IMG/VR virus record: IMGVR_UViG_3300035698_017524
Span: 1-44,224 of that record
Length of the DNA stretch: 44,224 nt
Origin: a virus
Direction: 5' to 3' (one strand)
The notes under the pieces are model-generated. The model was not told the origin of the DNA. It did no database searches and was given only the letters and a program-made list of their open reading frames with translations. The position numbers and the translations under genes were made by a program. Positions 1 to 44,224 of the stretch are shown piece by piece (the stretch's first letter is position 1; each line of letters starts with the position of its first letter).

Positions 1-1368
1 GGTGATATCTTAGACCAAGAGGGTAAAGTAGTCACAGAAGGCGCAGCATCACAAGTACTATCAATATCTATTGTATATGAGGATAAAATAATATTACTCG
101 GATTAAAAGAACTCTCTAAAGAAACACAAGATAGGATTAAAAACAATACAACTAAATATTTTGAAAATGTTGGTGGTGTTGATTATAAATTCAAATATAT
201 TAAATATGATGATGAATTCGATATGCTTTGGAACTTTTTCAATAAGATGGTTCCTAAGATGCCATTATTAACTGGATGGAACTTCTTAAAATATGACTGG
301 TTATATTTAGTTAATAGAACTAGAAAATTGAGCAAGAATATCAATGGTAAAGAATATAAAATAAACCCATCAGTTGCATCATTAACTAAAAAAATGAATA
401 AGCAATGGGGATTAGAATGTGAATTACCTGCACATAGAATGATATTTGATTATATGCAACTATATGAGATAACAGATACTTCTGTTAAAGTAAAGGAAAG
501 TTCATCTTTAAATTTTGTTTCTGATAAATTAGTTGGTGTTGAGAAGATTAAATATATTAACTCTATCTTTAAATTGAAGGAGGATTCTAGAATAGATGGC
601 TTTGATTTCAAAGAAGGAGATATTTGTAGAAAAGAGGAAGATACCTACTATATGTATATAAAAAGTGAAAAGATAGAATTCACTGAAAGTAAATTTGAAT
701 CTTGTAAAGATTTATTCAACGAAATAAATGTTTCTAGTTTGAAGACACTTTATGAACATGACTTCGAAATGTTTATGTATTATAATGCAGTTGATTCTGT
801 TTTAGTACAGAAAATACATGATTCTAGAAATTATATATCAATCATATTTGCGATATCTTCATTGGCTAGAATTAAAATTGTGGACGTTGTATCACACATG
901 AATGGTGCTTTAGCATCTTTGGCGATTACAGAAGGAGTTCTTAGAAACCGATTTAGAGAACAAGATAATATAGTTCTTTTTAAAGAAGATAACGGTGAAA
1001 ACGAATCTAGCATAGCAGGTGGTTGGGTTAAAGATCCAGTAGTTGGGCTAAACCAATGGGTTGTTTGTTATGACTTCGCATCACTATACCCAACAACACA
1101 AAGACAATTCTTCATCTCACCCGAAAACTTCATCGGATTACAAAGTGTTACCAATAAAGGTGAATGTACAAATGGTAAAGAAATAACTGAAGATCATGTT
1201 GTTTGTGTAAATGGTGCGGTTTTCTTAAAGAGATTATCACCAACACTAAGAATGTTAGAAGATGTTTACGCAGATAGAAAGAAGAATAAAAAGATAATGA
1301 TGGCGAGAAAAGAAGAACTCAAAGAAGTAAACGATGAGATTGCACTACTTGAAGAAGAATTAGCTTAG
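1..1368 (+). CDS. 43: DNA polymerase family B, N-terminal part (5' end outside window; split enzyme)
   Basis: The reading frame is open from the first base and encodes 455 residues of a T4 gp43-type replicative polymerase. Visible landmarks are the 3'-5' exonuclease motif Exo II (TGWNFLKYDWLYLVNR, near nt 271-318), Exo III (YNAVDSVLV, near nt 781-807) and polymerase motif A (CYDFASLYPTT, near nt 1066-1098). The frame ends at TAG (1366-1368), just after the Lys/Glu-rich helix that in gp43 begins the fingers. Motif B (KxxxNSxYG) and motif C (DTDS) are absent, and the sequence after the stop does not resume the polymerase in any frame. A new gene starts 25 nt later. The gene therefore encodes the exonuclease domain plus part of the palm, and a separate gene for the rest is expected outside the window. 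Split gene 43 is known from Aeromonas T4-like phages. Identity is secure; functional reassembly is inferred. Confidence 0.9.
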   Translation, partial: GDILDQEGKVVTEGAASQVLSISIVYEDKIILLGLKELSKETQDRIKNNTTKYFENVGGVDYKFKYIKYDDEFDMLWNFFNKMVPKMPLLTGWNFLKYDWLYLVNRTRKLSKNINGKEYKINPSVASLTKKMNKQWGLECELPAHRMIFDYMQLYEITDTSVKVKESSSLNFVSDKLVGVEKIKYINSIFKLKEDSRIDGFDFKEGDICRKEEDTYYMYIKSEKIEFTESKFESCKDLFNEINVSSLKTLYEHDFEMFMYYNAVDSVLVQKIHDSRNYISIIFAISSLARIKIVDVVSHMNGALASLAITEGVLRNRFREQDNIVLFKEDNGENESSIAGGWVKDPVVGLNQWVVCYDFASLYPTTQRQFFISPENFIGLQSVTNKGECTNGKEITEDHVVCVNGAVFLKRLSPTLRMLEDVYADRKKNKKIMMARKEELKEVNDEIALLEEELA

Positions 1369-1377
1369 TATTTTAAT

Positions 1378-1388
1378 TTAATATATAG
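1378..1388 (+). promoter_or_regulatory. TTAATATATA start-proximal element
   Basis: TTAATATATAG ends five bases before the ATG at 1393. It is one of about 14 exact copies of the 10-mer placed just upstream of genes in this window. It may be a -10-like phage promoter element or part of the translation start region. Confidence 0.45.
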
Positions 1389-1392
1389 GATT

Positions 1393-1641
1393 ATGAAACA
1401 TTTGAAAAAAATAGATGAGAAATTTGATGACAATCCGGTAGAACAAAATGATACAGAAAAAATTGTAGCAGATATTAGAAATAAACTTCAACCGATTGTC
1501 ACATATTTTCAATTACTAAACTATGAAACAGATAAAGATTTATCAAAGATAATCAAACAAGCTGAAGAACAAAGCAACATCTCATTACCTATCATAATTC
1601 AGCAGTTAAAAAACTTAGTGAAGTTAAATGAGACATCTTAA
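1393..1641 (+). CDS. Small protein of unknown function
   Basis: This 82-residue soluble protein is not recognised. It begins MKHLKKIDEKF, is rich in Asp, Glu, Asn and Gln, and looks mostly helical. It starts 24 nt after the polymerase stop, directly behind a TTAATATATAG element. Its last 14 bases overlap the next gene, which begins with a similar MRHLKK sequence, so the two are probably translated from one transcript. There is no signal peptide or membrane segment. Confidence 0.7.
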   Translation: MKHLKKIDEKFDDNPVEQNDTEKIVADIRNKLQPIVTYFQLLNYETDKDLSKIIKQAEEQSNISLPIIIQQLKNLVKLNETS

Positions 1642-1966
1642 AAAATTCGAAAAATATAAGATAAATCGTAACATCAAAAGTAATTACTTGAGGAAGAGTT
1701 ACCCAAAAGATCGTATAAGTAATCTAAAAAGAGCAATAGTTAAAAGGTTCAAGATAGAGGTCACTAATTTAGACGACACAACAATTATATGGGAAATAAT
1801 AACGAAGTCAGGTAATATCTGTAAATTTGGCGCAACATATAAATATAACACCGAAAAAGTTGATAACTATTACGAATATTGGTCGGAAACTGATGGTGGT
1901 GAGAAAGAAATATCAGAAACAGTACATGTTTCATTAATTATCGAAGCTATACGTGATCTATTGTAA
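1628..1966 (+). CDS. Small basic protein of unknown function
   Basis: The protein has 112 residues. The first half is strongly basic (MRHLKKFEKYKINRN and on), and the second half looks like a small alpha/beta domain with the segment IIWEIITKSGNICKFGATY. It overlaps the preceding gene by 14 nt, which suggests translational coupling. The Met-basic-Phe opening resembles N-termini seen on other proteins in this window but lacks the acidic residue of the T4 capsid-targeting sequence. No function can be assigned. Confidence 0.7.
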   Translation: MRHLKKFEKYKINRNIKSNYLRKSYPKDRISNLKRAIVKRFKIEVTNLDDTTIIWEIITKSGNICKFGATYKYNTEKVDNYYEYWSETDGGEKEISETVHVSLIIEAIRDLL

Positions 1967-2013
1967 AACTTTTCAATCAGACTCCACTATAAATTAAAAA
2001 CACACAATAATAT

Positions 2014-2313
2014 ATGAATAAAGCGATTTTACAGGTTTGGGAAGAATCGAATAGAAACGATAAAATATATCAAGATGGATGTTCAATACATATTGATATG
2101 AAACACCGAGACATGTTTATAAACACTATCTATGAAAATAGAGATTGTGATAACCTACCAGAATCATATGAAAGAATAGTTGGGAATCCATCGTTAATAG
2201 TAATAACTGACGAATTATTAGAAGTAATCGAACAAGATAAATCAATAAGATTAAGAAGTCATGAAATGAATAACCTACTTAATCTAGAAGAAATAATTTT
2301 AATCAATGATTAA
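2014..2313 (+). CDS. Protein of unknown function (99 aa)
   Basis: A soluble, acidic 99-residue protein, MNKAILQVWEES and on, not recognised. The ATG follows an ACAATAATATATG context with no Shine-Dalgarno site. Its 3' end overlaps the start of the next gene, a membrane protein, by 8 nt, so the two form a coupled pair. Confidence 0.7.
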   Translation: MNKAILQVWEESNRNDKIYQDGCSIHIDMKHRDMFINTIYENRDCDNLPESYERIVGNPSLIVITDELLEVIEQDKSIRLRSHEMNNLLNLEEIILIND

Positions 2314-2653
2314 CACATTTTATTTTCTATCAATATTATTTATATTTAATTTTATTTTCTACATTTTTAATAGGAAAGCATTAGATGTTAGATTTAAGAA
2401 ACGTGATTCACACCCAAAATTACACTTGGTTTATTATTTCATAAAAATATTATTTGCCATATGGATAGGAGTTGGTTTATTTGGTGACCTAAATTTATAT
2501 TTTATCATACTTTTAGGGTTATCTATATTGAAATTTATAATATTTCACATAAATAAAAAACTATATTATTATTATTATCTATCACTACCATTTTTAAATA
2601 TAGCAACATTAGGAGTTTTACTAACAGTATTTTTAAACGCCAAATTTCTTTAA
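2306..2653 (+). CDS. Small integral membrane protein
   Basis: The 115 residues contain about four hydrophobic segments: FYFLSILFIFNFIFYIF near residues 5-21, IKILFAIWIGVGLFG near 47-61, YFIILLGLSILKFII near 66-80, and a C-terminal LPFLNIATLGVLLTVFL near 94-110. It is probably an inner-membrane protein. It overlaps the upstream gene by 8 nt. Its last 21 nt overlap the end of the convergent gp4 gene on the other strand. No family is recognised; phage small membrane proteins of this kind often act in lysis control or superinfection exclusion, but nothing here specifies that. Confidence 0.65.
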   Translation: MINTFYFLSILFIFNFIFYIFNRKALDVRFKKRDSHPKLHLVYYFIKILFAIWIGVGLFGDLNLYFIILLGLSILKFIIFHINKKLYYYYYLSLPFLNIATLGVLLTVFLNAKFL

Positions 2654-3163
2654 ATGATTTTCAGTTATAACTATAAAATTATAACCTTTTTTATCACACC
2701 ACTTAATCATCGTTTCCCATTTATTCTTATTTTTCTGTGCCATTTTAAATCGGTATTCCAGACTCTGTAATTTTTTCAAAGTAATATTTGGTGGAATACT
2801 AAATTTACCCTCACTAAACATTAACGCATCATCATAATCTTTTTGTGGTTTTACTTCTGCAACAACTTGTCTTGTATTACCATCTGGTAAACGTATCTCA
2901 TAATAGAAATCTGGAAAATAAGTATGTTCTTTAACTTTCAAATCACCATCTGTTAAGTGTGTCATCTGGTATGGAATTCTCATACACTCCGCACCCCATT
3001 TACAAATATCACTATTATTATCAAGCCATGTCATTATTCTTAATTCCCATGAGCTCCTATAATATAAACCACCTTGTGTATTTAATTTTATAACCTTATC
3101 CTTATTTTTCGGAATAAAGTTACCATTCCTATACTTACTACTACCTGGTTTAGAATTTAACAT
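2633..3163 (-). CDS. 4: Head completion protein, T4 gp4-like
   Basis: This 176-residue protein matches T4 gp4 (gp50/65), the nuclease-fold protein that completes DNA-filled heads before tail joining. Shared features in order are YRSSWELRIMTWLDNN (T4 YRSNWEKFFFEWLDKN), ICKWGAECMRIPY (T4 IIAWGSETAVIPY), the acidic pair YFPDFY with VVAEVKPQ (T4 YFMDIW and FIEIKPK), and a C-terminal KWETMIKWCDKKGYNFIVITENHLKKFG (given in T4 as KWKAAQSLAEKRG followed by FRVLTEDGLRALG). The D...ExK arrangement is PD-(D/E)XK-like. It is 26 residues longer than T4 gp4, mostly in loops. It lies on the minus strand about 1.5 kb ahead of the portal gene and overlaps the membrane gene 3' end by 21 nt. Confidence 0.85.
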   Translation of the reverse strand: MLNSKPGSSKYRNGNFIPKNKDKVIKLNTQGGLYYRSSWELRIMTWLDNNSDICKWGAECMRIPYQMTHLTDGDLKVKEHTYFPDFYYEIRLPDGNTRQVVAEVKPQKDYDDALMFSEGKFSIPPNITLKKLQSLEYRFKMAQKNKNKWETMIKWCDKKGYNFIVITENHLKKFGV

Positions 3164-3179
3164 ATCTATAAATAAATTT

Positions 3180-3189
3180 TTAATATATA
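3180..3189 (+). promoter_or_regulatory. TTAATATATA element in divergent gap
   Basis: An exact 10-mer lies in the gap between divergent genes starting at 3163 (minus) and 3215 (plus), 25 nt before the plus-strand ATG. The same AT block may also serve the minus gene. Confidence 0.4.
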
Positions 3190-3214
3190 TAAAAAGAATA
3201 AATACCTGGAAGTA

Positions 3215-3925
3215 ATGAGATACATTAAAAATAAAGAATTATATGATAGACACGCATGGACTAAACAAATATGTGAGGATTTAAACTTATCTAACTATAC
3301 TATCAGACGAGATGGTACAGTTGATGTTGATGGAGATGTTATGATATTAAAACAATTACAAAGACTTCCAATAAATTTTAATAAAGTCAGTGGTGATTTC
3401 ACCATCTCAAGAAATAAATTAACAACACTGAAAGGGTGCCCAAATGAGATATGTGGACATTTCACATGTAATGAAAATGAATTAATATCATTAGAACATA
3501 GCCCACAAATAATAGGTGGTAATTATCATTGTTCTTATAATAAACTAACATCTCTAAAAGGAATCCCAAAAGAAGTAAATAACCTAAGTTGTTATTTAAA
3601 TGAAATAACAACTCTAGAAGACTCACCAATAGTACGTGGTAATTTTTTCTGCAACGGAAATAAAATATCATCACTTGATCACTGTAAACAAGTAGGAGGA
3701 TCGCTTAATTTTTATGATAACCCAATATATTATATTATTAAACCCTTTGTCGATTCAAGGTATCATAATAAACACAATGAATACATTGAATTATTCAATG
3801 ATACTGATATTATAAGAAGTGATGAGATTATTTTAGACCGATTAAAATGGTTTTATGATGAAATCGGTATGGTATATAATTTAGAGACTAAATATATTAA
3901 AAAATATTATAAAATAATACACTAA
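3215..3925 (+). CDS. Leucine-rich-repeat-like protein
   Basis: The 236 residues hold about five repeats of roughly 20 residues from residue 65 to 170. The pattern is GxFxCxxNxLxSLxxCPxxVxG, for example HFTCNENELISLEHSPQIIG and NYHCSYNKLTSLKGIPKEV. This is a leucine-rich-repeat-like solenoid of a type common in large phages. An N-terminal region (NYTIRRDGTVDVDGDV) and a C-terminal region (IELFNDTDIIRSDEIILDRLKWFYDEIGM) are shared with the minus-strand gene at 19201-19797, so the two are paralogues. A role in protein binding is inferred from the fold only. It is followed 4 nt later by the next gene. Confidence 0.75.
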   Translation: MRYIKNKELYDRHAWTKQICEDLNLSNYTIRRDGTVDVDGDVMILKQLQRLPINFNKVSGDFTISRNKLTTLKGCPNEICGHFTCNENELISLEHSPQIIGGNYHCSYNKLTSLKGIPKEVNNLSCYLNEITTLEDSPIVRGNFFCNGNKISSLDHCKQVGGSLNFYDNPIYYIIKPFVDSRYHNKHNEYIELFNDTDIIRSDEIILDRLKWFYDEIGMVYNLETKYIKKYYKIIH

Positions 3926-3929
3926 ATAT

Positions 3930-4619
3930 ATGGGAGAGTTATCAGAAAGAGTTAAATTATCATTACTTGTATATGGAAATGGGTTAGTAGAGAACTTTAA
4001 GAATAATTCACTTTATTTTTATAATCTATACCAAAAATCTATACCAGAATTCAAAAATGTTAGCGTATCAGAAATAACACCTGGTGGTTTCTATTTCCTA
4101 CATTATTTAGATGATTCTAATTGGATTAAATGGTCACCTGTTTTTGTTGGTGATTTTAAAAAAATGTCTAATAAAGTAATAGTATTTGCGGTCAATTTCA
4201 ATTTAATACCATTAGAAGTTAGAGTTTTACTATTCGATAAATTTATAACTGAGAAAGATTTTGAAGAAGATAGATATCTAAAAGTTGACTTTAAAGGTAT
4301 ATATGATGAGCTCAGAAAATTAGGATTTGAATATGCGTTAATGGAGTATGATGCAACTAGAATAAAATTAGTACATAGGGTTGGTTTGGAATTATTACCA
4401 AGATTTTTATATCAACAACACCCTAAAAATAAATACGACCCTGTTAAATTAATGTCTATATGGGAAGCTAAAATAGTAAATAGAGAACAAAGACATAAAG
4501 AAATGTCAGTTGCATTATTAAGTGACTTCTTTGATGTTAATTCCGAGATATCTGAAAAATATAGCGTATTAAAATCACACATACAGAGGTTGCAAAATAA
4601 CATCAAGAAATATAGTTAA
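3930..4619 (+). CDS. Unknown protein upstream of portal, probable head/neck module
   Basis: A 229-residue soluble protein with the segment PGGFYFLHYLDDSNWIKW, a VFVGDFK strand and VNFNLIPLEVRVLLFDKF. The pattern of an aromatic G-F-Y-F turn followed by a hydrophobic strand and a N-L/I-P-x-x-x-R helix recalls conserved structural proteins of T4-like phages, but I cannot name the family. The C-terminus (residues about 165-229) is helical and may be a coiled coil. The gene starts 4 nt after the leucine-rich-repeat gene and precedes the portal gene by 70 nt. Confidence 0.65.
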   Translation: MGELSERVKLSLLVYGNGLVENFKNNSLYFYNLYQKSIPEFKNVSVSEITPGGFYFLHYLDDSNWIKWSPVFVGDFKKMSNKVIVFAVNFNLIPLEVRVLLFDKFITEKDFEEDRYLKVDFKGIYDELRKLGFEYALMEYDATRIKLVHRVGLELLPRFLYQQHPKNKYDPVKLMSIWEAKIVNREQRHKEMSVALLSDFFDVNSEISEKYSVLKSHIQRLQNNIKKYS

Positions 4620-4658
4620 GTCAAAAATAGTGATTCTACTGAATTAGAGAAGATTAAT

Positions 4659-4668
4659 TTAATATATA
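4659..4668 (+). promoter_or_regulatory. TTAATATATA element upstream of portal gene
   Basis: Exact 10-mer ending 21 nt before the portal ATG at 4690, in a 70-nt non-coding gap. Confidence 0.45.
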
Positions 4669-4689
4669 TCACTAAATTAAAGTAATTAA

Positions 4690-6408
4690 ATGGCTTCATA
4701 TAATCAATTTGGCGGCAACAGCAACAACGCTGATTTCATGTTTCAAAACTCAGCAATCGAAAACAAAGGACTATTCAGTAGAATATTAAGAACACTTTCC
4801 AATTATGGGATGAACTATGATGATATGATAATAAGAAATCAAATTGGTGTTGGTATCAATGAAGATCCTTATTCATCAAAAGGAAATTCTATGTATGACT
4901 TCTTTAGTTCGAGGGCAGTAGCATCAGTATTAAATAGGAAATCAATTCCATATTTAGATAAAGCATATGCAGATAAAAGAAGAATTTTAAGAGAATATTC
5001 AATAAAAGATGAGATTAGAGATTTCGTATCAAGCGTATGTGATGAAGCAATTGTTTATAATGATGATAGAGATTTTTGCTCACCTAAACCAATATCAAAT
5101 GAATATTCACAAGAAATTCAAGATAAATATCAAGAATATTTTGAAAAAATCTATACAAAATATGGATTTGCTGATAATATAACGGCTTGGAGTATGATGA
5201 GAGATTTCTTAATCGATGGATACCTAGCAGTAGAAATTATTTATGATGATAAAAAGAAGAATATAATCGCATTTAATAGATTAAGACCAGAGACATTAGT
5301 ACCTGCATACGAACCACAAGTTGGTCACCTTTGGATTCAATACCCAGAAGACCCACAATTAAGAAGAATATTCTTAGATTCGCAATTAATATTTGTGTCT
5401 TATTCAACACAGAATGATTATTCAGAAACTTCTTATGTGGAAGGGTTAATCAAACCATATAACCAATTAAAAATATTAGAACAAACTAGAATTATGTTTA
5501 ATGTTCTAAACGCACAAGTTTATCAGAAATTCACAATTCCAATTAAGGGTATGTCTAGACAACGTGCCGAAGAACAAATAGGTCAGTTAATTCATGATTA
5601 TTCAGAGGAGGTCGAATGGGATGATACATTAGGGACATTAAGTATAAACGGAACAAAACACTTACATTATAATAAACAGATTTGGTTCCCAGAAGGAGAT
5701 GCAGGAACACCAAACATGGAACTTGTTAAACAAGATGGTCATGATTTAAACGATGAAACTATGCTATCTTGGTTCTATAGAGCATTGAAAAGAGCATCAA
5801 AAATTCCTATTCAAAGATTTGAATCAGAAAATGGTGGTGGTAATTTATTTTCAGACTCATCAGAGATGACAAGAGATGAAATAAAATTTCATAATTTTAT
5901 AAGTAGACTTAGAGCCAATTTTAAAGAAATAGTAGTTAAGCCTTTAAAATTACAAATGTTGGTTGAATTCCCAGAATTAAAAGATGATGAATTCTTCAAT
6001 AATGAAATTGATATTAATTTCTATACAAATCAATTATTTGAGGATTGGAAGAAGATTAATAATTTATCAAAAAGAGCTGATGCTGTTGGATCACTGTTAG
6101 GAGTTATGAAAAATGAAAATCAACCATATTTCCATATTGAGTGGTTAATGGATAACGTATTTAAACTAACACCAGAAGAAAAAGCCGAGAATGAAAGATA
6201 CTGGGCTAGAGACCCACAACAAGGAGCTGCTGGATCTGAGGGAGGTGAAGGTGGCGAAGGAGGTGAAGGTGGCGGAGATGATGATTTCGGCGGCGGCGGT
6301 GAAGAAGAAGCCGGTGGTGGAATGGATGACTTTGATGGAGACGCAGAAGAACCTGATGCTGGTGGAGGTGACGAAGGACCAGGCGGTGGCGACGAATTTG
6401 AATTCTAA
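4690..6408 (+). CDS. 20: Portal vertex protein, T4 gp20-like
   Basis: The 572-residue protein would form the dodecameric ring through which DNA is packaged and ejected. Diagnostic segments are WFYRALKRASKIPIQRF (residues 361-377) and EMTRDEIKFHNFISRLR (392-408), which match the conserved core of T4 gp20, and FNRLRPETLVPAYEP (195-209) in the stem region. Residues from about 514 to the end are low-complexity Gly, Glu and Asp ('GGEGGEGGEGG' style), probably disordered, and are not a usual gp20 feature. The start fits the conserved N-terminus and the 70-nt gap. The stop region overlaps the end of a minus-strand gene by 4 nt. The position just ahead of the protease and capsid genes is as in T4. 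Confidence 0.93.
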   Translation: MASYNQFGGNSNNADFMFQNSAIENKGLFSRILRTLSNYGMNYDDMIIRNQIGVGINEDPYSSKGNSMYDFFSSRAVASVLNRKSIPYLDKAYADKRRILREYSIKDEIRDFVSSVCDEAIVYNDDRDFCSPKPISNEYSQEIQDKYQEYFEKIYTKYGFADNITAWSMMRDFLIDGYLAVEIIYDDKKKNIIAFNRLRPETLVPAYEPQVGHLWIQYPEDPQLRRIFLDSQLIFVSYSTQNDYSETSYVEGLIKPYNQLKILEQTRIMFNVLNAQVYQKFTIPIKGMSRQRAEEQIGQLIHDYSEEVEWDDTLGTLSINGTKHLHYNKQIWFPEGDAGTPNMELVKQDGHDLNDETMLSWFYRALKRASKIPIQRFESENGGGNLFSDSSEMTRDEIKFHNFISRLRANFKEIVVKPLKLQMLVEFPELKDDEFFNNEIDINFYTNQLFEDWKKINNLSKRADAVGSLLGVMKNENQPYFHIEWLMDNVFKLTPEEKAENERYWARDPQQGAAGSEGGEGGEGGEGGGDDDFGGGGEEEAGGGMDDFDGDAEEPDAGGGDEGPGGGDEFEF

Positions 6409-6824
6409 GGAACTAGTTTAAAAGCAACAACATTATTAAGTCGGTCAAGCTTATTCTCAAGCTTCATTTTAATATCATCATTATTTAGAAGGGGTTCCAC
6501 TATGGCACCCTTTTCTGTATTTAGTATACTGAACTCTAATTCTAATTTATCTATTTTATTACTATTGATTATAAAAGTCATGACTTCAACATTAGCACAC
6601 ACATCATTCAAAAATATACTATTTTTATCTAAATTATCTAATTCTATTAGGATAGCACCATATTTATGTGTTTCTATTTCAACTTTGAATTCTATTCTTT
6701 TACCAGATTCTAATAATGTGTTTAATTTAATATCACGTTTATATACTATCCAATTACTAAATTTGGATAAAAGGCTATCATATTGTTCTAATGTGTTGTT
6801 ATGTAGGTTAACTTCCATTTTCAT
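6405..6824 (-). CDS. Protein of unknown function (139 aa) between portal and protease genes
   Basis: A soluble, beta-strand-rich protein (IEFKVEIETHKYGAILIELDNLDKNSIFL), not recognised. The minus-strand frame is preferred over the overlapping plus-strand frame at 6502-6894 because the latter reads as a leucine/serine/isoleucine-rich shadow. It lies 22 nt downstream of the minus-strand zinc-ribbon gene and its stop overlaps the portal stop by 4 nt. In T4 the genes between portal and protease are 67 and 68, on the same strand; this protein does not look like either. Confidence 0.6.
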   Translation of the reverse strand: MKMEVNLHNNTLEQYDSLLSKFSNWIVYKRDIKLNTLLESGKRIEFKVEIETHKYGAILIELDNLDKNSIFLNDVCANVEVMTFIINSNKIDKLELEFSILNTEKGAIVEPLLNNDDIKMKLENKLDRLNNVVAFKLVP

Positions 6825-6846
6825 ATGGTTGTTATATCGACAATTA

Positions 6847-7227
6847 CTAGTTTGTTTTTTTCTTTCTTCTACTAATTCCTTGCTTCTTATCTAAGGAATC
6901 TTTCATTTTTTTGAGTATTTTCTCATTTTGAACTGGGTAATCAACACCATAATTCTTCTGTAATGATTCTTTTCGTTTACATTCAGAACATTTTCTACAA
7001 TAGTATTCACCCCATTTATTACCATATTTGATATAATTTTTAAAAATAACATCTTTTTCTATACCACAATTATCACACTTACACCTTATTATATAGTGTG
7101 AACCTTTTGAGAGTAAATCAATTGGAATTGCTAATAACTCACCTATCGTAACTTCATAACCTAAATTCTCATAATATGAAAAGTTTGATTCTGTTATTTT
7201 AATTTCTATTTCTCTAGTCAAAATCAT
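6847..7227 (-). CDS. Truncated homing-endonuclease-like zinc-ribbon protein
   Basis: The 126 residues align with the N-terminal part of the HNH endonuclease at 17471-18385. Both open with MILT, share YxxLGYEVT, and have a zinc ribbon (here CKCDNCG and, later, CRKCSEC). The segment KNYGVDYPVQNEKILKKM is typical of DNA-binding regions of phage homing endonucleases. The catalytic HNH part is missing, so this is either a decayed endonuclease or a stand-alone DNA-binding remnant. It sits inside the head gene cluster on the opposite strand, as an inserted homing gene would. TAATATATAA lies 3 nt upstream of its start (7231-7240). Confidence 0.65.
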   Translation of the reverse strand: MILTREIEIKITESNFSYYENLGYEVTIGELLAIPIDLLSKGSHYIIRCKCDNCGIEKDVIFKNYIKYGNKWGEYYCRKCSECKRKESLQKNYGVDYPVQNEKILKKMKDSLDKKQGISRRKKKTN

Positions 7228-7279
7228 GGATTATATATTAGTCCGTAACTCCTTTGTTAAAGATAGAATCAAAGATTGT

Positions 7280-7298
7280 TGTAAAAAATCCACCTTTG
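7280..7298 (+). repeat. 19-bp box, copy 1, upstream of protease-scaffold gene
   Basis: TGTAAAAAATCCACCTTTG occurs here and again at 9536-9554 with no mismatch. This copy begins 73 nt before the ATG at 7353; the other begins 74 nt before the capsid ATG. Equal spacing suggests a shared regulatory element. Confidence 0.7.
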
Positions 7299-7352
7299 TT
7301 TTTTTTATAAATATTCAGATTTATATATACATTGAAAAAATAATATTCATGA

Positions 7353-9530
7353 ATGAAATCTGTACTAATAATAGAAAATTCAACAAGCACTCTACTTAGA
7401 GAAGAAGCATCTGCTTCTGCCTCAGGTAACGATTATATTATGAGTGGACCCTTCACTGAATTCGGTGTCAAAAATCGAAATGATAGGGTATATAATGCTG
7501 ACAAATTTCTTCCAGCTTTACAAGAATTAAACGAGAGAATAACTAACCTAGGTGTAGTATATGGTGAATTTGATCACCCAGATGTATTTGATACTTCGTT
7601 ATCAAGAGCATCACATATCATTACTAAGGCTAATTATATGAAAGAACAAAACATTGTATCAGGAGAAATAAAACTACTAAGCACATATTGGGGTAAAGAA
7701 GCAAAATCATTAGTTAATGATGGTTTACCAATCTTCGTATCATCAAGAGCAGCCGGTGTCACCGAATCTGATGGCTCAGTAACATTAAAAAAATTATTCA
7801 CCTATGACATCGTAGCAGATCCTGGATTTGCATCAGCGAAGATGAGTGTTAATGTTCTTAATGAATCTTTAGGATATAAAGATGAATCTAACTTTAGGAT
7901 ATATGAAGTATCCAACGAGTCTAAAATAAATGAACTATTTAATATGAACAAAAACGACTTTGTAACTAAAAAACAATTGACCGATTATTCACAATATTTA
8001 GTTAAGGAGCTTGCTTCAACTAAATACGAGGTCAAATCTGCAATTACCAAAGGTAATATGAGCCCTGATAAACTAGAAAAACTACTTGAGTACTATGACG
8101 AACTAAACGATAGTAATTCACAAGTTGTTAAATATCTTGACTACTTAGCAGAAAAAATCCAAATTGTTGTTAATGAGAATAAAGCATTAAAAACAACAAC
8201 TACTAAATTATCTAAACACAATGACTATTTAGCTGAGAATCTTGAAAAAGCTATCAACTATTCAGAATATGTTGCTGAGAACTTAGATAAGAATATCAAT
8301 TATGCAGAATATATCGCTGAAAATTTAGATAAAAATATCTCTTACGCAGAATATATTGCAGAAAATCTTGATAAAAACATCTCTTATTCAGAATATATCG
8401 CAGAGAACTTAGATAAAAATATCGCTTACTCAGAATATATCGCTGAAAGTCTTGATAAAAATATCGCTTATGCAGAATATATCGCAGAAAACTTAGATAA
8501 AAATATTTCTTATGGTGAATATATCGCAGAACATTTAGATAATACTATTGCTTATTCAGAATATTTAGCTGAACACGTAGAAGGTAATATCGCTTACTCA
8601 GAATACATCGCAGAACATTTAGATGATAATATTGCTTATTCAGAATACATTGCTGAAGGTCTTGACAATTCAATCGAATATCAAGGAATGATAGTAGAAA
8701 AATTGAATGGTGATAAATTATTCGAATCAGAAGGTGACGAATTACGTTTCCCTACATTAACTGATGCTGGTTTCGAACAAATCGATGATGAAGAAAATTA
8801 TTTTGACGATGATGAAGAAGAAGATAATGAATTCACAAATAGACTAGAAGATGGTGAATTTAACGACGAATTAGAAAATGAATTCTTAGAAGATGAATCA
8901 GAAATTGATTTAGAGGATGAATTTAATAATGGTTTAGAAAACGAATTTGACGAATTTGATAATGATCTAGAAAACTGTGACGATTGCTATGACGATATCA
9001 CAGGAGACGACGATACTGAATTATCAGAATCTATAAATAAATTGATCGCAGAAGCTAAAAAACGTAAAGTTTCCGAAACAACAGACTTGAACTTTTTAAA
9101 GTTCTTAAACAAATCACAAGTTAATAGTTATTACGCATTGAATGATGATGAACAAGAAGCTGTAAAACTTCATGTAAACGAAAGAAGTTATTTCACACAG
9201 AAAGATGTTCTTACTCTTATTGCAGAATCACTTTCAACTAAAAACGAATCTCTTGAAGAAAGAGTAATCAGATTGATGCCTGAAAACATTAAGCCAATCT
9301 GGGAGCAGTTAACTGACTCTTCTAAAAAATCTATGCTTTCACAAGCAAAACTTTACCCAGAAGAAAATATGATAACTGAAAATCAAGTTGAGCATTTCTG
9401 GTCAACCAGAAATATCAAGAAAAACGAATCTATAACTAAAAAATTGGTTTCTCATGAAAGTCTAATACAAGAAGACAAAATTTCAGATACAGAAGCTAAC
9501 GCTATCTTAGAAAGGTTCAGAAGTTTATAA
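7353..9530 (+). CDS. 21: Prohead protease (gp21-like) fused to scaffold-like coiled-coil region
   Basis: Residues 1-170 match the S80 prohead protease family of T4 gp21: NRNDRVYNADKF (41-52), the catalytic His in GEFDHP (His75) and the catalytic Ser in FVSSRAAG (Ser130/131), then YDIVADPGFASAKM. T4 gp21 is about 212 residues, but this protein is 725. After residue 200 comes a helical region, then ten 14-residue repeats of the form YSEYIAENLDKNIA (residues 303-442), an acidic stretch (about 475-560) and a helical C-terminal domain. The repeats have two-heptad periodicity, and the region resembles a scaffolding/core protein, so the gene probably combines T4 genes 21 and 22. The protease would cleave scaffold and capsid proteins during head maturation. 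The gene lies between portal and capsid genes. Confidence 0.85.
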   Translation: MKSVLIIENSTSTLLREEASASASGNDYIMSGPFTEFGVKNRNDRVYNADKFLPALQELNERITNLGVVYGEFDHPDVFDTSLSRASHIITKANYMKEQNIVSGEIKLLSTYWGKEAKSLVNDGLPIFVSSRAAGVTESDGSVTLKKLFTYDIVADPGFASAKMSVNVLNESLGYKDESNFRIYEVSNESKINELFNMNKNDFVTKKQLTDYSQYLVKELASTKYEVKSAITKGNMSPDKLEKLLEYYDELNDSNSQVVKYLDYLAEKIQIVVNENKALKTTTTKLSKHNDYLAENLEKAINYSEYVAENLDKNINYAEYIAENLDKNISYAEYIAENLDKNISYSEYIAENLDKNIAYSEYIAESLDKNIAYAEYIAENLDKNISYGEYIAEHLDNTIAYSEYLAEHVEGNIAYSEYIAEHLDDNIAYSEYIAEGLDNSIEYQGMIVEKLNGDKLFESEGDELRFPTLTDAGFEQIDDEENYFDDDEEEDNEFTNRLEDGEFNDELENEFLEDESEIDLEDEFNNGLENEFDEFDNDLENCDDCYDDITGDDDTELSESINKLIAEAKKRKVSETTDLNFLKFLNKSQVNSYYALNDDEQEAVKLHVNERSYFTQKDVLTLIAESLSTKNESLEERVIRLMPENIKPIWEQLTDSSKKSMLSQAKLYPEENMITENQVEHFWSTRNIKKNESITKKLVSHESLIQEDKISDTEANAILERFRSL
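8259..8678 (+). repeat. Ten tandem 42-bp coding repeats (14 residues each)
   Basis: Inside the protease-scaffold gene, ten in-frame 42-bp units encode Y[SAG]EY[IVL]AE[NHSG]L[DE]xxI[ASNE]. Degenerate units flank them on both sides (HNDYLAENLEKAIN before, YQGMIVEKLNGDK after). Fourteen residues equal two heptads, which fits a long coiled coil. Confidence 0.9.
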
Positions 9531-9535
9531 TAATC

Positions 9536-9554
9536 TGTAAAAAATCCACCTTTG
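9536..9554 (+). repeat. 19-bp box, copy 2, upstream of major capsid gene
   Basis: Identical to 7280-7298 and beginning 74 nt before the capsid ATG at 9610. Here the end of the box also forms a 6-bp hairpin, CCTTTG-aaaaat-CAAAGG (9549-9566), that the first copy lacks. Confidence 0.7.
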
Positions 9555-9609
9555 AAAAATCAAAGGAAATAAAGGAAATATATAGATTACAAAAAAAAAA
9601 TTAAAATTT

Positions 9610-11325
9610 ATGTCACACATTAGAATAGACAATCAAAAAGCACTCAAGAAATGGGGACCAGTTCTTGAAAACATGGGCGTTACAGGAGATAAAATCGACT
9701 GGATGTCAGAATATGCAGAATTTCACTCAATCAATGAGAACGCTTATGCTAACGCATCTAACGTATCGGGTATGGGTGCTGTTGTAGCTGCACAACCTTC
9801 TACACTTTCTGGTTCAACAATTGGTAACAATTGGTCAGGTAACGATGGACAATTAGGTTCAGGAGACGTAGGACAGAACTTACTTCCAGTAGCTATGAAA
9901 ATCGCTGCACAAACTATTGGTTTAGACCTTGTAGCAGTTAAGCCTTCACCAGGGCCAAAAATTGATTTACTTTATATCGATTTCCGTTATGATGACACTC
10001 ACATGGGTGATCAAGACGAAAGACCACAAGTATTCAAATTAAACATCGCAGATTTAGACGAAAGAGCTGCAGTTTATGCTGACTTAGTAGCAAAAGCAGG
10101 ATTACAAACACAAGGTGGTTTAGTAGGTAGATGGTTTACAACAATCAACGATGAAGGTACTGCAATAACAATTGGTGGACAAACAGCAGAACCAACTACA
10201 TCAAAAGAAGGTATTGTTGAATTTTTAGGATTCTCACGTATCGATGGTTTCCCAATGTTCAGAGCTTATAGACAATGGAATACAGCTCATACTGCTGTTG
10301 GAAGCGCAACTGACCTATGGTCATTTGACTCAACAAGAAATACATTTAATCCTACTCAATCAATGGTAGAACAAATTGTAGAAGTTGGTACATATTCAGT
10401 AACACCTGGATCAACAAACCTAATTATTGAATTAGTTTCTGCATTAGAAGACCATATTCCTGGATTCTCTGCAAACTGGAACTCTTCAGATACTGGATTC
10501 GCAGGTGACTATCCAATGGATAGAGAACAAGATGATACAAGATATGCTGGTATCATTGGACCAAAAATTAGTTCTAAAACAGTTGCTGTTGGTACTATTG
10601 AAGTAACATCATCACTAAGAAGAACTGAAATTGAAGATATCAAAGCCAATACTGGTATGGATATCGTTCAAAAAATGGAAAGTATTTTAGTTAACGAACT
10701 TTCACAAACAATCTCAAAACAAATCGTTGGAAAGATTTTTGAAATGGGTGAACTTAACAGACAATCAGCACCATTAGTAGTTTCTGCAACTCCAAGTATT
10801 CCTGGTCAAACAATCTTTGACTTAGATACAGCTTATGTATCAGGAGTAGGTGGTGAAACAACACACGCTGTTCAAAGAAAACTTATCACTAAGATAATGC
10901 ACGCCTCTAACTACTTAGCAACAGAAGGCCGTATCGGACCTGCTCAATATGTAGTAACAAATGGTGGATTAGGTGCAGCTTTAGCTGACATTAGTGGTTA
11001 CATCCTTAACCCTGTTAAATCTAAAATTAACAGTGCAGGACAATTATACCCAGTAGGTTCAATTGGAGATATCTCTATTTATGTTGACCCTTATATGAAG
11101 TATAATGACAACAGATTAGTTCTTGGAAGAAAGAACAATCCTGATCAACCAGGTATCATTTTTGTACCTTACTTGATGGCACAATCAATCTCAATCATCT
11201 CTGAAGCAACATTTGCTCCTAGAATGTTATTAAGATCAAGATATGCTGTAACTGAAGTAGGTTGGTTCCCACAAAAGCAGTTTATGACTATCAGAGTTAA
11301 AGACGATGCAGTATTATTAAACTAA
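9610..11325 (+). CDS. 23: Major capsid protein, T4 gp23-like
   Basis: The 571-residue protein follows the protease-scaffold gene as in T4. The N-terminal third holds the gp23-type segment QNLLPVAMKIAAQTIGLDLV followed by AVKPSPGPKIDLLYIDFRY. The middle contains RRTEIEDIKANTGMDIV and VNELSQTISKQIVGKI. The C-terminal region holds GDISIYVDPYM and a hydrophobic LRSRYAVTEVGWFP. A probable cleavage site for the gp21-type protease is SINE/NAYA (Ile41-Asn42-Glu43), matching the I/L-x-E rule of T4. Codon use is richer in GC-ending codons than in neighbouring unknown genes, as expected for a highly expressed gene. A strong terminator follows at 11344. The start follows an AT-rich leader with no Shine-Dalgarno site. 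Confidence 0.92.
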   Translation: MSHIRIDNQKALKKWGPVLENMGVTGDKIDWMSEYAEFHSINENAYANASNVSGMGAVVAAQPSTLSGSTIGNNWSGNDGQLGSGDVGQNLLPVAMKIAAQTIGLDLVAVKPSPGPKIDLLYIDFRYDDTHMGDQDERPQVFKLNIADLDERAAVYADLVAKAGLQTQGGLVGRWFTTINDEGTAITIGGQTAEPTTSKEGIVEFLGFSRIDGFPMFRAYRQWNTAHTAVGSATDLWSFDSTRNTFNPTQSMVEQIVEVGTYSVTPGSTNLIIELVSALEDHIPGFSANWNSSDTGFAGDYPMDREQDDTRYAGIIGPKISSKTVAVGTIEVTSSLRRTEIEDIKANTGMDIVQKMESILVNELSQTISKQIVGKIFEMGELNRQSAPLVVSATPSIPGQTIFDLDTAYVSGVGGETTHAVQRKLITKIMHASNYLATEGRIGPAQYVVTNGGLGAALADISGYILNPVKSKINSAGQLYPVGSIGDISIYVDPYMKYNDNRLVLGRKNNPDQPGIIFVPYLMAQSISIISEATFAPRMLLRSRYAVTEVGWFPQKQFMTIRVKDDAVLLN

Positions 11326-11343
11326 TACTAAATTAGATATATT

Positions 11344-11378
11344 AAAAGAGAGAGACTATAAGAGCTCTCTCTTTTTTT
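11344..11378 (+). terminator. Rho-independent terminator after major capsid gene
   Basis: AAAAGAGAGAG (11344-11354) pairs perfectly with CTCTCTCTTTT (11365-11375) across a 10-nt loop, and the run of T continues to 11378. It lies 18 nt after the capsid stop codon. Confidence 0.88.
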
Positions 11379-11421
11379 GTACATATATTTCTCTCATAAT
11401 AACAAATCTCATATATTAATA

Positions 11422-11431
11422 TTAATATATA
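11422..11431 (+). promoter_or_regulatory. TTAATATATA element before NFACT-R gene
   Basis: Exact 10-mer ending 4 nt before the ATG at 11436 and lying just after the capsid terminator, so a separate transcript for the following genes is likely. Confidence 0.5.
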
Positions 11432-11435
11432 AATC

Positions 11436-11825
11436 ATGAATATAATGAATTGTACTAAATTCCTAGAGAGTAAAAAGAAATTCCCAAATATTAAAAAGTT
11501 AGAACATGATGGGTTTAATATTATGATAGGAAAAGATGCAGAATCTAATGATCATTTAACATTTAATATGGCAGAAGATAACGACTTATGGTTCCACGTC
11601 AAAGGTTCACCAGGAAGTCATGTTGTTTTAAAAATTAATGATAAATTACCAATTGAAACTGTGGTCAAATTTGTTGCAGAACTTGCTAAGAAAAATAGTA
11701 AAGCAAAAAACACCGAAGGTGCACATGTGGTATACTGCAAAAGAAAGTTTGTTAAAAAAAATAAAGGTATGAATGCTGGTCAAGTTAAAGTAGATTATAA
11801 AAATGCACAGACTATCATTATTTAA
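11436..11825 (+). CDS. Stand-alone NFACT-R domain protein
   Basis: The 129-residue protein consists almost entirely of an NFACT-R (DUF814) domain, the RNA-binding C-terminal part of RqcH/NEMF proteins, which bind stalled large ribosomal subunits with peptidyl-tRNA. Matching signatures are IGKDAESNDHLTF (residues 31-43), DLWFHVKGSPGSHVVL (50-65), and VVYCKRKFVKKNKGMNAGQV (98-117), the usual VxYxxxkxVkKpkgxkxGxV tail. The NFACT-N, HhH and coiled-coil parts of full RqcH are absent. Small stand-alone NFACT-R proteins exist in bacteria, so the domain can act alone. The neighbours are the capsid gene upstream and an M20 peptidase gene 36 nt downstream. A tmRNA gene lies 2.1 kb downstream. Family assignment is strong; a role in ribosome rescue during infection is inferred. 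Confidence 0.85.
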   Translation: MNIMNCTKFLESKKKFPNIKKLEHDGFNIMIGKDAESNDHLTFNMAEDNDLWFHVKGSPGSHVVLKINDKLPIETVVKFVAELAKKNSKAKNTEGAHVVYCKRKFVKKNKGMNAGQVKVDYKNAQTIII

Positions 11826-11861
11826 AAATAATATATATTCATAACAAAATTAATTATAGAA

Positions 11862-13205
11862 ATGGGAACAGAACCAAGGATTAAATTTTCAGAAGAACTA
11901 CTAAGAGTTCTAGGTGCTTTAGAAGCCGATAATAACTACATAGCATTCGAAATGTCATATATGGCAGAACCAGCATCATATTACTTCAATGGGTTAAATA
12001 TAACACACATTGATGTAGGTAAAGATTGGACATTTAAAGTTACTATACATGGCAAAGAACACATGATGAAGATTGGTAAATTTTTAAGATTCTACTTCAA
12101 AGGTTACTTTGATAGTCCAGAAATCACAAGCTTTGGATATGCATATAATAAATTGAAAAATGATCCAAAAGCAAGTAAAAGCCAAGAAGTCGAAATCGAG
12201 GAATTTGTATACAAACCAAAAGACCCAAGATCAACTTTCATATCATTAGTAACAAAAACTTATCCATATGGACACGAAGCAGAAGTATTAAAATTCTTAC
12301 CACCAGGTTTAGAAAAAGATAAACATGATAATTATTTCCAAATAATAGGTGATAATAAAAAACCATCTACTTGTTTTGCAAGTCACTTAGATACTGTAGA
12401 TAGAAAACAAAGTGATGTTGTTTTAATGACAAGAGAAGAAGAGGGTGATGAAATCATTTATACTGATGGTTCTACAATATTGGGCGCCGATGATAAATCA
12501 GGTACAACAATTATGTTATATATGATGGCACATAACATACCAGGTCTTTATTATTTCTTCATTGGAGAAGAGAGAGGAACAATTGGTTCCGGTGCAGTAT
12601 GTGGTGATATTGGTAATTTAGATTATATGGAAAATGTTAAGAAAATTATTTCGTTTGATAGAAGAAAGACAACCTCAGTTATAACAAAACAACACGGTAG
12701 AACATGTTGTTCTGATGTATTCTGTGAGGCATTATGTAAAGAATATAGAAAGGGTGGTGTATTTTATAAAGCCGACCCAACAGGAGTTTTCACAGATTCA
12801 GCAGCTTTCATAGATGATATACCAGAAGGTACAAACCTTTCCGTTGGATACTTAAAAGAACACACAACAAAAGAGAGTCAGAATATGACATTCTTAATAA
12901 AAATGTGCGAAGCATCAATACTCGTTGATTGGGAAAAATTACCAGTTGCTAGAAAAACAGGTATAAATACTGAAATTCTTAAAAAACACAAAAGTTTCAT
13001 AGATGAAATTAAAAAAACAAATTTCAATATAGAAGTTAAAATTGTTGGTTTTGAAGATGACATATTCGTAAGAATTGATACTGATTTTGGCGACATTAAG
13101 ACCATATATACAACATTAAGCAGAATAAAAGGTCTTTTAAAGAAGCACAAAATGAGAGATCATATAACAATAAGTAGATCTTATATAAAAATAGAAATGA
13201 AATAA
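11862..13205 (+). CDS. M20-type zinc metallopeptidase with extra N-terminal domain
   Basis: Residues 121-360 are a metallopeptidase of the M20 (peptidase T-like) fold. All expected metal and catalytic residues are visible: SHLDTV (His175, Asp177), ILGADDKSG (Asp210/211), IGEERG (Glu236, Glu237), SFDR (Asp266) and EHTTKE (His334). The protein is 447 residues. An N-terminal domain of about 115 residues has no counterpart in the paralogue at 39708-40808, and neither does the C-terminal 90 residues. The two peptidase cores share strings such as IPGLYYFF and TDGxTILGADDK. The gene is 36 nt after the NFACT-R gene and one base before the next gene, so probably in one operon. The substrate is unknown; M20 enzymes cleave small peptides or amide bonds. 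Such enzymes are unusual in phages. Confidence 0.82.
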   Translation: MGTEPRIKFSEELLRVLGALEADNNYIAFEMSYMAEPASYYFNGLNITHIDVGKDWTFKVTIHGKEHMMKIGKFLRFYFKGYFDSPEITSFGYAYNKLKNDPKASKSQEVEIEEFVYKPKDPRSTFISLVTKTYPYGHEAEVLKFLPPGLEKDKHDNYFQIIGDNKKPSTCFASHLDTVDRKQSDVVLMTREEEGDEIIYTDGSTILGADDKSGTTIMLYMMAHNIPGLYYFFIGEERGTIGSGAVCGDIGNLDYMENVKKIISFDRRKTTSVITKQHGRTCCSDVFCEALCKEYRKGGVFYKADPTGVFTDSAAFIDDIPEGTNLSVGYLKEHTTKESQNMTFLIKMCEASILVDWEKLPVARKTGINTEILKKHKSFIDEIKKTNFNIEVKIVGFEDDIFVRIDTDFGDIKTIYTTLSRIKGLLKKHKMRDHITISRSYIKIEMK

Positions 13206-13206
13206 A

Positions 13207-13854
13207 ATGAAAATTAGAGATTATATAAAATTTATAAACGAAGACAGAATAGGGTTTGATGATATTGATGGTTTCCGTGAAGAACAAGAAGAATTCTTAA
13301 ATGGTAATAATGATGATATAAACAATAGAGAGGATGATTATGCTTATTTAAATGATGAGTTAGATAAACTAAACAGAGAAACAGATAATAGACAGAAAAC
13401 TTATAAAACCTATGACGACTGGGCAGAAGAGGATGAAGAGGATGTGGATGAAGAAGAATTAAGATACTTCAGAAGACATCACAAAGAAGAAGAGGAAGAA
13501 GAAGAATTTTATGGCAATGAAGATGAAGATAGTGAAACAATGTCTGACCTAATTGGACTACTATTACAGATGTTTCCAAAATCCGTAGATGTTAATATAG
13601 AAGGAACACCAGAAGAAATTACTATGTATTTCCCTATGAGATATTATGGATCAACTTTAACTGATATAATTAAAATATTTGAAGTTTTAAATAAATTAAG
13701 TAAAGATGTATTACCAGAATTTGATGATTATGTTGATATGTATTTCAGAAAGGGTAAGAATAACATAGTGATAACTTTCTCAAATAGAGATTACTATAGA
13801 AATTCAGGCAATATCAACTATGATAACTCAGGTAGAAATTTTAATGCATTTTAA
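13207..13854 (+). CDS. Acidic protein with capsid-targeting-like N-terminus
   Basis: A 215-residue protein whose first 12 residues, MKIRDYIKFINE, resemble the capsid-targeting sequence of T4 internal proteins (MKTYQEFIAE), including an I-x-E site for a gp21-type protease. Residues 15-110 are low-complexity and strongly acidic (runs of Glu and Asp). Residues 115-195 look like a folded domain (SVDVNIEGTPEEITMYFPMRYYG and on), and the tail is Asn/Tyr-rich. It starts one base after the M20 peptidase stop. If the targeting reading is right, the protein is packaged in the prohead and trimmed there. No enzymatic motif is visible. Confidence 0.65.
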   Translation: MKIRDYIKFINEDRIGFDDIDGFREEQEEFLNGNNDDINNREDDYAYLNDELDKLNRETDNRQKTYKTYDDWAEEDEEDVDEEELRYFRRHHKEEEEEEEFYGNEDEDSETMSDLIGLLLQMFPKSVDVNIEGTPEEITMYFPMRYYGSTLTDIIKIFEVLNKLSKDVLPEFDDYVDMYFRKGKNNIVITFSNRDYYRNSGNINYDNSGRNFNAF

Positions 13855-13866
13855 TTTAAACTTATT

Positions 13867-13896
13867 TTGATTTCTGGAATATTATATATATATTTG
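13867..13896 (+). promoter_or_regulatory. Bacteroidetes-type promoter of the tmRNA gene
   Basis: TTG (13867-13869), 19 nt spacer, then TATATTTG (13889-13896), matching the Bacteroidetes primary sigma factor consensus TTG-N17-23-TAnnTTTG. The tmRNA 5' end (GGGGGTG) begins 16 nt after the -7 element. Confidence 0.65.
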
Positions 13897-13911
13897 TAAA
13901 CAATTAAATAT

Positions 13912-14283
13912 GGGGGTGTTTTAGAATAGATTCGCAGATTGGTTGTAATTATGCAAGTATCGGATTGTTAATTAACCGATTCATAAATTAAATAACATAT
14001 TTTTAAACGGCAACGTTAATGAAGTAGGATCACGTGAAGATTTAGTAGCGTCTCTACAAAACAATTTGCTTTTCACAGAAGAGCTTGAAACTGTTTAAGT
14101 TTCTAAACTTCTTGACCAGAATCACACCGGTTTAAAAAATGTGAAATTTATTTTTTCTATTTTTTAGAATTTGTCAAAAAAATTAGATATTTTGTTAATT
14201 TCGAAAAATTGACTAAACTTGTAAATGAATAGTTATTATTAACTGAGGAAGACACGGGGAGCAGTACCTCGTCATCTCCACAA
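13912..14283 (+). ncRNA. ssrA: tmRNA (transfer-messenger RNA)
   Basis: About 372 nt with the tmRNA plan. The acceptor stem GGGGGTG (13912-13918) pairs with CATCTCC (14273-14279), all seven positions including two G-U pairs. AGATTCGCAG resembles the tmRNA D-loop. PK1 is visible: ATCGG (13959-13963) pairs with CCGAT (13976-13980), and loop GTTAATTAA (13967-13975) pairs with TTAAATAAC (13988-13996), 8 of 9. The likely resume codon is GGC at 14009, 12 nt after PK1, opening a 29-residue tag frame that starts GNVNEVG, ends TEELETV and stops at TAA 14096-14098. Two segments of P2 pair (GGTTG with TAACT, GCAAG with CTTGT). The 3' end reads CTCCACAA, so CCA is not fully encoded. Oddities are a T-arm loop that is not TTCRANY and a tag not ending in Ala-Ala. 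The RNA would rescue stalled ribosomes and tag nascent peptides. It has its own promoter and terminator. Confidence 0.78.
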
Positions 14284-14286
14284 AAG

Positions 14287-14313
14287 AAAAAACCACTTAA
14301 TTGTGGTTTTTTT
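14287..14313 (+). terminator. Rho-independent terminator of the tmRNA gene
   Basis: AAAAAACCAC (14287-14296) pairs with GTGGTTTTTT (14303-14312) across TTAATT, with the T run ending at 14313. It starts within a few bases of the tmRNA 3' end. Confidence 0.88.
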
Positions 14314-14353
14314 ATTTTTAAACATATTACCAATACACAATATAATTATTATT

Positions 14354-14815
14354 ATGATAAACGAATTTAAAGGTAGGTGGTTTTTCTTATCGAATTTCTA
14401 CCCGTGTGAAATAACACACCAAGGAATAACATACAAGACTGTAGAAGCATATTATGTCGCTATGAAAGTTAATGATGAACAATTAATCAACGGTAAATAT
14501 TATACACCTGGTGATTTCCGTGAAATGATAGCTTTAATACCAGAACCGGGCATCACTAAAAAAATAGGACAAAAAGTCAAATTAAGAAAAGACTGGGACA
14601 CATATAAACTAGAAGTTATGAATTGGGGTGTTCGTGAAAAATTCAAATACCCAAAATTAGCAGAGAAATTAATCGACACCGGTGATGAAGAATTAATCGA
14701 AGGTAACTGGTGGCATGATAATTTTTATGGATCTTGCACCTGTACTAAATGTGCTAATAAAGGTCGCAATGAATTGGGTAAAATATTAATGAATGTTCGT
14801 GATGATTTCAAATAG
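14354..14815 (+). CDS. NADAR-domain protein (YbiA-like)
   Basis: The 153-residue protein is a full NADAR domain: FKGRWFFLSNFYPCEI (residues 5-20), ITYKTVEAYYVAMK (25-38, with the conserved Glu31), LIEGNWWHDNFYG (114-126) and GRNELGKILMNVR (137-149). NADAR proteins act on NAD/ADP-ribose derivatives. YbiA cleaves riboflavin precursors, and NADAR domains paired with DarT-type toxins remove ADP-ribose from guanine in DNA. A CxCxxC cluster (SCTCTKCANK) near residue 128 is an unusual extra. The start at 14354 is chosen because the domain begins there; an upstream GTG-led extension at 14303 reads through the tmRNA terminator and is hydrophobic nonsense. The last 8 nt overlap the convergent GIY-YIG gene. 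Confidence 0.85.
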   Translation: MINEFKGRWFFLSNFYPCEITHQGITYKTVEAYYVAMKVNDEQLINGKYYTPGDFREMIALIPEPGITKKIGQKVKLRKDWDTYKLEVMNWGVREKFKYPKLAEKLIDTGDEELIEGNWWHDNFYGSCTCTKCANKGRNELGKILMNVRDDFK

Positions 14816-15443
14816 TCCAACCTTTGTGAGTTCTTCTCTTCCCACTCGCAACTAAACAAAGTTTGCTATTACTTAAATTATTCTTTATACAAAATAATTT
14901 CATATTAGTGAATGTTATTACCTCACCTTCTGGGCTAATCATCGTATAAGTTTTTTGATTATGTTCAATTGAACCCCTAATAGTATTATCTGATGGTTTT
15001 TTACCTCTATTCAATTCCGACAATTTCTTTTTCGTAGCATCGGACATTTTTTTACCTTTATGAGATTCCGATAATTTCCTTTTCGTAGCATCGGATGCTT
15101 TTTTACCTTTATTAGATTCTGATATTTTCCTTTTTGTTTCTTCAGACAATCTTCTATTTTTACCACCAGTTACCAAATTATAACCATTAGGTGATAATGA
15201 GTTATAAAAATTAATATAATAAATTTCTTTCTCGTTCAACTCTTCTATATTTTCTGCTTTATCTATTTCCTCAATAAAAAAAATCTCTTTACCATACTTA
15301 TTTATTGAATTTGTTATAGCCATCCCATTTCTTTTTAAAGTACACTGCCATAAATGTCTACTCCACCTTTTTTCAAGAGAACCTACAGTTTGTCCAATAT
15401 AAACTTTATCATTTATATTATTTGTTATTTTATATATTACCAT
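14808..15443 (-). CDS. GIY-YIG homing endonuclease with NUMOD3 repeats
   Basis: The 211 residues open with the GIY-YIG nuclease core: VIYKITNNINDKVYIGQT (residues 2-19), the conserved Arg in LEKRWSRH, and NSLSPNGYNLVTGG. Three NUMOD3-type DNA-binding repeats follow at about residues 98-150 (SEETKRKISESNKGKK, SDATKRKLSESHKGKK, SDATKKKLSELNRGKK). The C-terminus has a helix-turn-helix-like segment ending HKGW. It is a free-standing mobile gene inserted on the opposite strand behind the NADAR gene, which it overlaps by 8 nt. TTAATATATA lies 4 nt upstream of its start. Confidence 0.9.
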   Translation of the reverse strand: MVIYKITNNINDKVYIGQTVGSLEKRWSRHLWQCTLKRNGMAITNSINKYGKEIFFIEEIDKAENIEELNEKEIYYINFYNSLSPNGYNLVTGGKNRRLSEETKRKISESNKGKKASDATKRKLSESHKGKKMSDATKKKLSELNRGKKPSDNTIRGSIEHNQKTYTMISPEGEVITFTNMKLFCIKNNLSNSKLCLVASGKRRTHKGWTI

Positions 15444-15447
15444 ATTT

Positions 15448-15457
15448 TATATATTAA
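15448..15457 (-). promoter_or_regulatory. TTAATATATA element before GIY-YIG gene
   Basis: Exact 10-mer on the minus strand, 4 nt before the start codon at 15443. Confidence 0.45.
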
Positions 15458-15537
15458 AATAATTTATCTACCCAGTAATTTCCAATCTTAATTTATAGAT
15501 AATTAGAAGCTATACTTACATAAAACTGTTTTGTATT

Positions 15538-15547
15538 TTAATATATA
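15538..15547 (+). promoter_or_regulatory. TTAATATATA element before 15554 gene
   Basis: Exact 10-mer ending 6 nt before the ATG at 15554. Confidence 0.45.
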
Positions 15548-15553
15548 TTCTAT

Positions 15554-15847
15554 ATGAAAAATAATAGAGTATTAAATATATCTAATAATGTTTTGAAATT
15601 TTTAGAAGAAAGTGAAATTAGCAACTGGGAAGATTTCAAGAAAATGGGTAAATTTGATTATGACATAATAGATAATCTAATCTTACATGAAGCAAAAGAT
15701 AGTGATGAAGTTGATGAAATAAAATTCATTATAAGAATAAGATTATCGAATAAAAACCAACTTGAAACATATTTGAAAGAACTAGAATATAAAGAAGAAT
15801 ACGAAAGATGTCAAATTATCATAAAAGAGATGAAAAACCTACTTTAA
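15554..15847 (+). CDS. Small helical protein of unknown function
   Basis: The 97 residues are rich in Glu, Asp, Lys, Asn and Leu and look all-helical (FLEESEISNWEDFKKMGKF, then YLKELEYKEEYERCQIIIKEM). No family is recognised. A TTAATATATA element precedes it by 6 nt. Its 3' end overlaps the convergent minus-strand gene by 9 nt. Confidence 0.65.
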   Translation: MKNNRVLNISNNVLKFLEESEISNWEDFKKMGKFDYDIIDNLILHEAKDSDEVDEIKFIIRIRLSNKNQLETYLKELEYKEEYERCQIIIKEMKNLL

Positions 15848-16510
15848 TATCTGATCTATCTTTATATCTCTAACTACTTGAATTTGTGGATTCTCATCAT
15901 TAATAATATGTATAATAGCCGAATTACCAACATCATAAGAAAATTCAAATTCCGCAACCAATTTTGGCATAATACCATCAATCAATTGAAAATCAATATT
16001 CCTAATATTTATAATTATATCATTACATAAGTGTATTTTATAATCACATGAATGATTCAAGAAATATGTTTTCTCGTATAAAGAACCAATTATTTCTATA
16101 TATTTATTAAAAGAATTTAAACTAACATCAGCCACAGGTTTAAAACTTTCTTTAATATAAATAGAATTGTGTATTTTTGGTGGTATTATAACATTCTTAA
16201 AATCTCTATTTGATAAGATATCATCAATATTTAAATCTATTTCGTATGTATAACCGATTCCTTCTCCCTCATCATCCAACTTTTTAAAAATTTTATCATA
16301 AATAAGATTCAACATCTCAATTCTAAATTGGTTTTTTACTCCAACTTCGAAATCACCAAATTCTAAATCTCTATAATGTGCTTGGTTTTCATAAGCCATG
16401 CTAACTGAACACCTTTCAAAATTAGTAAGATATTCATCAACTATAAATAGTTTATCATCTATACCATTTATTAAGAAATCTTTTTCAAATTTTATATTAT
16501 TTAATTCCAT
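15839..16510 (-). CDS. Protein of unknown function (223 aa)
   Basis: A soluble acidic protein, not recognised, with alternating strands and helices and no membrane segment or obvious catalytic motif. It opens MELNNIKFEKDFLINGIDDK. Its first 10 nt overlap the end of the D12 methyltransferase gene, so it is translated downstream of that gene from the same minus-strand transcript. Confidence 0.65.
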   Translation of the reverse strand: MELNNIKFEKDFLINGIDDKLFIVDEYLTNFERCSVSMAYENQAHYRDLEFGDFEVGVKNQFRIEMLNLIYDKIFKKLDDEGEGIGYTYEIDLNIDDILSNRDFKNVIIPPKIHNSIYIKESFKPVADVSLNSFNKYIEIIGSLYEKTYFLNHSCDYKIHLCNDIIINIRNIDFQLIDGIMPKLVAEFEFSYDVGNSAIIHIINDENPQIQVVRDIKIDQILK

Positions 16511-17466
16511 AGAAGAAGTTCACCGGTTTCTGGGTCATAGTTCATTATCAATAACTCAATACCTTTGGCACTAACAACATCAGAATCTTTCTTAGAGGAT
16601 GAGTTGTTACCACCTTGTGCAGAACTTCTAAAAACTTCCTTCTCTACCCAGATATATTTATCTTTAGGTAATAGTTCTTCCAATAATGGGAAGTAGTAAT
16701 AGGAAAGTGACCATCTAGATTTTGTTTTTTTAAGTTGTTCTAAAAGTCTCCTGTGTGAAGCGGGTCCAAAAACACCATCAGTATCTGAACCATACCAAAA
16801 TAATCTTCTAGCATCATCTACACCCTTTGATTCATCAAATCTAGCATAAGGAGGATCTAAATAAAAGAAGGTATCTTCTGCATCATACTTATTTATTAGT
16901 TCCTCAAAATCAATACTATAGAATTCTGTAATTGATTCTAGCTTTGAGTTATATTTACCACTTTTAAGTTTATCAATTAAAACTTCTAACTTTAATCGAT
17001 TTTTTGATTTATCATATCCTGAGAAACCACCACCTCTTGGATAAACAGCACTAAAAGAAGATGTTATAAGGAAGGCATATATAGAAGCTTTTGCAAAGTC
17101 ACCTATTTCAAAATCAACATTGTCTAAAAAATCATTTCTTTGATATTCTTTATAGATTCCTTTATAAAAGTCCCATTTTTCTAATGGGTCTATTTTATCC
17201 GTTTTTAAGATAGTTTCTTTTAAATTTTCAAGAAACAGTATGAATTTATCAGGACTCTTACAGCACTTAAATAAATTAACCTGGTGATGATTTTTATCAT
17301 TATATATCACTCTATCAAATTTTAGATTTGGGTCGTCCATATACGTCCCCATTGCACCAGAAAAAGGTTCCACATATGTTGTAATACCACTTTTAGGTAT
17401 TCTTATATTTATAAAGTCTCTAAATTTTTTAGAACTCTTACCACCAAAGTATGCTGTTAAACTCAT
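16501..17466 (-). CDS. D12-class DNA adenine N6-methyltransferase (Dam-like)
   Basis: The 321-residue enzyme has the alpha-type adenine methyltransferase order: SLTAYFGGKSSK at the N-terminus, the SAM-binding motif YVEPFSGAMG (residues 31-40), a target-recognition region (about 65-180), and the catalytic motif FYLDPPYARF (DPPY at 204-207). It would transfer a methyl group from SAM to adenine in a specific site, probably protecting phage DNA from host restriction. It sits between an HNH endonuclease gene (4 nt upstream on the same strand) and the unknown 223-residue gene, which it overlaps by 10 nt. The C-terminal MNYDPETGE is echoed in a 13-codon frame at 18596. The other D12 gene at 34885 is only distantly similar. 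Confidence 0.9.
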   Translation of the reverse strand: MSLTAYFGGKSSKKFRDFINIRIPKSGITTYVEPFSGAMGTYMDDPNLKFDRVIYNDKNHHQVNLFKCCKSPDKFILFLENLKETILKTDKIDPLEKWDFYKGIYKEYQRNDFLDNVDFEIGDFAKASIYAFLITSSFSAVYPRGGGFSGYDKSKNRLKLEVLIDKLKSGKYNSKLESITEFYSIDFEELINKYDAEDTFFYLDPPYARFDESKGVDDARRLFWYGSDTDGVFGPASHRRLLEQLKKTKSRWSLSYYYFPLLEELLPKDKYIWVEKEVFRSSAQGGNNSSSKKDSDVVSAKGIELLIMNYDPETGELLLWN

Positions 17467-17470
17467 ATTA

Positions 17471-18385
17471 CTATATTTTTTCTTTTATATACTCATCTTT
17501 CATATAAGTTTTATATTTAAATAAAATTTCGTTTGATTCTGTAACCATTTTATTACCTTTTTTATTATTGACTAACTTACATAAAGGTCTTAGATTCTCC
17601 AAAGAATTAACCACACTAGGTGGGGTTTCGGGTTTAAAAGCAGATACAGGTATTATATGGTCTATTTGCCAATAATCACCATAATTATCCCAACACATAC
17701 AAGAAGTAAATAAAGATTCTATGTGTTCTTTTAGTTCTATATGTGAATATTTTAATAAATTTAAAGTACTATCAGACTTTTTAATATTTTTGCGATTTAA
17801 ATAGTTTCGTAGTAAATTACGCCAAGTGTGTATATGTATATTTTTCTTATATGAATCTTTATAATATGAACTCATGTCCCTTTTTCGCCTACTGTTAACC
17901 ACCTGATTAGTTCTACATGCCCTACAAACTCTCTTATACCTACCATTCACATTTAAAATATAATTCTCTATACTTTTTTTACTACCACAATTAGAACATA
18001 TTATATAACCTTTCTTCACTATATCATCATTTATTAAATCATATTTAACCCTTACTGTTTTTCTTTGTTTTTCTGTATTATTGAAATTTGCATCACCATA
18101 TTTATCTAGATTTGTTAATTTATTCTTAAACTGTGAACATGTATTCGAACAGGAATATATACCATATTTCTCAATATTTTTATTATATTTTTGATAACTT
18201 ATTTCCTTGTTACTCCCACATATATCACATTTAACATTTATTTTTAAATTAGAGGAAAAACTTAAATCACAGACAGGTATATTTATTTTTTTATTATATG
18301 TAACCTCATAACCAAGTGATTCGTAGTGATATATATTTAAATAGTTGATGGTTACTTTAATATATTTTGTCAATATCATAAACAT
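17471..18385 (-). CDS. HNH homing endonuclease with zinc-ribbon N-terminus
   Basis: The 304-residue protein carries an HNH nuclease near the C-terminus: YWQIDHIIPVSAF, then NSLENLRPLCKLVNNKKGNK. Two zinc ribbons lie before it (CDICG/CSNTC near residues 55-85 and CSNCG/CRAC near 130-160). The N-terminal 100 residues are homologous to the small protein at 6847-7227. The conserved MILT start of that relative suggests that the true start may be the second Met, ending the gene at 18379. It lies 4 nt upstream of the D12 methyltransferase gene on the same strand. It is a free-standing mobile gene candidate. TTAATATATA lies 22 nt before the start. Confidence 0.85.
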   Translation of the reverse strand: MFMILTKYIKVTINYLNIYHYESLGYEVTYNKKINIPVCDLSFSSNLKINVKCDICGSNKEISYQKYNKNIEKYGIYSCSNTCSQFKNKLTNLDKYGDANFNNTEKQRKTVRVKYDLINDDIVKKGYIICSNCGSKKSIENYILNVNGRYKRVCRACRTNQVVNSRRKRDMSSYYKDSYKKNIHIHTWRNLLRNYLNRKNIKKSDSTLNLLKYSHIELKEHIESLFTSCMCWDNYGDYWQIDHIIPVSAFKPETPPSVVNSLENLRPLCKLVNNKKGNKMVTESNEILFKYKTYMKDEYIKEKI

Positions 18386-18407
18386 TAATTATTTTTTTCA
18401 TATATAT

Positions 18408-18417
18408 TATATATTAA
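18408..18417 (-). promoter_or_regulatory. TTAATATATA element before HNH gene
   Basis: Exact 10-mer on the minus strand, 22 nt before the start at 18385. The minus-strand genes 18385 to 15839 could be read from here as one transcript. Confidence 0.4.
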
Positions 18418-18433
18418 AAAATGTTACTTCCTT

Positions 18434-18589
18434 ATGGAAAAATATGAAGAAATTAAAAAAAAGTACAACTCTAATAAAACATTTGTACAGATATCAAAAG
18501 ATTTACACATAAAAATAAAAGAACACTGTTTGAGTAAGAATATTAAAATAAAAGATTTTTTAGAAAATGCCATTAGAGATAAGTTATAA
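18434..18589 (+). CDS. Small ribbon-helix-helix-like protein
   Basis: A 51-residue frame with FVQISKDLHIKIKEHCLSKN followed by IKIKDFLENAIRDKL. A strand ending in I-S, a helix, a turn and a second helix with Ala-Ile-x-x-x-Leu is the CopG/Arc ribbon-helix-helix pattern of small dimeric DNA-binding repressors. It lies divergently from the HNH/methyltransferase operon, where a local regulator would sit. Two similar small proteins occur at 34709 and 36447. Confidence 0.6.
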   Translation: MEKYEEIKKKYNSNKTFVQISKDLHIKIKEHCLSKNIKIKDFLENAIRDKL

Positions 18590-18595
18590 ATCAGA

Positions 18596-18637
18596 ATGAA
18601 TTATGACCCAGAAACAGGAGAAAAAATTAAAAGATAA
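18596..18637 (+). pseudogene. Fragment resembling the C-terminus of a D12 methyltransferase
   Basis: A 13-codon frame reads MNYDPETGEKIKR and stops. The D12 methyltransferase at 16501 ends with MNYDPETGELLLWN. The DNA also matches over about 25 bases apart from three third-position differences. It is most simply a leftover 3' end of a methyltransferase gene copy, but the segment is too short to be certain. Confidence 0.35.
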
Positions 18638-18651
18638 AAAAAGATTATTAT

Positions 18652-19222
18652 ATGAAAATACAATTGATAGATAGAAACGAAGAAATGTGTAAACAGTGGG
18701 AATTATACTTTCAAGATTGTGAAGATGTTGTAGTACATCACGGAGATTTTTTCTCACAACCAACAGATTGTGTGGTCTCACCTGCCAACTCATTCGGTTT
18801 TATGGATGGTGGTTTAGATTATACCATCTCAATGAAATTAGGTTGGCATGTACAAAATAAACTACAACAACAGATTTATAAAACTGAAATGGGAGAATTG
18901 CTTGTTGGTCAAGCATTACTCGTCGAAACTAATGATGTTGAAATACCATATCTAATATCAGCACCAACAATGAGAGTACCACTTATCGTTAAAGAAACTG
19001 CAAATGTTTACTTAGCAACAAAGGCTATTCTTAATTTATTGAAGAAAGAATCGAATATTATTAAAACTGTAACTATTAGTGGTTTAGGTACAGGTGTTGG
19101 TCAATTACCATGATATTTGTGCACTACAAATGAGACAAGCATATGATGATGTTATATCTAAAGACTTCCCATCATCTTGGCATGATTCATCAGTAAAGCA
19201 TCATCTCTTATTCAAAAAGTAA
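18652..19222 (+). pseudogene. Macro-domain (ADP-ribose-binding) protein gene with frameshift
   Basis: The first 153 codons encode a macro domain: VVVHHGDFFSQPTDCVVSPA followed by NSFGFMDGGLDYTIS, then GELLVGQALLVET, YLISAPTMRVP and the late loop ISGLGTGVGQLP. The frame then meets TGA (19111-19113). One base later the next frame continues the family exactly (DICALQMRQAYDDVI, then FPSSWHDSSVKHHLL) to TAA at 19220-19222. A 2-base loss (for example ancestral CCATATGATATT becoming CCATGATATT) or a 1-base gain explains this. Macro domains bind or hydrolyse ADP-ribose adducts; DarG-type members reverse DNA ADP-ribosylation. The repaired gene would encode 189 residues and overlap the convergent gene by 22 nt. 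The truncated form lacks the last helix and strand and may not fold. A sequencing error is possible. Confidence 0.8.
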
Positions 19223-19797
19223 TATTTTTCAATTCCTTTTAATATTTCATCAGTAAAATCTACACCAATTTCTTCGTAGAACCATTTTAACCTATCATAG
19301 ATAATATTATCACCCCTAACTATATCCACATCATTAAATAATTCTATTAAAGTTTCCCTATCATCTCTTTCAATAAAACAACTAACTACACTATAAATCG
19401 GATTATCATTACAAGAAAAACCACGACCAACATTAGTAGGACAAAACTCAAGTGAAGTCAAGTTATTATAACCACAATGAAAACCACCACCAACATGAGT
19501 AGGGCAACCCTCTAGTGAGGTCAAACTGTTTTCATTACAATGAAAATTACCACTTACATGAGTAGGACAAAACTCAAGTGAAGTCAAGTCATTACTATGA
19601 CAATAAAAAGCACTATTAACTTTCCCAAATTTAAGCGGAAGTTTAGTTAGATTTTGATGTGATAAATTAACAACATCATCAACATCAATACTCATGTCTT
19701 GATTTATAGTATAGTTAGTTATAGCATATTTTACACATATAGCTTCTATACTTTCTCGGCTTTCAAATATTTTAAATTCATTTAAATATTTCATCAT
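19201..19797 (-). CDS. Leucine-rich-repeat-like protein, paralogue of 3215-3925
   Basis: The 198 residues contain four to five repeats of about 21 residues: AFYCHSNDLTSLEFCPTHVS, NFHCNENSLTSLEGCPTHVG, GFHCGYNNLTSLEFCPTNVG. The flanks match the paralogue at 3215: N-terminal YTINQDMSIDVDD, and C-terminal IELFNDVDIVRGDNIIYDRL with KWFYEEIG. The repeats here are closer to one another, suggesting more recent internal duplication. The start MMKYLNEFKIFES offers two adjacent Met codons. The gene ends convergently on the macro-domain gene. Function is unknown; a binding role is suggested by the fold. Confidence 0.72.
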   Translation of the reverse strand: MMKYLNEFKIFESRESIEAICVKYAITNYTINQDMSIDVDDVVNLSHQNLTKLPLKFGKVNSAFYCHSNDLTSLEFCPTHVSGNFHCNENSLTSLEGCPTHVGGGFHCGYNNLTSLEFCPTNVGRGFSCNDNPIYSVVSCFIERDDRETLIELFNDVDIVRGDNIIYDRLKWFYEEIGVDFTDEILKGIEKYYFLNKR

Positions 19798-19890
19798 TTA
19801 GGTTTTTAATTTTGCTTTAACTATTTTATCAAAATAGAGTATGATATATATTAATTTTAAAATATATCATTTCAATAGGTATTTAGAAAA

Positions 19891-19900
19891 TTAATATATA
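19891..19900 (+). promoter_or_regulatory. TTAATATATA element before giant tail protein gene
   Basis: Exact 10-mer ending 22 nt before the ATG at 19923. Confidence 0.45.
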
Positions 19901-19922
19901 ACCAAAAGTTATCTATAAATAA

Positions 19923-22900
19923 ATGTCTAACCATAAAAACCTAATATTCTTCAATAAAGAGGGAGATTATCTAAACTTCAATTATAGCGATTCAAATGAT
20001 ATGTTTGAAGGTGATATTCTCTTCCATGAGAACACCAGTGATACATTCAAAACATATGGTATTTATATGTTAGAGAAGATACCATCTTTCGAATATGAAT
20101 TACCAGGTGAACTAACTACTAAAAAGTTCCAATTATTTAATGAGTATGGAATAAACTTCTATAACTCAAAATATACACAGGAAAAAATAACACAGATAGC
20201 ACCAGTAAACAATGATCCGAATTTTTATTCAAAATGGATATATGGTGATAATTTTGAAGTTAAATTCCCTATTGGAACACTAATATCATTCGATATTAGT
20301 TTCTTAGAATTCACTAATAGTGATAAGACATACACAGTCGTATCAAGTAAGAAAAATGCGATTATGATAATTTCACAAATAGATAATAACACATTCGAAG
20401 ATAATTATCAAAGTATTTATATCAACCCAAATAATTACACAAATCAAACAATATCAGGTGTAAATGCTATTGGTGTATATGATTACATTGACTTAGATTC
20501 ATATATTGAGAATTTATCAGATTGGAATGAACCAGAATTTTATAGTAATTTATTTAATGGTAAAAAATTGAATATAATAAATTCATTATCAAATAATACA
20601 ACAGTAACTATTAATAATTATAACCTACTTGATATAAATCATTTTGAATATCACTTAGAAAATACTGAATTACCAAGTGATAGTGATTTAATAATTGAAG
20701 TTATAACTAAGACAGATTTACCAAAAATATACGATAACTATATAAATATAGATAATAATTCTAATATTGAGGTGAACCCAAGTTATTACCCTGAGATATT
20801 AAAACCAGGGATAGAATTCAAAATAATAGGTTCTACTTTAAATGATGATATATTCTTCACAGTCGATTCTATGTTAGAATGGAATACTATCTACAACACA
20901 ACATATTTTGCTACACAATCACAAGTTTTATATGATAGTAAAATTTATGAATGTATAACAGGATATACACAGAGTTTTGGTACACAATCAACACAATTTA
21001 CAACACCTGCTAATGACACAATAAACTGGTCACCGACACCATCATATATCAAAGTCACACAATCAACAAATACTGAAAATATATACAATGGTCAATTATA
21101 TTTAACAACGAATAAATTTTATTTTTTACAAGAATGGAGAGAATCTGATATAGTAACACTATCAAGTGCCGCAGAAAAATATAAAGATGATTTAGAAATA
21201 TTCAATATCGATTTACAATTTGATAATGATATAAATTTATTGAAATCAGATTTAAAATATCCTAATAAATACGCAAATGTTAATTATTATTTTGATACAT
21301 TAGGTGCTTCATATTCAATTGGATCAGAAATTGTTAAAGTTGAAAAGATAATTGGGGTAGAAGAAGAATTAGAATACGAACTAAATAAAGATATATCAGA
21401 AAATTTTGAATACAATATAGTATTCACTGATATTGATGAGTATGGTATAAAGGTTATTATAAATGATATGGTTTATGATGAAGAAGTATCATGGGTTTAT
21501 AATGGTTCTAATATAGACATGACAAGAACTATAGACAAGACTTTAAGAAACTGGCTAAGCCGAAACTATATAACATTATATAGACTTGGGTTAAATACTG
21601 AAATTCAATACACTGGTAATTACACATCCGTGTTTAACAACTCAATAAAAATAACAACTGAGTTCCCTAATGTGCCAATAAAATTAAATGATGTATTAGT
21701 CGGCTCAACTGCAAATTTCTATGTAGAACATTCAACTGTTCTATTCTCAGAGATTGGGCCATATTTAAACATACAAATAAATGATACTGATTATGGAGTA
21801 ACTGCGAGTTACACAACAGGGACAAATGTTACAGACACAACACAAACTATAACTAAATGGGTAAATACTTATTCCGAAATTCTATTAGAATACGGAATAT
21901 TAGTTTCTAACATCAATGATTTATTAGAATTTAACTTTAAGAATCTTGATTCAAGATTAGACTACACAATAACAACAAATTTAGTAGATTTACCAGGATT
22001 AGATGGTCATATCATAACTGAAAGTTTAAAAGGAAACCACGGGGCATTAATCGCCTCAAATGAAGTTGTTTTGCCTGGATTAGGAGAATCACCGAATAAT
22101 TTATTACCAGGACAAACTTCATCAATAGAACCCGCTTCAGCTTTCACCGAACAAGGATTCGCAACAGGTATGGTATTTTCAATAAACAATTCTGAATGGA
22201 CTTGGGTAAACCAAGAATATAATATACAATACATCGATGAGGGTTGTTTGAATCTAAGTTATGAAGGTCCATTTTGGGGATTAACAAGTGCTATCTGCAC
22301 AACTTCACCATTCACAACTATATCATTTGATAGTGGATTTGAGATTTCTGCATGTACTGGTTCAACATCTGGTGGTTATAGCACTGTTATGTTTAGTTCA
22401 GCATTTAATACTGGATATAACACGACTTCTTATACAACTAATCAATTTAATTTAAGTGGTTATGAAGGTTCCGATAACTTCATCGACATCAAATACATAC
22501 AGTTAACTAATAAAATATACGTATTAGGTGACGGGTTATTAACGATTGATGCTTATACTTCAAATTATATGGAAACAATACCCGGACTAACACAAAGTAT
22601 TAAAATGGAATTCAATGAAGTAAACAATTATTTATATTGCTTATCTAACGATTATCTATACACAATAGACCCATTAACCAATACAATACTAAACACAACA
22701 ACCTTAAATGGTAACGGATATGATTTACAAATAAACTCTATAAATGGTGATATCTATATATCATATGATGATGTTGCACAAATAGACATATTACCATATA
22801 ATGATTTTACAATATACACAACAATACTAACATACGGAACTAGAGGTGGTAAAATGATTTTTAACACCCAAAATGAAACTATGTATATAACAACAGATGC

Positions 22901-25643
22901 AGACACTATACTAACTATTGATTCAGATAGAAATATAGAGACTATAATATCAGTAACAAATCTTGAGTACACTAATATATTCTTTGAGGATATAAATAAC
23001 TCAATATTCGTGTATAATACAACACAACTACTTAGAATCGACAATGATTATGATATAGAATTATTATCAATATCAACTGGATCATTCAATGAAATATTAT
23101 ATAATAATTTAACAAATGAATTAAACATATCAGATTCATCAAATAATATATCAAGTTATGATATATCAACCGAAGTTATAACACCAAAAATAATAGGTAA
23201 CTTTGGTTATTTAGAGATAAATCAATATGATGGTAATATATACCTATCATCAAATTTAACAGATTCAATATTAACATTGAACTCAACTACAAAATCAATA
23301 TTAAACAACACTACATTAACATCAGGTTCTACTAAGTTGGTTTATAACCCACAAAGAAAATCTATTTGGAGTATTCAACCAGATATAAATTCAATCGTAG
23401 AGATAGAAGTTAGCATAGAAACTACAATAACATCTGAAACAATAGAATATGACAATGTTGATGATAATGCATTTGGTACTTTAGATCCAAATTATGAAAC
23501 TAGAGAAAGTCTATGGTTAAAATCAAGAGAATATATCAGACAACCTAGAGAAAATTATGAAGATGAGGTAGAAGTAAAATATTATTGGAGATGGTTAACT
23601 GATGAAACTCCTGAATTTTTCTTATATGATTTCTCTGGAGAACAATTAACAACTTCTGGTTCTTATTCATACATTGGTGAAAAGCCATTATCGGATATTG
23701 TTTTAAATACTAAACCAAATAGAGATGTAAATCGTGTTACTCTACCACAATATCAACAAACAATTTTTGATGAGATAGAATATACACTACCTTTTATAGA
23801 TGATAGTGATGAGATAACATCTAATGTAGAACCATTACAATTATTCATAGGATTCAAATCTACTGAAGAGGGTGCACTGAGCTCAAAATTACAATTATTC
23901 AAAAAAGAAGATATATCATTTGATATCGACTCTGATGAATATACTAACATAGTATTAGATACACTAGATGATGGTGGTATCACAATAACAATAAATGAAA
24001 ACTCACCAGAAATATTCACACACAGAGGTCTAAAAAAAGAACAACTTATAGTGATATATCTAAGTGATATAACAAACAATGAAAATCAATATACATCAGA
24101 TAACACATCTTCAATATTTAAAATACGCAATGTGTTTACTAATCAATTAATATTAGATTTCATATCAGAAACAGACTCAATTACAAATGAGGAGACAACT
24201 ATAATAGGTTATCCTTCTTCTGGCGATACAACATATTTGAGATTTTCTTTGAAAGTTTCAGATAAACAAATTGGTGATTTTACTACTTATGGACAAACAG
24301 AAGACGAGGATGAAAGATTCAAAATTGAACTTGGTAATATTGGGAAATTAATAAACCCTGATGAAGTATTCATATTCAAAGAGTATGATATTCTAGAAGG
24401 TGGTATTGATTGGAAAATATTAAATAGAAAACGTAAAGAAATGTTAATGATGAAGCATTTAATATACCCATACATCGGTGCTTATAAATCAGTAATAAAT
24501 GCTATTAACTATTTTGGATATAATGATTTACAATTAAATGAGTATTATGAAAATACTGATAGTGGTTCAGTAAATTTCTCCAAACTATTCAAGGTTGAGA
24601 TTCCAGACATCTTTGATAATTCAGTAGATGGTTGGGAAGAAAATGATTTCATTGAAAATACTTACCCAAATGAGAATTTTGAACACACTAATCTTTTCAA
24701 TTTGACATATTTCATAACTGATAAAGATGGTAGTAATATCTTAAACTACACTTTAGATGAGATAATAATAAAACTACAAGGGCTAAAATTTTGGTTGAAG
24801 AGAAATATAATTCCATTAACACATAAAATTTTAGATATTACCGGTGAATCATTTGTTAAAAATGGACATTATATACAACATAGATTACACGATGTTAGAT
24901 ATTTTAATATTAATCAAAATATGACACCTATAACATTTAAGATGAATGAAACTTATTTATCACCAGTAAATTCTGGGTCACCAGTTTATACTTGTGCTAT
25001 TGATTTTTATTCAATAATTCCAGATGTTGGTACAGAAGACTATTACGTAGAGAAGCCAAAACCATACAACGACACAACATTAGAATTACCAGATAGCTTT
25101 GATATTAAAATAAGAACTTATAAAACACAAAAAGAATGGGAACCATTTACTACTTATTCAATTGGTGATAACATCAAATATTACGATAAGTTATACGAAT
25201 CTTCAATCGATTTAAATAGGATTAATAGCCCTCGTAAATATGAAGAATCACAAGAATGGTCAACAAATACAACCTATCAGACTGCAACTATTGTAGAATA
25301 CGAAAGAGATTACTTTGTATATAAAGGATCAACCGCTTCTCAATCAAATACTACACCAATTAATGATTCTATAAATTGGTTAAAGATAACAGAATGGAAA
25401 GAGATTGATTACAGACCAGTTCAAACTATTTCAGAATTTAGAAATAGTGAGAATTTAACACCATTCACATTTACTATTGATACAAATCTAGACCCATTTC
25501 TAGTAATAGAAGTGACATCAGATAATGGATATGGTGAAATCTATACTGATAGAAAAAATTATGAACTCAGATCATCAAATGATTTTGGAATAATGTCGCT
25601 AAGTGAGGTAACTGGGTTACCAAAACTATCAACTAACTTATAA
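19923..25643 (+). CDS. Giant structural protein, probable tail/baseplate or receptor-binding protein
   Basis: The 1906 residues are Asn-, Thr-, Ser- and Tyr-rich with almost no Cys, typical of phage tail structural proteins. Three segments look like small carbohydrate-binding (CBM5/12-like) modules of the form W-x-x-x-x-x-Y-x-x-x-x-x-V-x-Y-x-x-x-x-Y: near residues 317-374 (WNTIYNTTYFATQSQVLYDS), 1738-1765 (WEPFTTYSIGDNIKYYDKLY) and 1776-1822 (WSTNTTYQTATIVEYERDYF). Residues about 850-1160 repeat a strand pattern with 'xIYVxxxxxLxTID' units, resembling a beta-propeller. A segment near 1500-1545 (MKHLIYPYIGAYKSVINAIN) recurs in large tail proteins. The gene ends at a bidirectional terminator facing the tape-measure operon. 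I infer a baseplate or fibre role binding host surface glycans; no T4 homologue is identified. Confidence 0.65.
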   Translation: MSNHKNLIFFNKEGDYLNFNYSDSNDMFEGDILFHENTSDTFKTYGIYMLEKIPSFEYELPGELTTKKFQLFNEYGINFYNSKYTQEKITQIAPVNNDPNFYSKWIYGDNFEVKFPIGTLISFDISFLEFTNSDKTYTVVSSKKNAIMIISQIDNNTFEDNYQSIYINPNNYTNQTISGVNAIGVYDYIDLDSYIENLSDWNEPEFYSNLFNGKKLNIINSLSNNTTVTINNYNLLDINHFEYHLENTELPSDSDLIIEVITKTDLPKIYDNYINIDNNSNIEVNPSYYPEILKPGIEFKIIGSTLNDDIFFTVDSMLEWNTIYNTTYFATQSQVLYDSKIYECITGYTQSFGTQSTQFTTPANDTINWSPTPSYIKVTQSTNTENIYNGQLYLTTNKFYFLQEWRESDIVTLSSAAEKYKDDLEIFNIDLQFDNDINLLKSDLKYPNKYANVNYYFDTLGASYSIGSEIVKVEKIIGVEEELEYELNKDISENFEYNIVFTDIDEYGIKVIINDMVYDEEVSWVYNGSNIDMTRTIDKTLRNWLSRNYITLYRLGLNTEIQYTGNYTSVFNNSIKITTEFPNVPIKLNDVLVGSTANFYVEHSTVLFSEIGPYLNIQINDTDYGVTASYTTGTNVTDTTQTITKWVNTYSEILLEYGILVSNINDLLEFNFKNLDSRLDYTITTNLVDLPGLDGHIITESLKGNHGALIASNEVVLPGLGESPNNLLPGQTSSIEPASAFTEQGFATGMVFSINNSEWTWVNQEYNIQYIDEGCLNLSYEGPFWGLTSAICTTSPFTTISFDSGFEISACTGSTSGGYSTVMFSSAFNTGYNTTSYTTNQFNLSGYEGSDNFIDIKYIQLTNKIYVLGDGLLTIDAYTSNYMETIPGLTQSIKMEFNEVNNYLYCLSNDYLYTIDPLTNTILNTTTLNGNGYDLQINSINGDIYISYDDVAQIDILPYNDFTIYTTILTYGTRGGKMIFNTQNETMYITTDADTILTIDSDRNIETIISVTNLEYTNIFFEDINNSIFVYNTTQLLRIDNDYDIELLSISTGSFNEILYNNLTNELNISDSSNNISSYDISTEVITPKIIGNFGYLEINQYDGNIYLSSNLTDSILTLNSTTKSILNNTTLTSGSTKLVYNPQRKSIWSIQPDINSIVEIEVSIETTITSETIEYDNVDDNAFGTLDPNYETRESLWLKSREYIRQPRENYEDEVEVKYYWRWLTDETPEFFLYDFSGEQLTTSGSYSYIGEKPLSDIVLNTKPNRDVNRVTLPQYQQTIFDEIEYTLPFIDDSDEITSNVEPLQLFIGFKSTEEGALSSKLQLFKKEDISFDIDSDEYTNIVLDTLDDGGITITINENSPEIFTHRGLKKEQLIVIYLSDITNNENQYTSDNTSSIFKIRNVFTNQLILDFISETDSITNEETTIIGYPSSGDTTYLRFSLKVSDKQIGDFTTYGQTEDEDERFKIELGNIGKLINPDEVFIFKEYDILEGGIDWKILNRKRKEMLMMKHLIYPYIGAYKSVINAINYFGYNDLQLNEYYENTDSGSVNFSKLFKVEIPDIFDNSVDGWEENDFIENTYPNENFEHTNLFNLTYFITDKDGSNILNYTLDEIIIKLQGLKFWLKRNIIPLTHKILDITGESFVKNGHYIQHRLHDVRYFNINQNMTPITFKMNETYLSPVNSGSPVYTCAIDFYSIIPDVGTEDYYVEKPKPYNDTTLELPDSFDIKIRTYKTQKEWEPFTTYSIGDNIKYYDKLYESSIDLNRINSPRKYEESQEWSTNTTYQTATIVEYERDYFVYKGSTASQSNTTPINDSINWLKITEWKEIDYRPVQTISEFRNSENLTPFTFTIDTNLDPFLVIEVTSDNGYGEIYTDRKNYELRSSNDFGIMSLSEVTGLPKLSTNL

Positions 25644-25647
25644 AAAG

Positions 25648-25679
25648 AAAGGGAAGTAAAATTAATTACTTCCCTTTTT
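25648..25679. terminator. Bidirectional terminator between convergent tail operons
   Basis: A perfect 12-bp stem, AAAGGGAAGTAA (25648-25659) with TTACTTCCCTTT (25666-25677), around loop AATTAA. T runs on both strands allow it to end both the plus-strand giant gene and the minus-strand operon. Confidence 0.88.
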
Positions 25680-25692
25680 ATACACTATAGAA

Positions 25693-26355
25693 TTACTCTG
25701 ATTTAGCTTCTACAACAATTGCCTCAGCTACTTCAGCTGGTTCAAAAACTACACCTTCTTCAAAAGTGAAAACCCAATCTTGAATTTCAGTTGCTAAATT
25801 CTTACCCGCTACATCGTAATAATTGAATATCTTACTAATAAGACCAATTCTTGTTAAAACTTGTGCGAATAGGTATGAACTCTTACCTAAACCTTTAACT
25901 TTATACTTAGAAATTAAATGATAGATATAAGTAATTTCTGTAGCATCAACTGGGAATGGGATTAAATCTTCATCATTTCCATATTTAGATAACTCTTTCA
26001 TATTACCCATTAAGTCAGTTAACTCAATGGCGTAAAATATAGTATTTACATCATATTCCATTTTAGTAATCAGTAAATCGGTTAAGAATTTATACTGATG
26101 TCTATTCATGAAGAAATTATATTTAGTATCAGTTAGAATTAGAATAAATTCTTTCCACAATGCTTGTGCATTTTTATACATCTCATCTTTTTCTTCTTCT
26201 GTTTTTCCTTTACCATCAGTTTTCATATATTCTTCAATCTCGACCAATTTATCATCTAATTTAGATTCGAAATCTACACTTAATATATTAAAATCAATAT
26301 CATTTTCAGTGAAATTAACTTCTGGTTTAACTACATTTGTTTCTACTTTATTCAT
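25693..26355 (-). CDS. Unknown protein in tail operon (220 aa)
   Basis: An acidic, mostly helical protein. The central part reads NAQALWKEFILILTDTKYNF and then FLTDLLITKMEYDVNTIFYA, and the C-terminus is Val/Ala/Glu-rich. No family is recognised. It is the last gene of the minus-strand set that begins with the tape-measure candidate, and the bidirectional terminator follows. A tail-assembly or chaperone role is a guess from position. Confidence 0.7.
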   Translation of the reverse strand: MNKVETNVVKPEVNFTENDIDFNILSVDFESKLDDKLVEIEEYMKTDGKGKTEEEKDEMYKNAQALWKEFILILTDTKYNFFMNRHQYKFLTDLLITKMEYDVNTIFYAIELTDLMGNMKELSKYGNDEDLIPFPVDATEITYIYHLISKYKVKGLGKSSYLFAQVLTRIGLISKIFNYYDVAGKNLATEIQDWVFTFEEGVVFEPAEVAEAIVVEAKSE

Positions 26356-26384
26356 TTTATTTTATTTTATTTTTTATTAACTTT

Positions 26385-26813
26385 TTATGCTATAAATTCA
26401 CCACCATCTGCATCATCTTTTTGTTCTTGATACAACTCTTCAACCTTATTTGCTCTAGCAACTTTTTCAACACCATACTTATTAACAATTGATGAAAAAG
26501 TATTCAAATCTGTTTTAATGATTTTAATTTTACCAGTATCAATATTCGGATGAATCTTATCTATTTCTTGCTCAAATAAAATAACTATTGATTCTTCATC
26601 ATACATATTCATCAAATCCTCATTTATTATAATCTTTATTTGCTTATCTAAAACAAACTCCATATCTTCCGATAATTTAGTTAATTTTATTAAAGTCTTT
26701 TGTTTACTATCACCAATAAATTGAAATTTAATTGGTGTTGGAAATACCTTTTTACTAAAAGTGTCCATAAAATCTGTTACTGTGTCTTTCGACAATTCGT
26801 AAAATCTATCCAT
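26385..26813 (-). CDS. Unknown protein in tail operon (142 aa)
   Basis: An alpha/beta protein with ISEDMEFVLDKQ-like strands and a conserved-looking helical C-terminus (FSSIVNKYGVEKVARANKVE, ending Glu/Asp-rich). There is no membrane segment. It lies 29 nt upstream of the 220-residue gene and 35 nt downstream of the 144-residue gene on the same strand. Function is unknown; its place suggests tail assembly. Confidence 0.7.
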   Translation of the reverse strand: MDRFYELSKDTVTDFMDTFSKKVFPTPIKFQFIGDSKQKTLIKLTKLSEDMEFVLDKQIKIIINEDLMNMYDEESIVILFEQEIDKIHPNIDTGKIKIIKTDLNTFSSIVNKYGVEKVARANKVEELYQEQKDDADGGEFIA

Positions 26814-26848
26814 AAGTTTAATTGTTTTTATATTATAAAAATTAATAT

Positions 26849-27283
26849 TTAAAAGTTTATTAAAAGTGCGATTAATAATGCGGTAATTGATAACACTATA
26901 GCCGGTATAACTATATAATATAACTGATTATAAAATCGTTGACTCTTAAATAATGAAAACCCAAAAACTAATAAATATGAAAATTTACTAACTTTATCCA
27001 TTTTATAAAATGTGAATAATTCATTTAACCCTTTAGATGATAAATAATTACTAATTTCAGTGCTATATTGCTTAATGAAACTTTCAGAAATTCTATCAAT
27101 ATCCGATTTCTTCAAAGAGTATGATTCTCCCACTATATCCTCTGGTACATTTATAACAGTATATAACCTATCTGCTTTATCTATTCGTATATTAAATTTA
27201 CTTCCTAATTCGAATTTGTTTTTTCTAATAATTTTCTTATAACTATTAAAAAGTTTTATTTTTTTTAAAATTGACATTCTCAT
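26849..27283 (-). CDS. Small protein with C-terminal membrane segments
   Basis: The 144 residues have a basic N-terminus (MRMSILKKIKLFNSYKKIIRKN), a soluble middle domain and two hydrophobic segments: YLLVFGFSLF near residues 103-112 and YYIVIPAIVLSITALLIALL near 122-141. It is likely membrane-associated. It is the first small gene downstream of the tape-measure candidate, separated by a 263-nt gap that holds a possible gene remnant. The family is not recognised. Confidence 0.65.
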   Translation of the reverse strand: MRMSILKKIKLFNSYKKIIRKNKFELGSKFNIRIDKADRLYTVINVPEDIVGESYSLKKSDIDRISESFIKQYSTEISNYLSSKGLNELFTFYKMDKVSKFSYLLVFGFSLFKSQRFYNQLYYIVIPAIVLSITALLIALLINF

Positions 27284-27339
27284 ACATATTATATTATATA
27301 CAATTAATTTGTTTATATTTAGATACCAAGAAATGATGA

Positions 27340-27546
27340 ACCTGTGAAAGAATTGATGATTTAGACGAAGTACTACGTCAAGCTCGATACATTTTCATCT
27401 TATCAGTATTAAATATAGTGTGTAAAGAGGAAAGTAAACTTTATTATTTTGACACTCCATATCAATCAAGTATGAGATATGATGGTGTAATGAAAAAAGA
27501 TGGAGTTATATACATTTTAGATGAAGACGGAGACTATAAAGAAGTA
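27340..27546 (+). pseudogene. Possible remnant of a small gene
   Basis: After a double stop at 27334-27339 the plus frame is open and reads like real protein: ERIDDLDEVLRQARYIFILS, then YYFDTPYQSSMRYDGVMKKD followed by GVIYILDEDGDYKEVLFWRF. There is no ATG at its head, only a GTG at 27418. Downstream the frame runs into the 3' end of the tape-measure gene on the other strand, where it loses protein character and stops at 27621. I read it as a gene that lost its start and end, though a GTG-started 67-residue gene is possible. Confidence 0.35.
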
Positions 27547-30500
27547 TTATTTTGGAGATTTTTTACCTATTATTTTAAATGGTTTTGCTTCTTCATCTTC
27601 AGCATCAGCACTCATACCTAACATTTTGGAATCTAGACTTGTAGTTGACTTATCTATATTAGATAATAATCTAATAACCTCATCTAACTTAGAATCCATT
27701 GATGAATCTTTAATCTTTTTACCGATACTTAATCTATCACTAATTGATGTTGGTATTTTCCTATCAACATCACTAAATGATCCTCTATTAGATTCAACAT
27801 TAGGGTTGATTAGTTGATTGGTCAATCCACCCAAGCCTCTGAAATCAGATACATTCAATACCCTCATAGCAGAACCTAATTTTATCAATGATGTCGCTAA
27901 TTTATCATACCCTTCTGCCAAAGTAATCATTCGTCTAGCAACTTTAGAAATAGGGTCTTCGATGAAAAAACTACCAAAACCTTTTAATTTTTTATTATTT
28001 TCTAATTCTGATTCTGTTAATTTATTAACCAATGAATTGAAATCAATAATGTTTTGAGCAACATTTTTCATATAATTTGGGTCAATAACTGTATCTAAAT
28101 ATTGTTTCCCTGAGAAGAATATCTTAGCAACACTTACTATACTTTTAGCAATATATTTTGTCTTATCTACACCAATTAATAAATCTTTCACACCTTTATT
28201 TTTAAGCGCTTTTAATAATTTTGTAAATTTCCAAATTACACCACTTGGTGAAATAACCTTTTCAAAATTATCATTAATAAGTTTAGAACCCAAATATCTC
28301 TTTCCTCTATAAAATGTTTTAGCAACATCTATTATACTATCAGCTAAGAATCGAACTAATGTAGCACCCCCATCATCATATATTCTCTCAACCTTATTAG
28401 TCAATCTTATAAATTTTATTATAATACCATTTTTATGAATTAAGGTTTCGAAACCTTCACTAGCACCACCACCCGCTTCTAAATATTTTTTACCTGAATA
28501 GAAAGTTTTAGCAACACCAACTAAACTATCAACGACTATATTGAGTTTGTAAGCACTGAATGATTTACCCTTTTCACCATCTTTATACATAGAAGCAATT
28601 TTATTAACTAAAGTTATGTATTTAATTATAATACCATCTGAAGAAGTACTCAATACATATTTAGAGAAATTTTTTAACGATTTACCACTTTCAAATGATT
28701 TAGTATTTTTACCTACTTTTTTAGCAACACGTATCATCGAATTGAAAACTGCATCAAATTTTTCAATATGACTATCTTTCAATTCACGATCCTCAAATGA
28801 CTCAACTACATCAAAGAATTTATTTAATGCCGAACCAACATTCTTAGACCATACCGCCGTTGGGTAAACACCCCAATCGACCCCAGATATTTTTTTTGCC
28901 GCACCAGCCATAGCACCAGAAACTTTTATAATACCATCAGACATTTCTCTTATCACTTTATCACCACTTGATAGCCAACTTTTATTAGCCAAAGCATCAA
29001 AAACAGGAGTAAATGCACTAATTGCTGCACCAACACCCGCACCCCATTTTTTACTTGGGTAATCTTCACTAAATGTTGCTTTATTAGCAGCAAAAACATC
29101 TGCAGCTGCAACAATACCTTTAGAAACGGTCATAATACCCTGTGACATAGCTTCTGGACTATTATCATCTTGACTACTAAAGAATGAACTATCCGCAAGT
29201 GATGCATAAACAGGACCGAATGCACCAATGGCTAATCCAACACCCTTTGCCCACTCTTCAGGTGGAGCATCTTTAAAAGCAGCACTATTATTTGCAAAGA
29301 AACCAGCAGCAGTAATAATACCCTCACTAACAACCATAATAGCTTTTGCAAAATCATCTGGACCAACTCCACCATCAGTCAAGAAGCTCATAGCACTATT
29401 CCTAACTAACATCCCATAAACTGGTGAGAATGCACCTAACGCTATTGCTATTCCAGTTGCCCACTTTTCATCCGGCCCACCTTTATAAGTACCTTTTCTT
29501 AATGTGTATGAAACATCAACTATAGTCTCGGCTATATTTATAATCATTCCTTTCGCAGTTTCAAATGGATCAGTACCAGTAAAGAACTTAACAACTGATG
29601 CCGCCATTCCTATAGCACCCAATACTAATAAAATTGGTGTGAATGTAGCATATAACATAGTAGTAGCTAATGCCCATTTTCCCATACCATTTAATTTATA
29701 ATCACCTTTCGCTAATTCATGTGAAAGTTCATTAACAGTCTCGGCTATACTAACCATCATTGGTAAACCTACTACAAATGCGATAGCACCAATTGGAGTC
29801 ATTCCCATAACACCCAAAGCAACAATACCAACACCTAAAGGTAACATAGCAGAAATAACATCCAATGACCATAATACAGAAGGATATGTTTTATAACTAC
29901 CCTCACTCAATATAGCAGCTACTTTAACAACAGTTTTAGCTATTTCTAAAATTATAAAATTACCAATAATTATACCAATTGCACCAATACCAGACATCGC
30001 AATTAAACCCAATGCGACTGCTGCCATTCCAAATGGTAATATAGCAGCGACCACACCTAGTGACCATAATACAGAAGGGTGATTACCCTCATAATCTCCT
30101 TCATTTAAAATATGTGAAGATGCCATTATAGCAATTGCTAATACTAAAATCATAACAGATCCTAATAACAAACTAAGACCACCATCAGCCATAGCAATAT
30201 AACCAAATAAAACCATAGCAAGTCCAAATGGAATCAATGCTAAAGTAACACCTAGACACCATTCCCATTTAGGGTATTTATCATATTTACCAACTCCTAG
30301 AATATGTGAGGATATCATTATAGCAGTAGCAATTGCTATAATGGCAGCTCCACCTTTTAAAAGATCCCCATAATTCAACTTACCTAAAACCATCAATGGT
30401 ATTGACATAATTAATGAAATTATAGCTAATGTAAATCCCAATAATACTATCTTAAACAATTTAGCGAAACCAATATCAGCAGTTTCTACCAAAATATGTG

Positions 30501-31614
30501 AAGATAACATAATAGCTATCGACATAACAGTGAACACAACAGGTAATTTTAATAAATCTTCCCATTTCATTTTCCCTATCTCTTTCATAAGAGGCATAAT
30601 TGCATATGCTAATACTAAGAAAGTAACTGATATCCCTACTGATGTTAAGAATTGTTCTAAAGAAATAGGTGCCACATTAGATAAGAATTGTGAAGATAAC
30701 ATAATAGCAAGTGACATTGCAGGAAATAACACAGGTAACATAATCGCGGCAACTACTGCCACCTCAGGACTAATATCTTTAAGTGCTTTTATTATTTTAT
30801 TTAAACCAAATGATAAAACAACAAATACACCACCTATAAATATAGCACTAATTAATTGTTCTGTACCAATAGGCTTAACCAATCTTAAAATATATGATGA
30901 TAATGCAATACCTAATGATATTGCCGGTAAAATAAAAATTAATCCAATAGAAGCTTTTAAAACTTCACCCCATGACAAACCTTTAAATGATTGAATAACC
31001 TTACCCATAGTAGGCATTAATAACATAAATGCACCACCAATTAATATAGCAGTTAATAATTTCATAGGATTTACTGGCTTAACTAATGATAAGACCAATG
31101 ATGATAATGTTAAAGCAACTGACATCATAACCATAACTATAGATGCTATACCTGCCCGTTTTATATCAACATCCAGTGATGCTATCGCTAAAAATGCTAT
31201 TGATAAAATAGTTATTGCTAGTGCTAATGCTATAACTGATAAGAAATCAACTTTACCAACTAATTTAAATGCTAAACCAATAGCTAATACTGCTACTGCA
31301 ATTAATAATATCACACCTAAACCATCTTTAATCTTATTCCCTTTCTTGGAATCAACTTCAATACCTTCGGTTTTCTTACCCTCTTTCCCTTTAGAAAGTG
31401 CGATTATAGTTTCCTGGTTCTTTAATATTTTCGTAGTATCACTTTTAATACCTTTAATATCAGCAGATATCTCTTCTAATTGTTTACCAAAATCACCACC
31501 TTTTAATGCATCACCAGTGGGAGAATTTGATTCTTCCTTACTGTTTAAAGCATCAACTAATGCGTCCAGTCCTATACCTATGTTACTTAATGCGTCTAAT
31601 AATTTCTTATCCAT
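27547..31614 (-). CDS. Probable tail tape-measure protein, repeat-built and hydrophobic
   Basis: The 1355-residue protein has a soluble N-terminus (about 95 residues), then about 650 residues of alternating hydrophobic helices, then an amphipathic and finally basic C-terminus. It is built from units of roughly 65-75 residues. Early units end with SS[LYQH]xL (SSLVLSLVKP, SSYILRLVKP, SSQFLSNVAP, SSHILVET). Later units carry GxY-x-x-x-P-x-x-x-W-x-x-G/D-V (GDYEGNHPSVLWSLGVV, GSYKTYPSVLWSLDVI, GTYKGGPDEKWATGIAI, AFKDAPPEEWAKGVGLA, TFSEDYPSKKWGAGVGA). Length, repeats and hydrophobic core fit a tape-measure protein that sets tail length and is threaded into the host membrane. It has no visible resemblance to T4 gp29. 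Several minus-strand small genes follow it, as is usual for tail operons. Confidence 0.68.
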   Translation of the reverse strand: MDKKLLDALSNIGIGLDALVDALNSKEESNSPTGDALKGGDFGKQLEEISADIKGIKSDTTKILKNQETIIALSKGKEGKKTEGIEVDSKKGNKIKDGLGVILLIAVAVLAIGLAFKLVGKVDFLSVIALALAITILSIAFLAIASLDVDIKRAGIASIVMVMMSVALTLSSLVLSLVKPVNPMKLLTAILIGGAFMLLMPTMGKVIQSFKGLSWGEVLKASIGLIFILPAISLGIALSSYILRLVKPIGTEQLISAIFIGGVFVVLSFGLNKIIKALKDISPEVAVVAAIMLPVLFPAMSLAIMLSSQFLSNVAPISLEQFLTSVGISVTFLVLAYAIMPLMKEIGKMKWEDLLKLPVVFTVMSIAIMLSSHILVETADIGFAKLFKIVLLGFTLAIISLIMSIPLMVLGKLNYGDLLKGGAAIIAIATAIMISSHILGVGKYDKYPKWEWCLGVTLALIPFGLAMVLFGYIAMADGGLSLLLGSVMILVLAIAIMASSHILNEGDYEGNHPSVLWSLGVVAAILPFGMAAVALGLIAMSGIGAIGIIIGNFIILEIAKTVVKVAAILSEGSYKTYPSVLWSLDVISAMLPLGVGIVALGVMGMTPIGAIAFVVGLPMMVSIAETVNELSHELAKGDYKLNGMGKWALATTMLYATFTPILLVLGAIGMAASVVKFFTGTDPFETAKGMIINIAETIVDVSYTLRKGTYKGGPDEKWATGIAIALGAFSPVYGMLVRNSAMSFLTDGGVGPDDFAKAIMVVSEGIITAAGFFANNSAAFKDAPPEEWAKGVGLAIGAFGPVYASLADSSFFSSQDDNSPEAMSQGIMTVSKGIVAAADVFAANKATFSEDYPSKKWGAGVGAAISAFTPVFDALANKSWLSSGDKVIREMSDGIIKVSGAMAGAAKKISGVDWGVYPTAVWSKNVGSALNKFFDVVESFEDRELKDSHIEKFDAVFNSMIRVAKKVGKNTKSFESGKSLKNFSKYVLSTSSDGIIIKYITLVNKIASMYKDGEKGKSFSAYKLNIVVDSLVGVAKTFYSGKKYLEAGGGASEGFETLIHKNGIIIKFIRLTNKVERIYDDGGATLVRFLADSIIDVAKTFYRGKRYLGSKLINDNFEKVISPSGVIWKFTKLLKALKNKGVKDLLIGVDKTKYIAKSIVSVAKIFFSGKQYLDTVIDPNYMKNVAQNIIDFNSLVNKLTESELENNKKLKGFGSFFIEDPISKVARRMITLAEGYDKLATSLIKLGSAMRVLNVSDFRGLGGLTNQLINPNVESNRGSFSDVDRKIPTSISDRLSIGKKIKDSSMDSKLDEVIRLLSNIDKSTTSLDSKMLGMSADAEDEEAKPFKIIGKKSPK

Positions 31615-31662
31615 AAAAAACTTTTATTTCATTAGTATATATAAAAATAAACATTTCTTTTA

Positions 31663-31672
31663 TTAATATATA
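31663..31672 (+). promoter_or_regulatory. TTAATATATA element before 31684 gene
   Basis: Exact 10-mer ending 11 nt before the ATG at 31684, in the divergent gap from the tape-measure gene. Confidence 0.45.
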
Positions 31673-31683
31673 GATTAGTAATT

Positions 31684-32136
31684 ATGAAAATAAAAGACTC
31701 TGTAAAATATTTATTAGGTAAATCATTAAAAGAAATTAAAATGACTAAAATTTTAAAAAAAATATCAAAAAAAGTAGAACTTTCTGAAAAAGAAAGCAGA
31801 TTTCTAAATCTATATAATCAAACTAATTCAGATATAAAAAGAGATTATATGATGATATCTAAAAATACCGTATTTAAAAAAATTAAACTATTATTAGATA
31901 TTGATAAAATAATAATTTGTGACTTAAATGATAGAAATGGTAGAATAGGTGAACTAATAACAGATATCAAAAATGATTTTGAAAGTGAGTCTTGTGAAGT
32001 AATTATGGTTGATAGTAACAAACATAAATTACACGATAGATATTTATATAATATAATATATAATACTAATAAAGATATTTATTCACTACAAGAACATGAT
32101 GAATATTTTGAAAAAATAGAAGCTAAAAATGATTAA
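31684..32136 (+). CDS. Basic protein of unknown function (150 aa)
   Basis: The Lys-rich N-terminal half (MKIKDSVKYLLGKSLKEIKM and on) is followed by a small alpha/beta region (IDKIIICDLNDRNGRIGELI, then SCEVIMVDSNKHKLHDRYLY). No family is recognised. The gene overlaps the next one by 8 nt, so the two are translationally coupled. Confidence 0.65.
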   Translation: MKIKDSVKYLLGKSLKEIKMTKILKKISKKVELSEKESRFLNLYNQTNSDIKRDYMMISKNTVFKKIKLLLDIDKIIICDLNDRNGRIGELITDIKNDFESESCEVIMVDSNKHKLHDRYLYNIIYNTNKDIYSLQEHDEYFEKIEAKND

Positions 32137-32404
32137 GAAATTTAAAGATTTTATAACAGAAGAAATATCAGGTACAGAATTAATCGGGCCAATGGGACCA
32201 GGTTATGGCGAAACAGGATTACAGAATAAAACAATCGATGGACATGACACCGCTTTAATATATTCTGAAATAGATGGTAACTTATATACAATTGATTTAT
32301 ATAATGACCTATATAACAATTATTTAAAAAGTGGTGGATCACCATTACAAGGTGGCTTCTGTCAAGAAAACATAGACATAATATTAAGTCAGACAAATGA
32401 CTAA
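32129..32404 (+). CDS. Small protein with capsid-targeting-like N-terminus
   Basis: The 91 residues start MIKKFKDFITEEISG. The first 11 match the plan of the T4 capsid-targeting sequence (MKTYQEFIAE), with I-T-E as a possible cleavage site for the gp21-type protease. A Gly/Pro-rich turn follows (IGPMGPGYGETG), then a small domain (TALIYSEIDGNLYTIDLYND). It overlaps the upstream gene by 8 nt and precedes the ligase-fold gene by 29 nt. It may be a packaged internal protein. Confidence 0.6.
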   Translation: MIKKFKDFITEEISGTELIGPMGPGYGETGLQNKTIDGHDTALIYSEIDGNLYTIDLYNDLYNNYLKSGGSPLQGGFCQENIDIILSQTND

Positions 32405-32433
32405 TTTTGATATAAAAACAAAAATCAAAAAGA

Positions 32434-33747
32434 ATGAGCAAATTAATAACATTAAACGGATTAAACGAAGAAGAATTACTTGAAAGTATTATAACAAGTG
32501 AAATCATAGTATATGAAGATATACAAGGTAGTAAAATATGGGTAAACTGGAATGGTTCAGAATTTACGATAAAACCAAAATCACTATCTAACACACCAAT
32601 AAATTTAATCGATTTAGCTATGCAGAATTATTATAACCCTGCAATAAACTATTTTGAATCTTTAGATAATAGAGTTAAATCACTATTAAATAAATCATGG
32701 TGGTTCTGTTTTGAATATTTTCCAGATAATCAACCGGCAAATATTGAATACGATGAAGTACCAAAAAATAATTTAGTACTGACATCAATAAACAAGAATA
32801 AGAAGTATAGTTTTAACATAGATGAAATCAATGAATATTCTAGATTATTAGAGGTTGATATGATTCCAATTATTTACCTTGGCAAATTAACAGAAACTAT
32901 GAAGGAAGCTATAAAATATTTCATAAATACATCCGAGAAGGATTTAGACTATATTTTTGGTGAGAAATCATTTTCTTTTTTCTTTTATAAAATATTAAAC
33001 CCAAATATTGAAAGTTCATTCTTGATGGATGAAGAATTTCAAGATAATGTTGAGAAACTAATAATAAGGACAGTTGATGATGATATATCATTTGAGTTAT
33101 TAAACCCATTATATAAAAAAATTGACAGTACTAACAATACTGACTTTGTTGAAATATATACATTAATTTTAATAAACTTCTTAAATTTCGCACAATCAAT
33201 TTCACTAAAAGAAATTAAGATAAAAGGCGAGACTAAAGATGAAGCATATATTTATATAATCTCAAATTTATTCAATATTTACATATCTGAAATTAAAGAA
33301 GATTTAATAAATTTTGATTTTATTGTACCTGAATTTTTCGATAAAGAGAAATTCAAAATAAACACCGAGTTAATACCAAATAAACTAACAAAGGAATATA
33401 TCGAAGAAGATTCTAAATTAGAATATATCTTCAAAGTAATTATCGGGTCATTTAAAAAGAAGAAGAAGAAGCCAATTGGTATCTTTACTGAAAACACCGT
33501 TAAATTATTTAATAAATTTGTAGAAGAAATAGATGGTGTATTAAATACCTATATTGGTAAATTACACGAAGTAGAATTAAATAAACAAGGTTTATTAGAT
33601 TTCGGTGATTTCTTCGAAATAAATTTTGATACTGATGCTGATGGAAATGTCTACCCAGATGTTTATCAAGAATTCGACAAAAGTGGCGAAAATAAGAAGA
33701 AGAAAAAAGGTAAAGGTGGTTTTAAAGACATAGATTTGAAGAAATAA
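32434..33747 (+). CDS. Ligase/nucleotidyltransferase-fold protein, catalytic lysine replaced
   Basis: The 437-residue protein resembles the T4 Rnl2 class of RNA ligases in motif order. VYEDIQGSKIWVNWNGSEF (residues 26-44) aligns with Rnl2 REKIHGTNFS, with Asp where the AMP-accepting Lys stands. WWFCFEYFPDNQPANIEY (residues 90-107) fits motif III, and EKLIIRTVDDDISF (about 208-221) fits motif IV. The C-terminal half is helical and ends in a Lys-rich tail. Without the lysine, normal ligase adenylation would not be possible, so it may be a nucleic-acid-binding or structural derivative. The fold assignment rests on motif order, not on close similarity. The 3' end overlaps the convergent endonuclease gene by 26 nt. 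Confidence 0.45.
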   Translation: MSKLITLNGLNEEELLESIITSEIIVYEDIQGSKIWVNWNGSEFTIKPKSLSNTPINLIDLAMQNYYNPAINYFESLDNRVKSLLNKSWWFCFEYFPDNQPANIEYDEVPKNNLVLTSINKNKKYSFNIDEINEYSRLLEVDMIPIIYLGKLTETMKEAIKYFINTSEKDLDYIFGEKSFSFFFYKILNPNIESSFLMDEEFQDNVEKLIIRTVDDDISFELLNPLYKKIDSTNNTDFVEIYTLILINFLNFAQSISLKEIKIKGETKDEAYIYIISNLFNIYISEIKEDLINFDFIVPEFFDKEKFKINTELIPNKLTKEYIEEDSKLEYIFKVIIGSFKKKKKKPIGIFTENTVKLFNKFVEEIDGVLNTYIGKLHEVELNKQGLLDFGDFFEINFDTDADGNVYPDVYQEFDKSGENKKKKKGKGGFKDIDLKK

Positions 33748-34627
33748 TATCTTTTATTTCTTTAACATCTGTATCATATTTTATTATTACTAATTTAATA
33801 TTATTATTTTTACAAAATTCCTTTTTAATATTATCCCTTTTTAATATTTTCGAAAAATATTTTTCACCTCCAAAAAACGGCACTGCTTTATAATGCTGTA
33901 AACCATTATATTCAATACAAATATTCAAAGATGGTATAAAAAAATCAAATCTTAATTTATTTATAAATTTACAATTATCAAATGTTTGTTCTATTTTAAA
34001 TTCTATGTTCATATCTTGTAGTATTTTAGAAACTAACCTTTCACCATTTGAACTTTTACATTTTTTACACCCACTACCTAAAATATGTGAATGTATAGTC
34101 TGTGTGAACTCACCGTGAATAGGGCATATTATTATAGATTTACATTTTCGTCCTTTATAAATTAATAATGAATAATCATAATAATTATCATGTATTTCTC
34201 TTAGTCTTTTCTTTAATATTTCTTCATCAGTAATCCTATTTTCAGAATCACATTTCTTACATGGTATCTTTTGTCTTAGGTGGTTGTCCGGTTTTTGAAC
34301 AAATATACCATGAATATGGCATATTAATATTATTTTTGTTTTATTATTTATATAATTTACTAATGAATAATCATATCTATTACCAAATTTACTTTTTGAT
34401 TTTTCTATAAATTCTTCTTGTGTTACTCTGATATTATTATTTTTACATAATGCACATCCTTGTCCACTCAAATGATTATCTGGCCTTTGTAAAAAGATTC
34501 CATGTATTTTACAAATTATTTTAACTTTTGTCTTATTATTGATATAATATACTAATGAATAATCATATCTATCACCTTGTATTTTATTTGCATCGTTGAT
34601 AAAATCTTTATTTGTTTTCTTTTTCAT
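33722..34627 (-). CDS. EDxHD/Vsr-like homing endonuclease with zinc-binding repeats
   Basis: The 301 residues have three N-terminal repeats of about 60 residues with the pattern YDYSLVxYINNKTKxxIIC followed by HGIFxQxPDNHLxxxGCxxC. This CxxHG...CxxC zinc-binding unit is common in phage homing endonucleases. The C-terminal nuclease region, NGERLVSKILQDMNIEFKIE then LRFDFFIPSLNICIEYNGLQ and HYK, has the Vsr/EDxHD arrangement with Asp, Glu and His in place. It is a free-standing mobile gene on the minus strand, overlapping the ligase-fold gene end by 26 nt. TTAATATATA lies 5 nt before the start. Confidence 0.85.
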   Translation of the reverse strand: MKKKTNKDFINDANKIQGDRYDYSLVYYINNKTKVKIICKIHGIFLQRPDNHLSGQGCALCKNNNIRVTQEEFIEKSKSKFGNRYDYSLVNYINNKTKIILICHIHGIFVQKPDNHLRQKIPCKKCDSENRITDEEILKKRLREIHDNYYDYSLLIYKGRKCKSIIICPIHGEFTQTIHSHILGSGCKKCKSSNGERLVSKILQDMNIEFKIEQTFDNCKFINKLRFDFFIPSLNICIEYNGLQHYKAVPFFGGEKYFSKILKRDNIKKEFCKNNNIKLVIIKYDTDVKEIKDIISSNLCL

Positions 34628-34632
34628 ATATT

Positions 34633-34642
34633 TATATATTAA
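34633..34642 (-). promoter_or_regulatory. TTAATATATA element before EDxHD gene
   Basis: Exact 10-mer on the minus strand, 5 nt before the start at 34627. A plus-strand copy lies 43 nt away at 34685. Confidence 0.45.
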
Positions 34643-34684
34643 AATGAAAAAGTATAAAAAAGGTATAAAAATGATATTTTTATT

Positions 34685-34694
34685 TTAATATATA
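34685..34694 (+). promoter_or_regulatory. TTAATATATA element before 34709 gene
   Basis: Exact 10-mer ending 14 nt before the ATG at 34709; likely serves the small DNA-binding gene and the methyltransferase after it. Confidence 0.45.
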
Positions 34695-34708
34695 AAAACA
34701 AAACAGAT

Positions 34709-34870
34709 ATGGGAAATAAAACAAAAACACAGATATGCATAACAATCGATTCAAAATTACAAAATATTATGGATGATAAATTTGACAATAAATCAAAATA
34801 TGTCGAATGGTTGATATATCAAGACATGAAAAAAAATGAAATTAAAGCAGTTGATAAAATCAACATATAA
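34709..34870 (+). CDS. Small ribbon-helix-helix-like protein
   Basis: A 53-residue frame: MGNKTKTQICITIDSKLQNI, then MDDKFDNKSKYVEWLIYQDM. The strand (TQICITID), helix, turn and second helix (SKYVEWLIYQDMK) fit the ribbon-helix-helix plan. The stop is 14 nt before the D12 methyltransferase ATG, so the two form an operon and the small protein may regulate it. Similar proteins occur at 18434 and 36447. Confidence 0.62.
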   Translation: MGNKTKTQICITIDSKLQNIMDDKFDNKSKYVEWLIYQDMKKNEIKAVDKINI

Positions 34871-34884
34871 AGAAAGAAATATTT

Positions 34885-35778
34885 ATGAAAACATTAATAA
34901 GGTATGCAGGTGGTAAAAGTAGGGCAATAAAACAAATAACACCGTTTGTGGAAGAATATGATAAAATAGTTTCTCCGTTCATCGGAGGTGGGTCGCTTGA
35001 GGTTCACTGGGCAGGGAATTTAAATAAAGAAGTCATCGGATATGATGTATTTGATGTTTTGGTTAATTTTTGGAATATTTTATTAGAAAACCCAATTGAA
35101 TTATTTGAAGAACTGAAAAATATAAAACCAACAAAAGAAGAATTTATTAAAATTAAAGAAACTTTAATGTGTTTAGATAAAACACAAGAGATGTTAAAAG
35201 ACTGGAATACAAATTACTATAAAAGAAATGATATTATAAAATTAGATAATATAAAATTAGCAGCTTATTATTACTTTAATCACAATTGCTCTTATGGACC
35301 GGGTTATCTAGGATGGGGTTCTAGTATCTATTTAAATGATAAAAAGTGGGAATCGATGATAGAGAAAATAAAAAAATTCAGATGTGATAATATATCTGTG
35401 AGACAGATGTCATTTGAAAAATCAATATTAGAACACCAAAATGATTTTTTATATTTAGACCCACCTTATTATTTAGATCAAGATCAAGATAATAAAATGC
35501 ATAAAGGTATGTATCCTATGAAAAATATAGATGTACACCATTCCGGATTCAATCATGAATTATTAAGAGATTTATTATTAAAACATAATGGAGATTTTGT
35601 ACTATCTTATAATAATTGTGAAACTATAAGAGAATATTATAAAGATTTTGAATTTTTTTACCCTGAATGGAGCTACTCGATGAGTAATGGTGAAAAAAGA
35701 ATAGGTGCTAATAGAATTCAATTAAATAATAGTGAAATAGTTAAGAAATCACATGAGATTTTAATAGTTAAAAGATAA
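34885..35778 (+). CDS. D12-class DNA adenine N6-methyltransferase (Dam-like)
   Basis: The 297-residue enzyme has IRYAGGKSRAI (residues 5-15), the SAM motif IVSPFIGGGSLEV (28-40), and the catalytic motif FLYLDPPYYL (DPPY at 192-195), followed by the late motif FVLSYNN. The order and size match T4 Dam and DpnM-type enzymes, which methylate adenine. It is preceded by a small DNA-binding gene and ends 2 nt before the convergent GIY-YIG-like gene. It is clearly a separate lineage from the 16501 enzyme. Confidence 0.92.
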   Translation: MKTLIRYAGGKSRAIKQITPFVEEYDKIVSPFIGGGSLEVHWAGNLNKEVIGYDVFDVLVNFWNILLENPIELFEELKNIKPTKEEFIKIKETLMCLDKTQEMLKDWNTNYYKRNDIIKLDNIKLAAYYYFNHNCSYGPGYLGWGSSIYLNDKKWESMIEKIKKFRCDNISVRQMSFEKSILEHQNDFLYLDPPYYLDQDQDNKMHKGMYPMKNIDVHHSGFNHELLRDLLLKHNGDFVLSYNNCETIREYYKDFEFFYPEWSYSMSNGEKRIGANRIQLNNSEIVKKSHEILIVKR

Positions 35779-35780
35779 AA

Positions 35781-36359
35781 TTAGAACAATCTATCTTTTA
35801 TTTCCTGTATGGTTAAAGAGGTTCCAGATAAAAGACTATTTCTACTTTCACGTATATATTCTGGCCACTTATTACCAGCTTCTTGTAAATTCCATACCGG
35901 AAATTTATTATATTTATTTCTATAAAAACTTACATTTTCAATTTCTAATATCTTTCCAGATATAGAATTCTCAATGGTTATAATATCACCATTCATCAAA
36001 CATAAATTGACTTCTATTATTGGGTTATAGTGGAAATATATCTCAACACTACTATCTAATAATAGTTGCTCTGTTATTAACACATGAATCCCATGTGTTC
36101 TATCAGAAGGTCTACCGGAATTACCAGAACTTCGATAAGAATTTATAGTAGACTTAATACCACCCTCACAATCAGAATACCCAATTTTAAATATCTCACC
36201 ATCGACAACAATATAATAACATCTTCCATTTTTTTGTGTTAGTATAGAATTCTCAATACTTAAATCCCAACTTATATCCCAAAGTGGTTTATCATCTACA
36301 TTATTATTTAAAGTTAAATCACAAACTTTTATAGGATTTACTAATTCGGATATTTTCAT
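35781..36359 (-). CDS. GIY-YIG-like protein, possible restriction-type nuclease
   Basis: The 192-residue protein has RCYYIVVDGEIFKIGYS (residues 46-62), which resembles the GIY...YIG strands, followed by INSYRSSGNSGRPSDRTHGI (72-91) and then VEIYFHY. This resembles GIY-YIG proteins of restriction-endonuclease type more than homing enzymes, and no NUMOD repeats are present. It is convergent with, and 2 nt from, the D12 methyltransferase gene, so a restriction-modification pair is possible. The canonical second-helix Arg is not obvious, so activity is uncertain. A non-nuclease role is equally possible. Confidence 0.45.
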   Translation of the reverse strand: MKISELVNPIKVCDLTLNNNVDDKPLWDISWDLSIENSILTQKNGRCYYIVVDGEIFKIGYSDCEGGIKSTINSYRSSGNSGRPSDRTHGIHVLITEQLLLDSSVEIYFHYNPIIEVNLCLMNGDIITIENSISGKILEIENVSFYRNKYNKFPVWNLQEAGNKWPEYIRESRNSLLSGTSLTIQEIKDRLF

Positions 36360-36446
36360 AGTTCTTTATTTAGTTTTTATATTAATTATTTACTAAAAAC
36401 AAATATAGCTAAAAAATATATAATAAGCAAATATATTATAATTTAA

Positions 36447-36632
36447 ATGAGAAGAAAATTACCAGAAGAAAAGAGAAAGAAAAAATCATCTATTTCAATA
36501 AATACTGAATTATTAGAAGTTTTCAAAATCTTTCTCAAAGGCAAAAATATTAAAAATGTTTCAAAATATATTGGGAATTTAATAAGAATCGATTTAGAAG
36601 AAAGAGGCGAAGATATAAAATCAGATTTTTAA
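36447..36632 (+). CDS. Small ribbon-helix-helix-like protein
   Basis: The 61 residues have a basic N-terminal arm (MRRKLPEEKRKKKSS), a strand (SISINTELL), and two helices (EVFKIFLKGKN, then VSKYIGNLIRIDLEERGE). This is the layout of Arc/CopG-type DNA-binding proteins. It opens a short plus-strand operon with a 38-residue frame and the polymerase-like gene. Start 36447 follows an AT-rich leader. Confidence 0.65.
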   Translation: MRRKLPEEKRKKKSSISINTELLEVFKIFLKGKNIKNVSKYIGNLIRIDLEERGEDIKSDF

Positions 36633-36659
36633 TAAAATATATAGATTGAAAGAATTACA

Positions 36660-36776
36660 ATGTCTAAAATTACTATAAATTACACAGAATACGATATTGA
36701 AAGAATTACAAAACAAAAAAATTATATAGATTATAAAAAATTAAGAAAAAGAAAAATAAATAAGATTTTTAAATGA
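36660..36776 (+). CDS. Very small basic protein
   Basis: A 38-residue frame, MSKITINYTEYDIERITKQK and on, ending in a Lys/Arg-rich tail. Its stop overlaps the start of the polymerase-like gene as ATGA (36773-36776), the classic sign of translational coupling. The overlap is the main support that it is real. Function is unknown. Confidence 0.5.
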   Translation: MSKITINYTEYDIERITKQKNYIDYKKLRKRKINKIFK

Positions 36777-38023
36777 TATTAAACGAGGGGAAAGCACAGA
36801 TAGAGGAGAAGGATGATAATATTATAATTTCTAATGAATTAGCTAAAAAAATTACAAGTAAGAAATATTCATTACATTTCTTACCAGAAAGATTTGAAAA
36901 GTTAAGCAAACACAAGTTTGTTGAATTTAAAGGGAAAAAATTAAAAATAGATTACTTAATTGATATTACTAATAATCTAATCCTTAAATACTACTTTAAA
37001 AAAGAAAATAGATTTCCATTAAATGCGATAGTACTAAAAGATAAATATGGTTATTTATATAACTACTATATTAATTATCTTATAGAAATTAATGTTTTAA
37101 TACTTAAACAAAATTATAAAAAAGGTAAAAATTCAAGAATCTATGCTTTAGATGAAAAAATATTTAGACAGAAAATAAAAAGATATAAAAATAGCGATTC
37201 TATACTTTTAAAGAAATTAAAGAAAAGAGTATTTAATACCTTTGATTTAACTGAGGATAAAACACATTTAATTAATAATAGTATCAAACAAAAACTAATA
37301 TCTGATTTATTTGATGTGGATATAGATTTAGGTAGATCAATTTTCTTTTTAGATTCTTTAAAAGACGATGACATGGATATCTACAATAGAAATTTATATT
37401 CTGTTGATTCAATAAAACATAAACACATATTCTATCATTTTGATAATTATGGCAGAATGCATACAAATTTCACAATTTTAAGATCTTTCATACGTAAAAA
37501 TTGTTTACTGATAGATGGTGAAGAAACTACTGAAATAGATATCGGGAATTCACAACCATTATTTTTAACTAAAATAATAAATGATTCAGAATCTAGTTGG
37601 GTAATCAAGGAAGAATTTGAAATGTTCAAAAATCTAACAAAACATAGCAATTATTATAAATTTCTAATGAATGAATTGGGTTTGAAAACTAAAAAAGAAG
37701 CTAAAACATTAACATATAAAGTTCTATTTGGAAAGAACGCAGGTAGAAGCAAAGATGATATACTATTCAAGAGTTTATTTCCAAGTATACACAAATTTAT
37801 AGTTTTATATAAAAAAGAACACGGTGATTATAAAATACTATCACATAATCTCCAGCGAATGGAGTCGAATTTAATTTTTAACAAAATAATTAACAAAATA
37901 ATTACATTATACCCTGATGTTAAAATGATTACAGTGCATGATAGTATCGTCTTTCAAAGAAAATACAATGAAGAAATCAATAATATATTCCAATCTGAAT
38001 TATTATCAGAATTTAACTTTTAA
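36773..38023 (+). CDS. Divergent family-A-polymerase-like protein (DNA/RNA polymerase palm)
   Basis: The 416-residue protein carries the three palm/finger motifs of the family A and single-subunit RNA polymerase group. Motif A is TEIDIGNSQPLFL (Asp256). Motif B is KKEAKTLTYKVLFG (residues 307-320), which aligns without gaps to Pol I RRSAKAINFGLIYG, placing Lys311 at K758, Tyr315 at F762 and Phe319 at Y766. Motif C is MITVHDSIVF (His389-Asp390-Ser391), where Ser replaces the Glu of DNA polymerases as in T7 RNA polymerase HDS. Before motif A is YHFDNYGRMHTNFTILRSFI (221-240). There is no 3'-5' exonuclease domain, and the N-terminal 200 residues are unfamiliar. It is smaller than any classical Pol I or T7 RNA polymerase. 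Whether it makes DNA, RNA or neither cannot be decided from sequence. It is coupled to the upstream 38-residue gene. Confidence 0.7.
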   Translation: MILNEGKAQIEEKDDNIIISNELAKKITSKKYSLHFLPERFEKLSKHKFVEFKGKKLKIDYLIDITNNLILKYYFKKENRFPLNAIVLKDKYGYLYNYYINYLIEINVLILKQNYKKGKNSRIYALDEKIFRQKIKRYKNSDSILLKKLKKRVFNTFDLTEDKTHLINNSIKQKLISDLFDVDIDLGRSIFFLDSLKDDDMDIYNRNLYSVDSIKHKHIFYHFDNYGRMHTNFTILRSFIRKNCLLIDGEETTEIDIGNSQPLFLTKIINDSESSWVIKEEFEMFKNLTKHSNYYKFLMNELGLKTKKEAKTLTYKVLFGKNAGRSKDDILFKSLFPSIHKFIVLYKKEHGDYKILSHNLQRMESNLIFNKIINKIITLYPDVKMITVHDSIVFQRKYNEEINNIFQSELLSEFNF

Positions 38024-38029
38024 TATATA
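38020..38029 (+). promoter_or_regulatory. TTAATATATA element before 38036 gene
   Basis: Exact 10-mer ending 6 nt before the ATG at 38036 and overlapping the stop codon of the polymerase-like gene. Confidence 0.45.
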
Positions 38030-38035
38030 GATTAT

Positions 38036-38575
38036 ATGAACTTAACTGATCCTAGAATATCGTATATAATAATATCTTCTGAGAAGATAAATGATATAAT
38101 GTCAATTCTTTGGGCAAAAGAATTTAAGGTTATCCCTATAAAAGGATTTTATAAAGGAGAATACGAAAATGCGATTATAGCCTACTCAGACATAGATAAC
38201 GATGAACTTAGAAAAGAAATTCTTTTCATATTATCACATTTTAAAGAGAGAAGTGCAATTATTAAATATTTAGACGAGACAACTGCAAATGAAATATTTA
38301 ATGATGGATCTGAGAAATTAATGGGTGTATTAATGTACAACACAGACGATGATAACAAATCTTATTTAATGAATGGTGTTTCCTTTTCTTTTATAGAAGA
38401 AAAAAGATATTGGTCACCAAAAGCAGTTGGTGATTTCAAAATCGGTATGATAGTTGAGTATTTAGATAAGAACAAATGGCTTAAACACGAAATCAAAGAC
38501 CCTACACAAGAATATAATAATTTTTTGAAATTGTTTATGAAGTATGATAAGCTAAGGGTAATGTCTGTTAATTAA
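38036..38575 (+). CDS. Protein of unknown function (179 aa)
   Basis: A soluble alpha/beta protein beginning MNLTDPRISYIIISSEKIND, with YWSPKAVGDFKIGMIVEYL in the C-terminal part. I do not recognise it. It starts 12 nt after the polymerase-like gene but has its own start-proximal TTAATATATA element. The 3' end overlaps the convergent small gene by 8 nt. Confidence 0.68.
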   Translation: MNLTDPRISYIIISSEKINDIMSILWAKEFKVIPIKGFYKGEYENAIIAYSDIDNDELRKEILFILSHFKERSAIIKYLDETTANEIFNDGSEKLMGVLMYNTDDDNKSYLMNGVSFSFIEEKRYWSPKAVGDFKIGMIVEYLDKNKWLKHEIKDPTQEYNNFLKLFMKYDKLRVMSVN

Positions 38576-38753
38576 CATTAAACCAAGCAAAATTATCTAA
38601 CCAATCACTACTATATCCTAAATAATAATTATTTGGAGAATTATCAATAAGATAGATATTATTGTGTTCCATATCATTTCTTCTACATACAATAACTTTT
38701 TTAGAACTTACATTTTTATCATATATGAAAGTCAAGTGTGAGTAAAATGACAT
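38568..38753 (-). CDS. Small protein of unknown function (61 aa)
   Basis: A 61-residue frame, MSFYSHLTFIYDKNVSSKKV then NNYYLGYSSDWLDNFAWFNV, rich in aromatic residues and Asn. It lies 12 nt downstream of the glycosyltransferase gene on the same strand, which supports it as an operon partner. No family is recognised. Confidence 0.5.
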   Translation of the reverse strand: MSFYSHLTFIYDKNVSSKKVIVCRRNDMEHNNIYLIDNSPNNYYLGYSSDWLDNFAWFNVN

Positions 38754-38765
38754 ATATTTTTAAGC

Positions 38766-39530
38766 CTATCTATTGTCTGCATATTTGTTTAATTTCCCTA
38801 TTTTTGGTTTTGAATTATTTATCATTCTCATAAAATTATCATCCGATAACGATGCTGCCTTTTTTAAAAAACCTATATTATTACTGTAATGTATTTGATC
38901 TACCACCTGTTTTATGTGGTATAAATGAAAACAATTTGAATCTAACTCAGTCCAATTCAAGAACTTTTTAATTTTCAATTCTTGATAATCATCTTCACCA
39001 CCCCAACCTAAAAAATCTTCACACCAACCACCTATTTTTATAATAGATTCTCTTCTAAATATACAAATGCCACCACCGATGTTAATTTTTTGATTATCAT
39101 CAGTACCTCTACCAGATCTACTTATGTTCATAATATGTTCTAAAGGTAAATTAGATTCTTCAAGAGTTAAATCAACAACAGAGTTATAAGGATTAACCAT
39201 ATCATAATTCTTAACTTCTCCCAATGCTTTTATAAAGTCATCTGGTCTCATAACAATATCAGAATCACCAAAAACGATAATTTCAGATTTAGCATATTCT
39301 AATCCAATATTAAAAGCCCATGCTTTATTAAAAGGCATCACACTCTTTACAAAAATATGTTTACACTTTAAATCAAGGTTAGAAATTTTGGAATGTTTAT
39401 CTTGTTCTACTAAAATAACTTGAGAACCAGAAAATGAATTTACCCAATCTATCGTTCTTCTAAGAAGTTTTAATCTATCAGGTTGATGTCTATAAGCGAT
39501 TATAAACGTAAAACTATGTTTAATATTCAT
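38766..39530 (-). CDS. Glycosyltransferase, GT-A fold (family 2/27-like)
   Basis: The 254-residue protein begins with a nucleotide-binding strand (FTFIIAYRHQPDRLKLLRRT) and has the metal-binding DxD in IVFGDSDIVM (Asp89-Ser90-Asp91) and an acceptor-side motif FLGWGGEDDYQE. The last resembles the FxGWGxED motif of galactosyl- and GalNAc-transferases. It is expected to transfer a sugar from a nucleotide sugar, perhaps to host surface glycans or to a phage component; modification of DNA bases cannot be excluded. No signal peptide, so it is cytoplasmic. The small 61-residue gene follows. Confidence 0.82.
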   Translation of the reverse strand: MNIKHSFTFIIAYRHQPDRLKLLRRTIDWVNSFSGSQVILVEQDKHSKISNLDLKCKHIFVKSVMPFNKAWAFNIGLEYAKSEIIVFGDSDIVMRPDDFIKALGEVKNYDMVNPYNSVVDLTLEESNLPLEHIMNISRSGRGTDDNQKINIGGGICIFRRESIIKIGGWCEDFLGWGGEDDYQELKIKKFLNWTELDSNCFHLYHIKQVVDQIHYSNNIGFLKKAASLSDDNFMRMINNSKPKIGKLNKYADNR

Positions 39531-39609
39531 CTATATTAATATTATTTTTAAATTATATGATAAATAATAGGCAATGTTTAAAGTTTTAACTATCTTTATA
39601 TTAATTCTT

Positions 39610-39627
39610 AGAGATGCACATATCTCT
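39610..39627. other. Small inverted repeat in intergenic region
   Basis: AGAGAT-gcacat-ATCTCT, a 6-bp stem with 6-nt loop and no following T run, in the 177-nt gap between the glycosyltransferase and peptidase genes. It may be an operator or RNA hairpin. Confidence 0.3.
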
Positions 39628-39648
39628 CAGATATAAGTGGTGATTATT

Positions 39649-39679
39649 TTGGTAAATCGAAAAATTATCCTTATATTTG
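39649..39679 (+). promoter_or_regulatory. Bacteroidetes-type promoter before M20 peptidase gene
   Basis: TTG (39649-39651), 20-nt spacer, TATATTTG (39672-39679), matching TTG-N17-23-TAnnTTTG. The ATG at 39708 follows 28 nt later, leaving a short leader. Together with the tmRNA promoter it points to use of the host primary sigma factor. Confidence 0.62.
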
Positions 39680-39707
39680 TAGTAAATAAATACTTATATA
39701 AACATAT

Positions 39708-40808
39708 ATGAAAATAACAAAAAAATTTAAACAATTAACAAGTTGTACATATCCACATGGTACTGAGAAGAACTTAGTAAATTTGTTACCGAAAGGATAC
39801 AAAGAAGATGGTTTAGGTAACTACTACTTAGAAATAGGTGATGAACCTTCAACCATGTTTGCTTGTCACTTAGATACAGTTGGTGGGAAAAAACAATTAA
39901 AGGTAACACACGTACAAAATAACCAAACGTATATTGAAACTGATGGTAAAACTATTCTAGGTGCAGATGATAAAGCCGGAATGGTTGTAATGTTGTATAT
40001 GATAGAAAAACAAATTCCTGGTTTATATTATTTCTTCGTAGGTGAAGAATGTGGTTGTATCGGTTCGGGTGATTTATCAAGAGTTTGGGAAACAACCGAA
40101 TATTCTAAGTATATTAAGAAAATGATTTCTTTTGATAGAAAAGGTACTACATCAATTATAACTAAGCAATTTTATGAAAGAACTTGTTCTGATAATTTTG
40201 CTAAAGATTTAGCATCAAAATTAAACGATACCGGATTTGGATTTAAATTCGAGCCAGATCCTACAGGATTATTTACAGATTCTGCTGAATTTTCAGATTT
40301 AATTCCTGAATGTACTAACATCTCTGTTGGTTATTTCGGTGAACATACTTGCAACGAAACACAAAACATTGATTTTTTAATAAAATTATGTAAAAGCGCT
40401 TGTAAAATAGGTTGGGAATCTCTAAAAGTAGAGAGAGATCCAGATGTTTATGATATAGAAGATTATTATGGCGGTTATGGAACATATGCTACTATAGATG
40501 ATGATGAATTTTCATGGAGTGGTGAAAACTATTCATACTTCTTAGACGATGATGATGAATCAATAGTAAGAATGTTCATTTCAGATGAGAAAATAGAAGA
40601 AGAAGAAAAGATGATTTTCGATTGGTTAGAAAAATCAGGTACTTATCCAGGTTTAAAAAGCATAATTTGGAATGGAAACTCACTAACAGCTGAAACAGAC
40701 AGTTTTGATTATGTTGGTGATAGATATGATATCGCATTATTGCTACCAGAATTAGCAAACACTCCAATGAAACACTTAAAAAAATCACTTAATTCCTACG
40801 CTTGGTAG
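39708..40808 (+). CDS. M20-type zinc metallopeptidase
   Basis: The 366-residue protein has all expected metal and catalytic residues: ACHLDTV (His54, Asp56), ILGADDKAG (Asp87/88), VGEECG (Glu113, Glu114), SFDR (Asp143) and GEHTCNE (His213). It is a paralogue of the 11862 enzyme but starts directly at the peptidase core. Its C-terminal 130 residues (acidic, with SYFLDDDDESIVRMFISDEK) are different. It has its own host-type promoter, so it may be expressed early. The substrate is unknown. Two tandem hairpins follow the stop. Confidence 0.82.
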   Translation: MKITKKFKQLTSCTYPHGTEKNLVNLLPKGYKEDGLGNYYLEIGDEPSTMFACHLDTVGGKKQLKVTHVQNNQTYIETDGKTILGADDKAGMVVMLYMIEKQIPGLYYFFVGEECGCIGSGDLSRVWETTEYSKYIKKMISFDRKGTTSIITKQFYERTCSDNFAKDLASKLNDTGFGFKFEPDPTGLFTDSAEFSDLIPECTNISVGYFGEHTCNETQNIDFLIKLCKSACKIGWESLKVERDPDVYDIEDYYGGYGTYATIDDDEFSWSGENYSYFLDDDDESIVRMFISDEKIEEEEKMIFDWLEKSGTYPGLKSIIWNGNSLTAETDSFDYVGDRYDIALLLPELANTPMKHLKKSLNSYAW

Positions 40809-40826
40809 TAAATTAAAATAGAAGTA

Positions 40827-40876
40827 AAGCCCCCTTAATTAGTGTGGGGGCTTGTCTCTAATCTCCCAATTAGAGG
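40827..40876 (+). terminator. Tandem hairpins after M20 peptidase gene
   Basis: The first hairpin is AAGCCCCC (40827-40834) with GGGGGCTT (40846-40853), 8 perfect pairs and unusually GC-rich for this genome. The second is CTCTAAT (40856-40862) with ATTAGAG (40869-40875). The T run after them is weak (TTTT at 40885). They probably act as a terminator or 3'-end protector. Confidence 0.6.
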
Positions 40877-40881
40877 ATGTA

Positions 40882-41019
40882 TTATTTTATATTTTTATAA
40901 TCTATACTCATAACTATTAATTTCATTTGACTCTGTGTCAAATTTTTAGGATCCCATCCTCTTTTCTTACAATAGGTATGTATAAATTTTTCTTTTAAAT
41001 ACTCTTTATTTGTTAGCAT
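40882..41019 (-). CDS. Small protein of unknown function (45 aa)
   Basis: A 45-residue minus-strand frame: MLTNKEYLKEKFIHTYCKKR, then GWDPKNLTQSQMKLIVMSID. It begins 4 nt after the stop of the membrane-protein gene on the same strand, which supports it as real. It ends just before the tandem hairpins. No family recognised. Confidence 0.5.
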   Translation of the reverse strand: MLTNKEYLKEKFIHTYCKKRGWDPKNLTQSQMKLIVMSIDYKNIK

Positions 41020-41023
41020 ATTT

Positions 41024-41416
41024 TTAAATTAAAATTAAATAAAATGTTATCTCTATTATTACACCAAATATTAGTGATAACTTCTTTTTTATATCGATAT
41101 CTTCAATATTATAACTAGATTTAATTTTTTTGTAAGTAAAATTAAAAAACATTCTTTGTATATAAGTGAAAATGAATAATTGTCCTATGACAAATGGTAA
41201 ATACCATAAATTGATTAAACCAATTAATGATGAAATCATCATAAATACAAATACTAATTTTAAATTGAATAATTTCTTAACACTGAAATCTAAAACTCTT
41301 TTTGATGATTCATCATAATTTTTACAAAAAGCTTCTTTCATACCATGTACAATAGCGTAAAATACAAAAAATAGGTTAGTTATAATAAAAACAAATAATA
41401 ATTCCATAAAATACAT
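41024..41416 (-). CDS. Small integral membrane protein
   Basis: The 130 residues include about four hydrophobic segments: LLFVFIITNLFFVFYAIVHG near residues 6-25, LKLVFVFMMISSLIGLINLW near 52-71, LPFVIGQLFIFTYIQ near 73-87, and a C-terminal LIFGVIIEITFYLILI. Two starts are possible (MYFMELL or MELL). It heads a two-gene minus-strand operon. Function unknown. Confidence 0.65.
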   Translation of the reverse strand: MYFMELLFVFIITNLFFVFYAIVHGMKEAFCKNYDESSKRVLDFSVKKLFNLKLVFVFMMISSLIGLINLWYLPFVIGQLFIFTYIQRMFFNFTYKKIKSSYNIEDIDIKKKLSLIFGVIIEITFYLILI

Positions 41417-41420
41417 TCTT

Positions 41421-41436
41421 TTAATATATATATTAA
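41421..41436. promoter_or_regulatory. Palindromic TTAATATATATATTAA between divergent genes
   Basis: A perfect 16-bp palindrome that contains the TTAATATATA element on both strands. It sits 10 nt (41416, minus) and 22 nt (41459, plus) from the two divergent start codons, so it could drive both. Confidence 0.5.
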
Positions 41437-41458
41437 ATTATTTTTATATCTTTGCGCA

Positions 41459-41926
41459 ATGTTCACTTTAAAAGGTAAAATACAATTCGATCCTAAAATG
41501 CTAACTAAGAAGCATGAGTCTCAATCTTCTTGGAAGAAAACTGTATTGGTAGAATTTAATTGCGATCTATGTAAATACTATACCTGGTTTATAGATCAAA
41601 AGTTTAATCTAAAATTAGATAAACCAATGAGAGGAACTCATTTCACCTTAATAAATGATATAATTGATGATGAAATTTACGATCAAGCAAGAGAAATGTT
41701 TAATGGTAAAGAAATAACTATCCAATATGACCCACAAATAATAAGATCTAACGAAAAGGGATTCTGGTGGTTAAAAGCATATAGTGTAGATGCGCAAAAC
41801 ATAAGAAGTGTAATGGGTTTAGATAAACCATATTTCGGATTCCATATAACAATAGGGTTAGCAAATAACCTATACCTAGATTATTCAAAATTTATTACTA
41901 ATTATTGTATTAAGTACGAAGTTTAA
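41459..41926 (+). CDS. 2H phosphoesterase-like protein (possible anti-CBASS Acb1 relative)
   Basis: The 155-residue protein has the two H-x-T-x signatures that define the 2H phosphoesterase superfamily: MRGTHFTLIND (His61, Thr63) and FGFHITIGLAN (His129, Thr131). Size and the 68-residue spacing fit LigT/ThpR-type RNA 2',3'-cyclic phosphodiesterases and also Acb1 (T4 57B), a 2H enzyme of about 150 residues that degrades the cyclic nucleotides of CBASS defence. Sequence alone does not choose between these. TATCTTTG (41447-41454) lies 4 nt before the ATG and matches the TAnnTTTG -7 element, so the mRNA could be leaderless, though no TTG is seen at the -33 position. Thymidylate synthase follows. 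Confidence 0.6.
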   Translation: MFTLKGKIQFDPKMLTKKHESQSSWKKTVLVEFNCDLCKYYTWFIDQKFNLKLDKPMRGTHFTLINDIIDDEIYDQAREMFNGKEITIQYDPQIIRSNEKGFWWLKAYSVDAQNIRSVMGLDKPYFGFHITIGLANNLYLDYSKFITNYCIKYEV

Positions 41927-42038
41927 GTAAGTGTAATAGTAGTTAGTGTATATCATGATGTTGCATGTTTTATTAACTATTATTTTGCTTATTTTAAAAA
42001 TTCATAAAACATTAATATTAATTAAATATATAATCTTT

Positions 42039-42869
42039 ATGATAAAAGCGGATGAGTATTATATAAACAATTTGAATAGGATTTTGGATGAGGGTTTTCT
42101 CGATGAGAATCCTAGACCAAAATATATTGATGGTGTGACTGCATACACTAAGTTTATAATTGGTATATTTGAAGAATATGATATATCAAAAGGTGAATTT
42201 CCTATAACAACACTTAGAAACACTGCCATAAAAACTGGTATAAAAGAAATATTGTGGATATATCAAAAACAATCAAATCTATTAAAGGATGCACATGATT
42301 TAGGTATTCGTTGGTGGGATGAATGGGACATAGGTGATGGTACTATTGGACAAAGATATGGTGCCACTGTTAAAAAATATAATCTAATCGATAACCTTTT
42401 AAAATCTTTAAAAGAAGACCCTTTCTCAAGAAGACACATTTTAGATATGTATCAATATTCTGACCTAAGTGAGACTAAGGGACTATACCCATGTGCATAT
42501 AAAACAACGTGGTCAGTTAGAAAAATTGGAGAAGACTATTACTTAGACATGACATTAGATCAACGCAGTAATGATTATATAATGGCAGGGTATATAAATA
42601 AGATACAGTATGTGGCATTACTAATGATGGTCGCTTCACATCTTGGATATAAAGTGGGTGTATTTAGACATCTAACACAAAATTTACATATATATGATAG
42701 ACACATTGATGCCGCTAATGAGTTATTAACTAAACAACCATTAGATGCACAACCAATTTTACTATTAGAAAAGGATAAGAATTTTTATGATTTCACGATA
42801 GATGATTTCATTGTAAAGAATATTGAAGGTATAACAAAAATAGAAAGCAGATTAGATCTAGCTATATAA
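42039..42869 (+). CDS. thyA: Thymidylate synthase
   Basis: The 276-residue enzyme converts dUMP to dTMP with methylenetetrahydrofolate, supplying thymidine for this AT-rich genome. Visible sites are the phosphate-binding FSRRHILDMYQY (Arg131-Arg132), the catalytic Cys152 in GLYPCAYKTTW, DQRSNDYIMAGYINKIQYVALL (given as DQRSNDYIMAG and INKIQYVALL), and the dUMP-contacting HIYDRHID. The usual PCH at the active site is PCA here. The start 42039 is chosen because MIKADEYYINNL fits the family N-terminus; an upstream in-frame extension to 41946 is hydrophobic and has no family match. Confidence 0.9.
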   Translation: MIKADEYYINNLNRILDEGFLDENPRPKYIDGVTAYTKFIIGIFEEYDISKGEFPITTLRNTAIKTGIKEILWIYQKQSNLLKDAHDLGIRWWDEWDIGDGTIGQRYGATVKKYNLIDNLLKSLKEDPFSRRHILDMYQYSDLSETKGLYPCAYKTTWSVRKIGEDYYLDMTLDQRSNDYIMAGYINKIQYVALLMMVASHLGYKVGVFRHLTQNLHIYDRHIDAANELLTKQPLDAQPILLLEKDKNFYDFTIDDFIVKNIEGITKIESRLDLAI

Positions 42870-42884
42870 AAATAAATACACAAA

Positions 42885-43403
42885 ATGAAAACAGCAGAGT
42901 ATTACGAACAACTTGTAGAACAAGTAAAAACCTTAGAACTAACAACAGATGATTCACTACCAGATGATGATGCAGCTTTAACTTATGGTTTTGAGGATAG
43001 AAAAGCATTAATGAAAGTTATCGAAAAACAAAGAATATATTTTTGGATAAGACTTTATATAAAAGAAGATTCAGAAAGAGATGTTAAAATTGGGGATGAT
43101 ATCAACATAATATACAAACCAAGTGGTGAAAAATTAGGAACAAAATTCATAGCTTATGGTAAAAAAGGTTTGGATAAAGATCACGATGAAGAAGTAACAC
43201 AATATGTTAAAGAAGATGATCTTAATGTATTATCACTAATGATAGATATAGAAATGGTTAATAACAATGATGATATACCTTTCATAAGAACACTTTTTAA
43301 GACTGGTAATCACTATGAATACCAATTGATGAAAAGAAATGAGTTAGTTTTTATCAATGAAAGAACTGGTGATGAACTAGACTATTTTGATTGTGATTTT
43401 TAA
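42885..43403 (+). CDS. Protein of unknown function (172 aa)
   Basis: A soluble acidic protein beginning MKTAEYYEQLVEQVKTLELT, with WIRLYIKEDSERDVKIGDDI and IEMVNNNDDIPFIRTLFKTG. It lies 15 nt after the thymidylate synthase gene, so it is probably in the same operon. I do not recognise a family. Confidence 0.68.
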   Translation: MKTAEYYEQLVEQVKTLELTTDDSLPDDDAALTYGFEDRKALMKVIEKQRIYFWIRLYIKEDSERDVKIGDDINIIYKPSGEKLGTKFIAYGKKGLDKDHDEEVTQYVKEDDLNVLSLMIDIEMVNNNDDIPFIRTLFKTGNHYEYQLMKRNELVFINERTGDELDYFDCDF

Positions 43404-43419
43404 AAAGTAAATTTCACAA

Positions 43420-43429
43420 TTAATATATA
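43420..43429 (+). promoter_or_regulatory. TTAATATATA element before HAD gene
   Basis: Exact 10-mer ending 6 nt before the ATG at 43436. Confidence 0.45.
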
Positions 43430-43435
43430 TTGTTA

Positions 43436-44086
43436 ATGAATACAAATAATAAAATAGAGAAATTTTCTGAATTTAAAACAATTTATATTTTTGATTTCGA
43501 TAAAACATTAGCAGAAACACCAAATTTCGAAAGCACTATACAACAATATTTAGTAGAAAGCACAACACCCAAAGATTTATTATATAAGTCTTTGGATTTT
43601 GTGAATAAGAATATTGAGGATTTAAAATGGGAAAATGGTAGAATTTTCATAGATGACCCTAATCGTAAAATTAAAATAGTAGGAAATTGGGTAAGAAAGA
43701 AAAAGAGAATATATCTTCTAGCACCAAATTCATTTTCACAACTAGATGAAAGTTTCCCAACCGAATTAAAAGAACTATCTGAATTATATAACTCCGTGGA
43801 AAACAAATGTATTTTAACTGCTAGACCAGAAAGTACAAGAAATAAATTGATAAAGGTTCTAAACGAACTTGGTCTAGAAGAAACACCCAAATATGGTATA
43901 CATATGAGACCTGATGACAGACCACAAGCAGGTATCTGGAAAGGTGAGAAAATAGTTGAAATAGTTAAAGAACATGGTTTTGAATATGTTGAATATTATG
44001 AAGATAATTCAAAATTTATAAGGAAGGTCAAAAGAGTGATAAAAGATAAATTACCAGATTTAAACTTTAAAGTTATTAAAGTTTAA
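43436..44086 (+). CDS. HAD-superfamily phosphatase
   Basis: The 216-residue protein has HAD motif I IYIFDFDKTLAETP (nucleophile Asp20, Asp22), motif II CILTARPEST (Thr128), a Lys in the GIWKGEK region (motif III) and the acidic motif IV EYYEDNSKF (Glu189, Asp190). The layout and phage context fit the HAD group related to the phosphatase part of T4 PseT and to RNA-repair-associated HADs, so a 3'-phosphatase role on nucleic acid ends is possible. ATG 43436 is preferred to an upstream in-frame TTG at 43430. The gene ends 8 nt before a convergent gene. Confidence 0.8.
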   Translation: MNTNNKIEKFSEFKTIYIFDFDKTLAETPNFESTIQQYLVESTTPKDLLYKSLDFVNKNIEDLKWENGRIFIDDPNRKIKIVGNWVRKKKRIYLLAPNSFSQLDESFPTELKELSELYNSVENKCILTARPESTRNKLIKVLNELGLEETPKYGIHMRPDDRPQAGIWKGEKIVEIVKEHGFEYVEYYEDNSKFIRKVKRVIKDKLPDLNFKVIKV

Positions 44087-44094
44087 ATCGGATT

Positions 44095-44224
44095 CTAACC
44101 TTGGTTGTCTAAATTAACGACTCTATGTAACATACCTGCACCATACTTTAAAATAGTACCAGCTTCTACACCACTAATCCATTTCGATGTTGGGTTTGTT
44201 TTAAACTCTCCTTGTCTTGCTATA
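44095..44224 (-). CDS. 3' end of a minus-strand gene of unknown function (start outside window)
   Basis: The last 42 codons of a minus-strand frame run off the window edge and stop at TAG (44095-44097). They read IARQGEFKTNPTSKWISGVE then AGTILKYGAGMLHRVVNLDN. The glycine-rich, hydrophobic character looks like genuine protein. No family can be named from this fragment. The gene is convergent with the HAD gene. Confidence 0.6.
   Translation of the reverse strand, partial: IARQGEFKTNPTSKWISGVEAGTILKYGAGMLHRVVNLDNQG

Follow-up and report, generated by a model that had tools for sequence, protein, structure and literature searches.

A predicted tmRNA with a drifted elbow and a long tag in huge T4-like phages, probably part of a phage-owned trans-translation system

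The tmRNA locus and its surroundings

We analyzed a 44,224-nucleotide phage contig from IMG/VR (record IMGVR_UViG_3300035698_017524; henceforth the window), which codes for a T4-like portal protein and a capsid protein, and in which comparison with homologous sequences identifies a tmRNA gene at exactly 13912–14283 on the plus strand. The gene is flanked by an ORF ending at 13854 and by a NADAR-domain gene (14303–14815, plus strand; Pfam E = 2.9e-22) that follows immediately on the tmRNA terminator; as the listed GTG start of this gene overlaps the terminator, its true start is probably further downstream. Upstream of the tmRNA, the same strand carries a match, TATATTTG (13889–13896), to TAnnTTTG, the -7 promoter motif of the Bacteroidota type, 23 nt ahead of the mature 5′ end; motifs of this type precede the RNA in about two thirds of the 62 homologs described below. 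Downstream, a terminator search recovered an intrinsic terminator-like hairpin with a T tract (14286–14313, plus strand), and the region holds two such hairpins against a mean of 0.1 in shuffled sequences. These two elements correspond to the host-type promoter and the terminator that the original prediction placed around the gene.

All the RNA parts named in that prediction, namely an acceptor stem, a D-loop-like segment, a two-stem PK1 pseudoknot and a resume-codon frame, were likewise located on the plus strand. The 5′ strand of the acceptor stem, GGGGGTG (13912–13918), pairs with 14273–14279 and sets G3 opposite U70; the 3′ strand, CATCTCC, is followed by the discriminator A and then by CAA (together 14273–14283), such that the RNA ends in ACAA rather than ACCA, with an incomplete CCA as claimed, and CCA is encoded in just 7 of the 62 relatives. 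The D-loop, TTTTAGAATAGATTCGCAG (13919–13937), displays AG at 13923–13924, where canonical relatives have GG. The inner H2 helix is formed by GCAAG (13953–13957) and CTTGT (14218–14222), a pairing seen to covary, and encloses PK1 (13959–13996) with its stem 1, ATCGG/CCGAT (13959–13963/13976–13980), and stem 2, GTTA/TAAC (13967–13970/13993–13996). The resume-frame signal TAAAC (14004–14008) supplies the equivalents of U85, A86, R87, N88 and Y89, the published rule being U85, A86, a purine at 87 and a pyrimidine at 89 (PMC2481249). The tag reading frame, GNVNEVGSREDLVASLQNNLLFTEELETV, then runs from 14009 to a TAA stop at 14096–14098 and specifies the 29 residues that had been predicted. Finally, the T-arm (14254–14272) has a covarying stem, ACGGG(G)/(C)CTCGT, and a loop that reads AGCAGTA if the stem is given 6 bp and GAGCAGTAC if it is given 5 bp; the usual TTCRANY loop on a 5-bp stem is absent, and the original prediction had likewise noted a T-loop other than TTCRANY.

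The standard searches proposed for the element did not return it: an Rfam scan of the region at the gathering threshold gave zero matches, and ARAGORN called no gene at 13912–14283. The best full-length alignment to the tmRNA model RF00023 does cover 13912–14283, precisely the predicted interval, but scores 12.5 bits where the cut-off is 47 bits; as RF00023 gives 16–26 bits to ordinary tRNAs of related huge phages, this score by itself is no proof. The minimum free energy is also unremarkable (z = -1.49), and hence the case for a tmRNA depends on comparison with relatives. In a scan by E-value, higher-scoring Rfam matches to families other than tmRNA (DUF3800-I, AgrB, BSnc120 and others) cluster on the terminator hairpin, fall under their own cut-offs and were set aside.

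In the neighboring part of the window (14808–18385, minus strand), genes for GIY-YIG/NUMOD3 and HNH endonucleases surround a D12 methyltransferase gene. The methyltransferase gene lies on the minus strand here, but relatives (e.g., locus L002) have it in plus orientation with respect to their tmRNA, which points to a local rearrangement with probable homing endonucleases. Pfam returned no match for a 1906-aa ORF (19923–25643, plus strand) or a 1355-aa ORF (27547–31614, minus strand).

Homologous RNAs, compensatory changes and the elbow

A blastn search recovered the element in two huge phages, at 74.5% identity in LR745206 (634 kb) and 72.6% in LR756502 (642 kb). DNA-pattern scans added about 45 nhmmer-confirmed IMG/VR loci, while a search with the tag alignment found the tag encoded at 85 viral loci (IMG/VR) and at none in 84,980 bacterial and archaeal genomes. 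Searches with the upstream neighbor protein and with an exact 21-mer from the T-arm gave no relatives. A further blastn match in LR756500 looks like chance; this 462-kb phage has its own, ARAGORN-callable and canonical tmRNA elsewhere (94509–94921; L096), with the short tag GNNAEMRMAA. Altogether, 62 distinct homologous RNAs from IMG/VR and from LR745206 and LR756502 could be parsed. In many loci the major capsid gene lies upstream of the tmRNA gene, and 71 of the fetched loci contain the window's D12 methyltransferase gene; given these common neighborhoods, the tmRNA genes are very probably orthologs. The most divergent members, L076 and L194, have a TTC T-loop and the same tag core and are called as tmRNA by ARAGORN, one of them adjoining the family capsid gene and the other the family methyltransferase gene. 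A bit-score cut-off or an ARAGORN call is an operational rather than a biological yardstick: the window RNA scores below the former and lacks the latter, and these two relatives have the ARAGORN call. The carriers of the family appear to be very large viruses of Bacteroidota-type bacteria. We also observed dense tRNA arrays in LR756502 and LR745206 (L097–L099), with repeated Asp, Gln, Lys and Phe isoacceptors.

Compensatory changes were found, as the original prediction had asked, in both PK1 and the acceptor stem. RNAalifold, without being supplied the layout, recovered the acceptor, a long H2, PK1 stem 1 and the T-arm. Over 65 pairs in 23 sequences, with both PK1 stems added, 96.7% of the cells are paired against at most 51.3% in slid controls, 30 pairs show double changes, and the covariation score is 0.377 against at most 0.136 when slid; none of 500 shuffles reached any of the observed covariation measures. 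By element, the acceptor forms 7/7 pairs in all 62 homologs, with covariation at positions 5 and 6; H2 (helices 2 and 3) is paired in 96–100% of cells with double changes, its inner part in 100% with GC to AU double changes in relatives (GCAGG/CCTGT, GCAGAC/GTCTGT); PK1 stem 1 is 100% paired with an AU/GC swap and stem 2 84% paired with CG/UA/AU swaps; and the covarying T-stem is paired in 99.2% of cells. The alanine identity pair, G3:U70, occurs in 62/62 homologs, the window RNA combining it with the discriminator A. In the homologs, too, the U-A-R-N-Y signal lies ahead of the resume codon, once tags beginning NV were shifted by one Gly codon in the alignment. One might still read the low RF00023 score, the silence of ARAGORN and the ordinary folding energy as signs of a decaying tmRNA remnant or of an AT-rich false positive, but the strength of the compensatory changes and the persistence of the element across dozens of independent phage contigs make this extremely improbable, the covariation ruling out a degenerate remnant.

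The family departs from convention at the elbow. In tRNA-like RNAs generally, few features vary as little as the TTC T-loop and the contact it makes with the D-loop. An xGCRR-type T-loop is found in 48/62 homologs, GGCRGTR, usually with a flanking sixth stem pair, being the form of most RNAs; other loops in the family include a six-residue TTCGNN, AGCGATA, AGCGAAA, TGCAATA and CGCAATA, and the TTCGA loop, together with a D-loop GG, in L076 and L193/L194. All 48 xGC-type RNAs lack the D-loop GG, its first G being A (46) or T (2), and the GG is confined to relatives of the TTC or ATCG type (6/14 non-xGC RNAs), an association with p = 5e-5 by a Fisher test that makes no correction for common descent. 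The second G of the D-loop is retained, as is C56, from which we infer that the G19–C56 contact is kept and the 18–55 contact changed. The tree of the neighboring methyltransferase is poorly resolved, and neither a single origin nor a direction of the T-loop change is readable from it. Since canonical and altered forms are homologous, TTCRANY is best regarded as a usual, and not a defining, feature of tmRNAs.

The tag, the phage-encoded partners and the fate of tagged proteins

The tag has 29 residues in most relatives and 27–30 overall, with all indels in frame. Among 41 distinct 29-codon tags its frame is open in every case, while the other two frames are closed in 41/41 and 40/41. The homologs share a core, NEVxxxEDLVxALxNN, with V6, E10, V13, L16, N18 and N19 (almost) invariant; its EDLVxALxNN part is probably helical. 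The last residue is A or V in 62/62 tags; none ends in LAA, the terminus of the ClpXP-read ssrA degron, and the window tag ends in ETV. The dN/dS is moderately low (0.55 in frame vs 0.71 and 0.85 for the two alternative frames), an argument weakened by the strongly covarying hairpins that the tag-coding RNA forms (columns 120–180 of alignment A4), which indicate that peptide and RNA are constrained together. As an observation on its own, the alternation of Arg9/Ala14 codons with Lys or Asn9/Phe14 suggests that peptide changes are coupled via RNA pairing. Searches of PDB, Pfam and other phage proteins gave no convincing match to the tag; an HU-like N-terminus was considered and is supported by no search.

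Full-length SmpB proteins with a DKR tail are encoded by the complete phages LR745206 and LR756502 and by three large records from IMG/VR; none was found within the 44-kb fragment itself, and a phage SmpB like those of the relatives is the putative partner of the window RNA. The SmpBs of the three phages with the xGC T-loop have in common a one-residue insertion together with R(D/E)KK in the HxxxR loop; where these read R(D/E)KK, both SmpBs of TTC-type phages read RDRK, a hint, from five sequences, of co-evolution between SmpB and the elbow. The SmpB gene cluster is conserved in both complete phages (L027, L028), with a thioredoxin-like gene two genes upstream.

These phages also code for proteolytic machinery. 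A ClpC-like double-AAA ATPase with the UVR motif and a VGF loop and without the N domain is encoded by LR745206, LR756502 and a 436-kb record (L114, 256–2361; L115, 238–2361; L196, 1153–3285), such that the tag and this ATPase co-occur in three genomes, and LR745206 and LR756502 each code for two or three ClpPs. LR756500, with its own canonical tmRNA, has two ClpP-like genes but no N-domain-less ClpC-like ATPase.

The covariation, the resume-frame signal, G3:U70, the phage SmpB and the ARAGORN-called relatives uphold the original identification of a tmRNA, and a tmRNA with a drifted elbow within a phage-owned trans-translation system is the best reading of the locus. We are highly confident that the RNA is the tmRNA of a huge T4-like phage working as part of such a system. 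A different role, that of a decoy, has reportedly been put forward for mycobacteriophage DS6A and its TLD-only RNA. A decoy of this kind, tRNA-like and titrating the host SmpB or AlaRS without itself supporting tagging, would agree with an elbow that could impair ribosome function, and inhibition of tmRNA by a TLD-like molecule has been discussed (PMC4131195). We consider this quite improbable here, as a decoy needs none of the mRNA-like half, resume signal, open tag frame and stop that have been kept over wide divergence, and as the phages supply SmpB.

For a working tmRNA, the following course can be envisaged. Transcription by the host RNA polymerase probably begins at the promoter of the TAnnTTTG type (13889–13896) and ends at the 14286–14313 hairpin; CCA would be added after processing and the RNA charged by the host AlaRS via G3:U70. 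The phage SmpB would bind it and deliver it to stalled ribosomes, the host SmpB perhaps binding less well given the rewritten D-loop/T-loop elbow, and ribosomes stalled on broken mRNAs during infection would thus be freed. Translation would resume at GGC 14009, with the product gaining Ala plus the 29-residue tag, whose EDLVxALxNN core and terminal A/V may mark it for proteolysis.

The scheme is weakest where it concerns the fate of the tagged protein, with host Clp or Lon proteases as rivals. On account of the co-occurrence we favor, tentatively, degradation by the phage N-domain-less ClpC-like ATPase together with a phage or host ClpP. A routing of rescued peptides away from ClpXP, as the original prediction suggested, is possible; tags ending in A or V are not plainly anti-ClpX, and routing towards the phage's own Clp would fit at least as well, because the complete relatives carry their own Clp ATPase and ClpPs. 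It is also conceivable, at somewhat less than even chances, that the tmRNA works with host SmpB and host proteases only, with the tag as a weak ClpXP/ClpAP or Lon degron and the phage Clp proteins serving another purpose, a scenario that disputes only the last steps of the mechanism. Phage ClpP-like proteins are often head proteases, and those found here may serve capsid maturation, but the ones checked score best with true ClpP models, not head-maturation models. The invariable A or V terminus of the 62 tags is compatible with a host reader, and the reading of an extended tag by Lon is documented in Mycoplasma; on the other side stand the SmpBs retained by five large relatives and the elbow change, which makes binding by the host SmpB less certain.

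A stronger version of the phage-owned system would have the elbow (A18 facing G55, xGCRR) co-evolved with the phage SmpB, separate partners for the phage and host tmRNAs, and the tag as a phage-specific degron for the phage ClpC–ClpP. This full orthogonality is speculative and less likely than not; if true, the virus would have private control over the destruction of stalled products.

Relation to known trans-translation systems

Phage tmRNAs are already known (PMC4131195), and tmRNA and SmpB have been reported among huge phages by Al-Shayeb et al. (2020, PMC7162821), whose study also describes genomes of 634 and 642 kb. That study used ARAGORN, which misses the altered-elbow family, and we found no account of the tag, the elbow or a Clp link in its text. 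As ARAGORN and Rfam miss nearly all of the family, phage tmRNAs are probably under-counted. Within one phage lineage, orthologs with canonical, shortened and replaced T-loops and a concerted D-loop change offer natural material for studying recognition of the elbow by SmpB, RNase P and modification enzymes, and the co-occurring SmpB, ClpC-like ATPase and ClpPs present a testable case for ribosome rescue and proteolysis run by huge phages.

With the bacterial one-piece tmRNA (ssrA, RF00023) the family shares the G3:U70 acceptor, A73, the D-loop, H2, PK1, the U-A-R-N-Y signal, an in-frame tag with its stop and a length of ~370 nt; it differs in having xGCRR for TTCRA, usually a sixth T-stem pair, AG/TG for the D-loop GG and a 27–30-aa tag without LAA. 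The likeness to mycobacteriophage Bxz1 drawn in the original prediction is apt with regard to the tag: the phage-borne tmRNA of Momo, of the Bxz1 species, encodes ATDTDATVTDAEIEAFFAEEAAALV, a 25-aa tag that ends in ALV and not LAA. The Momo RNA differs in scoring 74 bits with RF00023, in being called by ARAGORN and in its unrelated tag sequence. The tmRNA of Bacillus phage G, another huge phage, also has a non-LAA tag (AKLNITNNELQVA, ending in QVA), but one of only 13 aa, and is called by ARAGORN, with 67.6 bits for RF00023. The Mycoplasma/Mesoplasma ssrA tag is similarly long and departs from LAA, with a protease switch by co-evolution, the extended Mycoplasma tag having been matched to Lon (Gur and Sauer 2008; Ge and Karzai 2009; both cited in PMC11986505); it differs in sequence, and the candidate reader in the phages is the co-occurring ClpC-like ATPase instead of Lon. 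Long non-LAA phage tags are thus already known from Momo (cf. the 13-aa tag of phage G), whereas what appears new, within the searches made, is a large phage tmRNA family overlooked by standard tools, with altered T- and D-loops, a conserved tag core and a phage SmpB and ClpC-like ATPase occurring alongside it.
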